51,298 nucleotides of DNA from Verrucomicrobiota bacterium JB023 (GTDB lineage Bacteria; Verrucomicrobiota; Verrucomicrobiia; Verrucomicrobiales; Akkermansiaceae). The notes beneath the pieces are model-generated. The model saw only the letters and a list, made by a program, of their open reading frames with translations, was not told the origin of the DNA and searched no databases. The stretch covers positions 1-51,298 of the forward strand of contig JAUTCR010000041.1 of assembly GCA_030673895.1 (NCBI GenBank), read 5' to 3'. Each line of letters opens with the position of its first letter. Position 1 is the first letter of the stretch. Of the stretch, positions 1 through 51,298 are shown in pieces. The translations under genes were made by a program, and so were the position numbers.

Positions 1-244
1 TCTGGGGGGAGGAACAAGGTGTTGGAGAAGAAGAAGGGAAGGGGTTTTGGGAACGAAGGGGAAAGGCGAAGCAAAGCGAGGCGCCACCTGGATAACAAAC
101 GGATGCACATCACCGTCGGGCGGCCCCGTGTTCGAGGTTGACCTTGGATAAGGACTTCTTGAACTTTCGTCTTCCCCCGGAAGCCCGCCGCCGATATGAT
201 CCTTTATGTTCGGCTGAAAAAATAATCGTTAAAGTGTAAATATT

Positions 245-448
245 ATGGGAGAGATGTATGACTACTTCGAAGATTTTCCAGAAGAGAATCCAGCAAATTA
301 CGTGAACGGAGTTTACGAACTCGGAGGAGCTGCCCGTGTAGCAAGAGCCACAGAAGAGCAAGAAAAAGCGAACGCGGAATTGAGAGCCAAGCTTGAACGG
401 GTTGTGGCAGAGGCTAGGAAGAAGGCGCCTTCTGAGGATTTGGATTAG
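245..448 (+). CDS. small hypothetical protein, 67 aa
   Basis: I do not recognise this protein. It is acidic at the N-terminus (residues 5-15 rich in D, E, F and P). Its second half (about residues 30-60) is rich in A, E, R and K and looks like one long charged helix, possibly a coiled coil. There is no signal peptide or membrane segment. The ATG at 245 has no clear Shine-Dalgarno sequence; a second in-frame ATG lies three codons later. It stands alone, with about 180 bp of apparently non-coding sequence after it. The composition looks protein-like, but the gene is short and the call rests on that alone. Confidence 0.4.
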   Translation: MGEMYDYFEDFPEENPANYVNGVYELGGAARVARATEEQEKANAELRAKLERVVAEARKKAPSEDLD

Positions 449-493
449 GTACTAGTGACGAAATAAAAAGTGCTCACTAACATTCTTAAAACA

Positions 494-538
494 GTGCTCC
501 AAATTTTTGTCTAACTGGCGATTAAGGGTTTGGAGCAC
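494..538. repeat. 10-bp inverted repeat around a 25-nt spacer
   Basis: GTGCTCCAAA (494-503) is repeated exactly in inverted form as TTTGGAGCAC (529-538). The spacer is AT-rich. It lies in the gap between the small gene at 245 and the damaged esterase. It could be a hairpin or the remnant of a mobile-element end; no transposase is nearby. Confidence 0.5.
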
Positions 539-626
539 GTTCGAATCATGCTCTACGACGAGGTGCGGTCGAGGTTCTGACCGGAGAGCAGGCCCGAGGA
601 GAAACTTCAAAGATAGCTTTGAGTGA

Positions 627-1388
627 GGAACGAACCTCAATGCTATCCGTTGTTGGGCGAGCCCAGCGTGGAACTACCGGGGGCCGGGGTGGCCAGAAGC
701 TCTTTCGGCGGACGTTTATACCCGCGAGGATGACTCACGAGCCCCTGCTGTCCTCCTCATCCACGGCGGGAGCTGGAAGGCTGACGGGCCGCGGTGGACG
801 ATGACCCCGATTGCGCGGAAGCTTGCCAGAAACGGCTTCGCGGTGGTGAATGTTTCTTATCGGGGAACCCCAGATTACACCTATCCCGCTCCTCTGGACG
901 ACCTTCGCGAGGCGCTTCGCTGGATGAAGGTTAATTCCGGCGAACTCGGTATCGATCCTGACCGCATTGCGACCTTCGGGTTCTCCGCCGGGGCGCACCT
1001 GGCCACGCTCCTCGCTCTGGAAGATGGCAAATGCCATCGTGTGCAGGTCATCGTCGCGGGAGGAGGCCCCTTCGACCTTAGTCTTTATCCCGATGATCCA
1101 TCGGTCTCCGCTTTCCTCGGCGGTTCCTATCGAGCGTTACCGGAGCGATACCATCAGGCCTCGCCGGTTCGACAGGTCGACTCCCGTAGTCCACCCCTCT
1201 TCCTTTTTCATGGCTGCCAAGACGAGGTGGTGCCACCTGAGCACGCCCGACGCATGGTTCAGGCTTACCGCGACAAGGGGCGACTAGTGGAAGTCCGCTG
1301 GCTTAATCATCGTGGTCACGCGACGAGTTTGATCTTCCCAGGGTCCACTATCGACGACGCCGTCAAATTTCTCAAAAGGGAGCTTTAG
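627..1388 (+). pseudogene. alpha/beta hydrolase (BD-FAE-like esterase), 5' end missing
   Basis: The frame is open from 627 to 1388 and encodes an alpha/beta-hydrolase core. An HGGSW oxyanion-hole motif is encoded at 762-776. The nucleophile elbow GFSAG follows at about 978-992, then an acid region (HGCQDE) and a C-terminal histidine in NHRGH. The first ATG (801) lies downstream of the HGGSW motif, so a protein starting there would lack the oxyanion loop. Upstream of it, back to the stop at 624-626, the frame has no ATG, GTG or TTG. The usual N-terminal 40-60 residues, with any signal peptide, are not found in the other frames. I read it as a 5'-truncated or frameshifted gene; a sequencing error is the alternative. 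The family is secreted or cytoplasmic carboxylesterases, often near polysaccharide genes. Confidence 0.7.
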
Positions 1389-1513
1389 GGGGCGTCGGTT
1401 GGCCAAGGTGGGAAAGCGGATACTTGGATGAAGAATTCCTTGGGGTGACAAGCTTGGCGCTGTCCGGGCTTTTTCCTGCAAAGGGTATGTCGCTTATCCC
1501 TTGCGCCAGCGAC

Positions 1514-2629
1514 TCAGGCGGACGTCGACTGCTCGGCTTTGGCCCGGCTATCAGTCGATTGCCGCACGATGAGTTGACCTTGCAGCGTGACTCGTTGAAA
1601 GGGTGTATCCGGGTACTTGATCCGGTGCATCATTAGCTCGGCTGCGACCCGGCCGATGTCGCGGACGGGCTGGCGGTAGGTGGTGAGTGGGACGCTAAGG
1701 AGGGAGGCGTATTGCACATCATCGAACCCGCAGACCTTGACCTTGCCCGGGATGTCCGCGCCTTGGTCGAGGAGGCCTCGGAGGATGGGCCCGGCTGTGC
1801 GGTCGTTTGAGCAGATGATGCCATCCGCCCCACTGGCAAAGAGCTCGCTCGCCGCCTTGCCGGGATGGCTGCTCGAGTCGGTGACGGTGAGCAGGCTGCT
1901 AGGCTGCAGACCATGTTGAGTCAGGGCCTCACGGCAACCCATGCGACGTAGCTGCACGGTAACGGCGGGGTTTTCCCGGGTGACAAAGACGAGTCGCTTG
2001 CAGCCTTCTTGCAAAAGGTGCGTGGCTACGGCATAGCCAGCTTCAATGTTGTCGATGCTCACGAGGTCATTCTTGGTTTGCCTGGGCCAGCGATAAATAT
2101 CGCGGTCAATCAAGACGACGCGGACGCCCTCGCTGGTCAGCCTCTCGATGACGCCGGCGTTGAATTCAGCAGGGTTCTCCAAGTGTTCGGTCGGGGCGAA
2201 GAAGACCCCCTTAACCTTTGCCTCGAGAAGTTGTTCGACGAGGGAGTTGGTTCGCTTCTTCAGGTTGTCAGAGAAGTTGAGCTCGGAGGGGAGGACCACT
2301 CGCATTCCGCCGATACCCGAGGCCTCGGCGATGGAAGCGGAAATCGGCTTGAAGATCTCAATCTCGGAGAGTTGTGGAATCAGCAGGCCCGCCAAAAGAC
2401 CGGATTTACGGGGGGCGAGCACTTGGGTTCCGAATCCAGCCTTCCTAACAACAAGCTTTTGGTCGCTCAGTAGCTTGAGGGCGCGGGCAATTGTAGGCCG
2501 GGAGGCCTCATATTTCTGGCAGAGTTCAGCCTCCGTCGGGAGGAAGTCGCCCGGCAGGTAGGTCTGATTGTGGATCTGCTGCAGGATTTCTTTGTAGATT
2601 CGTAGATACCTTGGCTGGCTTTGGCTCAC
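1514..2629 (-). CDS. transcriptional regulator, GntR HTH fused to LacI-type sugar-sensing domain
   Basis: About 371 aa. Residues about 5-72 form a GntR-type winged helix (the ILQQI, LPTEAELCQ and SRPTIARAL segments). The rest is a periplasmic-binding-protein-like effector domain of the LacI/GalR type, with a late GADGIICSNDRTA segment and CGFDD near residue 320. This is the AraR-like hybrid architecture, which normally represses sugar operons until a ligand binds. I chose the GTG at 2629 (MSQSQPRYLRI); a TTG at 2647 would add six residues, and neither has a good ribosome binding site. It is divergent from the polyol operon (155 bp gap), whose local regulator it most likely is. A palindrome at 2671-2690 is a plausible operator. 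Confidence 0.85.
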   Translation of the reverse strand: MSQSQPRYLRIYKEILQQIHNQTYLPGDFLPTEAELCQKYEASRPTIARALKLLSDQKLVVRKAGFGTQVLAPRKSGLLAGLLIPQLSEIEIFKPISASIAEASGIGGMRVVLPSELNFSDNLKKRTNSLVEQLLEAKVKGVFFAPTEHLENPAEFNAGVIERLTSEGVRVVLIDRDIYRWPRQTKNDLVSIDNIEAGYAVATHLLQEGCKRLVFVTRENPAVTVQLRRMGCREALTQHGLQPSSLLTVTDSSSHPGKAASELFASGADGIICSNDRTAGPILRGLLDQGADIPGKVKVCGFDDVQYASLLSVPLTTYRQPVRDIGRVAAELMMHRIKYPDTPFQRVTLQGQLIVRQSTDSRAKAEQSTSA

Positions 2630-2670
2630 AGCGAAAATGTAAAACAAATGAAAAGTTACGACAAGGGTAA

Positions 2671-2690
2671 TGTGAGCAATAATGTTTACA
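2671..2690. promoter_or_regulatory. candidate operator for the GntR/LacI-type regulator
   Basis: TGTGAGCAATAATGTTTACA is an imperfect palindrome (TGTRARC, six-base spacer, GYTTACA). It lies in the divergent gap between the regulator and the fructokinase gene. Position and symmetry fit a LacI/AraR-type operator. No second copy was found in the window. Confidence 0.4.
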
Positions 2691-2783
2691 AATCGTCAGG
2701 CTCGTTCTATCAATTAGAAACCAGAGTGACGAAAGCCTCGTCGCCATCCAGCAACTAGCAAATCAAGAATTCAAAAACCCAAG

Positions 2784-3677
2784 ATGAGTCAACCACCCAA
2801 AATTGCAGGAATAGGAGAGCTTCTGTGGGATCAGTTTCCCGATGGAAGTCGTCTCGGGGGAGCTCCTGTCAATTTCGCGTATCATTGCCATCAGCTCGGC
2901 AGTGAGGCCTACCCGGTGAGTTCGATAGGCAAGGACGAGGAAGGATTGCGGACGCGAAAGAAACTCAATGAGCTTGGTCTGAGCGATCGCTACATTACGG
3001 AGAGCGCAAGCCTGCCTACCGGGAAGGTTTTGGTGAACCTCGATAGTCAGGGTAAGCCCTCTTACCAGATTTTGGAGAACGTGGCCTGGGATGAGTTGGC
3101 GTTCACCGAGGACCTTAGTCGACTTGCCGCCAGTTTGGATGCCGTCTGCTTTGGTGTGCTCGCCCGGCGCTCTGAACAGAATCGCTCGACGATTGCCCGA
3201 TTCATCGCCGGGATGCCTACGGAGGCCCACAAGGTGTGTGACGTGAACCTTCGGGAGCCATTCTATTCAAGAGAGCGAGTTGAAGGAGCGCTCCAGCTGG
3301 CGACTATCCTCAAGTTAAGTGACGAAGAGTTGCCCGTTCTCGCCGGATACTTCGATCTGGCTGGTGAGGTGCCCGAGCAGCTCGCGGCGCTCCGGCAACG
3401 GTTCTCGCTTACCCATGTGGCCTACACCAGAGGTGGCGACGGTAGCTTAATCCTTACCGCTGACGAGATTGATGAATGCGGAGGCTTCCCGACGAAGCTC
3501 GTGGATACAGTTGGCGCAGGTGATTCCTTCACTGCTTCCTTGGTCTTCGGTATTCTTAATCAGTGGCCAATCCATGAGGTGAATCGCTATGCCAACCAGA
3601 TCGCCTCCTATGTTTGCTCGCAGAAGGGAGCGACACCCCGGATTCCCGACGAGCTTATCCAAGCGCCGGTGTCATGA
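2784..3677 (+). CDS. fructokinase-like sugar kinase, PfkB/ribokinase family
   Basis: 297 aa, normal length for the family. The N-terminal signature LGGAPVNFA (about residues 24-32) binds sugar. The C-terminal PfkB signature DTVGAGDSF (241-249) holds the catalytic aspartate D247 and the anion hole. It should transfer phosphate from ATP to fructose or a close relative in the cytoplasm. It is the first gene of a six-gene plus-strand run with an ABC importer, a mannitol-dehydrogenase-family enzyme and a porin. With that enzyme, fructose to fructose-6-phosphate (EC 2.7.1.4) is the most likely reaction. There is no clear Shine-Dalgarno sequence at the ATG. The family call is firm; the substrate is inferred from context. 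Confidence 0.9.
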   Translation: MSQPPKIAGIGELLWDQFPDGSRLGGAPVNFAYHCHQLGSEAYPVSSIGKDEEGLRTRKKLNELGLSDRYITESASLPTGKVLVNLDSQGKPSYQILENVAWDELAFTEDLSRLAASLDAVCFGVLARRSEQNRSTIARFIAGMPTEAHKVCDVNLREPFYSRERVEGALQLATILKLSDEELPVLAGYFDLAGEVPEQLAALRQRFSLTHVAYTRGGDGSLILTADEIDECGGFPTKLVDTVGAGDSFTASLVFGILNQWPIHEVNRYANQIASYVCSQKGATPRIPDELIQAPVS

Positions 3678-3728
3678 AGAAGATTTCCAGTTAACCCAAT
3701 AACTCAAAAAGCAACAAAACCTAAGAAA

Positions 3729-4673
3729 ATGAAAAAACACCTATACACCTTGCTGGCCGTCATTTCCGCAGTGGCAATGTCAGCCTGCAACCGCAACAGT
3801 GATGGCGAGGGCCAAGTGAAAATTGGCATGACCGTGCAAGATCTGAGTAATCCGACATGGTCTGGCTACTGCCAGGCGATCCAGAAGGAAGCTCAGGCCA
3901 ATGGCGCGAAGATGAACTATGTCGCGTGTGACAGCAATGTCTCCAAGCAGATAATGCAAATCGAAAACTTCGTCGCGCGGGGCATGGATGTGATCATTGT
4001 TCATCCTGCTGATCCCGAGGGGATCGAGTCGGCTTGCCGGGAGGCAATGGCTGCCGGAGTGAAGGTCATCTCTTGGGATGATGATATCAAGAATGCCGAT
4101 GTTCGCTGGCTCATCGACAATAAAGCGCTTGGCTACGAGGTCGGCAAGAAAGCCTCAGAGTTCATCAATGAGAAGCACGGAGGCAAGGCCGAGGTGGCCA
4201 TCCTTAACTATCCCCAGCTCCCCGTCCTTTTGGCACGCGGCAATGGCATTCGCGAGGCACTGACCGAGCATGCGCCCAATGCTGATATCGTTGCGGAAAC
4301 GAGCGCAATCAATCCTCAGGAAGGCATCAGCAAGATGGAAACCATTTTCCAGTCGAATCCCAATGTGAAAGTCGTTGCTTGCATTGGCGGGGGCGGCTCA
4401 GTCGGTGCCAATGAAGCGGCCAAAGCGGCCGGGAAGTTGGCTGAAGACTTCGGCATCTTCGCTGTGGATGCCACCAAGCCCGAGCTGGAAGCCATCAAAA
4501 ATGACGAAGGCGTCCGGATGAGTGTGATTGTCACCGGCACCGACCAGGATGTTGCGGAGACCGTCTACGGATTTGTCGAGAAGCTGGCTGCTGGTGAGGA
4601 ATTGCCTGCTCGTGTCTATCGTGAATTGATTCCGGTCACCCACGAAAACGTGGACAAGTACTACAGCAAATAA
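3729..4673 (+). CDS. sugar/polyol ABC transporter substrate-binding lipoprotein (CUT2, RbsB-like)
   Basis: 314 aa. The N-terminus is a lipoprotein signal peptide with a lipobox ending at Cys20 (AMSAC), so the protein should be anchored in the periplasm. The body is a type-I periplasmic binding protein (Peripla_BP_4): KIGMTVQDLSNPTW near residue 31, MDVIIVHPADPEGI, and the DATKPELEAIKNDEG segment near the C-terminus, typical of ribose/xylose/polyol binders. It lies 51 bp after the kinase and 11 bp before the ATPase gene, in the same operon. The ligand is probably mannitol or another hexitol, inferred from the dehydrogenase downstream. Confidence 0.92.
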   Translation: MKKHLYTLLAVISAVAMSACNRNSDGEGQVKIGMTVQDLSNPTWSGYCQAIQKEAQANGAKMNYVACDSNVSKQIMQIENFVARGMDVIIVHPADPEGIESACREAMAAGVKVISWDDDIKNADVRWLIDNKALGYEVGKKASEFINEKHGGKAEVAILNYPQLPVLLARGNGIREALTEHAPNADIVAETSAINPQEGISKMETIFQSNPNVKVVACIGGGGSVGANEAAKAAGKLAEDFGIFAVDATKPELEAIKNDEGVRMSVIVTGTDQDVAETVYGFVEKLAAGEELPARVYRELIPVTHENVDKYYSK

Positions 4674-4684
4674 GCAACAAAGCG

Positions 4685-6160
4685 ATGTTCCTGCAGCTCA
4701 AAAACATAACCAAGAGGTATCCTGGAGTTGTCGCCCTCGACGACGTCAGTCTTGATATCATCGAGGGGGAAGTCCATGCCTTGGTCGGTGAAAACGGCGC
4801 AGGGAAGTCCACTCTCATCAAAACTTGCACCGGAGCAATTTCACCCAACGAAGGGACGATTGTTATCCAAGGACAGGAGTTCAGCTCCCTGACCCCCAAA
4901 ACTTCAGAAGCGATGGGGGTCGGGGTCATCTACCAGGAGTTCAATCTGGTCGATGAACTTTCGGTGGCGGAAAACATCTTTCTCGGCCGCGCACCACGGA
5001 AGGGGATCGTCATCGATCGCCAGAAAATGGAGACGGAAGCAGCCAAGATTTTTCAACAGTTTGACATCAAAATCGATCCTGCCGAATTGGTTGGCAATCT
5101 AACGGTGGGATATCAGCAGTTGGTGGAGATTGCGAAAGCCATCTCGCAGAAGGCGAAGCTTCTCATCATGGACGAGCCTTCGGCTCCCTTGACTCAGACA
5201 GAGGCAGAGTCGCTCTATCTGGTAGTGGAGAAGCTCAAAGCTTCCGGTGTGACAGTCGTGTATATTTCCCACCGCATGGATGAAATCTTCCGCCTATCGG
5301 ACCGCATCACCGTGCTACGAGATGGACAAAAGATTGAGACAATCCAGACTTCCGAAACCAATCTGGATGAACTCGTTCAACTCATGGTGGGGAGGGAGCT
5401 GAAGGAGACCTACCCGCAACGGAAGCATCGGGTCTCCGACGAGGTTTTGCTCGAGGTTGAGGGAATTACGGGAAGTATCGTAAAAGATGTCAGCCTGAAG
5501 ATTAAGAAGGGTGAGGTGCTGGGGCTGGCCGGGCTTATCGGGTCAGGCCGCACTGAGCTCGCGGAGATTCTCTTTGGCTACAAGGCTAAGTCGGCAGGCC
5601 GCATCACTCTCGAAGGAAGAGAGATTTCGCCTAAAACTCCGAAACAGGCGATTGCGGAAGGCATCGCGCTGGTGCCCGAGGATCGTAAGAAACTGGGGGC
5701 GCTCCTTGATGTTGATATCAAGGGAAACATCAGTGTCTCTGTGCTCGAGCGAATCTCCAAATTCTTCACGATTGATAAACGACGTGAGGAAGAAATCGCC
5801 GAAGACTACCGGACCTCAATTCGAATCAAAACGCCAAACCTTGAACAGAAAATCAAGAATCTCAGTGGCGGCAATCAGCAAAAAGTGATCATCGCCAAGT
5901 GGCTCGCGACGGAACCGACCTTGGTCATCTTCGATGAGCCGACTCGCGGTATCGATGTGGGAGCCAAGGCGGAAATCTATGAACTCGTCAACACCCTCGT
6001 CGAGACCGGGAAGTCGGTCCTGATGATCTCTTCCGAGATGGAAGAAGTCATGGGCATGTCAGACCGCATCGTGGTGCTCCATGAAGGCCGCGTCACCGGC
6101 GAATTGGACCGAAAAGATTTTTCACAAGAAGCAATCATGGCTTTCGCTTCAAAAAACTAA
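4685..6160 (+). CDS. sugar ABC transporter ATP-binding protein, two-cassette RbsA/MglA type
   Basis: 491 aa, the standard length for CUT2 ATPases with two fused nucleotide-binding domains. First cassette: Walker A GENGAGKST (35-43), a weak signature around LTVGYQQ, and Walker B LLIMDEPSAPLT. Second cassette: the usual degenerate Walker A (LIGSGRTE), a good signature LSGGNQQK and Walker B LVIFDEPTRGIDVG. It energises uptake of the sugar bound by the upstream lipoprotein. A 19-bp gap separates it from the permease gene. Confidence 0.95.
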   Translation: MFLQLKNITKRYPGVVALDDVSLDIIEGEVHALVGENGAGKSTLIKTCTGAISPNEGTIVIQGQEFSSLTPKTSEAMGVGVIYQEFNLVDELSVAENIFLGRAPRKGIVIDRQKMETEAAKIFQQFDIKIDPAELVGNLTVGYQQLVEIAKAISQKAKLLIMDEPSAPLTQTEAESLYLVVEKLKASGVTVVYISHRMDEIFRLSDRITVLRDGQKIETIQTSETNLDELVQLMVGRELKETYPQRKHRVSDEVLLEVEGITGSIVKDVSLKIKKGEVLGLAGLIGSGRTELAEILFGYKAKSAGRITLEGREISPKTPKQAIAEGIALVPEDRKKLGALLDVDIKGNISVSVLERISKFFTIDKRREEEIAEDYRTSIRIKTPNLEQKIKNLSGGNQQKVIIAKWLATEPTLVIFDEPTRGIDVGAKAEIYELVNTLVETGKSVLMISSEMEEVMGMSDRIVVLHEGRVTGELDRKDFSQEAIMAFASKN

Positions 6161-6179
6161 CTTCAACCCAGTAAAAACT

Positions 6180-7151
6180 ATGTATTCTATCAAAAATCTG
6201 CAAGGTGCCGGAAACGGGGCAGCTTCCTTCGCCAAACAATTTGGCATCTACCTTGTTCTTGTCGCTCTCCTTATCTTTTTCTCGATTGCCTCCGAGAATT
6301 TTCTCAATAGCCACAACCTTCTCAATGTGGCCAGGCAGGTCTCAATGCTTGGGATCGTCGCCGTTGGTTTTGCCTTCGTCCTCTTGTTAGGCGGGATTGA
6401 CCTCTCCGTGGGGTCGGTCATTACGTTGGTCAATATCGTCTGCGCTTGGCTGATGGTGGAAGCGGGGTGGAATCCGGTCTTGGCTGTTCTCGCTGCTTTG
6501 TTGCTTTCTTCCCTCATTGGTTTCATGAACGGCTGGATTATCGCGAAGATTCAGATGCCGCCGATCATCGTTACCCTCGCCATGCTGATCATCATCGAAG
6601 GGGTGGCCTATCTAATCTCCGATGGTCTTCCCATCTACGGCTTCCCGGAATCATTTGCCGTGATTGGTCAGGGTTATCTCGGACCAATTCCAATTCCGGT
6701 CATTATCATGGGCATTGTCATGGCGTTGGGAGGCTTCATCTTAGGCAAGACCTACTTCGGGCGATACTTCTATGCGGTGGGAGGAAATGAGGAAGCCGCC
6801 AAGCTCTCCGGTATCGATGTTAATAAGGTTAAGTATTTGGTTTACACCCTATCGGGCTTCTTCGCCGGGGTGGCCGGGGTCGTGATTCTTTCGCGAACAA
6901 ATTCCGGGCAGGTGCTTTCGGGTAAAGGCTTTGAGTTCGATGTGTTGACCGCCTGCGTTCTGGGGGGAGTCAGCGTGAGTGGAGGTCACGGGAAGATTTC
7001 CAACGTGTTGGCAGGGGTCTTGATTTTGGGAGTGCTGAGCAACGGTCTCGTTCTACTCGATATCAGCCAGTTTGTGCAGATGGTTATCAAAGGTTCAGTC
7101 CTTTTGGGCGCCGTCGCTTTGGACAGTCTTCAGCAGAGAAAGGGCTCTTGA
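6180..7151 (+). CDS. sugar ABC transporter permease, RbsC-like
   Basis: 323 aa inner-membrane protein with eight to ten hydrophobic segments. It carries the family landmarks LLGGIDLSVGS (near residue 70), AVGGNEEAAKLSGI (near residue 200) and the late GGVSVSGGHGKI loop. The start is taken as the ATG at 6180 (MYSIKNLQG), which follows the ATPase stop; an in-frame alternative at 6081 would overlap the ATPase gene by 80 bp and adds no family sequence. It forms the CUT2 importer with its two upstream neighbours. Confidence 0.94.
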   Translation: MYSIKNLQGAGNGAASFAKQFGIYLVLVALLIFFSIASENFLNSHNLLNVARQVSMLGIVAVGFAFVLLLGGIDLSVGSVITLVNIVCAWLMVEAGWNPVLAVLAALLLSSLIGFMNGWIIAKIQMPPIIVTLAMLIIIEGVAYLISDGLPIYGFPESFAVIGQGYLGPIPIPVIIMGIVMALGGFILGKTYFGRYFYAVGGNEEAAKLSGIDVNKVKYLVYTLSGFFAGVAGVVILSRTNSGQVLSGKGFEFDVLTACVLGGVSVSGGHGKISNVLAGVLILGVLSNGLVLLDISQFVQMVIKGSVLLGAVALDSLQQRKGS

Positions 7152-7154
7152 ATC

Positions 7155-8690
7155 ATGACTGCATTACAAGAAACGAAAACCTCGAACGCTCGGATGGCTG
7201 GGCTGATTCCCCTCAAGCAGGAGAACCTCTCTTTACTCCCCGACTCAGTATCTCGCCCGACCTACGACCGGAGCGGCTTACAGGCAGGTATTGTCCATAT
7301 TGGGGTAGGCGGGTTCCATCGCTCCCACCAGGCCTATTATACGGATAAGTTGCTCGCCAATCCGGACAACCGCGACTGGGCAATCTGTGGAGTCGGGCTC
7401 CGCGAGGGGGACCGGAAAATCGCGCAAGTGCTTGAAGAGCAGGACTACCTCTACACCCTGATCGTCAAGCATCCCGACGGGCGGATCGAGAATCGGGTAG
7501 TAGGCTCTCTTATCGATTTTATGCTGGCTCCGGATGACCCCGCTGCGGTGATCGAGCGAATGGCGAATCCAAGTACTCGCATCGTCTCGTTGACCATTAC
7601 CGAAGGAGGCTATCTCTTGAACCCTGCCACCGGCGAGTTTGAGATTAATCATCCTGACGTGCAACACGACCTGGCTAATCCGGAGAATCCTCGTTTGGTT
7701 TTCGGCTACTTGACCGCGGCCTTAAGGCTCAGGCGGGATCGGGGGCTCCGGGCATTTACGGTGCAATCCTGTGATAACATTGAGCACAACGGTGATGTGA
7801 CTCGCGAGATGTTGCTGGCCTTCGTTGAGGCTCAGGATCCGAAGTTGGCGACTTGGATAGAAGATGAAGTGGCCTTTCCGAATGCCATGGTTGATCGCAT
7901 CACCCCGGTGACCACTGCGGCAGATATCGATTATCTCAAGGATGAAGTGAACCTGCACGATGAATGGCCGGTGACCTGTGAACCTTTCTGTCAATGGGTG
8001 ATCGAAGATGATTTTACCAATGGTCGTCCTCAGTGGGAGACTGTCGGAGCTCAATTTGTCCCCGATGTGACTCCCTATGAGACGATGAAGCTTCGCCTTT
8101 TGAACGCGGGGCACTCTGTTTTGGGAATTCTTGGTTCTGTCGATGGTCATCAAACGATAGACGGTTGCGTTAAGGACCCTCTTTTCGCCACTTACTTGCG
8201 GCGGTTTATGGACATTGAGGTGACGCCCGTGCTTGAGCCGGTTGAGGGGATTGACCTTGAGGATTATAAGTCGTCACTCATTGAGCGATTCGGTAACTCA
8301 AACATTAAGGATAACCTGGTCCGCATCTGTTCAGAAAGTTCGGCTAAATTACCAAAGTTCCTGATCCCCACCATCAATGAAAATCTGGCAGCCGGAGGGA
8401 GCGTGAAATATGCCGCGCTCGTTATCGCAGCGTGGTGCTACTATTCCAATAAGCACCAGGATAAGGAGGGCAGGCCTCTCGAGATCATCGACGAGATGGA
8501 GCAGGTGCTACACGCCGCGGCCAAAGAAACACGAAAAGATAAGCTGTCGTTCCTTAAGATCGAATCCATCTTTGGTGATTTGGTCAAGAACCCCGTCTTC
8601 ACGGACGAATACGTCCGTATGATTGATGAGATAACCGGGAACCCGGATATTGCTCGTCAAATGCAAACTCTCCTCTTCGGGTGGGAGTAA
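7155..8690 (+). CDS. mannitol dehydrogenase family oxidoreductase (mannitol 2-dehydrogenase-like)
   Basis: 511 aa, within the range of long-chain polyol dehydrogenases. The N-terminal Rossmann region starts with VHIGVGGFHRSHQAYY. The catalytic triad matches the family spacing K-x4-N-x2-H: K312, N317 and H320 in KLRLLNAGH. These enzymes oxidise mannitol (or arabitol, or fructuronate/tagaturonate in the reverse direction) with NAD(P). Because a fructokinase gene starts the same operon, mannitol to fructose is the simplest reading. The gene begins three bases after the permease stop, so translation is probably coupled. Fructuronate reductase remains possible, but no uronate-pathway genes are present. 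Confidence 0.88.
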   Translation: MTALQETKTSNARMAGLIPLKQENLSLLPDSVSRPTYDRSGLQAGIVHIGVGGFHRSHQAYYTDKLLANPDNRDWAICGVGLREGDRKIAQVLEEQDYLYTLIVKHPDGRIENRVVGSLIDFMLAPDDPAAVIERMANPSTRIVSLTITEGGYLLNPATGEFEINHPDVQHDLANPENPRLVFGYLTAALRLRRDRGLRAFTVQSCDNIEHNGDVTREMLLAFVEAQDPKLATWIEDEVAFPNAMVDRITPVTTAADIDYLKDEVNLHDEWPVTCEPFCQWVIEDDFTNGRPQWETVGAQFVPDVTPYETMKLRLLNAGHSVLGILGSVDGHQTIDGCVKDPLFATYLRRFMDIEVTPVLEPVEGIDLEDYKSSLIERFGNSNIKDNLVRICSESSAKLPKFLIPTINENLAAGGSVKYAALVIAAWCYYSNKHQDKEGRPLEIIDEMEQVLHAAAKETRKDKLSFLKIESIFGDLVKNPVFTDEYVRMIDEITGNPDIARQMQTLLFGWE

Positions 8691-8786
8691 GTAAAACCGA
8701 TTTCCGAGACAACGCTCGCACAAAAATACGTCAAAAACCCACGCCTTCCCCCATAGGTGTGACCCAACCCAAACTGAAAAACGAAA

Positions 8787-9980
8787 ATGAAAAGCAAGCA
8801 ACTAGCAACCGCGATGATGACTGCTGGACTCGCCTCCAGTTATGCATTAGCCGATGATGGATTCAACTCTGGTGATTACCTCACAAGAGATTGGGGAGGG
8901 CTCCGACCGCAGCTCGTCGAGAGTGGGGTCACGCCCTTCCTTTACTACGATTCAATTTTTAGTGCCAGCGTCAGCGGTGGCTTGAGAAGCGACCAAGCCT
9001 TTGTCGGGCAAGTTTATGGAGGTGCTGATTTGGACCTAGAGAAACTCTTTGGATGGAATGGAGCTTCGATGAAGGTCTCCTTCGTCAACCGACATGGAGA
9101 CACTCTCAGTGATTCGGTGGGCGGAATTTATGATCCGATGACCATCTATGGGGGGCAGACCAGTTATCTCTATCAATTGTTTCTTGAGCAGCAATTGGGT
9201 GAGAATTGGTCGATCAAGTTGGGCCGGGTCTCTGCAGACAGCGACTTCGCGAAGTCTTCTCTGTATGGTTATTCACTCAGTACGGCGATCAATGGGCCAA
9301 TCCGTGCGACCTTGTTAGAAAATTCGATCACATCCTTCCCTTATGCAGTGTGGGGTGGCCGGTTGAAGTTCACTCCTACCGAGGAGCATCAGTTCCAGCT
9401 TGGCGCCTATCAGACCGGGCCCGACCAATGGGATTTCACCGAGAATGGCACCAATTTCAGCTTCGGTCGTGATGACGGTATCTCCGTTTTGGCCCAATAT
9501 GATTGGACGCCTCAGACCGGTAAGAACACCCGTGTCTTTGCCGGGGTGATCAATTCCTTCCGTGACTTCGAAAGCTTCGATGGAGGCACCAGGGATTATC
9601 TCTTCCGTGCCTACCTTCATGGCGAGACTGACATCGCGGATGGTCTTACCGCCTTCGGAATGGCGACCTATTCACCGCATGACGACGTTGCGCGGACTCC
9701 ACTTCAGATCAGTGCCGGCTTGAATTACGAGGGTCTCCTTGCGGGACGGAGTGAGGATCGGACCTTCCTTTTCGTCACCTATGGCCAGTTGAGCGACGAG
9801 TATGGAGACGCGATCGGTGAGGATGTCGATTACGAGATGGTTTACGAATTGGGCCATCGCTTCCAGATGAGCCCTGCAGCCTATGTTCAGCCCTCGGTGC
9901 AGTATATCCAAAATCCCGGCGGCACCGGAGACATTGACAATGCCTTCGTGCTCGGTGCTTGGGTGGGCTTGAGTTTCTAA
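8787..9980 (+). CDS. carbohydrate porin, OprB family
   Basis: 397 aa. A signal peptide ends near residue 22 (YALADD). The mature start GDYLTRDWGGLRPQL is the OprB hallmark. After it come alternating aromatic and glycine-rich beta strands (LGRVSADSDF, LGAYQTGP, LNYEGLL) and a final strand ending in Phe, as in outer-membrane beta-barrels. It should let the sugar or polyol cross the outer membrane for the ABC importer. It is the last gene of the operon, 96 bp after the dehydrogenase, and is followed directly by a strong terminator. Confidence 0.88.
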   Translation: MKSKQLATAMMTAGLASSYALADDGFNSGDYLTRDWGGLRPQLVESGVTPFLYYDSIFSASVSGGLRSDQAFVGQVYGGADLDLEKLFGWNGASMKVSFVNRHGDTLSDSVGGIYDPMTIYGGQTSYLYQLFLEQQLGENWSIKLGRVSADSDFAKSSLYGYSLSTAINGPIRATLLENSITSFPYAVWGGRLKFTPTEEHQFQLGAYQTGPDQWDFTENGTNFSFGRDDGISVLAQYDWTPQTGKNTRVFAGVINSFRDFESFDGGTRDYLFRAYLHGETDIADGLTAFGMATYSPHDDVARTPLQISAGLNYEGLLAGRSEDRTFLFVTYGQLSDEYGDAIGEDVDYEMVYELGHRFQMSPAAYVQPSVQYIQNPGGTGDIDNAFVLGAWVGLSF

Positions 9981-10000
9981 GAGTTGTTCCTTGTTGCCCC

Positions 10001-10037
10001 AAGGGCTTGGCTACCGGAAGGTGGCCAAGCCTTTTTT
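10001..10037 (+). terminator. rho-independent terminator of the polyol operon
   Basis: GGGCTTGGCTACC pairs with GGTGGCCAAGCCT across a GGAA loop: 13 pairs, two of them G-U. Six T follow. It starts 20 bp after the porin stop. Confidence 0.9.
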
Positions 10038-10093
10038 GATCGTGTTTTCTCACTCGGCAGGGGATTGGGAGTTTCTTTTAGCTTTGGGCAAAT

Positions 10094-10121
10094 AAAAAAG
10101 GAAGGTCTTGCGACCTTCCTT
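10094..10121 (-). terminator. rho-independent terminator of ugd
   Basis: GGAAGGTC, loop TTGC, GACCTTCC. On the minus strand the stem is followed by a run of six T. It lies 40 bp after the ugd stop. Confidence 0.88.
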
Positions 10122-10161
10122 CTGACGATTTGAAGCGTTCTTGGGATAGCCGGTTTCGTCG

Positions 10162-11469
10162 TTAGCGACCGATTGAGTAGTATTCGATCCCCGCAGCAGC
10201 CATGTTCTCAGGCTCCATGAGGTTGCGGCCGTCAAAGACGAGAGGATTTCGCATGCGCTTCTTGATTTCCTCGAGGTCAGCGTTGGCGAACTCAGGCCAT
10301 TCGGTGCCGATGATGAGGACTTCGGCTCCATCGAGGCAAGAATACATGTCGTCGCCGTAGGTGAAGCCTTCTCCCAGGTTGCCGAACCTCTTGGCTGTCT
10401 CCATACCCTGGGGATCCCATCCGGTCACTTTCGCGCCTTCCTTGAGCATGTCGTTGGCAAGCTTGATGGCAACGGATTCGCGAACGTCGTCGGTGTTCTG
10501 CTTAAAGGCGAGGCCCCAGAGAGCGATCTTCTTCTCTTGGAGGACCCAAAGCTTCTCGCGGATCCGGTCGAGGAACAGTTTGCGTTGATCGTCGTTGATT
10601 TGCTCGACCTGCTTGAGCAGCTCGAAGGGATAACCGAGAGACTCGGAGATGGCGATGAAGGCCTTTACGTCTTTCGGGAAGCAGCTTCCGCCATAGCCGA
10701 GGCCGGCGTTGAGGAAGCGGCGACCGATGCGCTCGTCCATGCCGATGCCTTCCGCAACTTTCTCGATGTCCGCGCCGGATTTTTCACACACCCGGGCGAC
10801 GGCGTTGATGTAGGAGATCTTGAGCGCGAGGAAGGAGTTAGCCGCGTGCTTGATGAGCTCGGCGGACTCGATATCGGTGACGAGGACGGGAGCATTGAAA
10901 GGGGAGTAGATGCGGCGCATGAGGTCGGCAGCCTTCTCGTTATCTACCCCGAAGACGATCCGGTCGGGATTGAGGAGGTCATCCACGGCGCAACCCTCGC
11001 GGAGGAACTCCGGATTGGAAGCGACGGAGAATTCAACGCCTTCCGGTGCGTAGCGGCGGACTGTCTCGCCAACCTTTTGGCCGGTCTTTACGGGCACGGT
11101 GGACTTGTCGACAATGACCTTGAAGCCGTATTCCGGCTTGAGGCTCTCGGCGATTTCGCGAGCCACTTTCTCAATGAAGGAAAGGTCGACGGAACCGTCG
11201 GCTTGCGGAGGCGTGGGAACCGCGATGAAGACAACTTCTCCATCCCGGACGCCGTCGGCGGTGGAGGTGGTGAATTTCAAGCGGCCGGCGGCCACATTCT
11301 TCTTAACAATCTCCTCGAGGCCGGGCTCATAAATCGGGATCTGGCCGGCAAGGAGCATGTCGACTTTCTCCTGGTTGTTGTCCACACAAGTGACCTCGTG
11401 TCCAACTTCAGCAAAGCATGCGCCGGTGGTGAGTCCGACGTATCCGGTTCCAATAATTGACAGTTTCAT
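10162..11469 (-). CDS. ugd: UDP-glucose 6-dehydrogenase
   Basis: 435 aa, cytoplasmic. It oxidises UDP-glucose to UDP-glucuronate with two NAD+, supplying polysaccharide synthesis. The NAD-binding start is MKLSIIGTGYVGL. Catalytic residues are visible: Lys207 in ELIKHAANSFLA and Cys263 in GYGGSCFPKD. The C-terminal UDP-binding domain includes LWGLAFKQNTDDVRES. The ATG at 11469 follows AGGACAAAGAGAA, a good ribosome binding site; a longer in-frame reading from 11544 adds unrelated residues. It is a single-gene unit with its own terminator and no polysaccharide cluster nearby. Confidence 0.97.
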   Translation of the reverse strand: MKLSIIGTGYVGLTTGACFAEVGHEVTCVDNNQEKVDMLLAGQIPIYEPGLEEIVKKNVAAGRLKFTTSTADGVRDGEVVFIAVPTPPQADGSVDLSFIEKVAREIAESLKPEYGFKVIVDKSTVPVKTGQKVGETVRRYAPEGVEFSVASNPEFLREGCAVDDLLNPDRIVFGVDNEKAADLMRRIYSPFNAPVLVTDIESAELIKHAANSFLALKISYINAVARVCEKSGADIEKVAEGIGMDERIGRRFLNAGLGYGGSCFPKDVKAFIAISESLGYPFELLKQVEQINDDQRKLFLDRIREKLWVLQEKKIALWGLAFKQNTDDVRESVAIKLANDMLKEGAKVTGWDPQGMETAKRFGNLGEGFTYGDDMYSCLDGAEVLIIGTEWPEFANADLEEIKKRMRNPLVFDGRNLMEPENMAAAGIEYYSIGR

Positions 11470-11578
11470 TTCTCTTTGTCCTGGGCGTTGTTGTTTGGCG
11501 TCCTCGGAAGAGCTGCGGGTAGCAGCTAGCGTGCAAATTAACAAGGCTCGATGATCTTGAGGGCAAATGACGAAATTG

Positions 11579-11878
11579 TCACTGCGCCAGGAAGTGGGCG
11601 GCGAGCTGCTCCCATTCCTCCTCGATAGTCAGCGACTTCGGCGGATCTGGTTGATTAGCACGCTGATACCAATAGGAGGCATTCCAGTGATCGCCCTCTT
11701 CCCGGTGCAGGTGGCCGTGAAGCCATGCCCCGTGGGGATCCGGGAGGTCTTGGGCGATATCATGGGCCTCATGCCAGCGCCCGGCTTTTGATAGCCAGAG
11801 AACCTGTAATTCCGGCGAGAGGGAAGCGGGTGCTTCAGAGTCATTGGCGGCGGACTGGGCAAATTCTTTCGTGGTCAC
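11579..11878 (-). CDS. small conserved-looking hypothetical protein, 99 aa
   Basis: Soluble, with no signal peptide. The sequence from residue 18 (LSPELQVLWLSKAGRW) through AHDIAQDLP, GAWLHGHLHREEGD and ASYWYQRA is rich in Trp, His and Ala and reads as paired helices of a TPR/Sel1-like helical protein. I cannot assign a function. I chose the GTG at 11878 (MTTKEFAQ) because the longer frame upstream overlaps the divergent gene and looks non-coding. It is divergent from the secreted protein gene at 11940. Confidence 0.6.
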   Translation of the reverse strand: MTTKEFAQSAANDSEAPASLSPELQVLWLSKAGRWHEAHDIAQDLPDPHGAWLHGHLHREEGDHWNASYWYQRANQPDPPKSLTIEEEWEQLAAHFLAQ

Positions 11879-11939
11879 AGGCCAGATTGTGGGGGGAAAA
11901 AGTTGGAAGGGAAAGGGTGCTTTTGTTAGCACGCGAGCG

Positions 11940-12749
11940 ATGAAACGAACACTTCTCCCCGCCGCCCTGCTCGCAGTCTGGCCCACAGCGCAGGCTGATT
12001 ATCTGGAATCCATGCATGAGCATCCCTGGGTGGGCTACTGGGTGGGCTACGAAGACCGGGAATTCGATTTCGGCATTGGTGCCAAGGGCAATGGCGAGCT
12101 TTTCCTCAAACAGCGGCAAAAGGGCGAAATGACCCGCATCTCGGCCTTTCGTAGCTTGAAGATGCGTTACCTGCTGGAGGAGAAGGCGGGGGATAACTGG
12201 ATTAGCCGGTCGATGGTGGAGGATGGCTTCGAGACCAGCCAGGACCCTAGCGGCGACGTCGAGAAGGCCGAGTTCGAAGTGTCCTACAAGGGGGGTGGCG
12301 CCGCCAAGGTGACTCACACCTTCGAGCGAGGCGAGGTGCACATCGGCATCGAGTGGGTGAAGAAGCCTGAAGGCAAGGAGGCGCGCCTGGGTATCGAGGT
12401 GATCATTCCCGACCTTTACCGCCTGAAGAGCGATATCGAAGAGCGGGAGCTCAAGGAGAAGCTGGAGGATGACGAAGTGCGCGCCGTCCGCGTTGACAAC
12501 AAGAAATTCAAGGTCGAGTTCGAGGACGATGTCACCCTGAGTGACGAGGATGTCTTGGGCAAGGGGGCGACAGAGTTTGAGATCACCAGCAAGCAGCTCG
12601 CTGACAAGTCCATTAACCTCAGCAATACCAAGGACAAGGGAGGAGTCTTCTATTTCGACCAAAAGAACCCACTTCACGAGGGATTCTCCGTGATGTGGTA
12701 TCCGGAGGAATCCGTCGCCGATTCCCAGCTGATTATTGAAGTCGACTAA
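11940..12749 (+). CDS. secreted hypothetical protein, 269 aa
   Basis: The ATG at 11940 gives MKRTLLPAALLAVWPTAQA, a signal peptide cleaved near residue 19, so the protein is exported. The mature part has no motif I recognise. It is charged and probably all-beta, with alternating strands (GNGELFLKQRQKGEM, VSYKGGGAAKVTHTF, VRVDNKKFKVEFEDD) and several DE/K-rich turns. There are no Cys pairs and no catalytic signature. It ends 9 bp before the convergent queC stop. It could be a periplasmic or surface structural protein. Confidence 0.75.
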   Translation: MKRTLLPAALLAVWPTAQADYLESMHEHPWVGYWVGYEDREFDFGIGAKGNGELFLKQRQKGEMTRISAFRSLKMRYLLEEKAGDNWISRSMVEDGFETSQDPSGDVEKAEFEVSYKGGGAAKVTHTFERGEVHIGIEWVKKPEGKEARLGIEVIIPDLYRLKSDIEERELKEKLEDDEVRAVRVDNKKFKVEFEDDVTLSDEDVLGKGATEFEITSKQLADKSINLSNTKDKGGVFYFDQKNPLHEGFSVMWYPEESVADSQLIIEVD

Positions 12750-12758
12750 GCGACCCGC

Positions 12759-13418
12759 TCAAGCCAGATAGCTCGTCGGATCGGGAAGACCGGCGAGCGC
12801 GAAGGCTTCCTTGCGCTCGACGCAGGTGCCGCACTTCCCGCAATGAACGTCCTGCCCCTGATAGCAGGACCAGGTGTGGGTGAAGTCGACACCGAGTTCC
12901 GCGCCCCGGGCGGCGATATCTTCCTTACGCACATCGACAAAAGGCCTCATCAGGGCAAGGCCGGCGTAGGTGCCATTCTTAATCGCCTCGGCCATCGGGC
13001 CGAGAAAGGTCTCCCGGCAATCGGGATAGATGGCATGGTCTCCGGAGTGCGCCGCGATCACGAGCCCTTCCGCCTCAAGACTTTCCGCGAAACCGGCCGC
13101 AAGCGAAAGGAGGATGCCATTGCGGAAGGGGACGACGGTCTTTTTCATGTTACTGTCCTCGTAGTGCCCAAGGGGAATTTCCCCTCCGGATTGGAGGAGA
13201 TCAGAGGTGAAGAGATCGTTGATGACCGTTAGGTCCGCCTGGTGAAAGGGGATGCCGGCTTTCTCGGCCTGCCATCGCGCCATGGGCAACTCCTTCGCGT
13301 TATGCTTCGAGCCATAATCGACCCCGAGACAAGCGAGCACCTCATGCCCTTCGGCGAGGGTGTGCCAAAGAGCGACGGTGGAGTCCATGCCACCCGAGAG
13401 GAGAACGACGGTCTTCAT
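12759..13418 (-). CDS. queC: 7-cyano-7-deazaguanine (preQ0) synthase
   Basis: 219 aa. It converts 7-carboxy-7-deazaguanine to preQ0 with ATP and ammonia in the queuosine pathway. The PP-loop motif SGGMDS lies at residues 8-13. The zinc-binding cysteines are C185, C193, C196 and C199. FRNGILLSLAAGFAE and HSGDHAIYPDCR are family segments. It stands alone: no queD, queE or queF is in the window, and I see no preQ1 riboswitch in its short leader. Confidence 0.97.
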   Translation of the reverse strand: MKTVVLLSGGMDSTVALWHTLAEGHEVLACLGVDYGSKHNAKELPMARWQAEKAGIPFHQADLTVINDLFTSDLLQSGGEIPLGHYEDSNMKKTVVPFRNGILLSLAAGFAESLEAEGLVIAAHSGDHAIYPDCRETFLGPMAEAIKNGTYAGLALMRPFVDVRKEDIAARGAELGVDFTHTWSCYQGQDVHCGKCGTCVERKEAFALAGLPDPTSYLA

Positions 13419-13531
13419 GCCGTTGTTGAATCCTATGCAAACAATCTTGGCAAGTCATCGACGCTTTGCGGAGCACGGCAATCGGCGTTTATTCGTCACT
13501 CAGACCGGAGCAACTGGCCCGCCAGGGAGCG

Positions 13532-14107
13532 TTAGCGTGACCTTCTTCTGGTGAAGAGAAGACCCGTGAGGGCCAGGGAGAACAGTGAGGCTGAAGCAGG
13601 CTCCGGGACCGTAAGGATGGTGATTGTCTGATCCGACGGAAGAGTCCACACGTGAGCTCCCTCGCTGACGCCCATTTCCGCAATAGAGGTGTTCAGATAG
13701 GTTGCACTTCCAGAAATAAATGACCCAGAGACATAATCTTCGGGGAGAATCACCGCCCTCATATCAAAACTGAAACCAATTGGCGAACCTTCGCCAAAGT
13801 CAGCAAAGACAAGTGAACCAGAGCCGAAGTCGCTGGAGCCCTGAATTCCTTCGTTGAACTGATCAACGTCGAGAAGATCGGCGGGGGTGACGCCGACTGT
13901 GATAACGGCAAATCCAGGCTCAGTGCCGCCACCGGAGAAAGTCGGTTCGATCGGGGTCTGGATTTCTAGAAAGCTGCTGGTGTCGAGACTGCCGAATCCA
14001 AGGATACGCACGTCGTCACCCGCTTCAATGATGTGGAAGGTCAGGGCTCCTTGGGAGAGGGAAGGCACACCGATTAACAGCGTGATAGCCAGCGTTTTCA
14101 GTTGCAT
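13532..14107 (-). CDS. PEP-CTERM-type sorting-domain protein, 191 aa
   Basis: A signal peptide (MQLKTLAITLLIGVPSLSQGA) is followed by a beta-rich extracellular domain with many Ser, Gly and Phe residues. The C-terminus has VPEPAS, a hydrophobic helix (LFSLALTGLLF) and a terminal Arg cluster (TRRRSR). This is the tripartite PEP-CTERM signal recognised by an exosortase and typical of Verrucomicrobiota and some Proteobacteria. It probably ends up at the cell surface or in the extracellular matrix. The mature domain has no family I can name. Confidence 0.85.
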   Translation of the reverse strand: MQLKTLAITLLIGVPSLSQGALTFHIIEAGDDVRILGFGSLDTSSFLEIQTPIEPTFSGGGTEPGFAVITVGVTPADLLDVDQFNEGIQGSSDFGSGSLVFADFGEGSPIGFSFDMRAVILPEDYVSGSFISGSATYLNTSIAEMGVSEGAHVWTLPSDQTITILTVPEPASASLFSLALTGLLFTRRRSR

Positions 14108-14187
14108 GGCCCCTGCTACCGAAAAGTCCTGTTAGATAGCAAGTAAATTAATAATAACTATGAAATTTAATTAGCTTATAAAGTTGG

Positions 14188-15216
14188 TCAAGATTCTTTG
14201 AGGAACCGCGCGAGGAGGCTCTCTTCTTTGGTCCGCATGCCCTGGAAGGCTCGGGAGCGCTTGGCCTTGCGGAGCCGTTCCGCAAAGGTCTGGTCAAGCC
14301 AACTATTGAGGAGGAGAGGGTGGATGTAATACTTCCTGCAGGTGGCCTGGGTGTTGAACAGGGCCTTGGAGGCTGCCTTGACCGCGGCCACCTCCGTCGA
14401 TTTGAGGCTTTTTTTCGTGTCGGGAATGTCAGTGGCAAGAAGGTAGCGAAAGGCGAGCAAGGTTCCTCTCCAAGTGCGAAAGGTCTTGGCGGAGAACTCG
14501 TCGGCAGAGAGTTCTTTGATGAGCTGATTGACCATTCCGGAGTCCACTTCGGCTAGCTCTCCCTCTTCGTTCCGGTATTCGAAAAGGTGCTCCCCGGGAA
14601 GTTCGTGGCATTTCGCGAGATGTCGGGCCAGTCCGGGATGGTCAATTTCGAAGGTGACATCCTTGCCGTGCTTGCCTCGGTAGTTCAGCTCGATCGTCCG
14701 GCCATGCAATTCGGCATGTTCCTTGGCCAGGGTGGTGATGCCGAAGGTGCCATTGTCTTCCCGGTAATGCTCGTTGCCGACCCGGGCTCCCGTCCGGTCG
14801 ATGATGGAGAGGGCCAGGGCGGTGACGGTCTCCTCGTCGAGAGTTTTCCGGCGGAGGATTTTTTGTGTTTCGGCGCGGAGTGAAGGCAAGTGGCGCGCGA
14901 AGTCCAACAGGCTGTCAAACTTCTGCTCATTTCTGAACTGGAGCCAACTGGGGTGATAGCGGTATTGCTTCCTCGAGCGGGAATCCCGTCCTGTGGCCTG
15001 GAGATGCCCGAGGGGAGAGAGACAGATCCAGACCGATTGATAGGCGGGAGGGATGGCCAGGGAGCGGATGCGCTCAAGGTCTTCGCCCTTGCCTAAGCGG
15101 TCGCCGTCGGGGGTGAGGTAGGTGAAGCCGCGTCCGCAGCGCTGTCGGCGGAAGCCGGGTTCGGTGTCAGAGCTGCGAATGAGTTTCATGGCCGAGCCCG
15201 TTTTCGCATCCGGCAT
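14188..15216 (-). CDS. DNA topoisomerase IB (poxvirus/eukaryote-like)
   Basis: 342 aa, the usual size for bacterial topoisomerase IB. It relaxes supercoils through a 3'-phosphotyrosyl intermediate. Visible landmarks are the N-terminal GRGFTYLTPDG, a catalytic Arg in IIDRTGARVGNEHY, the TFRTWRGT segment, and the catalytic Tyr in CRKYYIHP near the C-terminus. Two starts are possible: ATG 15216 (MPDAKTGSAM, chosen, preceded by AAGG) and ATG 15189 (MKLIRSSDTEPGF, closer to the usual family start). It is divergent from the CsbD gene. Confidence 0.93.
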   Translation of the reverse strand: MPDAKTGSAMKLIRSSDTEPGFRRQRCGRGFTYLTPDGDRLGKGEDLERIRSLAIPPAYQSVWICLSPLGHLQATGRDSRSRKQYRYHPSWLQFRNEQKFDSLLDFARHLPSLRAETQKILRRKTLDEETVTALALSIIDRTGARVGNEHYREDNGTFGITTLAKEHAELHGRTIELNYRGKHGKDVTFEIDHPGLARHLAKCHELPGEHLFEYRNEEGELAEVDSGMVNQLIKELSADEFSAKTFRTWRGTLLAFRYLLATDIPDTKKSLKSTEVAAVKAASKALFNTQATCRKYYIHPLLLNSWLDQTFAERLRKAKRSRAFQGMRTKEESLLARFLKES

Positions 15217-15385
15217 GCCTGCCGGTTGCCTTGCGGATTGCGGAGGGCGCTTTTGCAAAATACGCAACCTGTCGCAGGAGAGGACGATGTTGAGAGGGCG
15301 GTCCTCTCGCACGAGGGGCGGACTATCAGTCAGTTGCGGAAGTTGAGGGCGGTCCGGCAGGCTGCGTGCGAGACAAGCTCTCGCA

Positions 15386-15577
15386 ATGAATACTGACCAA
15401 GCAAAAGGAAATTGGAAAATCCTCGTTGGAAAATTGAAGGAACAATATGGCGAAACCTTCAACGATCTCGATGCCGAGACCGAAGGTGATATCGAGCAAG
15501 TGGAAGGTCGTCTCCAGCGGCTCAAAGGAACCTCCCGCGAGGAAGCGCACCGTCTCATCAATGACTTGATGAGCTAA
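15386..15577 (+). CDS. CsbD family stress-response protein, 63 aa
   Basis: The whole protein is the small CsbD domain: MNTDQAKGNWKILVGKLKEQ, then EGDIEQVEGRLQRLKG. These proteins are induced by general stress in many bacteria; their biochemical role is not settled. It is cytoplasmic and highly charged. Single-gene unit divergent from topoisomerase IB, with its own terminator at 15600. Confidence 0.93.
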   Translation: MNTDQAKGNWKILVGKLKEQYGETFNDLDAETEGDIEQVEGRLQRLKGTSREEAHRLINDLMS

Positions 15578-15599
15578 GCCCGCTCCTCTTGATTCTCCT

Positions 15600-15633
15600 C
15601 GCCGCACCGGGCTCATCCCGTTGCGGCGTTTTT
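15600..15633 (+). terminator. rho-independent terminator after the CsbD gene
   Basis: CGCCGCACCGGG pairs with CCCGTTGCGGCG (one mismatch, five-base loop) and is followed by TTTTT. It lies 22 bp after the CsbD stop. Confidence 0.85.
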
Positions 15634-15729
15634 GCGTTCTGCACGGAGGTTCCGGACTCCTAGGCTGTCATTTGCAAAGGGTCCGGCGTGCGAATTGCCT
15701 AATCTACGGGCTTTCAGAGGTGGAACGGG

Positions 15730-16629
15730 GTGAGCGCAAAGGACGTCATGCTTTCGCTCGACCGCATCTGGCAGATTCTCGAGGAATCGGTTCGCGAGAC
15801 CCTGAAGGGGCTCATCGAACAGGCGCCCAATTTCGCAGCTGGCCTCGTCATCCTCGGCCTCGTTGCTCTCGTATCCTGGCTTTACAAGCTCGTCATCGGG
15901 CGCGTCTTGGACCGCACCAAATGGCGGACTTCGCTGAAGGAGCTGGTTAAAACGTTCGGCAAGACACTGATTTGGATCATTGGCGTTCTCATCGCCGCGA
16001 TGGTGATCTTTCCCGGGCTGACGCCTGCAAAAGCTCTGGGCGCTGCCGGTCTGGCGTCCGTTGCCGTGGGTTTGGCCTTCAAGGACATCTTTCAGAACTT
16101 CTTCGCGGGCGTTCTTTTACTCTGGAAATTCCCCTTCGAGCCGGGCGACTTCATCGAATGCGAGGGCGTGAGAGGGCGCGTAGTGGAAACCCGCCTCCGC
16201 GTCACCACGGTTAGGAAACCCTCGGGCGAACTCGTCGTCGTGCCGAATAATCATCTGATTTCGAACCCTCTCGATGTCATCGACAGCCAGAGGCTGCGCC
16301 GGACGCTGGTCAAGACCGGGGTCGCCTACAAGGAAGACCTCGCGCGGGCCAAGAAGGTGGTGGAGGAGGCGGTCTCAGCTTGCCAGTCGGTCTCCAGCGA
16401 GAAGCCTTTGGACGTTTTTGTTTCGGGTTTCGGTGCGAGTAGCATGGATATGGACGTCTTCTACTGGACGGACTCACGCCCCTACGAGATGCGCCGGAGC
16501 AACTCCGAGGTCGCGCTGGCCATCAAGGAGGCTCTGGACCGCGAGGGAATCGAAATCCCATTCCCATACCGCACCCTGACTTTCGACGAGCCCTTACCGA
16601 TTCGTCAATTGGAGCAGGAGGCCAGGTAA
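15730..16629 (+). CDS. small-conductance mechanosensitive channel, MscS family
   Basis: 299 aa inner-membrane channel. Transmembrane helices lie at about residues 37-58 and 80-97. The pore helix with the Gly/Ala pattern runs around ALGAAGLASVAVGLAFKD. The beta domain follows with GDFIECEGVRGRVVE, VPNNHLISNPLDVI, and a C-terminal alpha/beta domain ending in FPYRTLTF. It should open on membrane tension and release solutes on hypo-osmotic shock. The GTG at 15730 follows GAGGTGG at good spacing; ATG 15748, preceded by AAAGGA, is an alternative six residues later. Confidence 0.95.
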   Translation: MSAKDVMLSLDRIWQILEESVRETLKGLIEQAPNFAAGLVILGLVALVSWLYKLVIGRVLDRTKWRTSLKELVKTFGKTLIWIIGVLIAAMVIFPGLTPAKALGAAGLASVAVGLAFKDIFQNFFAGVLLLWKFPFEPGDFIECEGVRGRVVETRLRVTTVRKPSGELVVVPNNHLISNPLDVIDSQRLRRTLVKTGVAYKEDLARAKKVVEEAVSACQSVSSEKPLDVFVSGFGASSMDMDVFYWTDSRPYEMRRSNSEVALAIKEALDREGIEIPFPYRTLTFDEPLPIRQLEQEAR

Positions 16630-16743
16630 CCCGGGCGTCGTGCAGAATCGCATTTTTGATTTGCAAATTGAAAGACGAGGAACAGGCGCGAACTTGTTTT
16701 TCAATTAGTTAGGATTGGTCCAACAACTGCGTAAGGGGAGGCG

Positions 16744-17193
16744 ATGAAACTTCTGACCGAGCATACCGGCCATCTGGAGCGACAGGCTCCGCGCCGGTTC
16801 CTTGCCTTAATTCAATCGGACCAAGTGGCCGCCGCTCAGTATGAGCAGCTCTTGGATTGGTTGTTCGAGGAGGACTGCGAGTTGGAGGTGGTCACGAAAA
16901 CAGACGAACCCGTCTTTCTCGGGGAGCCAGGGGAGGGAATCTGGGTTTCTCCCGACTTGCCGAGGTCCAAGGTTCTTTCCGTTCAATATGACGGGTTTCT
17001 TTATCTAACTCATCCCGCCGAGCGCTCGGAGCCTGACTTTCTCCGCCAATTTCGCTTCCAGAATCTTCCCATCGTCCGTCTGGATGAGACAGGATCGGCA
17101 GCTCAAGCGGTTGATGAGCTTTTTGGAAGAGGAACGCGCTCTCAACCGCCTTCCCGAAAGATGCGGAGCGAGGACATCCCCCAGGTCGCTTAA
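16744..17193 (+). CDS. hypothetical protein, 149 aa
   Basis: I do not recognise a family. The protein is soluble with no signal peptide. It starts MKLLTEHTGHLERQAPRRFL, has an acidic LLDWLFEEDCELEVV segment near residues 38-53, and a Pro-rich basic C-terminus. The ATG at 16744 follows AAGGGGAGGCG, an unusually strong ribosome binding site for this window, so it is likely a real gene. A 374-bp non-coding region with origin-like repeats follows it. Confidence 0.65.
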   Translation: MKLLTEHTGHLERQAPRRFLALIQSDQVAAAQYEQLLDWLFEEDCELEVVTKTDEPVFLGEPGEGIWVSPDLPRSKVLSVQYDGFLYLTHPAERSEPDFLRQFRFQNLPIVRLDETGSAAQAVDELFGRGTRSQPPSRKMRSEDIPQVA

Positions 17194-17567
17194 GTCATCC
17201 TCCGCAAACGTCTGATTTGGAGTGAGCGGCACCTTGCGCTCGGCGTTCGATCAACTTTTGCCAAGAGGCCGGGCGTCGGGGAAAAAAGTCGAGCCTTTTC
17301 CGCCGACAGAGAACTACTAAAGTGAATAACTTGTGGATTCTCGTGAGAATTGTTTCACGGAATTCGAATTGACCGTCGAAAAGCCCGTGGTTGCAAGGAT
17401 TGGGAGCTGGCACGCTTCATTCACATCTTGTCGACAACTTGTGAATAACTTGTGAGGAGTTCAGAAAAACTGCGATAAACTGCTTGGCACCAAGTAAAAG
17501 TGAGGAAGCGATCAAGCCAGTTGCCTTTCGTTAGCAGCCGTTCCATCGGCAGCTTGAGGGGAGTGCC
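17194..17567. other. intergenic region with DnaA-box-like and parS-like sequences (possible replication-origin element)
   Basis: No credible gene. GTGAATAACTTGTG occurs twice as a direct repeat (17322-17335 and 17441-17454). The second copy contains an exact DnaA-box match read on the minus strand (TTATTCACA, 17440-17448). One-mismatch boxes lie in the first copy and at 17417-17425. A TTGTCGACAA palindrome sits at 17428-17437. TGTTTCACG at 17351-17359 equals the left half of a parS site. There is no dnaA, dnaN or parAB gene next to it. Confidence 0.4.
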
Positions 17568-18017
17568 TCACACGTCGATGACCCGAGTTTTGGGTGTCTT
17601 CAGCTCGGGACCTGCGGCGTCGGGCGATTGGGCAGGTGGGCCATTGAAGGAGACCTTCACCCGGGAGGCGAGGTAATGGGCGAGGACGCCGCGAAGGGTT
17701 TGCCGGATGGGGGGGACCAAGAGCGCGAAGCCAATGGTATCAGTCAGGAAGCCCGGGGTGAGGAGCACGGCTCCCGCGAGCAGAATGAGGACGCCGTCGA
17801 TAATCTCACGGTGGGGCAGTTGGCCTTGAGCCATGGAAGCACGGAATTTCGCCAACGCTTTCGCTCCCTGCGTCTTGGTCAGGGCGGCCCCAAGGAATCC
17901 GGTAATGATGATGATGGCAATGGTGGGGCCTAAACCGATTTGGCTTCCCAAGCTCATGAAGATACCCAGCTCGGCGAGAGGAATGAGGATGAAGAGGAGT
18001 AAAAGTGCCTTCAGCAT
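17568..18017 (-). CDS. fxsA: FxsA family membrane protein
   Basis: 149 aa. FxsA-type cytoplasmic-membrane protein: hydrophobic helices at about residues 2-18 and 26-45, the family segment GFLGAALTKTQGAKAL, then LLAGAVLLTPGFLTDTIGFALLVPP. The tail is cytoplasmic and Pro-rich. In E. coli, extra FxsA relieves phage T7 exclusion by F; the normal role is unknown. Single gene, with a short gap to the divergent DUF21 gene. Confidence 0.93.
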   Translation of the reverse strand: MLKALLLLFILIPLAELGIFMSLGSQIGLGPTIAIIIITGFLGAALTKTQGAKALAKFRASMAQGQLPHREIIDGVLILLAGAVLLTPGFLTDTIGFALLVPPIRQTLRGVLAHYLASRVKVSFNGPPAQSPDAAGPELKTPKTRVIDV

Positions 18018-18170
18018 GGTCTGTTGCCTTAGATTCGCAGCAATCGGGGGAGAAGAAAATGGAAAGTGGAGGGAATTTTGGAATGGAGGAATGAGCCCGA
18101 AGCACCCGAATGGAAAATGGGGGAGAATTTCTCATTCATCTCCGGCTCTTCTCCTGCCTAGAACTGCGGC

Positions 18171-19208
18171 GTGCCAGACATTTTCACTTGGGTCCTGATC
18201 GTCTTCTGTCTCTCGCAGTCGGCCATGTTTTCAGGGCTGAATCTCGCCATGTTTTCGCTTTCCCGGCTCCAGCTGGAGACCGAGGTGAAGAAGGGGAGCC
18301 GGGCGGCGGTGGATATTCTCAAGCTTCGCAGCGACGCTAATCTTCTTCTCTGCACGATTCTTTGGGGGAATGTCTCCGTTAACGTCTGGCTCACCATCCT
18401 GTCGGACTCGGTCTTGGCGGGGGTGGGAGGATTCCTCTTTTCGACGATCGGGATCACCTTTTTCGGCGAGATTGTGCCACAGGCTTACTTCTCGCGCCAT
18501 GCCTTGCGGGCCGGCTCGCTTCTTTCGCCAGTTCTCCGTCTCTACCGGGTGCTCCTCTATCCGCTGGCTAAGCCCTGTGCGCTGATGCTCGACCGATGGA
18601 TCGGACCGGAGGGGCGCAGTTTCTTCCGCGAAGAAGAGATCGAGCTGATTCTTGATACTCACATTCGGGAGCCCTCCTCGGACATCTCCTATGCCGAGGG
18701 GAGAGGTGCGCTCAACTTCCTCCGGTTGGATGACCTCATGATCTCCAGCGAAGGCCGGACCCTCGCTCCGGAGACCATCATGCGATTGCCTGAGGATGAT
18801 CAAGGGCGCGCCTACCTGCCGGCAGCCGGCACACCGGAGGCAGAGGCCTTGGTCCGGCAATTCGCAGCCACCACGATGAAGTTCATGATCCTTGTCGATG
18901 GTGACGAGTGGCCCCGATATGCCCTCAATGCCGATGACTACCTACGCGAACTCTTCGTCCGGAAGGAGCCGGTGGGCTTGGAAGACTTTTGCCAGACGCC
19001 GGTGGTTGTCACCGACTCGAATCGAGCCCTGGACACCATCTTGCCCAAGCTCGATGTCGAGGCGGAGGACCACGACGACCGGGTCCTCGATCGGGAAGTC
19101 GTTCTCTACTGGGGAGAGCGACGCAAGCGCATCATCACGGGCGTCGATCTACTCGGCCGCCTGCTGCACGGCATTGTCGAGCGTCGTTTGGAGCTGACCC
19201 CGTCTTAG
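18171..19208 (+). CDS. DUF21/CNNM-domain membrane protein (CorC/HlyC-like)
   Basis: 345 aa, from a GTG start. The first ~150 residues are the CNNM transmembrane domain: an N-terminal helix (FTWVLIVFCLSQSAMFSGLN), the LSRLQLE segment, helices around residues 75-105, and FFGEIVPQAYFSRHAL. The second half is soluble, with a degenerate CBS-like arrangement (LDTILPKLDVE near residue 288). No clear C-terminal CorC_HlyC domain is visible, so it is shorter than typical family members. The family is linked to Mg2+/Co2+ efflux or homeostasis. Its stop overlaps the convergent MoxR gene by 4 bp. Confidence 0.88.
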   Translation: MPDIFTWVLIVFCLSQSAMFSGLNLAMFSLSRLQLETEVKKGSRAAVDILKLRSDANLLLCTILWGNVSVNVWLTILSDSVLAGVGGFLFSTIGITFFGEIVPQAYFSRHALRAGSLLSPVLRLYRVLLYPLAKPCALMLDRWIGPEGRSFFREEEIELILDTHIREPSSDISYAEGRGALNFLRLDDLMISSEGRTLAPETIMRLPEDDQGRAYLPAAGTPEAEALVRQFAATTMKFMILVDGDEWPRYALNADDYLRELFVRKEPVGLEDFCQTPVVVTDSNRALDTILPKLDVEAEDHDDRVLDREVVLYWGERRKRIITGVDLLGRLLHGIVERRLELTPS

Positions 19209-20149
19209 ACCGGGACGGGGACCTCGCCGAGGATCTCCTCCACGATGGTGCGTCCGGTCAGGCCAGAGAAGCGGGCATCGGGATCGAGAACCAGCCGGTG
19301 AGCGATGACTGGAGCGGCCAGCTCCTGGATGAGGTCCGGGGTGACAAAGTCCTTGCCGGTGAGAAGGGCGAGCGCCTGAGAGGCTCGCATCAGGGAGATT
19401 GATGCTCGCGGGGAAGCGGGGAGTTTCACCTTCTCCTGGGTGCGTGTGGCGGCGACCAGAGAGACGATGTAGTGGCGGATCTCCGGGGTGATGGTGACCT
19501 CGCGGGCCAAGCGGCGGATAGTCAGCAATTCCTCACGGGTGCAGACCGGCTTGAGCTGCTCCAGCGGATGACCGTTCTGCTGCTCGGCCAGCATGGCCGT
19601 TTCCTCCTCAATGGTGAGGTAGCCCAGATCGCACTGCATGGCGAAGCGGTCCATCTGAGCCTCCGGAAGAGGGAAGGTGCCGCGAAACTCAACCGGATTC
19701 TGGGTCGCCACGACAAAGAAGAGCTCCCCAAGGTCGTGGAGACGACCCTCAATGGTGGCTTGGCCTTCCGCCATGGCCTCGAGCAGAGCGGACTGGGTCC
19801 GCGGCGAAGCACGGTTGATCTCATCCGCGAGCAAAAGGTCGGTAAAGACTGGTCCGGGGTGGAAGCGGAACTCTTGGCTGGAAGGATCGAAAATGGAAAC
19901 CCCCAGCACGTCGGAAGGCAGGAGGTCGGGGGTGAACTGCACCCGCTTGAATGTCATTCCTCCAATTGAGCGGGCGATGGCCTTGGCGAGCGTCGTCTTC
20001 CCGGTGCCGGGATAATCCTCCAGCAAGAGATGGCCGCCGCTGATGAGGCAAGCCACGACTTGGCGAAGGGCGGGATCTTGTCCGCGAATGACGGTGGAAA
20101 GTGATTGCTCGAGTTGGTTGAGTTGATGCGTGGCTTCGGCTGAAGTCAT
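19205..20149 (-). CDS. MoxR family AAA+ ATPase
   Basis: 314 aa. Walker A is in EDYPGTGKTTLAKAIA (about residues 39-54). Walker B is in LLLADEINRASPRTQSALLEAMAE. The MoxR-specific GTFPLPEAQMDRF segment and sensor 1 (VVATQNPVEF) follow. These ATPases act as chaperone-like remodelling factors, usually beside VWA and DUF58 protein genes. Here the gene stands alone between a convergent DUF21 gene and a divergent secreted thioredoxin-like gene, so the partner is unknown. Confidence 0.93.
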   Translation of the reverse strand: MTSAEATHQLNQLEQSLSTVIRGQDPALRQVVACLISGGHLLLEDYPGTGKTTLAKAIARSIGGMTFKRVQFTPDLLPSDVLGVSIFDPSSQEFRFHPGPVFTDLLLADEINRASPRTQSALLEAMAEGQATIEGRLHDLGELFFVVATQNPVEFRGTFPLPEAQMDRFAMQCDLGYLTIEEETAMLAEQQNGHPLEQLKPVCTREELLTIRRLAREVTITPEIRHYIVSLVAATRTQEKVKLPASPRASISLMRASQALALLTGKDFVTPDLIQELAAPVIAHRLVLDPDARFSGLTGRTIVEEILGEVPVPV

Positions 20150-20280
20150 GAGGCTGAATGGTTAGAGGATTGGGGATGGAGCTGGCGAAGGGAAGCGTGG
20201 AATTGTCCGCCGTCCAATCTAAAGACTCGCGGGAAGAAATCATTGCGGCAGCGGACGGGCGGCGTAGGATAAGGATTCCC

Positions 20281-20946
20281 ATGAAGAACTTTCTTCTCGC
20301 TCTGTTACTGATGTCAGCCGGACTACCCGGCTATGAGATCCCGAAGGAAGCCAGCTCGGTCAGCGAGCTGGAGCGAGTGCTGACTCGCGCCAAGGGATCG
20401 GCCAAGCCGGTCGCCTTCGTTGTGGCGATTAAGACCCAGCCGGAGACATGAGACACGTGCCCCGGGACCATCAGTTCGTTGGTCAGTAAGCATTTGGTCG
20501 GATGGGCCGAGACGGTAGCGGTTGACGAGAGTGAGGTGATTGCCTTGCCCGGCGAGGTGCGGGATGCCCTGCGCGAGGTGGGTGGAATCACGCCCAAGGT
20601 GATTCTCATGAACCCTGGTCTAACAGCGAATTACGGAGGCTTTTCCCATCAGGAAATGACGGGCAAGAACTGGAGCATCATCTTCCGCGAGGCGCGCGGA
20701 GCGATCAGCCAGGCGAAGCGCGAGGGCAGTTTTCTAGACAGCGCGAGTCTCGTGAAGGTGGAAGACTCTCAGATTGAGAAATGGACAAGTGCCGCTGGCT
20801 CCGTGATCGAGGCGAAGCTGGTGGCGGTGGATGGCGAGGTGTTTGTCTTTGAGACGTCGGCCGGCAAGACCATCCGAGCGGCAGCGGACAAGCTCAGCGA
20901 AGAGTCCGTGCAGCGGGCGCGCTCGTTGGCGGAAGAATCAAAGTGA
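20281..20946 (+). CDS. secreted thioredoxin-like protein with in-frame UGA: candidate selenoprotein (U-x-x-C), or gene with a nonsense mutation
   Basis: The frame runs from ATG 20281 (after AAGGA) to 20946 and is broken only by one TGA at 20449-20451. If read as selenocysteine the protein has 221 aa: signal peptide at residues 1-19, a strand (KPVAFVVAI), then U57-D-T-C60, a helix, a second strand (ETVAVDES) and TPKVILMNPG, which resembles the cis-Pro strand of thioredoxin folds. The motif is therefore U-x-x-C in place of the usual C-x-x-C. A hairpin 21 nt after the UGA has features of a bacterial SECIS (separate entry). Sequence on both sides is equally protein-like. Without Sec insertion the product would be a useless 56-residue stub. 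The next gene overlaps its stop (GTGA), so translation through to the end matters. The alternative is a recent pseudogene. No sel genes are in the window. Confidence 0.6.
20466..20484 (+). promoter_or_regulatory. candidate bacterial SECIS hairpin
   Basis: GACCA (20466-20470) pairs with TGGTC (20480-20484). Inside this lie a U-U mismatch and one C-G pair closing a five-base loop AGTTC. There are 21 nt from the UGA to the loop, and a G is at loop position 2. Both agree with my memory of the bacterial SECIS rules (loop 16-37 nt from the UGA, G in the first two loop bases). The hairpin is short and could be chance. Confidence 0.4.
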
Positions 20947-21764
20947 AGCTCATAGGCGGCCCTAAGGATGGGAGATGGACAGCCCGCTATGTCCTCTGGC
21001 GACTGGTCCGTTTCTTCGTTTTTGGCTATCTGGTGTTGTTCGTTTTTGCCTGCACAGTGGGGAATCGGATGATTTTTCATCCGCCGCCGTCGAGTTATGA
21101 TGGGAGTGAGGCTCGGCACGTCTCATTCGAGGGAGTGAGCGGCTTTTACGAGGCGGCTACCAACCCCGAGATGCCGACCCTGATTTGGTCGCATGGCAAT
21201 GCGGAAGATGCTGGCCAAGTCGTGATGCTGGGGGACCTCTTCACCCGGCTCGGTTACGGCTTTCTCGTCTACGATTATCCGGGATACGGATTATCCGAAG
21301 GGACGCCTGATGAGCAAAGCTGCTATCGATCCGCAGAAAAGGCCTACCATTTCCTTCGGGATGAAAAGGCGATTCCGCCCGATCAAATCATCGCTGTCGG
21401 TCAGTCCGTAGGCAGCGGTATGGCCACATGGCTGGCTGCCGAAAAGGAAGTGGGCGGACTGATTCTCATCGCGCCCTTCAAATCCGCTTTCCGGGTCGCG
21501 ACGAGGGTCAGGATTCTCCCTTGGGATCCCTTCAATAATCTCGCGAAGATGGCACAAGTGACCGCTCCAGTCCTCGTGATCCATGGAGACGAGGATGAAG
21601 TCATCGCCTATTTGCAGGGGAAGAAGGTCTTTGCTGCCGCAACGTCTGCAAAGAGAATGGAGACGGTGGAAGGTGGCCGACATAATGACCTTTGGGTGAA
21701 TCATCGTCAGCAAATGCTCTCCGCAATGAGGCGTTTCCTTGATGAATATCAGAGTGAACGGTGA
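20943..21764 (+). CDS. alpha/beta hydrolase, membrane-anchored (ABHD13/Bem46-like)
   Basis: 273 aa from a GTG start that overlaps the stop of the upstream gene by four bases, so the two are translationally coupled. One N-terminal transmembrane helix (VRFFVFGYLVLFVFACTVG) anchors it. The hydrolase domain has SHGNAEDAGQ, YDYPGYGLSEG, the nucleophile elbow GQSVGSG, acid HGDEDEVI and catalytic His in GGRHNDLW. The substrate is unknown; relatives are serine hydrolases acting on acyl esters or thioesters. Coupling to a thioredoxin-like protein is unusual and hints at a shared envelope function. Confidence 0.88.
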   Translation: MKLIGGPKDGRWTARYVLWRLVRFFVFGYLVLFVFACTVGNRMIFHPPPSSYDGSEARHVSFEGVSGFYEAATNPEMPTLIWSHGNAEDAGQVVMLGDLFTRLGYGFLVYDYPGYGLSEGTPDEQSCYRSAEKAYHFLRDEKAIPPDQIIAVGQSVGSGMATWLAAEKEVGGLILIAPFKSAFRVATRVRILPWDPFNNLAKMAQVTAPVLVIHGDEDEVIAYLQGKKVFAAATSAKRMETVEGGRHNDLWVNHRQQMLSAMRRFLDEYQSER

Positions 21765-21800
21765 AGTTGGCATCAGGGGCTTGTTAGCTTGCCCTCCGAT

Positions 21801-21834
21801 AAAAAAAGCCCGCCCCCATTGCTGGAGGCAGGCT
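21801..21834 (-). terminator. rho-independent terminator of the TonB receptor gene
   Basis: AGCCCGCCCCCA pairs with TGGAGGCAGGCT across loop TTGC (10 of 12 pairs). On the minus strand it is followed by seven T. Confidence 0.8.
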
Positions 21835-21953
21835 CTAGACCTAACCGGGAAATTTTCTTACTTAGCTCCGTCTCCGATACGTTCTCGGCAGCCGGGGAAG
21901 GTGGCTACGGTGGCGGTAGGCCCGCGACCATGGCCTCGAAATGAGGCAATGCA

Positions 21954-24050
21954 TCACCATCTGACCCGGGCGGTGACTTGGGCTCCGAAACCAGGCTCAT
22001 TGACGCCGGAACCATGGATGCGGTAGTCCTCGTCGGTGAGGTTCTGGAGGCCGAGAATGAAGTCGAGATTCTCGGTGGCTTGCCAACCCGCATTCAGGTG
22101 AGCGACCACGTAGCCAGGAGTGCCGCCGGGTGGGATGCGCTGGGTATCACCTTGATCACTCGCAGAGAGGCGGTCGGCCTCGGCAGCGGCAAGGACCCGA
22201 GCCTCAGCCCACCAGATGCTACTGGGATGATCGTAGCGCAGGGCGAGCGAGCCTCGTAGGGGGGAGAGGCGGGAGACGGGCTCTTCGATGGTGTCGGCAC
22301 CGGGGTCCGCGGATACCGGACGCTCGGTATCGCCATATTGCCAGGTGAGGAAGCCATTGAGGGACCAGCAATCAGAGAGGCGATACATTGCTTCAGCCTC
22401 AATGCCCGCGATCCAGGCCTCGGCCGCATTCACGCTTTTTTCGACTCCCGCACCGTCGTCCACCCGCACGATGAGGTCGTCCACCATTGTGTAGAAAGTG
22501 GCGGCCTCGAAGCTGAATCGGCCACTCTCTGCTCTTGCTCCGATTTCAAAGGTTTGGGTCGTCTCGGGATCAAGACCCAGCGAACCGAGAGAATCAAGAC
22601 CGCTGCGCGAGGTGACGTCGCCGGTCAGGTCATTGAGGTTCGGGGCGCGGAAACCTTGGGAATAGCCGCCAAAGCCCGACCAGACGTCGTCAAAGCGATA
22701 AAGCGCACGCGCATTGAAGACGACGGATTGCCAATCATCTTCAACGTCGAGGGAATTGATATCGGTCTCGGCGTAGGTGTAGCGAAGACCGGCAGTGGTC
22801 TCGAATTGCTCGGTCCATGCGGTGCGGGCTTGGGTGTAGAGACCCAAGGAGCGGTAGGTGGCGTCCTCGGCGATGGGTGCACGATTGTTGTCGTAGGTGC
22901 CATCGGCGGTGTTCAGTCGATACCCCTCGGCGTTGACTCGGTCTTCATAGTAGTCCGCCCCATAAGCTAGTGTGGTGGCCGCCGGGAGGGTGGATTGCGC
23001 TTCGAAGTTGAATCCGTAGGTGTCGACCTCGATGTTGCCGAAGCGGATTTGTTCGGTATTCGGATTCCGATCCTGGAACTCGCTGTCTTGGGTCGTTTGG
23101 TAGGAGAAGGTGGCGCTATACCGGTCGATCCAAGAGGCTACTGGTTCATGTTCGATACGGGCATAGGTCAGGAAACGCTCCTGGTCGTAGATGCGGGAGG
23201 TGAAGGTGCCGGCCGCGAGGTCTTCCCAGCCGCCGGGATTGAACATCGTGGAGTGCCAGCGCCAGACGTCATCCTGATTCAGGTATTGAGCCGCGAGAGT
23301 GAGGTGGAGGTTGTCGGCGGGGGAGAACTCGAGTTTGGCTGAGTAGTTTTGTTCGGGATATCCCGTGTTGTTCATCTCACCGAAGTAGTCGGTCTCGATA
23401 TCACCGAAGTCCTTGAGCGTGGCGCCGAGGGTGATGCCCCACTTCCCTCCATCACCGAAGGAGATGCGTTGGGAGGTGAGGTGCGACTGGGAGTTGGTGT
23501 CGTAGCGGTAGATGCTTTCTCCGTTGTGGAACCAGCCGGCATCCTGCTCGAGATAACCGGAGGAAGCAGTAATTGCGTTCAGAGTGCCTCCCAATGCGTC
23601 GGAGCCGTAGAGAACGGAGCCTTGGCTTTTGACCAACTCGAATCGACCCAAGCCAAAGACATCGACCGTATTCGCGTACTGGACGGGTCCGCTTCGGTAA
23701 GTGGAGTTGTTCAGGCGGATGCCATCCACGAGATAGAGGTTCTGCCGGCCGGTGAAGCCGCGAATGAAAGGGGAGCCGTGTCCATGAGTGGTCTTCTGGA
23801 CGGAGACTCCGGGAGTCAATGCGAGAGATTCCGGCAAGGTGCGGAAGGATTCTGCCAAGACATCCTCGCTCGTGACGACCTCGGTGAGATAGGGAGAGTC
23901 GGACGGGTCCTCCTCCAAGCGGGAGGCTGTAACGACTGTCTCGGAAACCTCCATGCCGGCGCGTGGAGTCTCCGTGTTTTCTTGAGCCTGCACCATGGCC
24001 GGAGACTGGGCCAAGAGCAGGGTGAGAGCTGTGTGGTGGGTAACTCGCAT
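21954..24050 (-). CDS. TonB-dependent outer-membrane receptor
   Basis: 698 aa. A signal peptide (cleaved after VQA) is followed by a TonB-box-like segment (SETVVTASR), then the plug domain (ESLALTPGVSVQKT, SPFIRGFTGRQNLYLVDGIRLNN, LYGSDALGGTLNAI). The 22-stranded barrel follows and ends with a C-terminal aromatic residue (RVRW). It imports a scarce ligand across the outer membrane using TonB energy. The ligand cannot be read from sequence, but the Fur-box-like palindrome 74 bp upstream suggests iron chelate or haem. It is divergent from a two-component system. Confidence 0.93.
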   Translation of the reverse strand: MRVTHHTALTLLLAQSPAMVQAQENTETPRAGMEVSETVVTASRLEEDPSDSPYLTEVVTSEDVLAESFRTLPESLALTPGVSVQKTTHGHGSPFIRGFTGRQNLYLVDGIRLNNSTYRSGPVQYANTVDVFGLGRFELVKSQGSVLYGSDALGGTLNAITASSGYLEQDAGWFHNGESIYRYDTNSQSHLTSQRISFGDGGKWGITLGATLKDFGDIETDYFGEMNNTGYPEQNYSAKLEFSPADNLHLTLAAQYLNQDDVWRWHSTMFNPGGWEDLAAGTFTSRIYDQERFLTYARIEHEPVASWIDRYSATFSYQTTQDSEFQDRNPNTEQIRFGNIEVDTYGFNFEAQSTLPAATTLAYGADYYEDRVNAEGYRLNTADGTYDNNRAPIAEDATYRSLGLYTQARTAWTEQFETTAGLRYTYAETDINSLDVEDDWQSVVFNARALYRFDDVWSGFGGYSQGFRAPNLNDLTGDVTSRSGLDSLGSLGLDPETTQTFEIGARAESGRFSFEAATFYTMVDDLIVRVDDGAGVEKSVNAAEAWIAGIEAEAMYRLSDCWSLNGFLTWQYGDTERPVSADPGADTIEEPVSRLSPLRGSLALRYDHPSSIWWAEARVLAAAEADRLSASDQGDTQRIPPGGTPGYVVAHLNAGWQATENLDFILGLQNLTDEDYRIHGSGVNEPGFGAQVTARVRW

Positions 24051-24123
24051 GAGCCCAGAGCCCTACCTCTGGAGGGTCATTCGTGAATGAAAATCGACCT
24101 TCGGAAGGCGGAAATTCTATTTT

Positions 24124-24140
24124 TGGATAAAAATTATCCA
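24124..24140. promoter_or_regulatory. Fur-box-like palindrome between TonB receptor and histidine kinase genes
   Basis: TGGATAAAAATTATCCA is a perfect palindrome with 7-bp arms and a 3-bp centre. Its central 15 bases match 11 of 14 informative positions of the Fur 7-1-7 consensus TGATAATNATTATCA. It lies 74 bp upstream of the receptor start and 27 bp upstream of the kinase start. It may instead bind the neighbouring response regulator. Confidence 0.5.
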
Positions 24141-24166
24141 TTCTCGCCCGTTCTAGTGAGCATTAA

Positions 24167-25498
24167 ATGTCCATGAGCCAAGCTATTGGAAATGTGAGGG
24201 GCGGAATCTTCCGGAAATTCCTTTTCCCCCAAGTGTCCCTGATTGTCTTCACCACCATCCTCGCCTTGTGGTGGGCTGGAGAGTCGCGGGTGCGGGCGGC
24301 GCGGGCAGTATTGGAAGAGGTGAGTCTCTCGCAGGCTCTCTTGGCGGAGGCCCTGCGCTTGCCCCTGGGCACGGAGCTGGCCGGCCGGTTCAGTGACTTG
24401 AGCGGCTTCAAGGTGGGGCTGCGTGCTGCGGACGGTGGCTTGCGAACGGCGGAACAGTGGACGGAAGACGAATTGAAATTGGCCTGGGAGGTTCTGCAAA
24501 ACGAGGGCTCCCGGGTGGTTGCACGAGGAAAGATGGATGGGATCGCGGTGGCCGTAGGTCGGGACGGGGCGCAGCTGGTGGCCTTGCAGGAGAGGCCGGC
24601 CTGGTTCTCGGGTGGAGCCGTCTGGCCGGTGGGTCTGGGCGGATTGCTCGCTCTCGGATCGGCTTTTGCCATGGCGCGCTTGGTGGGCCGACCGCTCGCA
24701 GAGCTGAGTGAGCAGGCGCTGCGGAATGAGACCTTCCGGCCAGAGCTGCTCGCCCGTCGCGACGAGGTCGGACACTTGGCCCAGGCCTTGACCGAAGCAC
24801 GAGCGCGGCTCAGGGAAGAGGAGAAGAGGCGAAAGGCAAGCGAGCAAATGGCCTTGCTCGGAAAGATGGCGACCTCCATGGCCCATGAGATCAAGAACCC
24901 GGCTGCGGCGATTCTGATGCAGGCTGAGGTGCTGGAAGAAACGGACCGGGAAGGCGTGGCCAAGCTGATCAAGGAAGATGGCGAGGAGATCGTCTCCCTC
25001 GTCAATCAATGGCTATTTGTCGCTCGTCCCGAGCCGCCCGCCCGTCGACCGGTAGCGCTCGCGACCCTTGTGGAAGAGCTGGCGCAGAGGATGACTCCTT
25101 GGATCGAGTTCCACCGCTGCCGCTTGCAGCTGGCTTGTGATGCGGGTCTGCATTGCCACGGAGACAAGGCACGGCTGGGACAGGTTTTTCGCAATCTGAC
25201 TCAGAACGCGGTGCAAGCCATGCCCGCCGGGGGTGTCGTCACGGTGGGTATTGCCCAAAGCGAAGAGAAGGGGTGGCTCGACTTTTGGGTGGAAGACGAG
25301 GGCGCTGGTTTCTCTCCCGAGGCAGCAGAGGCCTTCGGGGAAGCTTTCTACTCCGAGAGAGATGGCGGGATCGGACTCGGGCTGGCCTTGGTTAAGGGAG
25401 TGGTGGAATCCCACGGAGGCTTCATCAAGGTGGAGAAGGCCCGCCAGGGAGGGGCCCGGGTGTGCGGGCGGATCCCCAGCTATACCGAGTTCTCATGA
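24167..25498 (+). CDS. sensor histidine kinase
   Basis: 443 aa membrane kinase. Helices at about residues 23-38 and 150-170 flank a sensor region of ~110 residues, which should be periplasmic. A HAMP-like linker (LVGRPLAELSEQAL) leads to the H-box with phospho-accepting His240 (MAHEIKNP). The ATP-binding domain has the N-box NLTQNAVQAMP, G1 DEGAGFS and G2 GGIGLGLALVKG. It overlaps the response regulator gene (ATGA), so the two form one operon. The signal is unknown; the divergent TonB receptor suggests nutrient or metal status. Confidence 0.94.
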   Translation: MSMSQAIGNVRGGIFRKFLFPQVSLIVFTTILALWWAGESRVRAARAVLEEVSLSQALLAEALRLPLGTELAGRFSDLSGFKVGLRAADGGLRTAEQWTEDELKLAWEVLQNEGSRVVARGKMDGIAVAVGRDGAQLVALQERPAWFSGGAVWPVGLGGLLALGSAFAMARLVGRPLAELSEQALRNETFRPELLARRDEVGHLAQALTEARARLREEEKRRKASEQMALLGKMATSMAHEIKNPAAAILMQAEVLEETDREGVAKLIKEDGEEIVSLVNQWLFVARPEPPARRPVALATLVEELAQRMTPWIEFHRCRLQLACDAGLHCHGDKARLGQVFRNLTQNAVQAMPAGGVVTVGIAQSEEKGWLDFWVEDEGAGFSPEAAEAFGEAFYSERDGGIGLGLALVKGVVESHGGFIKVEKARQGGARVCGRIPSYTEFS

Positions 25499-26778
25499 GT
25501 GCGCGCGTTCTGGTAATTGAAGATAATCGTTCGCTCGGTCTGGCCATCGCCTCGGTGGCGGAGAGGCTGAAGCTGAAGGCTGTCGTGGTGGGCTCGCTGG
25601 CTCATGCCCGGGAAGTTCTGCGGGAGGGAGATTTCCAAGGGATCCTTCTCGACTTGGGTCTTCCGGATGGCAACGGGCTCCAGCTCCTGCACGATGCGCC
25701 CTTGGTCGGCAAGGCGACGGTGGCTGTGATCACCGCGCACGGGGAGATTGAGAATGCGATCGAAGCTCGCAAGCTGGGTGTGGCGCGCTTTTTTACCAAG
25801 CCCGTGGCCTTTGACGAACTCGAGGAGTTTCTCGGTGAGCTGCAGGAGCCGGTCCGGGAAGGGGAGGCCGGGGAGCTTCAGGCGACGACCTTCGTCGGAG
25901 CGGCACCTACTATGCAGAGCGTATTTCAGCTAACCGCTCATGCCTGTAGCTCGCGAGAGCCTCTGGTGGTGCGGGGAGCAGCGGGGACGGGGAGGACACA
26001 TCTGGCTCGACTGGTGGGCAGTCACTCCGGAGGAGAGATCACTTGGATGATCGCCTCTGGGACGACCTCACCTGAGGAGGTGCAGCAGGCTTATCGCCAG
26101 GCCGGCGGGGGCACTCTCGTCATTGAGGAGCTTGCCGCGATGAACGTGGCCGGACAGCGCGAGCTGATCCGCTTATTGAATCAGGCTGGCCCGGCAACGA
26201 GGATCCGCCTGATCGTGACCTGTGGTGAGGGCGGATTGCGCGAGGTCGTGAGCGCGGGGAGATTGGAAGAGGAACTCTACTATCGCTTGCAGGTACTCGA
26301 GATCTCATTGCCCAGACTCAAGGATCGTCTGTCGGACTTGCCTGCCTTGGTCGCTCATTTCCTAGGCGACGTGGAGCCGAGTGGACGGCTCAAGATAGGC
26401 GAGGAGGTGATCGAGCAACTCGAAGGCTATGAGTGGCCGGGCAACCTGAGGGAGCTGCGCAATGTGGTGAGCTTCCTCGTGGGAGCCAGAGGGCAGGCCG
26501 GCCAAGTGCGACCGCAGGATTTGCCCGAGCACCTGAAGTTCGAGAAGGAGACGGCCTCCACGCAAGAGCCCTTGCAGGAGGCCATCCGCGAGTGGCTCGA
26601 CCAACTCGACTTCGCCCAGGAGGATTACCGGACGATCCAAGGTCAGTTGGAAGGGCTTCTCCTCGCGGAGCTATTGCCGAGGTTCGAGAACAAGCCTTCC
26701 CGCATGGCAGCAGAGCTTTCCATCAATCGCAGCACTCTGCGCAAGAAGTTGCGTGAGCTTCTTCCCCGGGAACATTGA
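25495..26778 (+). CDS. NtrC-type response regulator with degenerate AAA+ domain lacking GAFTGA
   Basis: 427 aa. The receiver domain has Asp53 (LLDLGLPDGN) and the switch Lys in FFTKP. The central AAA+ domain (about residues 135-360) keeps WPGNLRELRN but has an altered Walker A (GAAGTGRTH, Arg for the usual Lys) and an altered Walker B (GGGTLVIEEL instead of LFLDE). The region where sigma-54 activators carry GAFTGA is shortened and has no such motif. A Fis-type HTH (NKPSRMAAELSINRSTLRKKL) ends the protein. It therefore probably regulates without sigma-54, like the few known family members that have lost GAFTGA. The start is the ATG overlapping the kinase stop. Confidence 0.9.
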   Translation: MSARVLVIEDNRSLGLAIASVAERLKLKAVVVGSLAHAREVLREGDFQGILLDLGLPDGNGLQLLHDAPLVGKATVAVITAHGEIENAIEARKLGVARFFTKPVAFDELEEFLGELQEPVREGEAGELQATTFVGAAPTMQSVFQLTAHACSSREPLVVRGAAGTGRTHLARLVGSHSGGEITWMIASGTTSPEEVQQAYRQAGGGTLVIEELAAMNVAGQRELIRLLNQAGPATRIRLIVTCGEGGLREVVSAGRLEEELYYRLQVLEISLPRLKDRLSDLPALVAHFLGDVEPSGRLKIGEEVIEQLEGYEWPGNLRELRNVVSFLVGARGQAGQVRPQDLPEHLKFEKETASTQEPLQEAIREWLDQLDFAQEDYRTIQGQLEGLLLAELLPRFENKPSRMAAELSINRSTLRKKLRELLPREH

Positions 26779-26874
26779 ATGACCTTCGCTCCGCTGGGAC
26801 GACCATGAAAAAGTGGGCGGAGTCGACTTTCTGCTCTTTCTCTAACCTCTTCCTCCCACTTAGCTTGCTGCCGG

Positions 26875-27687
26875 ATGCGCGAGTTTGAGTATGTGGTGCT
26901 GGGGGGAGCGTTTACGTTGACCGTCTTGTTGCTGGGGGTGGCGGCCGTACTGAAAGCCTTTTCCGAGAAGATGCCGGTCAATGTGGGCCGGAATCTGGGC
27001 TTGGTGAAGACGGGCCAATTGGGTTGGCTGGACTTCGTTGGCGTCGGTTTTGTGATTATCTACTACATCGGTAGTTGGGTCGCTCATGCGACTAATCCGG
27101 GGCAGGAAGATGCCAGTGTTTGGATGCTGCTGGGGCAGATCCTTGTCCAGGCCAGCTTTGCGATGGTGATTGTCGGAATGCTCTTTTGGCGGACGCGGTT
27201 TGAGGACTTTTGGGGGCTGCGCTGGGAAAAGTGGCCCATCGGATTGAGTTTGGTTTTGGGCGGCTTTTTGGCCTTCAAGTGCTTCTCGGCCCTCCTTTGG
27301 GTCTTTGGCTACGAGGATTGGGCCACTGAGGCCTATCAGCGCGATGAGTATCTCACCCTGCGGCAGAGCCAGGAGCCTACGGTGCTGACGATTTTCCTTT
27401 GGTCTCTCTCGACGGCCCTGGTGGCTCCTATCACGGAGGAGATTGTCTTCCGGGGCTATATTCATCCTATGTTGAAGAGGGCGGGTGGCATCTGGCTGGC
27501 CGTTTTCACGACGAGTCTTTTCTTTGCCGCCGCGCACATGGATGGCGCGGGACTCTTGCCTTTTTTCATGATGGGGCTCTTGTTGTCTCTGGCTTATGAG
27601 GTGTCTGGTTCCCTCTGGGCCCCACTCGGCATTCATTTTCTTAATAATGCTTACGTGGTGATTGTGACCTTGAAGAACAGTGTCTGA
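26875..27687 (+). CDS. CPBP-family intramembrane metalloprotease (CAAX protease-like)
   Basis: 270 aa membrane protein with seven or eight hydrophobic segments. It has the three family motifs: EEIVFRG (E-E-x3-R), FFAAAHMDG with the first His, and HFLNN near the C-terminus. Relatives cleave membrane peptides or handle bacteriocin self-immunity and protein maturation; the substrate is unknown. Its 3' end overlaps thiL by 8 bp, so it begins a three-gene overlapping unit with thiL and a DUF445 gene. Confidence 0.92.
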   Translation: MREFEYVVLGGAFTLTVLLLGVAAVLKAFSEKMPVNVGRNLGLVKTGQLGWLDFVGVGFVIIYYIGSWVAHATNPGQEDASVWMLLGQILVQASFAMVIVGMLFWRTRFEDFWGLRWEKWPIGLSLVLGGFLAFKCFSALLWVFGYEDWATEAYQRDEYLTLRQSQEPTVLTIFLWSLSTALVAPITEEIVFRGYIHPMLKRAGGIWLAVFTTSLFFAAAHMDGAGLLPFFMMGLLLSLAYEVSGSLWAPLGIHFLNNAYVVIVTLKNSV

Positions 27688-28558
27688 ACGCTTGCAAGAT
27701 TTGGGAGAGGAGAAGGTGGTCGCGCGCATCTTGTCCCGCTTGCCGACCACGGAGACCTTGTCCGTCGGTCCGGGAGATGACTGCGCCGTGGTGCGGGAAG
27801 GGGAGGGCGCGTTGCTTCTCAAGACGGATGCTGTCATCGAGGGGATGCATTATCTCCCCAGGACTCGCGCCGAGGATGTGGGCTGGAAGGCCATCGCACG
27901 GGTGGCCAGCGATTTCGCGGCGATGGGCGGGCAGCCGGAGGCTTATCTGGTGACGCTGGCCTTGCCCGCGAGCCGGGAATTGGCGTGGGTGGAGGCTCTT
28001 TACGCAGGCATTTCCCGGTGCTTGGCAGAGTGTGGAGGCTGTTTGGCGGGCGGAGAAACGGTGGGCATTCCCGAGGGCGGCCCGGCGATGATCAGCGTCG
28101 CGGGCACCGGGCGGGCGACCCGGCCGGTTTTGCGTTCCGGAGGCTCTGCAGGAGAGAGCCTCTGGGTGACCGGGCGGCTCGGAGGAAGCTTTGCCAGCGG
28201 GAGGCACCTCAGTTTTACGCCCAGAGTGCGGGAGGGGCAGTGGTTAGCCGGTCAGGCGAGCGCGATGATGGATTTATCCGATGGCCTGGCCCGCGATTTG
28301 CCTCGACTTGCAGAGGCGAGTGATTGTGGCTTTGTGATTGAGCGTGAACGTCTTCCCCGGCACGAGGGCTGCTCGGTGGAAGAGGCGATGACGGAGGGGG
28401 AAGATTTTGAGCTGCTTTTTGCGGCAGAGGATGGAGATTGGTCCGCAGCTTTCCAACGCGCCTTCCCGGAAGTGGGTTTGAGCCGGATTGGGCGACTTGT
28501 TCCCCGCGGAGAAGGGGACCCGGCGGGGGCGGAGGGCTGGCAACATTTCACATCATGA
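27680..28558 (+). CDS. thiL: thiamine-monophosphate kinase
   Basis: 292 aa. It phosphorylates thiamine monophosphate to the active cofactor thiamine diphosphate. AIR-synthase-like fold: VGPGDDCAVV near residue 29, the Asp-rich KTDAVIEGMHY, ARVASDFAAMGGQP, SVAGTGRA, MDLSDGLARDL, and EGEDFELLFA near the C-terminus, all as in ThiL. It starts with GTG (overlap of 8 bp with the CPBP gene) and ends in an ATGA overlap with the DUF445 gene. No TPP riboswitch is visible, as expected inside an operon. Confidence 0.96.
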   Translation: MSERLQDLGEEKVVARILSRLPTTETLSVGPGDDCAVVREGEGALLLKTDAVIEGMHYLPRTRAEDVGWKAIARVASDFAAMGGQPEAYLVTLALPASRELAWVEALYAGISRCLAECGGCLAGGETVGIPEGGPAMISVAGTGRATRPVLRSGGSAGESLWVTGRLGGSFASGRHLSFTPRVREGQWLAGQASAMMDLSDGLARDLPRLAEASDCGFVIERERLPRHEGCSVEEAMTEGEDFELLFAAEDGDWSAAFQRAFPEVGLSRIGRLVPRGEGDPAGAEGWQHFTS

Positions 28559-29805
28559 CGGATAAGGAACGACTGCAGCGAATGCGCTGGATTGCGACGG
28601 GGCTCCTCATGGCGATGGCCTTCACCTATGCCGCCTCCAGGACGCTCGAGGCTGGTGCGGAAGGATGGGGCTGGGTGAGAGCTTTTGCGGAGGCCGCGAT
28701 GGTGGGGGCCTTGGCGGACTGGTTTGCGGTGACGGCCCTCTTTCGTCATCCCTTGGGCTTGCCCATTCCCCATACCGCGATTGTGCGTAAGGAGAAGCGA
28801 CGCATTGGTGCCTCGCTGGCCCGCTTCGTGAGAGGTAGCTTCCTGACGCGGGAGGAAGTCGGTCGACAATGGGCGGAGTGGAAGCCGGTGGAGCGTTTCG
28901 CGAAATGGCTTTCGCGGGAGGACAATGCCTCTGGTGCCGTCCGGCGGGTGGCCGGCTGGTTCCCAGTGATTTTTGAGAAGGCGAATGCCGACGAGTTTTC
29001 GGCCGCAGCGGCGAGCCGGGTGCGGGAAGGGATGCGGTCGTTCCCGGTCGGTCGCTTCGCCACGGTTTTGCTGGGTGGATTTCTGCGTAGTCCGTCCCGC
29101 CGGGCGGTGATGGCTCCGTTGCTTGGAAGGCTGGGGCGCGCCGTGTCCGAGAATCGTGACTGGGTCATGGAAGAGGCTCGCAAGGGCGCACCCATGCGCG
29201 GAGCCAAGGTGCTCGGGGCCGTCACCGAGGTGGTCTCCATGGTGATGTCAGGGAAGGCCGTGCAGAAGCTGGCTGATGAGCTGATCACCGCGAGTGGCGA
29301 TGAAGAGCACGTGCTCTTCGAAAAGATTGAGGAAGCGCTTGGTGAGACGCTCAAAGAGCTGGAAGCCGGCGGCGGGGGTGAATGGGAATCGTTCAAGCTG
29401 AGAGTGCTCGATGACCCCGAGACGCAGGCCGTCATCAAGGAGGTGATCCGGGGTGCGGGGCGCTACGTCCTGGCTGAAGCCCGGGAGCTGGAAACGGGGG
29501 AAGGCTCGACACCTTGGGCCGAGGTGCTGGTCAGGGCGGCGAATCGTCTGCTGGACGACCCGGAACAGTTGCAGAGCTTGGAGCGACAGATCGAGGAGGC
29601 CGTCTCCGGTCTGCTGGATCGCTATGGGGAGGGCGTGGAAGAGCTCATCATCAAGACCGTCGATGGTTGGGAGGCCGATGACCTCATTGAGCGCCTGGAG
29701 AATCAGGTAGGCCCCGATCTGCAATTCATCCGGATCAACGGCACCATCATCGGCGGCACGGTCGGTCTGCTGCTGCATGCCTTTGAGGCTCTCATCTGGG
29801 GCTAA
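28555..29805 (+). CDS. DUF445 family membrane protein
   Basis: 416 aa. The family hallmark is the N-terminal segment EAAMVGALADWFAVTALFRHPLGLPIPHTAIV, and the protein ends with a C-terminal hydrophobic helix (INGTIIGGTVGLLLHAFEALIW). The middle is soluble and helical. The function of the family is not known; members are envelope proteins. The ATG at 28555 overlaps the thiL stop by four bases; an upstream in-frame reading is inside thiL and is not used. Confidence 0.92.
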   Translation: MTDKERLQRMRWIATGLLMAMAFTYAASRTLEAGAEGWGWVRAFAEAAMVGALADWFAVTALFRHPLGLPIPHTAIVRKEKRRIGASLARFVRGSFLTREEVGRQWAEWKPVERFAKWLSREDNASGAVRRVAGWFPVIFEKANADEFSAAAASRVREGMRSFPVGRFATVLLGGFLRSPSRRAVMAPLLGRLGRAVSENRDWVMEEARKGAPMRGAKVLGAVTEVVSMVMSGKAVQKLADELITASGDEEHVLFEKIEEALGETLKELEAGGGGEWESFKLRVLDDPETQAVIKEVIRGAGRYVLAEARELETGEGSTPWAEVLVRAANRLLDDPEQLQSLERQIEEAVSGLLDRYGEGVEELIIKTVDGWEADDLIERLENQVGPDLQFIRINGTIIGGTVGLLLHAFEALIWG

Positions 29806-29916
29806 GCGACAATGTCAGCTTGCAAGGCTCATCCATGCAAAGGGCATGCGGAATGACTCCATCCCAAGTGTAAGTCGCTGAAAATCAGTCGGCACGTGCC
29901 TTGCGACTAGAAGGGT

Positions 29917-31116
29917 ATGCTAGAAACAAAAGATATCCTTCAAGAGATGGAAGCTCGGTCGATGGACGAGTTTGACGCCCAAGCTTTTCGCCAGCTTGAT
30001 GAGATGGAAACGAAAGGAATTTGCCTCACCATGATCTTGCCGATGGAGACCAAGGGGGCAGAGACCCGCAAGAACCACATCGTCTTTAAGAACGCGCTCT
30101 CCCAAGCGCAGGACGCTCTCACTCATGAGGAGCGCGAGCATGAGTCGATTGGCGTGGTCCTCGAGGGCTTGCAGGCCCTCGACGAACCGGATCACGCATT
30201 CTGGCAAGAGCAGGGCCCGGGACTCGCCCTCATTGCGACCAGCGACAGGGCGACGGCGATCAAGCTGCCTTTCTCGCCCGAAATATTTGTCTGGAAGGAC
30301 GAAAAACCTTATCTCTCTCCGCTATTGCGCTCCTCGGGAACGAAGGAAACCTTTGTGCTCGTTCTCGATCTCAACGAGCTCCGGGCGTTCCGTGGTGACC
30401 AGTGGCAGCTCCAGGAGGTGTCCTTGGAAGACATGCCGACCTCCTTGGATGAGGCCATGAAATACGATGACCCGGAAAAGAGCCTGCAGTATCACGCGAC
30501 CTCTGGTGGCGGCGGCGAGGTCGCTTATCACGGGCACGGGGTCTCCACTGAATCAAACAAGCAGAAAAAAATTCAGCGATTTTACGAGATGGTGCACAAA
30601 GGATTGCGCACCCAGCTGCCGGACGACTCAGTGGAAATTGTCCTCTGCGGCGACAGCGCGACCGTGGGGCACTTCCGCGACGTCGTGAAGTTGGAGTCTA
30701 TTTCCGAGGACCATTTGGACGAAAACGTCAGCAACCTGAGCGACGAAGACTTGAAGGAAAAAATCCAGTCTTGGTTGGGCGAGCGAGCCCGTTGCCAAGA
30801 CAAGCAACTCTTCGAAGACTTGGGAACTGCGGTCGCAACCGACCGTGGAAGCAAGGACCTCGGTGAGATCGTCCTCGCCGCGCGGATGGGCCGCGTGGAC
30901 ACGCTACTCATTAAATCCGGAGCGCGCCAATATGGTTCCTTTGACGAGAACGAGGCGGCGGTCCGACTTGAGGAATCTGCCAAGAAGGGCAGCCTCGAGC
31001 TGGTGAACGATGCTGCCTGCCAGACCGCACTCGCCGATGGCCGGGTCGTCTTCTTTGATGATGACAACTGGCCCGACGACTTGCGCGAGGAAGTTTGCGC
31101 AATCTATCGCTACTAA
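29917..31116 (+). CDS. bacterial eRF1-like (archaeo-eukaryotic release factor-type) protein
   Basis: 399 aa, soluble. The order of segments follows bacterial baeRF proteins: ICLTMILPMETKGAE (N-terminal strand), LLRSSGTKETFVLVLDLNELRAFRGD (middle domain strand with Asp-Leu-Asn), YHGHG followed by KIQRFYEMVHKGLRTQL, then a C-terminal domain with AARMGRVDTLLIKSG. The last is like the eL30/eRF1 domain-3 fold. Such proteins are thought to act at ribosomes in stress or rescue, by inference from eRF1 and pelota; direct data are scarce. AAGGGT precedes the ATG. Single-gene unit. Confidence 0.8.
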   Translation: MLETKDILQEMEARSMDEFDAQAFRQLDEMETKGICLTMILPMETKGAETRKNHIVFKNALSQAQDALTHEEREHESIGVVLEGLQALDEPDHAFWQEQGPGLALIATSDRATAIKLPFSPEIFVWKDEKPYLSPLLRSSGTKETFVLVLDLNELRAFRGDQWQLQEVSLEDMPTSLDEAMKYDDPEKSLQYHATSGGGGEVAYHGHGVSTESNKQKKIQRFYEMVHKGLRTQLPDDSVEIVLCGDSATVGHFRDVVKLESISEDHLDENVSNLSDEDLKEKIQSWLGERARCQDKQLFEDLGTAVATDRGSKDLGEIVLAARMGRVDTLLIKSGARQYGSFDENEAAVRLEESAKKGSLELVNDAACQTALADGRVVFFDDDNWPDDLREEVCAIYRY

Positions 31117-31126
31117 GCGACGTGGT

Positions 31127-31144
31127 GCCCCCTTGGATGGGGGC
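31127..31144. terminator. hairpin between convergent eRF1-like gene and alaS
   Basis: GCCCCC, loop TTGGAT, GGGGGC. Placed 10 bp after the plus-strand stop and just after the alaS stop; only a weak T-run on either side, so it may serve both genes as a bidirectional terminator. Confidence 0.5.
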
Positions 31145-31152
31145 GCAAAATC

Positions 31153-33987
31153 TTAACAACCGAGCAGCTCCTTGGCTGAGGTGATGACTTCGGTCTTCGC
31201 CTCGCGCTGAGGTGCGGCCCCTCGAGCAAAGTCCGGCTTGCCGCCGCCTTTGCCGCCAGCGAGAGGTGCTAGCTGGCCAATCAGTTTTCCCGCGCCAAGC
31301 CCGGCATCATTGCCATCTTGCCCGCAGAGGGCTCCCAGATGGAGTTTGTCGCCATCGTCAACGATGAGGAAAGCGGCATGGCTAAAGTGCAGCTTTTTGA
31401 GGCCGTTCAAGAGCTCCTGCAGCAGATTTGCCGGCCCCTCGAAGTCGGCGACCAGGTTCTGCTTGAGTTGCCCGGCCTCCGCAAGTTCTGCCAGCGCAGC
31501 ATCAGCGACCTTGGCAGCATTGGCTGCTTGGGCTTTCTTGAGCGCTTTCTCGGCTTCGATGGCCGCATTCTTCGCCTTGCCGATGGCTTCGCGGAGAGCA
31601 TTCAGGTCATCGCTCCCAGGTTCCGCAGGAGGTTGAATCCCCGCCTTGTCCATGCTTTGCAGGGCGGTGTTCGCGGTTTGCAGTTTTTCTTGGAACTGGG
31701 TGAGCTCGGACCGCAATTCTGATTGCTGTTCGGTGATGTAGGAATCGGCCGCAGCGCCTACCAAGGCCTCGATCCGGCGCACACCGGAGGCAACCGCTCC
31801 TTCTGACTTGATGATGAATTGGCCCAAATCAGCCGTACTGCGCACGTGGGTGCCCCCGCAGAGCTCCATGGAATAACCGTCAAGCTGACCGGCTGCTCCC
31901 CCGATCTGGACGACGCGGACGGTGTCACCGTATTTGTCGCCGAAGAAAGCATTGATGTCGTCGCGCTGCTGGACATCGGCGTAGGGCATCTCTTTCCAAG
32001 AGACCGTGTCCCCTGCCTTGATGATGCCATTGACCTTGTCCTCCACCTCGCGAAGTTGCGCTTCGCTTAATGCGGCTGAGGAAAAGTCAAAACGGAGGCG
32101 ATCCGGTGCGACCAGGGAACCCTGCTGGGTGGCGTCGGGTGAGACGACTTCATGCAGAGCCCAGTGCAGCAGGTGGGTGGCCGTGTGGTGAGCCTCCAGC
32201 GGGCGACGGCGCTCCGCGAAGATGCGCAGGGTAACCCGGTCGCCGACCTTGAGCTGGGCTTGAGGGGGGACGAGGTGTCCGCGCGCGGCACCGATCTGCT
32301 TCACTCCGGAGACGAGGTATTCGGCATCGCTGCCCTCGTGGAGCATCTCGCCTTCATCGCCTTGCTGGCCGCCCATCTCAGCGTAGAAAGGGGTTTCGTC
32401 CGTGATGACGAGTAGCTTGTCGCCGGCCTCGTGAAGTTCGAGGATGGTCGCTTCGCACTCGTCGGTATCGAATCCAACAAAGTTCGTGGTCGCATCGGAC
32501 TTGATGTCGAGAGCGGCGACGGTCTCGGATTTCTGTGCAGCGCGAGCGCGATTACGCTGCTCTTCCATATGCGCTTCGACGGCGTCTTCATCAAGCGTGA
32601 GACCACGCTCGCGGCAAAGGAGAGCGGTGAGATCGAGTGGGAAACCGAAGGTGTCGTAGAGCTTGAAGGCTTCAGCCGGGGGAAAGGCCTCGGGGTTGGA
32701 TGAAGCGACTTGTTCGAAGAGGACCAAGCCTCGATCAAGCGTCTGGTTGAAGCTCGCTTCCTCGCGCTGGAGGGTGGCCTTGATGGTGTCGGACTTGGCT
32801 TTGAGCTCGGGGAAGACAGTGCCAAGTTGCTCGACGAGGGTATCAACCAATTCGGGAAGGAAAGGCTCGTCACCAGTGAAGCCGAGATTGCGTCCGTAGC
32901 GGACGGCACGGCGCAAGATACGACGCAGCACGTAGTTGCGTCCGTTGTTGCCGGGGAGGATGCCGTCGGCGATGGAGAGCGAAAGCGTGCGGATGTGATC
33001 GGCAATGACGCGGAAGGCAATCGCGCTTTCAAGGAGCGCCGCCGTCTCGGCGGTGTTTTCAGCAGCAGAGTCCTCTTGGCCGGAAACCGAGGAGCTTTCG
33101 CTGCTCGCCGATTCATTGGGATAGATGTCGCTGTAGGTTTTGCCGGACAGTTCCTCGAGCTTACGGAAGTAAGGCTGGAAGACGTCGGTGGCGTAGTTGG
33201 TGGGTTTCTCCGAAAAGTCGGTGAAGCCCTTGGTGTTCTGGATAATGGAGACGACGCGCTCGAAGCCCATGCCCGTGTCGACGTGCTTGGCAGGGAGGTC
33301 GCGGTAGGTTCCGTCCTCCTCCGCATTGTATTGAATGAAGACGAGGTTCCAGATCTCGATGCAGAGATCGGAGTCGGCGTTAACGAGCTTGCCTTGGGTA
33401 TCGCCTTTTGGGGTGAGATCGACGTGGAGCTCGGAGCAGGGGCCGCAGGGCCCGGTATCGCCCATCATCCAGAAGTTGTCCTTCACGTTGCCATTGACGA
33501 TGTGGATGGCTGGGTCGAGACCCTTTGCTTCGAATTTTTCCTTCCAGAGGTCGTAAGCTTCCTGATCGAAGTGCGAGGGATCGCCTTCGGCAGGTGAATA
33601 GACGGTGGCGTAGAGTCGCTCGGCAGGGAAGCCCCAGCGCTCCACCAGGAGTTCCCAGGCCCAGTCGATGGCTTCTTTTTTGAAGTAATCACCGAAAGAC
33701 CAGTTGCCCAGCATTTCGAAGAGAGTGTGGTGATAGGTATCGTAGCCGACATCCTCGAGGTCATTGTGCTTGCCGCCCGCGCGGATGCACTTCTGCGTGT
33801 CGGTGGCCCGAGGTGGGGAATAGGGCGCCGCCTGCTCGCCGAGGAAGTAGGGCACGAATTGATTCATCCCTGCGTTGGTGAAGAGCAGACCGGGGGACTG
33901 GGGGAGGAGGGAGGCAGAGGGCACAATGGTGTGCTGCTTTTCCTTAAAGAAGTCGAGGAAGCTCTGGCGGATTTCGGCGCTCGTCAT
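31153..33987 (-). CDS. alaS: alanyl-tRNA synthetase
   Basis: 944 aa, slightly longer than the usual ~875. The class II catalytic core starts MTSAEIRQSFLDFF and includes NAGMNQFVPYFLG, GGKHNDLEDVGYD and HTLFEMLGNWSFGDYFK. The editing domain has the zinc ligands HHTATH and CGGTH. The C-terminal domain ends with the glycine-rich GGKGGGKPDFARG. A Ser/Glu/Ala-rich insertion of about 25 residues (around residue 295, after DIYPNESA) accounts for part of the extra length. Single gene, with a long non-coding region upstream. Confidence 0.98.
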   Translation of the reverse strand: MTSAEIRQSFLDFFKEKQHTIVPSASLLPQSPGLLFTNAGMNQFVPYFLGEQAAPYSPPRATDTQKCIRAGGKHNDLEDVGYDTYHHTLFEMLGNWSFGDYFKKEAIDWAWELLVERWGFPAERLYATVYSPAEGDPSHFDQEAYDLWKEKFEAKGLDPAIHIVNGNVKDNFWMMGDTGPCGPCSELHVDLTPKGDTQGKLVNADSDLCIEIWNLVFIQYNAEEDGTYRDLPAKHVDTGMGFERVVSIIQNTKGFTDFSEKPTNYATDVFQPYFRKLEELSGKTYSDIYPNESASSESSSVSGQEDSAAENTAETAALLESAIAFRVIADHIRTLSLSIADGILPGNNGRNYVLRRILRRAVRYGRNLGFTGDEPFLPELVDTLVEQLGTVFPELKAKSDTIKATLQREEASFNQTLDRGLVLFEQVASSNPEAFPPAEAFKLYDTFGFPLDLTALLCRERGLTLDEDAVEAHMEEQRNRARAAQKSETVAALDIKSDATTNFVGFDTDECEATILELHEAGDKLLVITDETPFYAEMGGQQGDEGEMLHEGSDAEYLVSGVKQIGAARGHLVPPQAQLKVGDRVTLRIFAERRRPLEAHHTATHLLHWALHEVVSPDATQQGSLVAPDRLRFDFSSAALSEAQLREVEDKVNGIIKAGDTVSWKEMPYADVQQRDDINAFFGDKYGDTVRVVQIGGAAGQLDGYSMELCGGTHVRSTADLGQFIIKSEGAVASGVRRIEALVGAAADSYITEQQSELRSELTQFQEKLQTANTALQSMDKAGIQPPAEPGSDDLNALREAIGKAKNAAIEAEKALKKAQAANAAKVADAALAELAEAGQLKQNLVADFEGPANLLQELLNGLKKLHFSHAAFLIVDDGDKLHLGALCGQDGNDAGLGAGKLIGQLAPLAGGKGGGKPDFARGAAPQREAKTEVITSAKELLGC

Positions 33988-34726
33988 GACGGGAGGGTTT
34001 TGAACATGAACAGAGGGGGAATGGCAGGTTTTTTTGCGGTCACTGGCTCAGCTTGATCGCGCAATCGCAATCCTTCCCCATCGTAAGGATGCAGGCGCCC
34101 TGCGTCCACCTGCTGGTCACGAAGTCCTGAAAATAGGCTCCACGTTAGCAAGAGGGGGAAACCGAGACTGACTCGTCATGTCACTTTCTTGCTGTCGTGA
34201 CAAAAATCGGCAGCGATTTTTCAAGCGAGTTGTTAGGGAGGCCGCTTGGGGAAAGCAAGAGGCGGCTTCCGCAGGGACGGAAGCCGCCAGAAGTTGTTGC
34301 CAACTTGAACACACCAGACAGCGGAAACCGTGAACAGGTTAACAGACTGTCGACCTTAAAGAGCCGGTGGGGCCCGAATTAGTCACAAGGAAGACGAATT
34401 TTGTTCCTGTTTTTTCTTTTTCGTGCCGCGATTTAATCTGGTGGCGTGTCTTAACCGATTAAAATCAAGTGCATTGAGTCTGGGTTCTGTCTCGAGCGTC
34501 TGCCTCGGGAGGGGATGAAAAAAATAGCGGCTCCGGTGAGGGAAACCGGAGCCGCTTGTTCTTTGGGGGAACTGGGAGTTTGGGGGTTAATCGGGGGATG
34601 TTGAGGGGAACAACAGTAGCTGTTTTCTCACGTCTGTGGGGGAAACAGTCGCAAGCAGTTACGACCCTTTAGAGGGGCGGCATCACCTATTGGTCACAAA
34701 ATTCCGAGAAAATTTCTAAACAATTT
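33988..34726. other. 739-bp intergenic region: hairpin and tilS terminator, no gene seen
   Basis: I see no credible coding sequence or known RNA. It holds the alaS leader, a perfect 11-bp GC-rich hairpin at 34261-34288 (GGCGGCTTCCG, loop CAGGGA, CGGAAGCCGCC) with no T-run, an AT-rich stretch around 34390-34440, and the tilS terminator at 34518-34556. The 170 bp between the tilS stop and its terminator would be an unusually long 3' untranslated region. Confidence 0.6.
34518..34556 (-). terminator. rho-independent terminator downstream of tilS
   Basis: AGCGGCTCCGG pairs perfectly with CCGGAGCCGCT (11 bp, nine-base loop). On the minus strand it is followed by A and seven T. About 170 bp after the tilS stop. 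Confidence 0.85.
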
Positions 34727-35668
34727 TCAGCAGAGGAATAGTCGTCCTTCGCGGCGTTGGATAAAGCGGTCTCCGGGAAGGTTGATTTTTGCCGGACCAT
34801 TTGGATCCAGCAGGGTGAGGGAGCGGGAGATCAGGTCGCTGGATAGCTCGGGGATTCCGTTTTTTGAGAGAAACTGGAAGAGCGCTTTTTTTTGCAGAGG
34901 GCGGGGGAGAAGGCGGAAGGTGGGGAGATGGATGCGGCCCTGCGGGTCGAGGAGGCGAAAGGCGTCGAGGAGGTCATTGAGGGTGTCCTCTTTCTCTTGG
35001 CTGTCTTCATGGGCGCGGAGGAGAGGCGGGATGATATCGCGCCCGAGAATATCGGTGAGTAAGGGCAAGGCTTCGTTGCGGAGCCGATTGCGTGTGAAAT
35101 CGCTTGAGGCATTCGAGCGGTCTTCCCTCCATGCGAGATTTCGTTCGGTGAGGTAGCGCGTTAACTCTTTGCGCCGGACCTGCAGAAGGGGGCGGAGGAG
35201 AAGAAGCGTCTTGCCGTCGATGGTGAGGGGCTGGGTGCTGGTCATCCCCTTGAGCCCGGCCGATCCTCGCAGGAGGTTGAATAGGAGGGTCTCCGCCTGA
35301 TCCTCGGCATGGTGGGCGAGGAGGATTTGCGAGCGACCGGTTTCCACCGCGACGCGGGCAAACAGCTGGTGGCGGGCCTGCCGGGCCGCGGTCTCAAGGG
35401 AGATCGCCCGCTCCTCGGCCAAGGTAGTGACCTTTTCGCGAGCGACAGTGAACGGAAGCCCGTAGTGGGTGGCTAATTCACGAACGAAGCGGGCATCACC
35501 CTCGCTCTCCTCACCGCGAAGCTGGTGATTGAGATGAACCAAATGCAAGCGTTGGATACCTGCCTCGCAAAGCAGATGAAGGAGCGCAACCGAGTCCCGC
35601 CCGCCGGAGAGGCCCAGCAGGTAATCTTGGTCGGGATGGAGAAGGCCGGCATCCAGCATGAGGGTCAT
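34727..35668 (-). CDS. tilS: tRNA(Ile)-lysidine synthetase
   Basis: 313 aa. It converts C34 of the tRNA-Ile CAU anticodon to lysidine using ATP and lysine, so that the tRNA reads AUA. The PP-loop motif LSGGRDS lies near residue 19. Other family segments are HLVHLNHQLRGEESEGDARFV, LLAHHAEDQAETLLFNLLRGSGL-like (here with SAGLKG), and RNRLRNEALPLL. It is the short form, lacking the long C-terminal tRNA-binding domain of the E. coli enzyme. It is divergent from the glsB-type gene. Confidence 0.95.
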   Translation of the reverse strand: MTLMLDAGLLHPDQDYLLGLSGGRDSVALLHLLCEAGIQRLHLVHLNHQLRGEESEGDARFVRELATHYGLPFTVAREKVTTLAEERAISLETAARQARHQLFARVAVETGRSQILLAHHAEDQAETLLFNLLRGSAGLKGMTSTQPLTIDGKTLLLLRPLLQVRRKELTRYLTERNLAWREDRSNASSDFTRNRLRNEALPLLTDILGRDIIPPLLRAHEDSQEKEDTLNDLLDAFRLLDPQGRIHLPTFRLLPRPLQKKALFQFLSKNGIPELSSDLISRSLTLLDPNGPAKINLPGDRFIQRREGRLFLC

Positions 35669-35742
35669 GAAATCAGAGAAAGGGGGCCGTTACAAAAAAG
35701 TTATATGACGGCGGGCCAAAGCGAGCTTATCGCTGGGTTGAT

Positions 35743-36024
35743 ATGACAGTCATCGCATGGATCATCATCGGAATCGTCGCGGGAGTACTCGCCAAACTCA
35801 TCATGCCTGGGAAAGATCCAGGCGGTTTCATTGTCACCATTTTGCTCGGAATCGGGGGAGGAATCCTGGCGGGCTTCCTAGGCAACCTTCTCTTCGACCG
35901 GGGCACGATTGATGCCCGGGGTATTCCGGGATTTGACGACATTATCGCCGCGACCTTTGGCGCGGTTTTGATTTTGCTGGCTTACCGCTTCTTTAAGAAA
36001 AAGAACGACGCCCCGAAGAAATAG
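35743..36024 (+). CDS. GlsB/YeaQ/YmgE family membrane protein (transglycosylase-associated type)
   Basis: 93 aa with three hydrophobic helices: MTVIAWIIIGIVAGVLAKLIMPG at the N-terminus, FIVTILLGIGGGILAGFLGNLLF, and IIAATFGAVLILLAYRFF, with a basic C-terminal tail. This matches the small inner-membrane stress-associated family. In this family the role is not well defined. It is followed by its own terminator. Confidence 0.92.
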   Translation: MTVIAWIIIGIVAGVLAKLIMPGKDPGGFIVTILLGIGGGILAGFLGNLLFDRGTIDARGIPGFDDIIAATFGAVLILLAYRFFKKKNDAPKK

Positions 36025-36034
36025 CTCGAATAGG

Positions 36035-36072
36035 GAGCGGGCGGGCCCCCCCATCCGCGATCCCGCTCTTGT
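36035..36072 (+). terminator. terminator after the GlsB-type gene
   Basis: GAGCGGG (36035-36041) pairs with CCCGCTC (36062-36068), with a C/G-rich loop, followed by TTGTTTCTT. Confidence 0.6.
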
Positions 36073-36105
36073 TTCTTCCCGCCAGGTCTTCGATAAGCTC
36101 TGGTG

Positions 36106-36873
36106 ATGGCGAAGATTCAGATTGAACGCTTTTCAGAAGGCTCCTTCAGCCCGTGTCCGGATGAGGTCGCGGGGGAGGAGCCTTTGCAGATCACGGTAGA
36201 TGGCTTTCCGGTCGCCGTCGTGATGCGGACTCCGGGGCATGATGAGGAGCTGGTCAGTGGTTTTTTACTCACTGAGGGCGTGGTGGGGTCACTTGGGGAG
36301 GTCAGGCGAATCGATACCGAAGACCAGAATCACGCCCGGGTCTTCCTCGAGGATGATGTCGAGCTGGATCGCGCCCGCTTGAGCCGGAACCTGTTCAGTG
36401 CTTCTTCCTGTGGAATCTGCGGCAAGGCGACCATTGACTCCGTCCGCCAGCAGCACGAACGGATCGAGGGAGGGAGTTATCCCGCCGATCGCTTGCTGGA
36501 TTTCCCCGCGAAGCTGAGAGCGGCTCAAGAGACCTTCGGGCGCACCGGGGGGCTGCACGCTGCCGGCCTCTTTGATGATGAGGGAGAGCTTCTCGTCGCA
36601 CGCGAAGATGTGGGCCGCCATAATGCCATCGACAAGGTGATCGGCTGGGCGGCAAAAGAAAACCCGACCGGGACAGCCTTGATGGTGTCCGGCCGGGTTT
36701 CTTTCGAGGTCATGCAGAAGGCCTTGGCAGGGCGGATCGCCCTGGTGGCAGCGATTTCCGCACCGACCTCGCTTGCGGTGGAATTTGGGCAGGAAAGTGG
36801 GCAAACGCTGGTGGGCTTTCTTCGCCCACCCAGCTTCAATGTTTATGCAGGTTTGGGGAGGCTGCGCAGGTAG
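36106..36873 (+). CDS. fdhD: formate dehydrogenase accessory sulfurtransferase FdhD
   Basis: 255 aa. It transfers sulfur from IscS to the molybdenum cofactor of formate dehydrogenase. The active-site pair is C102 and C105 in SSCGICGKATIDSV; family segments HDEELVSGFLLTEG, AREDVGRHNAIDKVIG and VSGRVSFEVMQKAL are present. ATG 36106 is chosen over the adjacent GTG at 36103. No formate dehydrogenase gene is in the window, so its client lies elsewhere. Its last 31 bp overlap the convergent ankyrin gene. Confidence 0.96.
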   Translation: MAKIQIERFSEGSFSPCPDEVAGEEPLQITVDGFPVAVVMRTPGHDEELVSGFLLTEGVVGSLGEVRRIDTEDQNHARVFLEDDVELDRARLSRNLFSASSCGICGKATIDSVRQQHERIEGGSYPADRLLDFPAKLRAAQETFGRTGGLHAAGLFDDEGELLVAREDVGRHNAIDKVIGWAAKENPTGTALMVSGRVSFEVMQKALAGRIALVAAISAPTSLAVEFGQESGQTLVGFLRPPSFNVYAGLGRLRR

Positions 36874-37259
36874 TTGGCGACCTCCATTTGGCCGAACATT
36901 TCGGCGAAGATGAGGGCTGTCTTGCCGGGCTCCATCTCCTCATGGGGATCGGCCCCGGCGTTGATCAGAAGCTTGACGATATCGAGATATCCCTTGAAGG
37001 CGGCGCCGGCGAGGGGCGTCTGATTCATGCCGTTACGCTGGGAGTGATTGGCTCCCTTCTGGAGTAAGAGCCGCGTCGCCTCTTCGCGGCCATGGTAGGC
37101 CGCCAGCATGAGAAGGGTATTCTCCTTGGCGTCGGCGAGGTTCACCGGCATTCCGGCATCGAGCATGGTATTGAGGAGCTGGGTGTCACCCAGACGGGCG
37201 GCGTCGAGTGCTTGCTCCTGGAGTTCGGCGAATCGGGTTTCTTCTTCTGCAGTTATCAT
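36843..37259 (-). CDS. ankyrin-repeat protein paired with catalase
   Basis: 138 aa. Ankyrin repeats cover most of the protein: LLNTMLDAGMPVNLADAKENTLLMLAAYHGREEATRLLLQKGAN, then TPLAGAAFKGYLDIVKLLINAGADP and TALIFAEMFGQMEVANYL. No signal peptide. It follows the catalase gene on the same strand by 84 bp. Small ankyrin proteins next to catalases are known: AnkB with KatB in Pseudomonas aeruginosa, and Cj1386 in Campylobacter, which helps deliver haem to KatA. A catalase-helper role is inferred here. ATG 37259 (MITAEEETRF) is chosen; a longer frame upstream runs through the intergenic hairpin. Confidence 0.88.
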   Translation of the reverse strand: MITAEEETRFAELQEQALDAARLGDTQLLNTMLDAGMPVNLADAKENTLLMLAAYHGREEATRLLLQKGANHSQRNGMNQTPLAGAAFKGYLDIVKLLINAGADPHEEMEPGKTALIFAEMFGQMEVANYLRSLPKPA

Positions 37260-37292
37260 GGGGAATCGGGGGTGAGGTTGAGGGAAAAGGAA

Positions 37293-37332
37293 GGGCACGC
37301 GCGCCGCCACCCAGGGTGACGAACGCGTGCCC
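37293..37332 (-). terminator. hairpin between catalase and ankyrin genes (possible attenuator)
   Basis: GGGCACGCG and CGCGTGCCC form a perfect 9-bp stem with a 22-base loop. On the minus strand it is followed by TTCCTTTTCCC. It could lower expression of the ankyrin gene relative to catalase or protect the catalase mRNA 3' end. Confidence 0.5.
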
Positions 37333-37343
37333 GGGGGGCTACT

Positions 37344-38843
37344 TTAGGCGGTTGCCGGATCTGGGAGGGGTTCTTCCTGGACGGAGATATTGTTCACATC
37401 ATCGCCCGCCAGGCGTTTGAGCGATTCACGCACGCCCGCGCCATATGCGGCATCAGCGCGGTCGAAGTGGACCAGCTGGCGCTCAATGATTTCTTGAGGG
37501 ACGCCCTGCATGGCCTCGGCGATGTTATCGCAAAGCTGCTGCTTCTGATCGTCGTTCATGAGGCGGAAGAGATTGCCCGGCTGGGTGTAATCATCATTGC
37601 CCTCGCGGTGATCGTAGCGGTCGAGGGGGCCAGTGTGCTTAAGGGGAGGCTCGGCGAAGCGCTCGTCGTCGCTCGCGCCACCCATCGAATTGGGCTCGTA
37701 GTAAGCATCGCTGGATTTTGGCTCGAGGAAGTTCATCGCGCCATCCAAGTGATAGTGGTTAACGGCTGATTTCGGCTGATTGACCGGGAGGGCCTCATAC
37801 CAGGTTCCCAAGCGATAGCGGTGGGCATCCGCATAAGAGAAGATGCGTGCCTGAAGCATCTTGTCGGGCGAGAAGCTGATGCCGGGCACAATGTTCGAGG
37901 GGCTGAAGGCGGATTGCTCAATCTCTTGGAAGTAGTTTTCCGGATTGCGATTGAGCTCCAGGACGCCGACGTCAATGAGAGGGTAGTCTCCGTGAGGCCA
38001 GACCTTGGTCAGATCGAAGGGATTGAAGGGGCAAGCTTCCGCCTGATCTTCGGTCATCACCTGGATCTTGAAATCCCATTGTGGGAAGTTGCCTTTCTCA
38101 ATGTTCTCGAAGAGATCCTTCTGGGAGGATTCGCGGTCCTTTGCGATGACCTGCTCGCCTTCCTGATTAGTCATTGTCTCAATGCCCTGACGGGTCTTGA
38201 AGTGGAACTTGACCCAGAAGCGCTCGTTCTTGGCATTAATGAACGAGTAGGTGTGGGAGCCGTATCCATTGGTGTGGCGGTAGCTCTTCGGGAGGCCGCG
38301 GTCGGACATCAGAATCGTCACCTGGTGCAGGGACTCGGGGCTGAGGGACCAGAAATCCCACATCGCGGTGGCAGAGCGCATGTTGGTCTTGGGATGGCGC
38401 TTCTGGGTGTGGATGAAGTCCGGGAACTTGAGCGGGTCGCGAACGAAGAAGACAGGCGTGTTGTTACCCACCATGTCCCAGTTTCCTTCCTCGGTGTAAA
38501 ATTTGAGAGCCCAGCCGCGGACGTCGCGCTCGGCATCGGCAGCACCGCGCTCACCGGCGACGGTGGAGAAGCGGAGGAGGCATTCAGTCTCCTTGCCAAC
38601 TTGGGAGAAAATAGCGGCCTTGGTGTATTGGGTGATGTCGTTGGTGATGGTCAGCTTACCGTAAGCGCCGGAGCCCTTGGCGTGAACGGTCCGCTCGGGG
38701 ATACGCTCGCGGTTCTGATGCGCCAGCTTTTCAATCAGCTGGTAATCCTCAAGGGCCAATGGTCCGCGCGGGCCCGAGGTTTTCGAATTCTGGTTGTCGG
38801 CGATGGGATTACCGCCGGTGGTGGTCATTATATTTGCGTTCAT
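37344..38843 (-). CDS. katA: monofunctional haem catalase
   Basis: 499 aa, small-subunit (clade 3-like) size. It dismutates hydrogen peroxide. Catalytic His54 is in [16 protein letters not shown]; the distal Asn is in [14 protein letters not shown]; the proximal haem Tyr is in [14 protein letters not shown]. The family segments [18 protein letters not shown] and [22 protein letters not shown] are intact. No signal peptide, so it is cytoplasmic. It is divergent from oxyR (91 bp gap) and followed by a small ankyrin gene. Confidence 0.98.
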
Positions 38844-38913
38844 CGTTGGGTTGATTCGTTACAACATTGCCCTCTCGGCCGTGCTGAAGAAATAGCAAAC
38901 TTGAAAAAGGACT

Positions 38914-38930
38914 CATAAGGTTTACTTATG
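38914..38930. promoter_or_regulatory. OxyR/LysR-type operator candidate
   Basis: CATAAGGTTTACTTATG is a perfect palindrome (6-bp arms, 5-bp centre) containing a T-N11-A LysR box. It ends four bases before the oxyR GTG, as in negative autoregulation, and lies 71 bp upstream of the catalase start. Confidence 0.6.
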
Positions 38931-38934
38931 GCTC

Positions 38935-39822
38935 GTGAACCTCAGCTCTCTCAAAGGGATGGAAGTTTTCCTCGCTGTCGTGGAGGAAGGGTCGCTGACT
39001 GCCGGGGCTCGGCGGGCGGGGATATCCCAATCCGCCGTGAGTCAATTGATTGGAAATCTGGAAGACCAGGTGGGCGAGAATCTTCTGATCCGAAAGGCGA
39101 GAGGAGTGGAAGCGACGGAGGCCGGGCGCTTGTTTGCAGAGTTTTCCCGCAAGGTGGTTTCAGAGGGGCGCGCCTTACGTGCGGCCTTCGAGCAACGGCA
39201 AGGCCTGCAGGCTGGGGAGGTGAGGTTCGGGATGATCCCCACCCTGGCTCCCTACCTTCTCCCGAGGGTGCTCTGCCCCTTCCGGGAAAAATATCCGGCC
39301 GTGGAGATCTCGGTAGTGGAGGGGAAGACAGCGCGCTTGCTCGAGATGGTTGCGGGCGGCGAGATTGAGTTTGCGATCGTGGCGGAGGTGCCTCCTGCGG
39401 ATCGGAAGCGATGGGGGGTGAGCTTGAGTGAGCTATTCCAAGAAGAGCTCAAGCTGGCGGTGCCGGATGGACATGAGTTGGCGACTTCTTCCAAACTGCC
39501 TCAGCCAAAAGCGATGCGGGGCGAGCAGATGATTATCTTGAGCGGCGGGCACTGCCTCGCGGCAAAGAGCATGAAGATCTGCGGTCTGCGCGATGGGGAA
39601 GGGATGGTGAGCTGTGACCAGCTGGAAACTGCGCTGGCGATGGTGGCGGCTGGCCTGGGAGTGACCGTGGTGCCCGACCTGGCCACAAGAAAGAGCATGC
39701 CCCAAGGAGTGACGCTGCGCTCCTTCGACGGGGAGGGGGCTTATCGGGCGGTCAACTTCGCGCGGAAGAAGAGCCACCGCCTCTCCCGCGCTGCGGAAGC
39801 CCTCTTGGCCGAGATGGGCTGA
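38935..39822 (+). CDS. oxyR: hydrogen-peroxide-sensing LysR-type regulator OxyR
   Basis: 295 aa. LysR HTH in residues 1-60 (EEGSLTAGARRAGISQSAVSQLI). The effector domain begins FGMIPTLAPYLLPRVL, typical of OxyR. The redox cysteines are C207 and C216 in GGHCLAAKSMKICG, nine apart as C199 and C208 in E. coli OxyR. It should form a disulfide with peroxide and activate the divergent catalase gene. GTG start; a palindrome directly upstream suggests autoregulation. Confidence 0.93.
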   Translation: MNLSSLKGMEVFLAVVEEGSLTAGARRAGISQSAVSQLIGNLEDQVGENLLIRKARGVEATEAGRLFAEFSRKVVSEGRALRAAFEQRQGLQAGEVRFGMIPTLAPYLLPRVLCPFREKYPAVEISVVEGKTARLLEMVAGGEIEFAIVAEVPPADRKRWGVSLSELFQEELKLAVPDGHELATSSKLPQPKAMRGEQMIILSGGHCLAAKSMKICGLRDGEGMVSCDQLETALAMVAAGLGVTVVPDLATRKSMPQGVTLRSFDGEGAYRAVNFARKKSHRLSRAAEALLAEMG

Positions 39823-39850
39823 TGGGCGGCGAGGCTGACGCATTGACAGG

Positions 39851-40504
39851 TCAAAGATGGCGCTGAATCTGCCGGAGGAAGGCCTGCCACTTGGGACCAT
39901 ACTTTCCGTTGTCGAGCAAGGGCTTGGGGCAGTTTTTGTAGCCGAGGTTGCGCCCGTCATCGTAGCGGATGCGCTCCCACTCGCAGTGACCGACAACGCG
40001 GGAAATCGGAATGCGATGGCGCTTCATGAGTTCGGCGACGAGCTTGGCGGTCCGTTCCTTGGTGGACTCGAAGTTCCCATCACGGTTTTCGCACATTTCG
40101 ATGCCGATTGAATATCGATTGCCGGGCCCTTCATAATCGGCGTGCTGGCCTTGCTCATCGGTAGGGAGCGACTGATAGATGCTGGTGGAATCGACCGAAA
40201 AATGCCAGGTGAGATAGCCTAGGGAATTGTGGGAGGATGTCAGACCGCCCCGACGGAGGATCTTGGCATGGGTCCTCGCGCCTGCGCCCCGTCCATAGCT
40301 CTGGGTGGTGTGGATGGTGATGTAGCGGGGCTTCATCGGGCGCATCTCATGCCTTCCGAATTGCCCGGCGGGAATCATCAGGGAGGTATCGACGCCAGTC
40401 AGAGACTTCCCGCGGCTGGAGCCACCTGAGCTAAGAGTGGATGATGGACCGCAGGTGGTGCAGGCAAGAAAGATGAAGAGGGAAGCGACTAGCTGGATTT
40501 TCAT
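39851..40504 (-). CDS. N-acetylmuramoyl-L-alanine amidase (Amidase_2/AmpD type), exported
   Basis: 217 aa. An N-terminal hydrophobic signal (MKIQLVASLFIFLACTTCG) with Cys residues at its end suggests a lipoprotein, though the lipobox is not perfect. The catalytic domain has RYITIHTTQSYG with the first zinc His, WHFSVDSTSIYQSLPTDEQGQHA, SIGIEMCENRDG, and the second His in VGHCEWERIRYDDG; a Cys or Asp zinc ligand follows near NCPKPLL. It cleaves muramoyl-alanine bonds in peptidoglycan. ATG 40504 is chosen over a TTG three codons upstream. Confidence 0.88.
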   Translation of the reverse strand: MKIQLVASLFIFLACTTCGPSSTLSSGGSSRGKSLTGVDTSLMIPAGQFGRHEMRPMKPRYITIHTTQSYGRGAGARTHAKILRRGGLTSSHNSLGYLTWHFSVDSTSIYQSLPTDEQGQHADYEGPGNRYSIGIEMCENRDGNFESTKERTAKLVAELMKRHRIPISRVVGHCEWERIRYDDGRNLGYKNCPKPLLDNGKYGPKWQAFLRQIQRHL

Positions 40505-40574
40505 TCCAAGCAACCTAGCTCCAAAAGAAGGAGGAGAAAACCATCCAGTGGTCCATCATCTCCCGAGCTAAAGA

Positions 40575-40611
40575 CTCAGGGGAGATGGCCCGAAAGGCAA
40601 TCTCCCCTGAG
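40575..40611. ncRNA. strong hairpin, part of a possible structured RNA
   Basis: CTCAGGGGAGAT pairs exactly with ATCTCCCCTGAG (12 bp), with an inner GCC/GGC stem and loop CGAAA. No T-run on either strand, so it is not a simple terminator. Confidence 0.4.
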
Positions 40612-40778
40612 GGCACCAACCAGGAGACTGGATTGAGAACGGAAGTCGGTCACGCTCCTCATGCGTGAGGCCTCAGTGAGTGAGTTGTTGAGGATCAGGC
40701 GCCGGTTCCTGCGTTCGCGCGAAAGGTTTCCCAGAAAACCCTTCGTTGGGCCTGGTGAAGAGAGAGAGTCTGAGAAAA

Positions 40779-40802
40779 GGAAGCCCCCACCAGGGGGCTT
40801 CC
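40779..40802 (-). terminator. hairpin resembling a minus-strand terminator
   Basis: GGAAGCCCCC, loop ACCA, GGGGGCTTCC: perfect 10-bp stem. On the minus strand it is followed by TTTTCTC. It could end a minus-strand transcript that includes the small ORF at 41095-41202. Confidence 0.55.
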
Positions 40803-40848
40803 CATGTTTCCATGGCCCATAGGGCATTTCTCAGGTTGCGTTGTTGTT

Positions 40849-40913
40849 CCTTTCAAGCAGTCGGACAGCCCGTTGGAGGAAAACGGGTCGTCCTCCTGCT
40901 TGGAAGGTCTTTT
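40849..40913 (+). terminator. long nested hairpin with T-run (plus-strand terminator or ncRNA 3' end)
   Basis: CCTTTCAAGCAG pairs with CTGCTTGGAAGG (12 pairs, one G-U). Inside are GGAC/GTCC and CCCGTT/AACGGG stems separated by two-base internal loops. It is followed by TCTTTTG. The G-U pair forms only in the plus-strand RNA. No plus-strand gene precedes it for 1 kb. Confidence 0.5.
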
Positions 40914-41094
40914 GTTAGGGGAAAGAGGGGCAGGAGTAGCGGACTTGTCGCACCGCTCCGTCCGTAGAGTGACTCCCATGGAACTCGAATCGGGAAAAGC
41001 CAGACGACAGAACCTCAGCGAGGGCTCGTGGGTGGCAGCTTTCATCGGCGTCGACGGGATGAGACGGTGGAGAAGCGGGTCAGAGGCAAGCCGC

Positions 41095-41202
41095 TTAGTC
41101 CTTGCGGCTTTTCCAGAGCTTGATTAAGTCTCCGGGACTCCACGGGTCGGGCCCGAATACCTCAAAGAGGCGGGATAAGCGGCGTTGTTTGGTTGCGTTC
41201 AC
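41095..41202 (-). CDS. possible 35-aa protein
   Basis: From a GTG: MNATKQRRLSRLFEVFGPDP, then WSPGDLIKLWKSRKD. The composition (Trp, Phe, Pro, a basic end) looks coding. There is no Shine-Dalgarno sequence, and an upstream in-frame GTG at 41235 is also possible. The end of the frame forms part of an AAGCCGC/GCGGCTT hairpin. I do not recognise the protein. Confidence 0.35.
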   Translation of the reverse strand: MNATKQRRLSRLFEVFGPDPWSPGDLIKLWKSRKD

Positions 41203-41323
41203 GTTGTTTTGGGGTTGCGAAAGTCGTGATGTCACCCGGGCTCTGGCCAAGTGTGATGGAGCAAGTGGGGCATCAGCCTTTCAACGGGAAGAATTATTAG
41301 CGAGAGCTCACGAACTTTAAAAT

Positions 41324-41449
41324 GGGGGGAATCCCTAAAATTGGTTATTTCTAATCTTTCTTGAGTTCATCCCGGGAGGCGCTTTTCCAAGGTTCTTGCC
41401 ACCCCTAGCAGCAAAGACTTGTCAGGGCCGGAGGGGGGGAAATCCCTAA
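41324..41449. repeat. repeated GGGGGGAA(A)TCCCTAA elements upstream of the RoxA-like gene
   Basis: GGGGGGAATCCCTAA at 41324-41338 and GGGGGGGAAATCCCTAA at 41433-41449, about 110 bp apart. The first continues into ATCCCTAAAATTG (41331-41343), which occurs exactly, inverted, just upstream of the first LuxR-type gene (44159-44171). Confidence 0.55.
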
Positions 41450-41510
41450 TCGGCACTTTATACTTTTTCCGTTGAAGAAGTCGTTGTGGATTTAAATAAA
41501 TATTGGATAG

Positions 41511-43475
41511 ATGAAAAAGAAGCCTTTCACCTCCCTTGTCTTGCTCTCGATTGGAGCGTGGAGTCTCACCTCGGCAGAGCCTGTCAATCTGGATAGCGGC
41601 TTGGGGGTGGGAGGACCGGATGACCGTACGCTGACCTTCCGGGAGCTATCGCAGGGAACGGAGTTTGTTCCGATCGTCGTGCTCTATGCCATACAGCATC
41701 AGGATGGCCAGTCGATGTTGGCCCGGATGAATGACTACGGCTTCATGCGGGGAGGTTCGCCGCGACCCGAGTTGCCGGTCGGTTTCACCGTGAAGGAGCG
41801 GAAGATGAGGTTCTTCGAACTCGACTTCTCAACCTCAGGTTTCACCTGTGCGGCTTGCCACAGTGGGGAATTCACCTACGGCCAGCAAACCTACCGGGTG
41901 GACGGCATGCCGGGCTTGGTCGATATCGAGGGATGGACCCTCGAGCTGGAAGAGGTGGTGAAGCGCTACAAGCCAACCTCCCTTGAAGGCGTGAAGCTGA
42001 TCTTCGACGCGACCAAGCGGGCCCTGGACTACAGCCGGAGATATGGCGACCGGCGGGAGAAGCTCTTTGGAGCCAACCATCTTGCCGAGCGATCGATGAT
42101 GGCTGAGCTGGAGCGGAGCCTCGATGCCCTCATCGAGTCCCAGAGTCGACTCAATGAGGCCGAGGCGGCACCCGGTGGCGGGGATGGGGGACCCTTCCGC
42201 CAGGAAGCACTCTCTGAAGACTCGCGCACGAAAGCGTATCAATTGCTCGCACTAGGCGCGCTCTACGGGACCGCAGAACCGGGCGGGCTTGGTCGGAATG
42301 AATTTCTGGAGGAATTCGGCGACCTTGAAAAAGGCGTGATGGAGGAGCTCTTCCTTGGAGAGAATTTCTTTCCGGGTCATCGCTTCATCCAGGAGTGGAG
42401 GCAGGTTCTGCAAAAAATGCGGGATGAGCTGGCGGTTTTGCAGGCGCGCTTCACCAACGGGAAGGCTCTCTTGCAGGCCTTGCGTGAGAGCGACCCTCTG
42501 CCAGGGCACGGCCGGGATGATGCTTGGGGTCTGATCGATCTCATCATCGGGGGAAAGAGAGATGCCCAGCTTTCGACGCCGATCTCAATTCCTGCGCTCT
42601 TCGGGGCCGGGGGTTATCGTGACTTCCACATCGACGGGAATACGAATTCGATGATGGACCGAAATATCGCACAGGCTGTGGCGCTAGGTGCGAAGCTTTA
42701 TCCTAATAAGAATACGAACATCGATCTCCCTGCGGTTCACGAGGCCAATCTCCTCGCCGCCGCGATTAAGGGGCCCCGCTGGCCGGATATCTTCCCGCCT
42801 CTCGATCAGGAGAAGGTGGCCAAGGGCAAGCAGCTCTTCGAGGCGAAGAGCTACGATCAGTACCGCGTCTTTGACTACCAAGGGCAGAGCTTGCCTGTCG
42901 AGAAAGCGAGCTGTGCGGACTGCCACCAAGTGGTGGATGATTACCGTAAGCAGCGCTTCTATCGAGTCGGCACCAACCTCAAGCGGCTGGAGCATTACCC
43001 GTCCCAGCCAGGCATGTTGCCTAAAATCGCCACTGAGCTGGCAAAGATTCGCCAGAAAACCCAGGAGGCGGCAAAAATTCCCGATGAGGAGGCCGCGCAA
43101 TGGGAGCCCAATGGAAAACCTTGGTGGCGATCGCAGAAAGGCTATGTCGCCAAGCCGCTCGACGGCATCTGGGCTTCCGCTCCCTATCTGCACAATGGCT
43201 CTGTCCCAAGCTTGGCGGACCTCTTTCTTCCTGTGGCGAAGCGCCCGGAGAAATTCTACACCGGCTCCAGGGAGTTCGATCCGATCAAGGTAGGCTACCG
43301 GACCGACAAGGTGCGTGGCTCATACCTCTTCGAGACCGGAGCCAAGGCCAATGGTGAAGGCAGTGCCAATGCCAACGCGGGCCACGAGTTCGGCACCGAG
43401 TTGTCCGCTGAAGAGAGGGAATGCCTGATCGAATACCTGAAGACATTCAGCATGGGGAATCGGGGCAAGCTCTAG
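41511..43475 (+). CDS. RoxA/RoxB-like dihaem c-type cytochrome (rubber-oxygenase family)
   Basis: 654 aa, close to RoxA (~670). A signal peptide (cleaved near AEP) exports it. Two haem c sites are seen: CAACH (113-117) and CADCH (468-472). Between them lies the family segment GRDDAWGLIDLIIGGKRDA, then IPALFGAGGYRDFHIDGNTNSMMDRNI. Towards the end comes KPLDGIWASAPYLHNGSVPSLADLFLP and REFDPIKVGY, shared by RoxA-like proteins and more distant dihaem peroxidases. RoxA and RoxB cleave poly(cis-isoprene) with O2 outside the cell. Whether this one acts on isoprenoids is not shown. Its stop overlaps the convergent LuxR gene by 4 bp. Confidence 0.87.
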   Translation: MKKKPFTSLVLLSIGAWSLTSAEPVNLDSGLGVGGPDDRTLTFRELSQGTEFVPIVVLYAIQHQDGQSMLARMNDYGFMRGGSPRPELPVGFTVKERKMRFFELDFSTSGFTCAACHSGEFTYGQQTYRVDGMPGLVDIEGWTLELEEVVKRYKPTSLEGVKLIFDATKRALDYSRRYGDRREKLFGANHLAERSMMAELERSLDALIESQSRLNEAEAAPGGGDGGPFRQEALSEDSRTKAYQLLALGALYGTAEPGGLGRNEFLEEFGDLEKGVMEELFLGENFFPGHRFIQEWRQVLQKMRDELAVLQARFTNGKALLQALRESDPLPGHGRDDAWGLIDLIIGGKRDAQLSTPISIPALFGAGGYRDFHIDGNTNSMMDRNIAQAVALGAKLYPNKNTNIDLPAVHEANLLAAAIKGPRWPDIFPPLDQEKVAKGKQLFEAKSYDQYRVFDYQGQSLPVEKASCADCHQVVDDYRKQRFYRVGTNLKRLEHYPSQPGMLPKIATELAKIRQKTQEAAKIPDEEAAQWEPNGKPWWRSQKGYVAKPLDGIWASAPYLHNGSVPSLADLFLPVAKRPEKFYTGSREFDPIKVGYRTDKVRGSYLFETGAKANGEGSANANAGHEFGTELSAEERECLIEYLKTFSMGNRGKL

Positions 43476-44158
43476 GCTGGCGTCCCTCCCATGGCCTCGA
43501 ACTTGGAAAAAAGCTCGTTCCGTGACTTTGTCTCGGTGCGGATGAAGAGCTGATGCAGGTCCTTCTCCACCGACTTCACGGAGAGCTCCAGCTCATCCGC
43601 AATCTCCTGATTGGTATAACCTTGGAACATCAGCCGTCCAGCCTCCGCGCTGCGGGGGGGGAGGCAGCAGAGCTCGAATCGCTCATAGGCTTCATACCAG
43701 CGTAAGTCGAGACGAGGAATGCCGACGACCATGGCGTAGGCCGGGCGCTCGTTCTGATCCCACACCACCGTCTTCATCGAGATCAGCAATTCCTGATAAT
43801 TTCCTTCACCATTCTTCAGATTGACCGCGCAGCGGAATTCTCCGCGGTCGTCCCGATTGAAGAATTGGTGAGCTTGGATCATGAGCGGGAACTGATGGAT
43901 CCGCATCGTCCGGTAGTAGAAGCCCACATTCTCGGCCGTGACATCATTGTCATCCAGCCCGTAGAAGGCTGTGGCTGCATCGTTGTTGAAGCGCAAATAA
44001 GGCATCTTATCGACCGAGATGAAGGCCGAGTGGGTGAGGTAGTGATTGATCAGCGGGACGTAAGGACGAAAGTCTTTAATCGGAAGAGCCGCGAAGGCAT
44101 CGCTGGCTCGCAGGCGGCCGGCGATCGCTTCGAGAGAGTGACTCAAGTAGTCTTCCAT
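43472..44158 (-). CDS. LuxR-type regulator with PAS-like N-terminus (copy 1)
   Basis: 228 aa. The N-terminal ~150 residues look like a PAS-type sensor (LRFNNDAATAFYGLDDNDVTAEN, then ENVGFYYRTMRIHQFPLM and FRCAVNLKNGEGNYQELLIS). The C-terminal LuxR HTH is LPPRSAEAGRLMFQGYTNQEIADELELSVKSVEKDL. ATG 44158 is chosen; a TTG directly upstream is the only alternative. It is convergent with the RoxA-like gene. A perfect 16-bp palindrome lies 23 bp upstream of the start. Confidence 0.85.
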   Translation of the reverse strand: MEDYLSHSLEAIAGRLRASDAFAALPIKDFRPYVPLINHYLTHSAFISVDKMPYLRFNNDAATAFYGLDDNDVTAENVGFYYRTMRIHQFPLMIQAHQFFNRDDRGEFRCAVNLKNGEGNYQELLISMKTVVWDQNERPAYAMVVGIPRLDLRWYEAYERFELCCLPPRSAEAGRLMFQGYTNQEIADELELSVKSVEKDLHQLFIRTETKSRNELFSKFEAMGGTPA

Positions 44159-44171
44159 CAATTTTAGGGAT
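44159..44171 (-). promoter_or_regulatory. ATCCCTAAAATTG element shared with the RoxA-like gene promoter
   Basis: Directly before the ATG of the first LuxR gene, read on the minus strand. Identical over 13 bases to 41331-41343 upstream of the RoxA-like gene. Confidence 0.5.
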
Positions 44172-44180
44172 ATTCCGCAT

Positions 44181-44196
44181 TGCCTAGTGCTAGGCA
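44181..44196. promoter_or_regulatory. palindromic operator candidate TGCCTAGTGCTAGGCA
   Basis: Perfect palindrome with 7-bp arms (TGCCTAG, centre TG, CTAGGCA), 23 bp upstream of the first LuxR gene. A near copy (TGCCTGATGCTAGGCG) lies 36 bp upstream of the FadL-type gene at 46329-46344. Confidence 0.6.
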
Positions 44197-44257
44197 GGCT
44201 TCCCCATTGAAGGGAAATGGCGCGTTCGTCAAGTCACCTCCTCCCTGCGGGGTGGAG

Positions 44258-44929
44258 CTAGTTGAATGATGAAGCGGTGGCGACGAGGGCTGATGGATGG
44301 GTGTGGCCCGTGTGCTGGAGGACTGCGCGGAGGTGTTTCTCGAGTGTTTTTTCCGAGATGCGGAGATTCTCGGCAATCGTCCTCGGGCGCTTTCCTTTCA
44401 AGAGCTCAGTGAAGACTTCCCGTTGACGGGCAGTGAGTTCGCCCGGATCGCAGAAGGAATAGGCATGCGCCAGGGTCAGTGAATCCAAGGGCGCATAAAG
44501 ATGAGTGTAGGAAAGCACCTTGCCCTCCGGAGTGAGGGACAGGGGAGCGGCGACATCATGACAATTGACGGTCTGTCCATCCGGGAGAAAAATCGTCGCA
44601 AAATTAATGAGGGGCCTCTGGTTCCCGGCGTGGAAATACTCATAGGCCTTGAAGCGGTGGAGCGACGTGGCCGCATCGCAATGATGAACCGTGAGGTATT
44701 CATTCTCCTGAGCGATGAAGTTGGCAGGAACATCAAGCTTCTCCGCCATGGTCTGGCAAATGAAGAAGGCCCGCAGAGAGGTGGCGTGATAGCTGAGGAC
44801 CCAGACAGGGTAGTCATTGAGAATCGCCGCCGTCGCTTCATCCTCGATCAGGTGACCCTCGCTGTCGATGCGGCCTTCCTCGACAAGTCGCTCGGCAATC
44901 TTACTGGCAATGACTTCAAGTCCCCGCAT
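44258..44929 (-). CDS. LuxR-type regulator with PAS-like N-terminus (copy 2)
   Basis: 223 aa. The N-terminal domain (WVLSYHATSLRAFFICQTM, FKAYEYFHAGNQRPLINFATIFLPDG, KVLSYTHLYAPLD) is PAS-like. The C-terminal HTH is LTARQREVFTELLKGKRPRTIAENLRISEKTLEKHLRAVL. Same architecture and size as the gene 100 bp downstream, but not closely similar in sequence. An ACTGT/ACAGT palindrome sits 18 bp upstream of the ATG. Likely a regulator of the RoxA-like/FadL locus. Confidence 0.85.
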   Translation of the reverse strand: MRGLEVIASKIAERLVEEGRIDSEGHLIEDEATAAILNDYPVWVLSYHATSLRAFFICQTMAEKLDVPANFIAQENEYLTVHHCDAATSLHRFKAYEYFHAGNQRPLINFATIFLPDGQTVNCHDVAAPLSLTPEGKVLSYTHLYAPLDSLTLAHAYSFCDPGELTARQREVFTELLKGKRPRTIAENLRISEKTLEKHLRAVLQHTGHTHPSALVATASSFN

Positions 44930-44946
44930 TCTCCTCCTTCTCTAAC

Positions 44947-44960
44947 ACTGTGGTAACAGT
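44947..44960. promoter_or_regulatory. palindrome upstream of the second LuxR gene
   Basis: ACTGTGGTAACAGT: 5-bp arms around GGTA. Eighteen bases upstream of the ATG at 44929; plausible operator, but short. Confidence 0.35.
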
Positions 44961-45010
44961 CTCAATGGCTGATGGCTCCACCGCCGTCAGATAAGTCCTG
45001 TCGATCGCTC

Positions 45011-45033
45011 GACCCTCTCATGCGGAGAGGGTC
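45011..45033 (-). terminator. hairpin downstream of the FadL-type gene
   Basis: GACCCTCTC, loop ATGCG, GAGAGGGTC: perfect 9-bp stem, about 60 bp after the stop. No T-run, so the terminator call is moderate. Confidence 0.45.
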
Positions 45034-45093
45034 TAACAAGTCACGGTTCACGCGCTGGGGGCTGGCTGCTCCCCAGTGGCAAGAGGAATCGTC

Positions 45094-46293
45094 CTAGAAA
45101 CTACGGAGAGCGCCCAAGTTGACGAACCAGCCATCGCTCTGGTGGTCACCCGTGAAGCCATAGAGCGAGGCGTCCGAGGAGCGCTCGGACTCCGCCAAGC
45201 GGACAACCGCGACATCAAATTGCCAATCGCTCACCATGACGCTGGCCCCGACCGAGTAAAAATGCTGGTCGAAGTCGCCATTCAGCGGCGTGTGGTAGGG
45301 CTCATCAATGAGCGACTCGGTGAACATGTAACCGAAGTGCAGATCCAGCCAGGATGTCGCAGCATAGGAGCCGCCGGCGCTCAGATTCCAATTGTCTTGC
45401 CAATCGACGGGCTGCGTCACCGTTTGTAGCTCGTTCTCGACCTTGAATTCATCGACCGAGCTCCAGCCAGACCACTGCGCTTGCATCCCGAGGGAAAGTT
45501 GCTCCGTCGCCTGCCACTCGAACCCGATAGTCAGGTGATCAGGGAAAGCCAGCGGCGAGTTGGCGCTGAGGAAGTTATTAGGAACAAGCGGATTGCCGCT
45601 CTGGTAGTCGATTTCCCCAGAGTAGTCGAGGTCCAGCCCCGAGCGATAGTTGATTCCCCACGAGAAGCTGGGATTGACCTGATGATGGAAGGCCAGCTGG
45701 AACCCCCAGGCATTGTCATTACCCGTAAAGCGCTGCTCGTCGCTGGGCAGAAAGAGGCCCGAGGAGTCCGTGGTCAGCTCACTGTCCGCGAAGAAAACGT
45801 TACCGCCAATCGAGACGCCACGGCCAAGCTCCAACGCACCGCCGACCAGATACTCGATATGGATCATCTCGGCACTTTCACCGAAAGCCGAGAATGGCAC
45901 TTGCCCTTGCCACGAAACTTTCTGGCCATAAGGCACCCTCACGCCTGCCCCGAAGGCCACCTTGCGCCCGGCGATCTCCAGGGGATGGGCGAAGTAGAGA
46001 GAGCCCACCGCATTCCAATCGCCATCAGTTTCATATTCCGTCCCCCCCTGCGAGACGCTGATGTCTCCCTGATTGAAGAAGGAATTGACTGCAATGGTGG
46101 GCTTTTCACCCAAGGCCAAAGCCGCCGGATTGTAATGCAACATCGTCGCATCGGAGAAGCCAGCAGTGGACACATTGCCTCGGGCGGATGCCCTGGCTGA
46201 TTGATATTCAAAGCCGAAACCAATCGCCGGCAAGTGGCCGATGGCGACAGCTGATACCAAGGTAGTGAGTGTGAGGGAAGATAGTGCTTTCAT
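45094..46293 (-). CDS. FadL/TodX-type outer-membrane protein for hydrophobic compounds
   Basis: 399 aa. A signal peptide is followed by the FadL-type N-terminus: FEYQSARASARGNVSTAG, then DATMLHYNPAALA (the family D-A-x3-x-NPA motif). The rest is a 14-strand barrel (VAFGAGVRVPYGQKVSW, WGFQLAFHHQVNPSFSWGINYRSG, LTIGFEWQATEQLSLGMQAQWSGW) with a terminal Phe. FadL proteins take up long-chain fatty acids and other hydrophobic molecules. Next to a RoxA-like oxygenase it could import cleavage products; this is inferred. A palindrome like that of the first LuxR gene lies 36 bp upstream. Confidence 0.88.
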   Translation of the reverse strand: MKALSSLTLTTLVSAVAIGHLPAIGFGFEYQSARASARGNVSTAGFSDATMLHYNPAALALGEKPTIAVNSFFNQGDISVSQGGTEYETDGDWNAVGSLYFAHPLEIAGRKVAFGAGVRVPYGQKVSWQGQVPFSAFGESAEMIHIEYLVGGALELGRGVSIGGNVFFADSELTTDSSGLFLPSDEQRFTGNDNAWGFQLAFHHQVNPSFSWGINYRSGLDLDYSGEIDYQSGNPLVPNNFLSANSPLAFPDHLTIGFEWQATEQLSLGMQAQWSGWSSVDEFKVENELQTVTQPVDWQDNWNLSAGGSYAATSWLDLHFGYMFTESLIDEPYHTPLNGDFDQHFYSVGASVMVSDWQFDVAVVRLAESERSSDASLYGFTGDHQSDGWFVNLGALRSF

Positions 46294-46328
46294 TAACGCT
46301 TGACCTGAGAGCGTCGAGATTAACCGCC

Positions 46329-46344
46329 TGCCTGATGCTAGGCG
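46329..46344. promoter_or_regulatory. imperfect copy of the LuxR-gene palindrome upstream of the FadL-type gene
   Basis: TGCCTGATGCTAGGCG differs from the perfect palindrome at 44181-44196 at two of 16 positions. Located 36 bp before the ATG. Confidence 0.55.
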
Positions 46345-46386
46345 AGACCAAACCGGACTCGGGCAGGGACAGATAGCGCTTCCTCG

Positions 46387-47259
46387 CTATTCGAGATTTT
46401 GCACCTGCTCGCGGATCTTCTCGAGTTCCGTCTTCGCCGAGACCACATGATGGGCGATGCCGGCATGATTGGCCTTGGATCCGACTGTGTTGAACTCGCG
46501 GTTCAGCTCTTGGCAGAGGAAGTCGAGGGACCGGCCCGAGGGCTCCGCTTGGTTGAGCAGGGTCGTGAATTTTTGGAAATGGGAATCCAGCCGCGTCAGC
46601 TCCTCCGAGATATCGCAACGTTCGGCAAAGAGAGCCAACTCCTTAATCACCCGCTCATCCTGGGGATCGATCCCCAGGCCCGCCTCGGACAATCGGTGGA
46701 GCAAAAGCTCTCGTTGGCGCGTGGGGACAGTGGGGGCGATGCTCCCAATTTCGCTGGCCAGGCTTTGGAGAATGGTAAGCCGTTGGGTGAGGTCCTCGCG
46801 AAGATCCTCCCCCTCAGTCCTCCGCATCTCGTTCCAAGCGGTGAGCGCCTGATCGAGCGCGGGAAGAATGATTGGGAGCAATTCATCCGGGTCCTGTGTC
46901 TCCTCACCCAAGAAGAGCTCCGGGAGGCGGAGAATATCCGTCGCGGAAAGGGGGAGAGGCGTGCCCAATCGCTCGCCCAGTTGGGACAAGCTGTTCTGAA
47001 GGGCTGCGGCCCGGTTTTCATCAATGGCGAAAGACGTCGCAGCGGGGTCCAGGGTGGTCAGCTTCACCGCGAGAGTGAGGCGACCACGGGAGAAGTGCGT
47101 GAGCGCGTGCTTGCGGAGCGCAGATTCCAACGCGCTCAGTCCACGGGGGATGTTGAGCGAAACCTCGGCCTGCTTGCGATTGACCGACGAGGCTTCCACC
47201 TCAACCCGATACTGCGCGGTCGTGTGCTCGCCGCGTCCGAACCCAGTCATTGAATGCAT
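46387..47259 (-). CDS. yicC: YicC/YloC family protein (endoribonuclease type)
   Basis: 290 aa, standard size. N-terminal MHSMTGFGRGEH followed by VEVEASSVNRKQAEVSLNIPRGL, and the C-terminal DUF1732 segment DISEELTRLDSHFQKF, GRSLDFLCQELNREFNTVGSKA. Members have been described as stationary-phase endoribonucleases. It is not followed here by the gmk gene with which it is often paired. No signal peptide. Confidence 0.95.
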   Translation of the reverse strand: MHSMTGFGRGEHTTAQYRVEVEASSVNRKQAEVSLNIPRGLSALESALRKHALTHFSRGRLTLAVKLTTLDPAATSFAIDENRAAALQNSLSQLGERLGTPLPLSATDILRLPELFLGEETQDPDELLPIILPALDQALTAWNEMRRTEGEDLREDLTQRLTILQSLASEIGSIAPTVPTRQRELLLHRLSEAGLGIDPQDERVIKELALFAERCDISEELTRLDSHFQKFTTLLNQAEPSGRSLDFLCQELNREFNTVGSKANHAGIAHHVVSAKTELEKIREQVQNLE

Positions 47260-47635
47260 GGGGGATGGTGTCTCCGAAGAGAGGCCGGGGCACGAGAATT
47301 TTCTGCCGGCAATTCAAATTGCTCGCCTGGGAAATTCGAGAGCTTCGTCTCGAGGCTCTCCTCGGCCGGGACCTCATGTTAAGAGACCCAGAGGTTGACT
47401 GCGGAGAGCCGCATGCACTGAAGTTCCAGCAATAGTAACGCAGCAACCCGCCCACGTAGTCGCGGGTAAGCGCGCATGTATGAAAAAGGCGCCGACGGAA
47501 TAGACTGCTATGGAAGACGCCCCGGAGGGTTGCGGCAGGGGAGTCGTCCACACGTTTAAGACTTAATATAGAGAGTGGAACTCTCCCGACCCGTAATTAG
47601 CCAACCCTTGAGGAATCAGACGTCCTAGGCCATCC
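47260..47635. other. intergenic stretch, nothing clear
   Basis: About 375 bp at the junction of the conserved genes and the low-GC right end. I see only small inverted repeats (for example GAGAG/CTCTC at 47571-47585) and no credible gene or element. Confidence 0.5.
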
Positions 47636-47755
47636 TCAAGTTTCTAGCGTAACCCATCTGTCAGGCTCAGGAAGTATTCGAGAGCGGCACCACTTTCCCT
47701 TCTTCTGTTCGTAAGTCATCTGGAAGCACAGTCCTCGTTGGGTGACACGGATTGT

Positions 47756-48274
47756 TCACTCCACCTTTTTATATCGTTGAGCTTGCACAAAAAATCCGGC
47801 GGCAAGCATCCAGCAGAAAAGTGACACCATGCACCACCTATGAGTGATGCTCGCTTCGGTATGGTTGCCAATCAAATGTCCTGGTTCCCATCCGGCGGGT
47901 CTCATCACATCGCCGGTGGTAGGAAAAAACATCCAAAAATCGACGACATAGTCAGGCGAATAATAGACCTCGTTCCAAATGAATTCAGACCAATAAAGAT
48001 GGCCAATTAAACCGGAAACGAAGATGCAAGCCAGAGCAGTAAAAACTGTGGACACAACCGAAGACATCCTGGCCTTTCCCAGCAACACGACAGGCAAAGC
48101 GAAAATCAATGAGCCTACGAAGAAGATCGCAAAGAGAGGAAGCCCAAGCATCAGATAAGCAGCCGTATCGACTACAGGATTCTGGAATTGCGGTGAGACG
48201 ATTTCAGGACTCATTGTAACGCAATCGTCGAAGCTCTGGAACTCGCCATCCGGCCCGCCATCGCCCAGATTCAT
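47756..48274 (-). CDS. hypothetical membrane protein, 172 aa
   Basis: Unknown family. Four hydrophobic helices: TAAYLMLGLPLFAIFFVGSLIFALPVVLL, SVVSTVFTALACIFVSGLIGHLY, a weaker one, and MVSLFCWMLAAGFFVQ near the end. The ATG at 48274 has GGAAAG at fair spacing. The same frame stays open and protein-like upstream to about 48412 (ILLPIAIATTVPASDS, RLVLTEQTWKV) but has no ATG, GTG or TTG there. Downstream, the frame continues past its TGA for 39 protein-like codons (CFQMTYEQKKGKWCRSRIL). Either end may therefore be damaged. Confidence 0.5.
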   Translation of the reverse strand: MNLGDGGPDGEFQSFDDCVTMSPEIVSPQFQNPVVDTAAYLMLGLPLFAIFFVGSLIFALPVVLLGKARMSSVVSTVFTALACIFVSGLIGHLYWSEFIWNEVYYSPDYVVDFWMFFPTTGDVMRPAGWEPGHLIGNHTEASITHRWCMVSLFCWMLAAGFFVQAQRYKKVE

Positions 48275-48405
48275 TGTGACTTTCCATGTCTGCTCGGTTA
48301 ATACAAGCCGGACTGAATCGGATGCGGGGACCGTGGTCGCGATGGCTATAGGCAGCAGAATGTTGTTGAATTTGCCCTCGCCTAACGCCCAAGGCCTGGC
48401 ACCCG

Positions 48406-49107
48406 CTACTGGGAGCGCCCCTCCGATTCTGGTTTAGGTTTCTTCTCGCCCTCCGGCTCCGACTCCGGAGCGGGTTGGTCAGCGACGCCTTGTTTTGCAG
48501 TTTCATTTACGAGGTAGGCTGCTTCCCATCTGGTGGTTCCCTGTTCATTGTCGATCTCAAGCTCCGGGTGAAGTGCCTTCGCTTCCTTGAGGCTTACGAT
48601 GAACATTCTAAAATTGAAGACTAGGTCCTCGGTCTCCGAATCTGTCTTCTTGGTGTAAACGATCTCTCCGACGGCCTCAGCGTCACTGTGACTCCAAGAT
48701 GATCGAACAAATGCGTAATCGTTGATGTCGTAGCTGTAACCCCCAGCCCACAATCTCCAACTGCGACGAAAAATATTCTCAGCTGTCTTCGGATTGGGTT
48801 CGGGGAAGTCGACGTAGAACGTGCGGTCGGCAATCACCACATCCTTGTGAGCCACTTCACCGTTCGTCCACATAATCTGATCGTATGTCCGGTGGTTTAA
48901 GGGCTCGGTCGCCGAACGGTGGCTCGATCGAAATATCGCAACCTGATCACGACTAGGACGCGCGGTGAATCTCTGCTTCTCAACGCCCAAATCCTCGGGG
49001 GCCAGAAACTCGTGTTTGTTTACCGAAACAGCGTGCTCGCGCTCTTCCGGAGAGTCGCTGTCACAGGAGCAAATGACGAGGCACAAAAGTAGAGGGTAGA
49101 TGCGCAT
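48406..49107 (-). CDS. hypothetical lipoprotein, 233 aa
   Basis: Starting at ATG 49107, MRIYPLLLCLVICSC is a lipoprotein signal with lipobox Cys near residue 15. The mature part (SRDQVAIFRSSHRSATEPL, RTFYVDFPEPNPKTAENIF, SYDINDYAFVRSSWSH, LVFNFRMFIVSLKEAKAL) has no known motif. It ends in a Pro/Glu/Lys-rich tail (PAPESEPEGEKKPKPESEG). Probably periplasmic. A longer frame from 49188 adds 27 residues unlike a signal peptide. Confidence 0.65.
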   Translation of the reverse strand: MRIYPLLLCLVICSCDSDSPEEREHAVSVNKHEFLAPEDLGVEKQRFTARPSRDQVAIFRSSHRSATEPLNHRTYDQIMWTNGEVAHKDVVIADRTFYVDFPEPNPKTAENIFRRSWRLWAGGYSYDINDYAFVRSSWSHSDAEAVGEIVYTKKTDSETEDLVFNFRMFIVSLKEAKALHPELEIDNEQGTTRWEAAYLVNETAKQGVADQPAPESEPEGEKKPKPESEGRSQ

Positions 49108-49251
49108 GTATATTTTTTCAGAACGACTAAATCCTCCCATCCATGACCAGAACTGCCTGATCGTTTTGCAATAGGAAGTCGTATTCAAACTACAGAATGC
49201 TCCAAGAAACTCAAGCGCGGGTCATGGATTGGGAACAATTCCTTGTTTTCA

Positions 49252-49593
49252 TCAAGTGCTGATTGCGATGAGGATGCCGATCAAGATGACCGAAATGACC
49301 ACGCTCCAGACGAAGCTGTAGAAGCTATTACGAATACCCTTCTCCTCCTTCCACAGCCGCCGAACTTCTTGATGCGCCGCAGAAGAAGTCTGTAGAACAC
49401 GGAAAAACTAGAAAAACGGAATACAGTCGAAAAGCATCAGCACGATATCCAAAAGAGGAAACACTACATCTCCCTTTGATGTCTCCTCCACCTTATTGGA
49501 TCTCGCTGAAGAGAGAGGAGGAACCCACGCCGTTCCAAATGCGTAAGCAAATATTCCACTAAAGCAAAGAGCTATGAAGATTACGACTTCCAT
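49252..49593 (-). pseudogene. small membrane protein gene with an in-frame TAG
   Basis: The frame begins at ATG 49593 (MEVVIFIALCFSGIFAYAFG, a membrane helix) and meets a TAG at 49408-49410. It then continues in the same frame for 51 protein-like codons: TSSAAHQEVRRLWKEEKGIR, then a clear membrane helix (SFVWSVVISVILIGILIAIS) and a TGA at 49252. The second half has no start of its own. I read it as one ~113-residue protein broken by a nonsense mutation; a sequencing error is possible. Confidence 0.55.
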
Positions 49594-49744
49594 CTCGTCT
49601 TATTGCAAATGTTTGAAGTGAGGCGCGGCGCGAAAGGAACGTTCAGAGCGAAAGGAACTAGCGGCGCTGTCCGCCGTTGTCACCACTGACTTGTGCGCTT
49701 TTCAATTGTTTAATGGCCTCTTGGATGTCAATATTAGTGACCTT

Positions 49745-50190
49745 TCAGACATCCTCAGCGTTCCTCTCAAGCCACTCGACTTTGCCATCCGGGCCGATGG
49801 GGCGCATCGTATACATCATACTAAATCGGTAATGTCCCTGCTCGGGGTTCAAAAACGCCAGATATCGGCTCTTTTCAATTGGGTGCCAGACCGCCGAACT
49901 GCCTGGAATGGTCGAGGCCACAATTGAAATAGTCCGCTTCTCAGGTGCTGGGTTGTGGTCAAGTCTTAACGTCTGCAACACCTCTGCCTTCGCCACATAA
50001 ACATCTGAGGTTTGATCCTCACCAATTAAAACTTCAACTCTCGTCACTTGCGTCACATCAACGACAGCTACAGTGCCACACCGTCATAAAAAGCCTTAGT
50101 TAGGAGAGCTAACGCCTGACCTCCAATTGCTGTTCCCATACAGGAGGCGAGTAGAGAGATGATTAGGATGAAGTGTCTTTGGGTATTCAT
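49745..50190 (-). pseudogene. secreted hypothetical protein gene with a frameshift
   Basis: ATG 50190 begins a signal peptide (MNTQRHFILIISLLASCMG) and 40 codons ending at a stop at 50068-50070. A second frame, overlapping the end of the first, continues from about 50080 with TVAVVDVTQVTRVEVLIGED and runs to 49745 (SIVASTIPGSSAVWHPIEKS, YTMRPIGPDGKVEWLERN). Joining the two by a one-base shift near 50072-50080 gives one exported protein of about 148 aa. The gene is therefore frameshifted, or the sequence has an indel error. Confidence 0.6.
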
Positions 50191-50300
50191 TCAATTGTAG
50201 GACACATGGCGACGTGTCTTCTTAGATTTTCTCTTAAGCGAAAGTTTGAGTGGGCTCACGGCCGCAAGCCGTTAATGTCCCACGACCTGTTCTGTGTTGG

Positions 50301-50816
50301 TCAGTGCGTGCGGGCTAGAATTGACTTCATTCTCTTCCGTACTGATTCGTCCGAATCGGAGATGAGCGCTCCTTCCAATCCGGAAGTCAGAGGGTATCTG
50401 TCCAATGCCCGCTGGAACACTGAGGTAGCCTCCATACGATGAACTGGATCAGCACTGGATGCGAGAGCCCAGTATATGTAGTCGATACAGCCGTCACGAT
50501 CGTAGTCAGCTTCGCCTAGATTGAATTGACTGCTGCCCTCGACTGTCTTGCCAAATCTTCGCGTTTGTTTTTCCAGCTCGCTTATTGGCTCTGGCAGGGA
50601 CTTGGTTGTCCTACCCTTCATGTCGTAAACAGCCAACTTGTTCTGTGAATACACTTCGGCTCCAAAGAACGTCCAAATGCTCAAGGAGCGAACTGCCCAA
50701 TACTGATTAATGTGTTGGTTCGGGCGACGCTCCTCGTGTCGCAAGCCGAGCGTGGCCACAATTAATAGTAGAATCGTAAGAGCAAAGAATATCGTGGTGA
50801 ACCTTCGCGATTTCAT
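50301..50816 (-). CDS. hypothetical membrane-anchored protein, 171 aa
   Basis: An N-terminal helix (FTTIFFALTILLLIVATLGL) anchors it, followed by a soluble domain. FNLGEADYDRDGCIDYIYWA resembles a calcium-binding DxDxDG-type loop (DYDRDGCID), seen in dockerin-like and EF-hand-like proteins. The rest is unknown. Its ATG overlaps the stop of the upstream gene (ATGA), so the two are probably translated together. Confidence 0.6.
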   Translation of the reverse strand: MKSRRFTTIFFALTILLLIVATLGLRHEERRPNQHINQYWAVRSLSIWTFFGAEVYSQNKLAVYDMKGRTTKSLPEPISELEKQTRRFGKTVEGSSQFNLGEADYDRDGCIDYIYWALASSADPVHRMEATSVFQRALDRYPLTSGLEGALISDSDESVRKRMKSILARTH

Positions 50817-51058
50817 TTCTTCATAGAATGTTCAAGCGCAGCTAGGCCGATCGCCTCCGCACGCCTACATCGAATCCAAAAGGCGCACAATTGACCAGAA
50901 AATAAGCTACCCACCAGCGCGGTCGGACTTACTTGGCCCGCCTTGTTCGACATTTCTTTTTCCCAGAAGCCAAGGACCATAATGAAGGCTAAGAGAAGTG
51001 CGAGATACCTGAGAGAGCTCCTGTAAAATTCTGTCTTGGAAAGACTGCTCAGTTTCAT
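50813..51058 (-). CDS. hypothetical small membrane protein, 81 aa
   Basis: From ATG 51058: MKLSSLSKTEFYRSSLRYLA followed by a membrane helix (ALLLAFIMVLGFW) and a basic C-terminal half (SGQLCAFWIRCRRAEAIGLA). No known family. It overlaps the next gene by four bases and the preceding frame by 152 bases. Confidence 0.45.
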   Translation of the reverse strand: MKLSSLSKTEFYRSSLRYLALLLAFIMVLGFWEKEMSNKAGQVSPTALVGSLFSGQLCAFWIRCRRAEAIGLAALEHSMKK

Positions 51059-51275
51059 TTTCCCGCTCCCAATAGAAAGCCCAGCCCTCATTTGAGCGAA
51101 AATCATAGGCAGCAAGCATAGTCGAAGGGTTTGTAGCCTCAACTAAACCTACGACATCTTTATAGGACAACCGGACTGATTCACTAAGCGGAGGAAGGAG
51201 GCTCGGAACGATAGCCTCCACGTCTCTCCTCCGATTGTGAACAAGTCCGTCGCGCGACCAATGACTTATTCCCAT
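50907..51275 (-). CDS. hypothetical protein, 122 aa (C-terminal half doubtful)
   Basis: ATG 51275 is preceded by AGGAAGGGAGG, a strong ribosome binding site. The first ~72 residues (VEAIVPSLLPPLSESVRLSY, MLAAYDFRSNEGWAFYWERE) look like a soluble protein. The second half overlaps, in another frame, the small membrane protein at 51058 by 152 bp and looks less coding. One of the two may be frameshifted, so that the natural product is a fusion. No family recognised. Confidence 0.45.
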   Translation of the reverse strand: MGISHWSRDGLVHNRRRDVEAIVPSLLPPLSESVRLSYKDVVGLVEATNPSTMLAAYDFRSNEGWAFYWERENETEQSFQDRILQELSQVSRTSLSLHYGPWLLGKRNVEQGGPSKSDRAGG

Positions 51276-51298
51276 TTCCTCCCTTCCTCTATCTGCTC

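Follow-up and report, generated by a model that had tools for sequence, protein, structure and literature searches.

A predicted selenoprotein family of Verrucomicrobiota combining a UxxC thioredoxin fold with a C-terminal SHD1 domain

The window, that is the whole stretch of 51,298 nucleotides analysed here, contains a gene whose reading frame is interrupted by one TGA; a gene for a MoxR-type AAA ATPase precedes it divergently and one for an alpha/beta hydrolase follows (Table 1). Codon 57 is the sole internal TGA; 56 codons precede it, and 164 sense codons follow it before the terminal TGA. The translation around codon 57 reads KTQPET-U-DTCPGTISS. The first-pass annotation of this DNA had described one frame, open on both sides of a single TGA and coupled by a GTGA overlap to the hydrolase gene. 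Re-derivation returned the same coordinates and the same overlap, the GTG being located at 20943-20945 and the terminal TGA at 20944-20946. The mechanically defined ORF at the locus covers 20479-20946 (155 aa). Since annotation is expected to cut such a gene at the UGA or to start it too late, a redox gene of this kind is easily missed.

Table 1. Positions of the predicted selenoprotein gene, its parts and its neighbours in the window
Feature	Position	Strand	Details and basis
Predicted selenoprotein gene	20281..20946	+	221 codons, UGA codon 57 read as Sec, terminal TGA 20944-20946
In-frame TGA, predicted Sec57, U of U-D-T-C (position 1)	20449..20451	+	translation and alignment
Codon of Cys60, putative resolving Cys of UxxC	20458..20460	+	translation and alignment
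Likely signal peptide, residues 1-17	20281..20331	+	hydrophobic start common to aligned members
Predicted thioredoxin-fold domain, residues 21-146	20341..20718	+	AlphaFold2 model, structure comparison
Predicted SHD1 domain, residues 163-220	20767..20940	+	fold match to 2hbp; Pfam SHD1 in members; A1 profile against PDB
Pro105, in 22 of 22 aligned members; presumed cis-Pro of thioredoxin folds	20593..20595	+	alignment
SECIS-like hairpin	20466..20484	+	loop AGTTC 20473-20477; conserved loop position and sequence, stem covariation
Alpha/beta hydrolase, serine aminopeptidase S33 type	20943..21764	+	start overlaps selenoprotein stop as GTGA
MoxR-type AAA ATPase, divergent neighbour	19205..20149	-	profile match

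TGA is read as stop in translation table 11, and it terminates six of the 20 long ORFs in the window as well as this gene itself. The internal TGA could thus be a real stop or a sequencing or assembly error, and the locus a pseudogene or the gene for a peptide of 56 codons. Against this, pN was lower than pS both upstream and downstream of the TGA in all 21 pairs formed by seven sequences. Constraint on the protein level acts on either side of the codon and continues after it. In addition, the same TGA is present in 48 distinct homologous sites in separate assemblies, and the clade around the window gene carries TGA throughout, as detailed below. A genuine stop or an error can therefore be given hardly any weight.

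Homologues were searched in 98 genomes, comprising the genome of the window and others from the same genus, family or order. A single internal TGA at the same site was detected in homologues from the three other genomes of the genus, from six genomes that represent a second genus (g9) within the family, and from more distant genomes; a further copy in the own genome (G000:C31:33947-34690) has it as well. Members occur throughout much of the order, and some genomes have several copies; in one genome, G077, at least five copies with a verified TGA are present. The first-pass annotation had noted neither this spread nor the C-terminal SHD1 domain. Alignment A1 consists of 22 sequences, and its profile was used to read the site in further loci. 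In A1, the column of the UGA shows U in 19 rows and Cys in three, and 21 of the 22 rows contain Cys three residues after it. A scan of named genomes yielded 17 loci, all with TGA at residue 57 or 58. They derive from two cultured Verrucomicrobiota, Roseibacillus persicicus KCTC 12988 and R. ishigakijimensis KCTC 12986, and from MAGs titled Akkermansiaceae or Verrucomicrobiales, among others, and three of the 17 are genus relatives (G001-G003) and thus also part of the 98-genome set. Finding the same TGA in independent assemblies, including those of the two cultured strains, argues against an artefact of one assembly, which had been named beforehand as a possible source of error. That the same UGA occupies the same place in many marine-type relatives from Verrucomicrobiota indicates a selenoprotein family. 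Every locus found came from Verrucomicrobiota or from a relative of the window genome; since the named-genome scan used two patterns, one of which was unable to match TGA forms, the family may extend to other phyla. In IMG/VR, none of 130 pattern-matching stretches encodes a relative.

The hydrolase and MoxR genes each adjoin the gene in two of three other Roseibacillus loci, and neither lies beside it in the 14 other named-genome loci, several of which include little flanking sequence. A conserved operon was rejected on these grounds, and the neighbours therefore tell little about the gene.

The codon at the site was read in 88 distinct homologous sites, consisting of the best matches among those listed and of 24 stretches picked because they cover the site. 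TGA was found in 48 of them, a Cys codon (TGC or TGT) in 27, and another codon in 13 (GAT and CAA twice each; GAG, at a gap; GCC, AAA, AAG, GGC, CGG, GTC, GGG, and GGA). The expectation that homologues would show TGA or Cys aligned with residue 57 was therefore borne out. The nearest relatives keep TGA, and Cys appears in more distant ones, in which the site reads T-C-P-L-C, S-C-P-K-C or similar. Close relatives with a sense codon other than Cys, which would have spoken against a selenoprotein, were not among them: all 13 such sites belong to divergent homologues. Among codons differing from TGA by one base, the two Cys codons and a single GGA, in the divergent L186, were seen at the site, and TGG occurred at none of the 88 sites among the matches listed.

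For a tree of 87 sequences and 140 columns, in which 24 of the 84 inner branches were left open, U was written as C so that the site itself did not separate the two forms. The window gene is placed in a clade of 24 rows, all of them with TGA (support 99/99). Distributing the states U, Cys and other on this tree takes nine changes, versus 34.5 with shuffled labels.

Selenocysteine insertion also depends on the genome, and a search for selA, selB, selC and selD had been suggested with the first-pass annotation. All four are present. SelA is recognised with 441 bits, SelB with 329.5 bits (positions 2-580 of 581), and SelD with 374 bits, the selD gene having an in-frame TGA of its own (context SSCAGUASKL). 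The tRNA-Sec scored 62.3 bits and was called tRNA-SeC with anticodon tca (UCA) by ARAGORN. Defining Sec-users by selA or selB over the curated cut-off, 45 of the 98 genomes were assigned to this group. Among the matches listed, all 27 genomes with a verified TGA member are Sec-users, and a TGA member was found in none of the 53 non-users (Fisher p 1.7e-12). Counted per genus, the 11 genera with TGA are all contained in the 18 Sec-user genera out of 35 (p 1e-4). One more genome, G069, lies outside the 27 and harbors selA and selB; its TGA locus L030 obtained a weak profile score and was counted in the 48 TGA sites and left out of the 27 genomes. Conversely, 14 of 15 genomes with Cys members have neither selA nor selB over the cut-off, the exception being G014. 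Single components were missed in some TGA genomes: selA escaped detection in G059 and G063, draft genomes in roughly 290 and 670 contigs, selB scored below the cut-off in G089, and no tRNA-Sec of at least 50.8 bits was among the matches listed for G045, G053 and G092.

These data also bear on a reading in which UGA is decoded as Cys or Trp instead of Sec, by a UGA-reading tRNA-Cys or under code 4. Some bacteria have tRNAs that recode UGA to Cys, and the Cys residues at the site in homologues would suit such decoding. The genome, however, encodes SelA, SelB and the tRNA-SeC called by ARAGORN, and its selD gene itself contains a TGA; TGA serves as a normal terminator in the window, and TGG is used at no site read. 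Moreover, the SECIS-like loop described next is conserved in TGA sites and absent from Cys sites under the strict rule. Decoding as Cys or Trp is accordingly considered very unlikely.

Bacterial SECIS elements are hairpins that lie close to the UGA on its 3' side and carry a G near the start of the loop. A hairpin of this kind follows the UGA of the window gene, its stem beginning 14 nt and its loop 21 nt after the TGA. The earlier proposal of a hairpin with G in a five-base loop 21 bases downstream was thus correct as to the hairpin, the distance being that from TGA to loop and not to stem. A conserved loop G is likewise indicated for bacterial SECIS in a figure legend of PMC1794560. As regards its interpretation as a SECIS, position and sequence of the loop across relatives exceed chance, while stability taken alone is no proof: of 40 synonymous resamples of the window hairpin, 13 were as stable, and since folding energy was likewise unexceptional for most family members, it was dropped as evidence. 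A criterion accepting any hairpin whose loop has a G as its first or second base was also uninformative, with 48 of 48 TGA sites versus 42.2 of 48 after resampling. No match was obtained at the hairpin with Rfam.

A strict rule, which was set after seeing the data, demanded a five-base loop of the type [AG]GT at exactly +18 or +21 nt and a stem of at least four pairs. Among the matches listed, 42 of the 48 TGA sites show this loop, 24 at +21 and 18 at +18, and six do not; synonymous codon resampling gave a mean of 1.4 of 48 (sd 1.2, maximum 6, 500 sets), and none of the 27 Cys homologues has it. Because both strict positions were taken from the data, a loose rule is the fairer test. When loops of four to seven bases were accepted anywhere near, provided that they began with [AG]GT, 44 of 48 TGA sites were positive, among them L019 with a seven-base loop at +23 and L030 at +25, versus 11.7 after resampling (sd 2.5, maximum 19, 200 sets). 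Seven of the 27 Cys homologues also comply with the loose rule.

Codon usage and pairing were inspected in A3, a subfamily set of 21 distinct sequences. The Ser codon forming the loop is AGT in all 21, compared with 60 of 448 Ser codons in the remainder of these genes. Without exception, the Ile or Val codon before this Ser ends in C and the codon after it in G (21 of 21 each). In the stem, 77.6% of the cells are paired versus 71.0 after shuffling, and the covariation score is 0.278 versus 0.159, values that were reached in none of 500 shuffles in either case; all six versions of the stem obtained by sliding had lower covariation than the proposed one. No excess was detected for two-sided pair changes (4 versus 3.0, 110 of 500 shuffles as high) or for further pair types (7 versus 8.1, 464 of 500 as high). 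Covariation thus supports the hairpin on three of five measures, which relatedness alone could inflate. The outer pair is unpaired in 13 and pair 23-31 fails in 15 of the 21 sequences. Between L001 and L004, the outer pair changes from G-C to C-G, synonymously on both sides.

Structure prediction was performed with AlphaFold2 on 18 sequences, resulting in a mean pLDDT of 84.3 and a pTM of 0.65; of the five models, two came out poorly (53.9 and 49.4), and confidence was low at residues 1-4 and 7-16. In the model, a strand (44-49) is followed by the loop U57-x-x-C60 and a helix (61-72); the C-terminal domain stands apart and consists mainly of beta structure. The UGA is therefore located where it had been expected, at the first Cys of a C-x-x-C between strand and helix, and Pro105 takes a position that would correspond to the cis-Pro of thioredoxin folds. 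In structure comparisons, residues 21-146 resembled thioredoxins and proteins of the ERp18/DsbH kind, with a best E of 8.8e-4 in Foldseek and a Z of at most 9.2 in VIA. Residues 163-220 match SHD1 of yeast Sla1, 2hbp, with Z 8.1 (58 of 66 residues aligned, rmsd 2.5, 22% identity). The Z values for both domains are middling, and sequence profiles agree with them. Searching the A1 profile against PDB retrieved SLA1 2hbp with E 6.1e-4 and ERp18/p19 with E 0.63-0.71. Pfam SHD1 was detected in seven of 22 members at E <= 0.1 (best 1.1e-8), the window protein remaining below the cut-off with E 0.17, and Thioredoxin_7 in three of 22 (best 1.8e-4). To the Pfam thioredoxin families Thioredoxin_7 and Thioredoxin_9, the window protein has no match over the curated cut-off. 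The top matches of the PDB profile search, designed 'Cake' proteins at profile positions 152-201 (E to 1.3e-8), were set aside as repeat matches, and so was a weak Pfam PAS_9 match (E 0.085). The hydrophobic start common to the aligned members suggests that the protein is exported, so that its mature form would be periplasmic or surface-exposed. Calculated with Cys in place of Sec, the mass of the full-length product is near 23.6 kDa, and that of the product lacking residues 1-17 about 21.8 kDa.

The first-pass annotation had known of no such family described as a selenoprotein. To the window protein, NCBIfam release 20.0 produced no match at E up to 10, and the 22 members obtained weak and scattered matches only at E up to 1 (best 0.0093). 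Selenoproteins with a UxxC thioredoxin fold as such are not new: Table 1 of PMC13188914, a 2026 review stating coverage of 119 selenoprotein families or subfamilies, includes Sec-thioredoxin PF00085, a thiol:disulphide interchange protein of PF13098 and DsbA/DsbG-like proteins. Besides the UxxC fold, they have in common with the window family Cys homologues elsewhere and Sec machinery in the genome. The window protein differs from these types in reaching no curated thioredoxin model, in its C-terminal SHD1 domain and in a secreted appearance, and its subfamily in the motif U-x-x-C-[PS]-G. Two further described families were compared. The Trx7/PDZ selenoprotein NF041199 resembles the window family in a Thioredoxin_7-like domain with Sec, but it has 390 positions and, according to the table in PMC13188914, a CxxU motif and a PDZ domain, as opposed to UxxC. 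It was rejected because only two of 22 members matched it at E <= 1 (best 0.07) and the motif is UxxC, not CxxU. The model is over cut-off at three loci, none of which belongs to the window family; G001 and G011, two genomes with a match over cut-off, also carry that family, and no such match was found in the own genome. Two of the NF041199 matches have a TGA inside the match (G001:C1:165735-166871 and G011:C30:282223-283347). By description, the hypothetical protein GOS_C comes nearest to the window family; it is listed as NF045500 (Omp28_seleno) in the table of PMC13188914. It shares with the window family a marine origin, a thioredoxin-like fold and UxxC (PMC2398784); its model, in contrast, is of Omp28 type with 377 positions. 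NF045500 was rejected as well: none of ten genomes had a match over cut-off, and none of nine weak matches fell on family loci.

Among solved structures, the nearest folds besides classical thioredoxins include those of ERp18/AGR2-type (Thioredoxin_7) proteins and DsbH (3ira, AGR2, ERp19, DsbH). They show 9-15% identity to the window protein and lack SHD1. The thioredoxin domains of ERp18/AGR2-type proteins and DsbH contain Cys, not Sec. The fold of SHD1 (PF03983, 2hbp) is in turn shared by residues 163-220 of the window protein.

The gene might nevertheless belong to an already described family, for example to the loosely defined 'Trx-like' groups from Global Ocean Sampling. PMC2398784 reports Trx-like UxxC groups with between 22 and 321 sequences each, along with the UxxC hypothetical family GOS_C of 74, and reads from marine Verrucomicrobiota could be contained in either. 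On the other hand, no NCBIfam model fits the window protein or the 22 members, none of the ten genomes searched with the GOS_C model NF045500 showed a match at this gene, and no entry in Table 1 of PMC13188914, as far as available, names an architecture of thioredoxin fold plus SHD1. No description of such a selenoprotein family was recognised in the literature covered either, mostly outside subscription papers, so that the earlier statement holds within this scope. Membership in a described family is rather unlikely. The family with thioredoxin fold and SHD1 is probably undescribed; the family would be new and the mechanism ordinary. It would add to the selenoproteins a domain pairing that was not found described. 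The phylum name Verrucomicrobiota is absent from the available main text of the selenoprotein papers compared, among them PMC9312934, PMC2398784, PMC1794560 and PMC12013277.

From these analyses, with a probability of roughly 0.93, the gene specifies an exported selenoprotein in which UGA codon 57 is translated as Sec by the ordinary bacterial route and which combines a thioredoxin fold with SHD1. The machinery in the genome, the exchange of TGA and Cys in relatives and the thioredoxin fold all support this selenoprotein reading, which the first-pass annotation had offered as a candidate. Comparison brings out the putative recoding site with its Sec/Cys exchange, the constrained hairpin, the machinery and the predicted fold, and we infer export, SelB binding and Sec insertion, the direction of the reaction, a partner and the role of SHD1. 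SelA and SelD would make Sec-tRNA with anticodon UCA, and SelB would bind the hairpin just downstream (loop AGUUC) and bring the Sec-tRNA to the UGA. In the mature protein, the active site Sec-Asp-Thr-Cys would lie in the thioredoxin-fold domain, to which the SHD1 domain would be joined on the C-terminal side. With its UxxC motif, the product may act as an exported thiol/selenol oxidoreductase, most likely a periplasmic thiol-disulphide oxidoreductase, in which the selenol of Sec57 would attack first and Cys60 would resolve the selenenylsulphide. SHD1 of yeast Sla1 binds NPFxD endocytic signals; here, the domain probably holds a partner or substrate. Natural Sec/Cys pairs are available within a single bacterial order, and the benefit of Sec in an exported thioredoxin-like protein is therefore directly testable.

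Several members deviate at the active site. In L168, L176 and L182, UGPA or UGPS is found in place of UGPC, and part of the family therefore has no resolving Cys at that place. Neither Sec nor Cys is present at the site in L077, L080, L081, L085, L092, L096, L098, L170, L175, L181 and L184-L186, the 13 divergent homologues mentioned above, in which redox activity has probably been lost. L030 of G069 (L030:1459-2241, minus strand) encodes a protein resembling TlpA/ResA whose motif is UGPC and whose C-terminus is SHD1-like, apparently a second type of Sec thioredoxin fold joined to SHD1. As a tentative and rather doubtful extension, the family might be a main user of the Sec trait in Verrucomicrobiales and perhaps maintain it there. 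On this view, SHD1 would be the adaptor of an exported Sec redox module, which was multiplied and split into UxxC and UGPS/UGPA forms, yielding reductases on the one hand and one-Sec peroxidase-like enzymes on the other, both acting on surface or periplasmic partners.

SelD of the organism is itself predicted to be a selenoprotein (L067, G000:C17:129582-130511, minus strand) with the motif UASK, and an AGTCT-loop hairpin is located 32 nt after its TGA. Sec-SelD genes were present in 26 of 30 SelD loci examined, and in 24 of these 26, the loop of the best hairpin with five loop bases is of the [AG]GT type and lies 32 nt downstream of the TGA. In G077:C77, G089:C44 and G092:C43, SelD profile matches fall within TGA-free frames of 749-806 codons, which would suit a fusion of SelD with a further domain. 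A weak match to the SelD profile (40 bits, below cut-off) was also obtained in the window at 27752-28210 on the plus strand, where the product could perhaps be an AIR-synthase-fold kinase such as ThiL.
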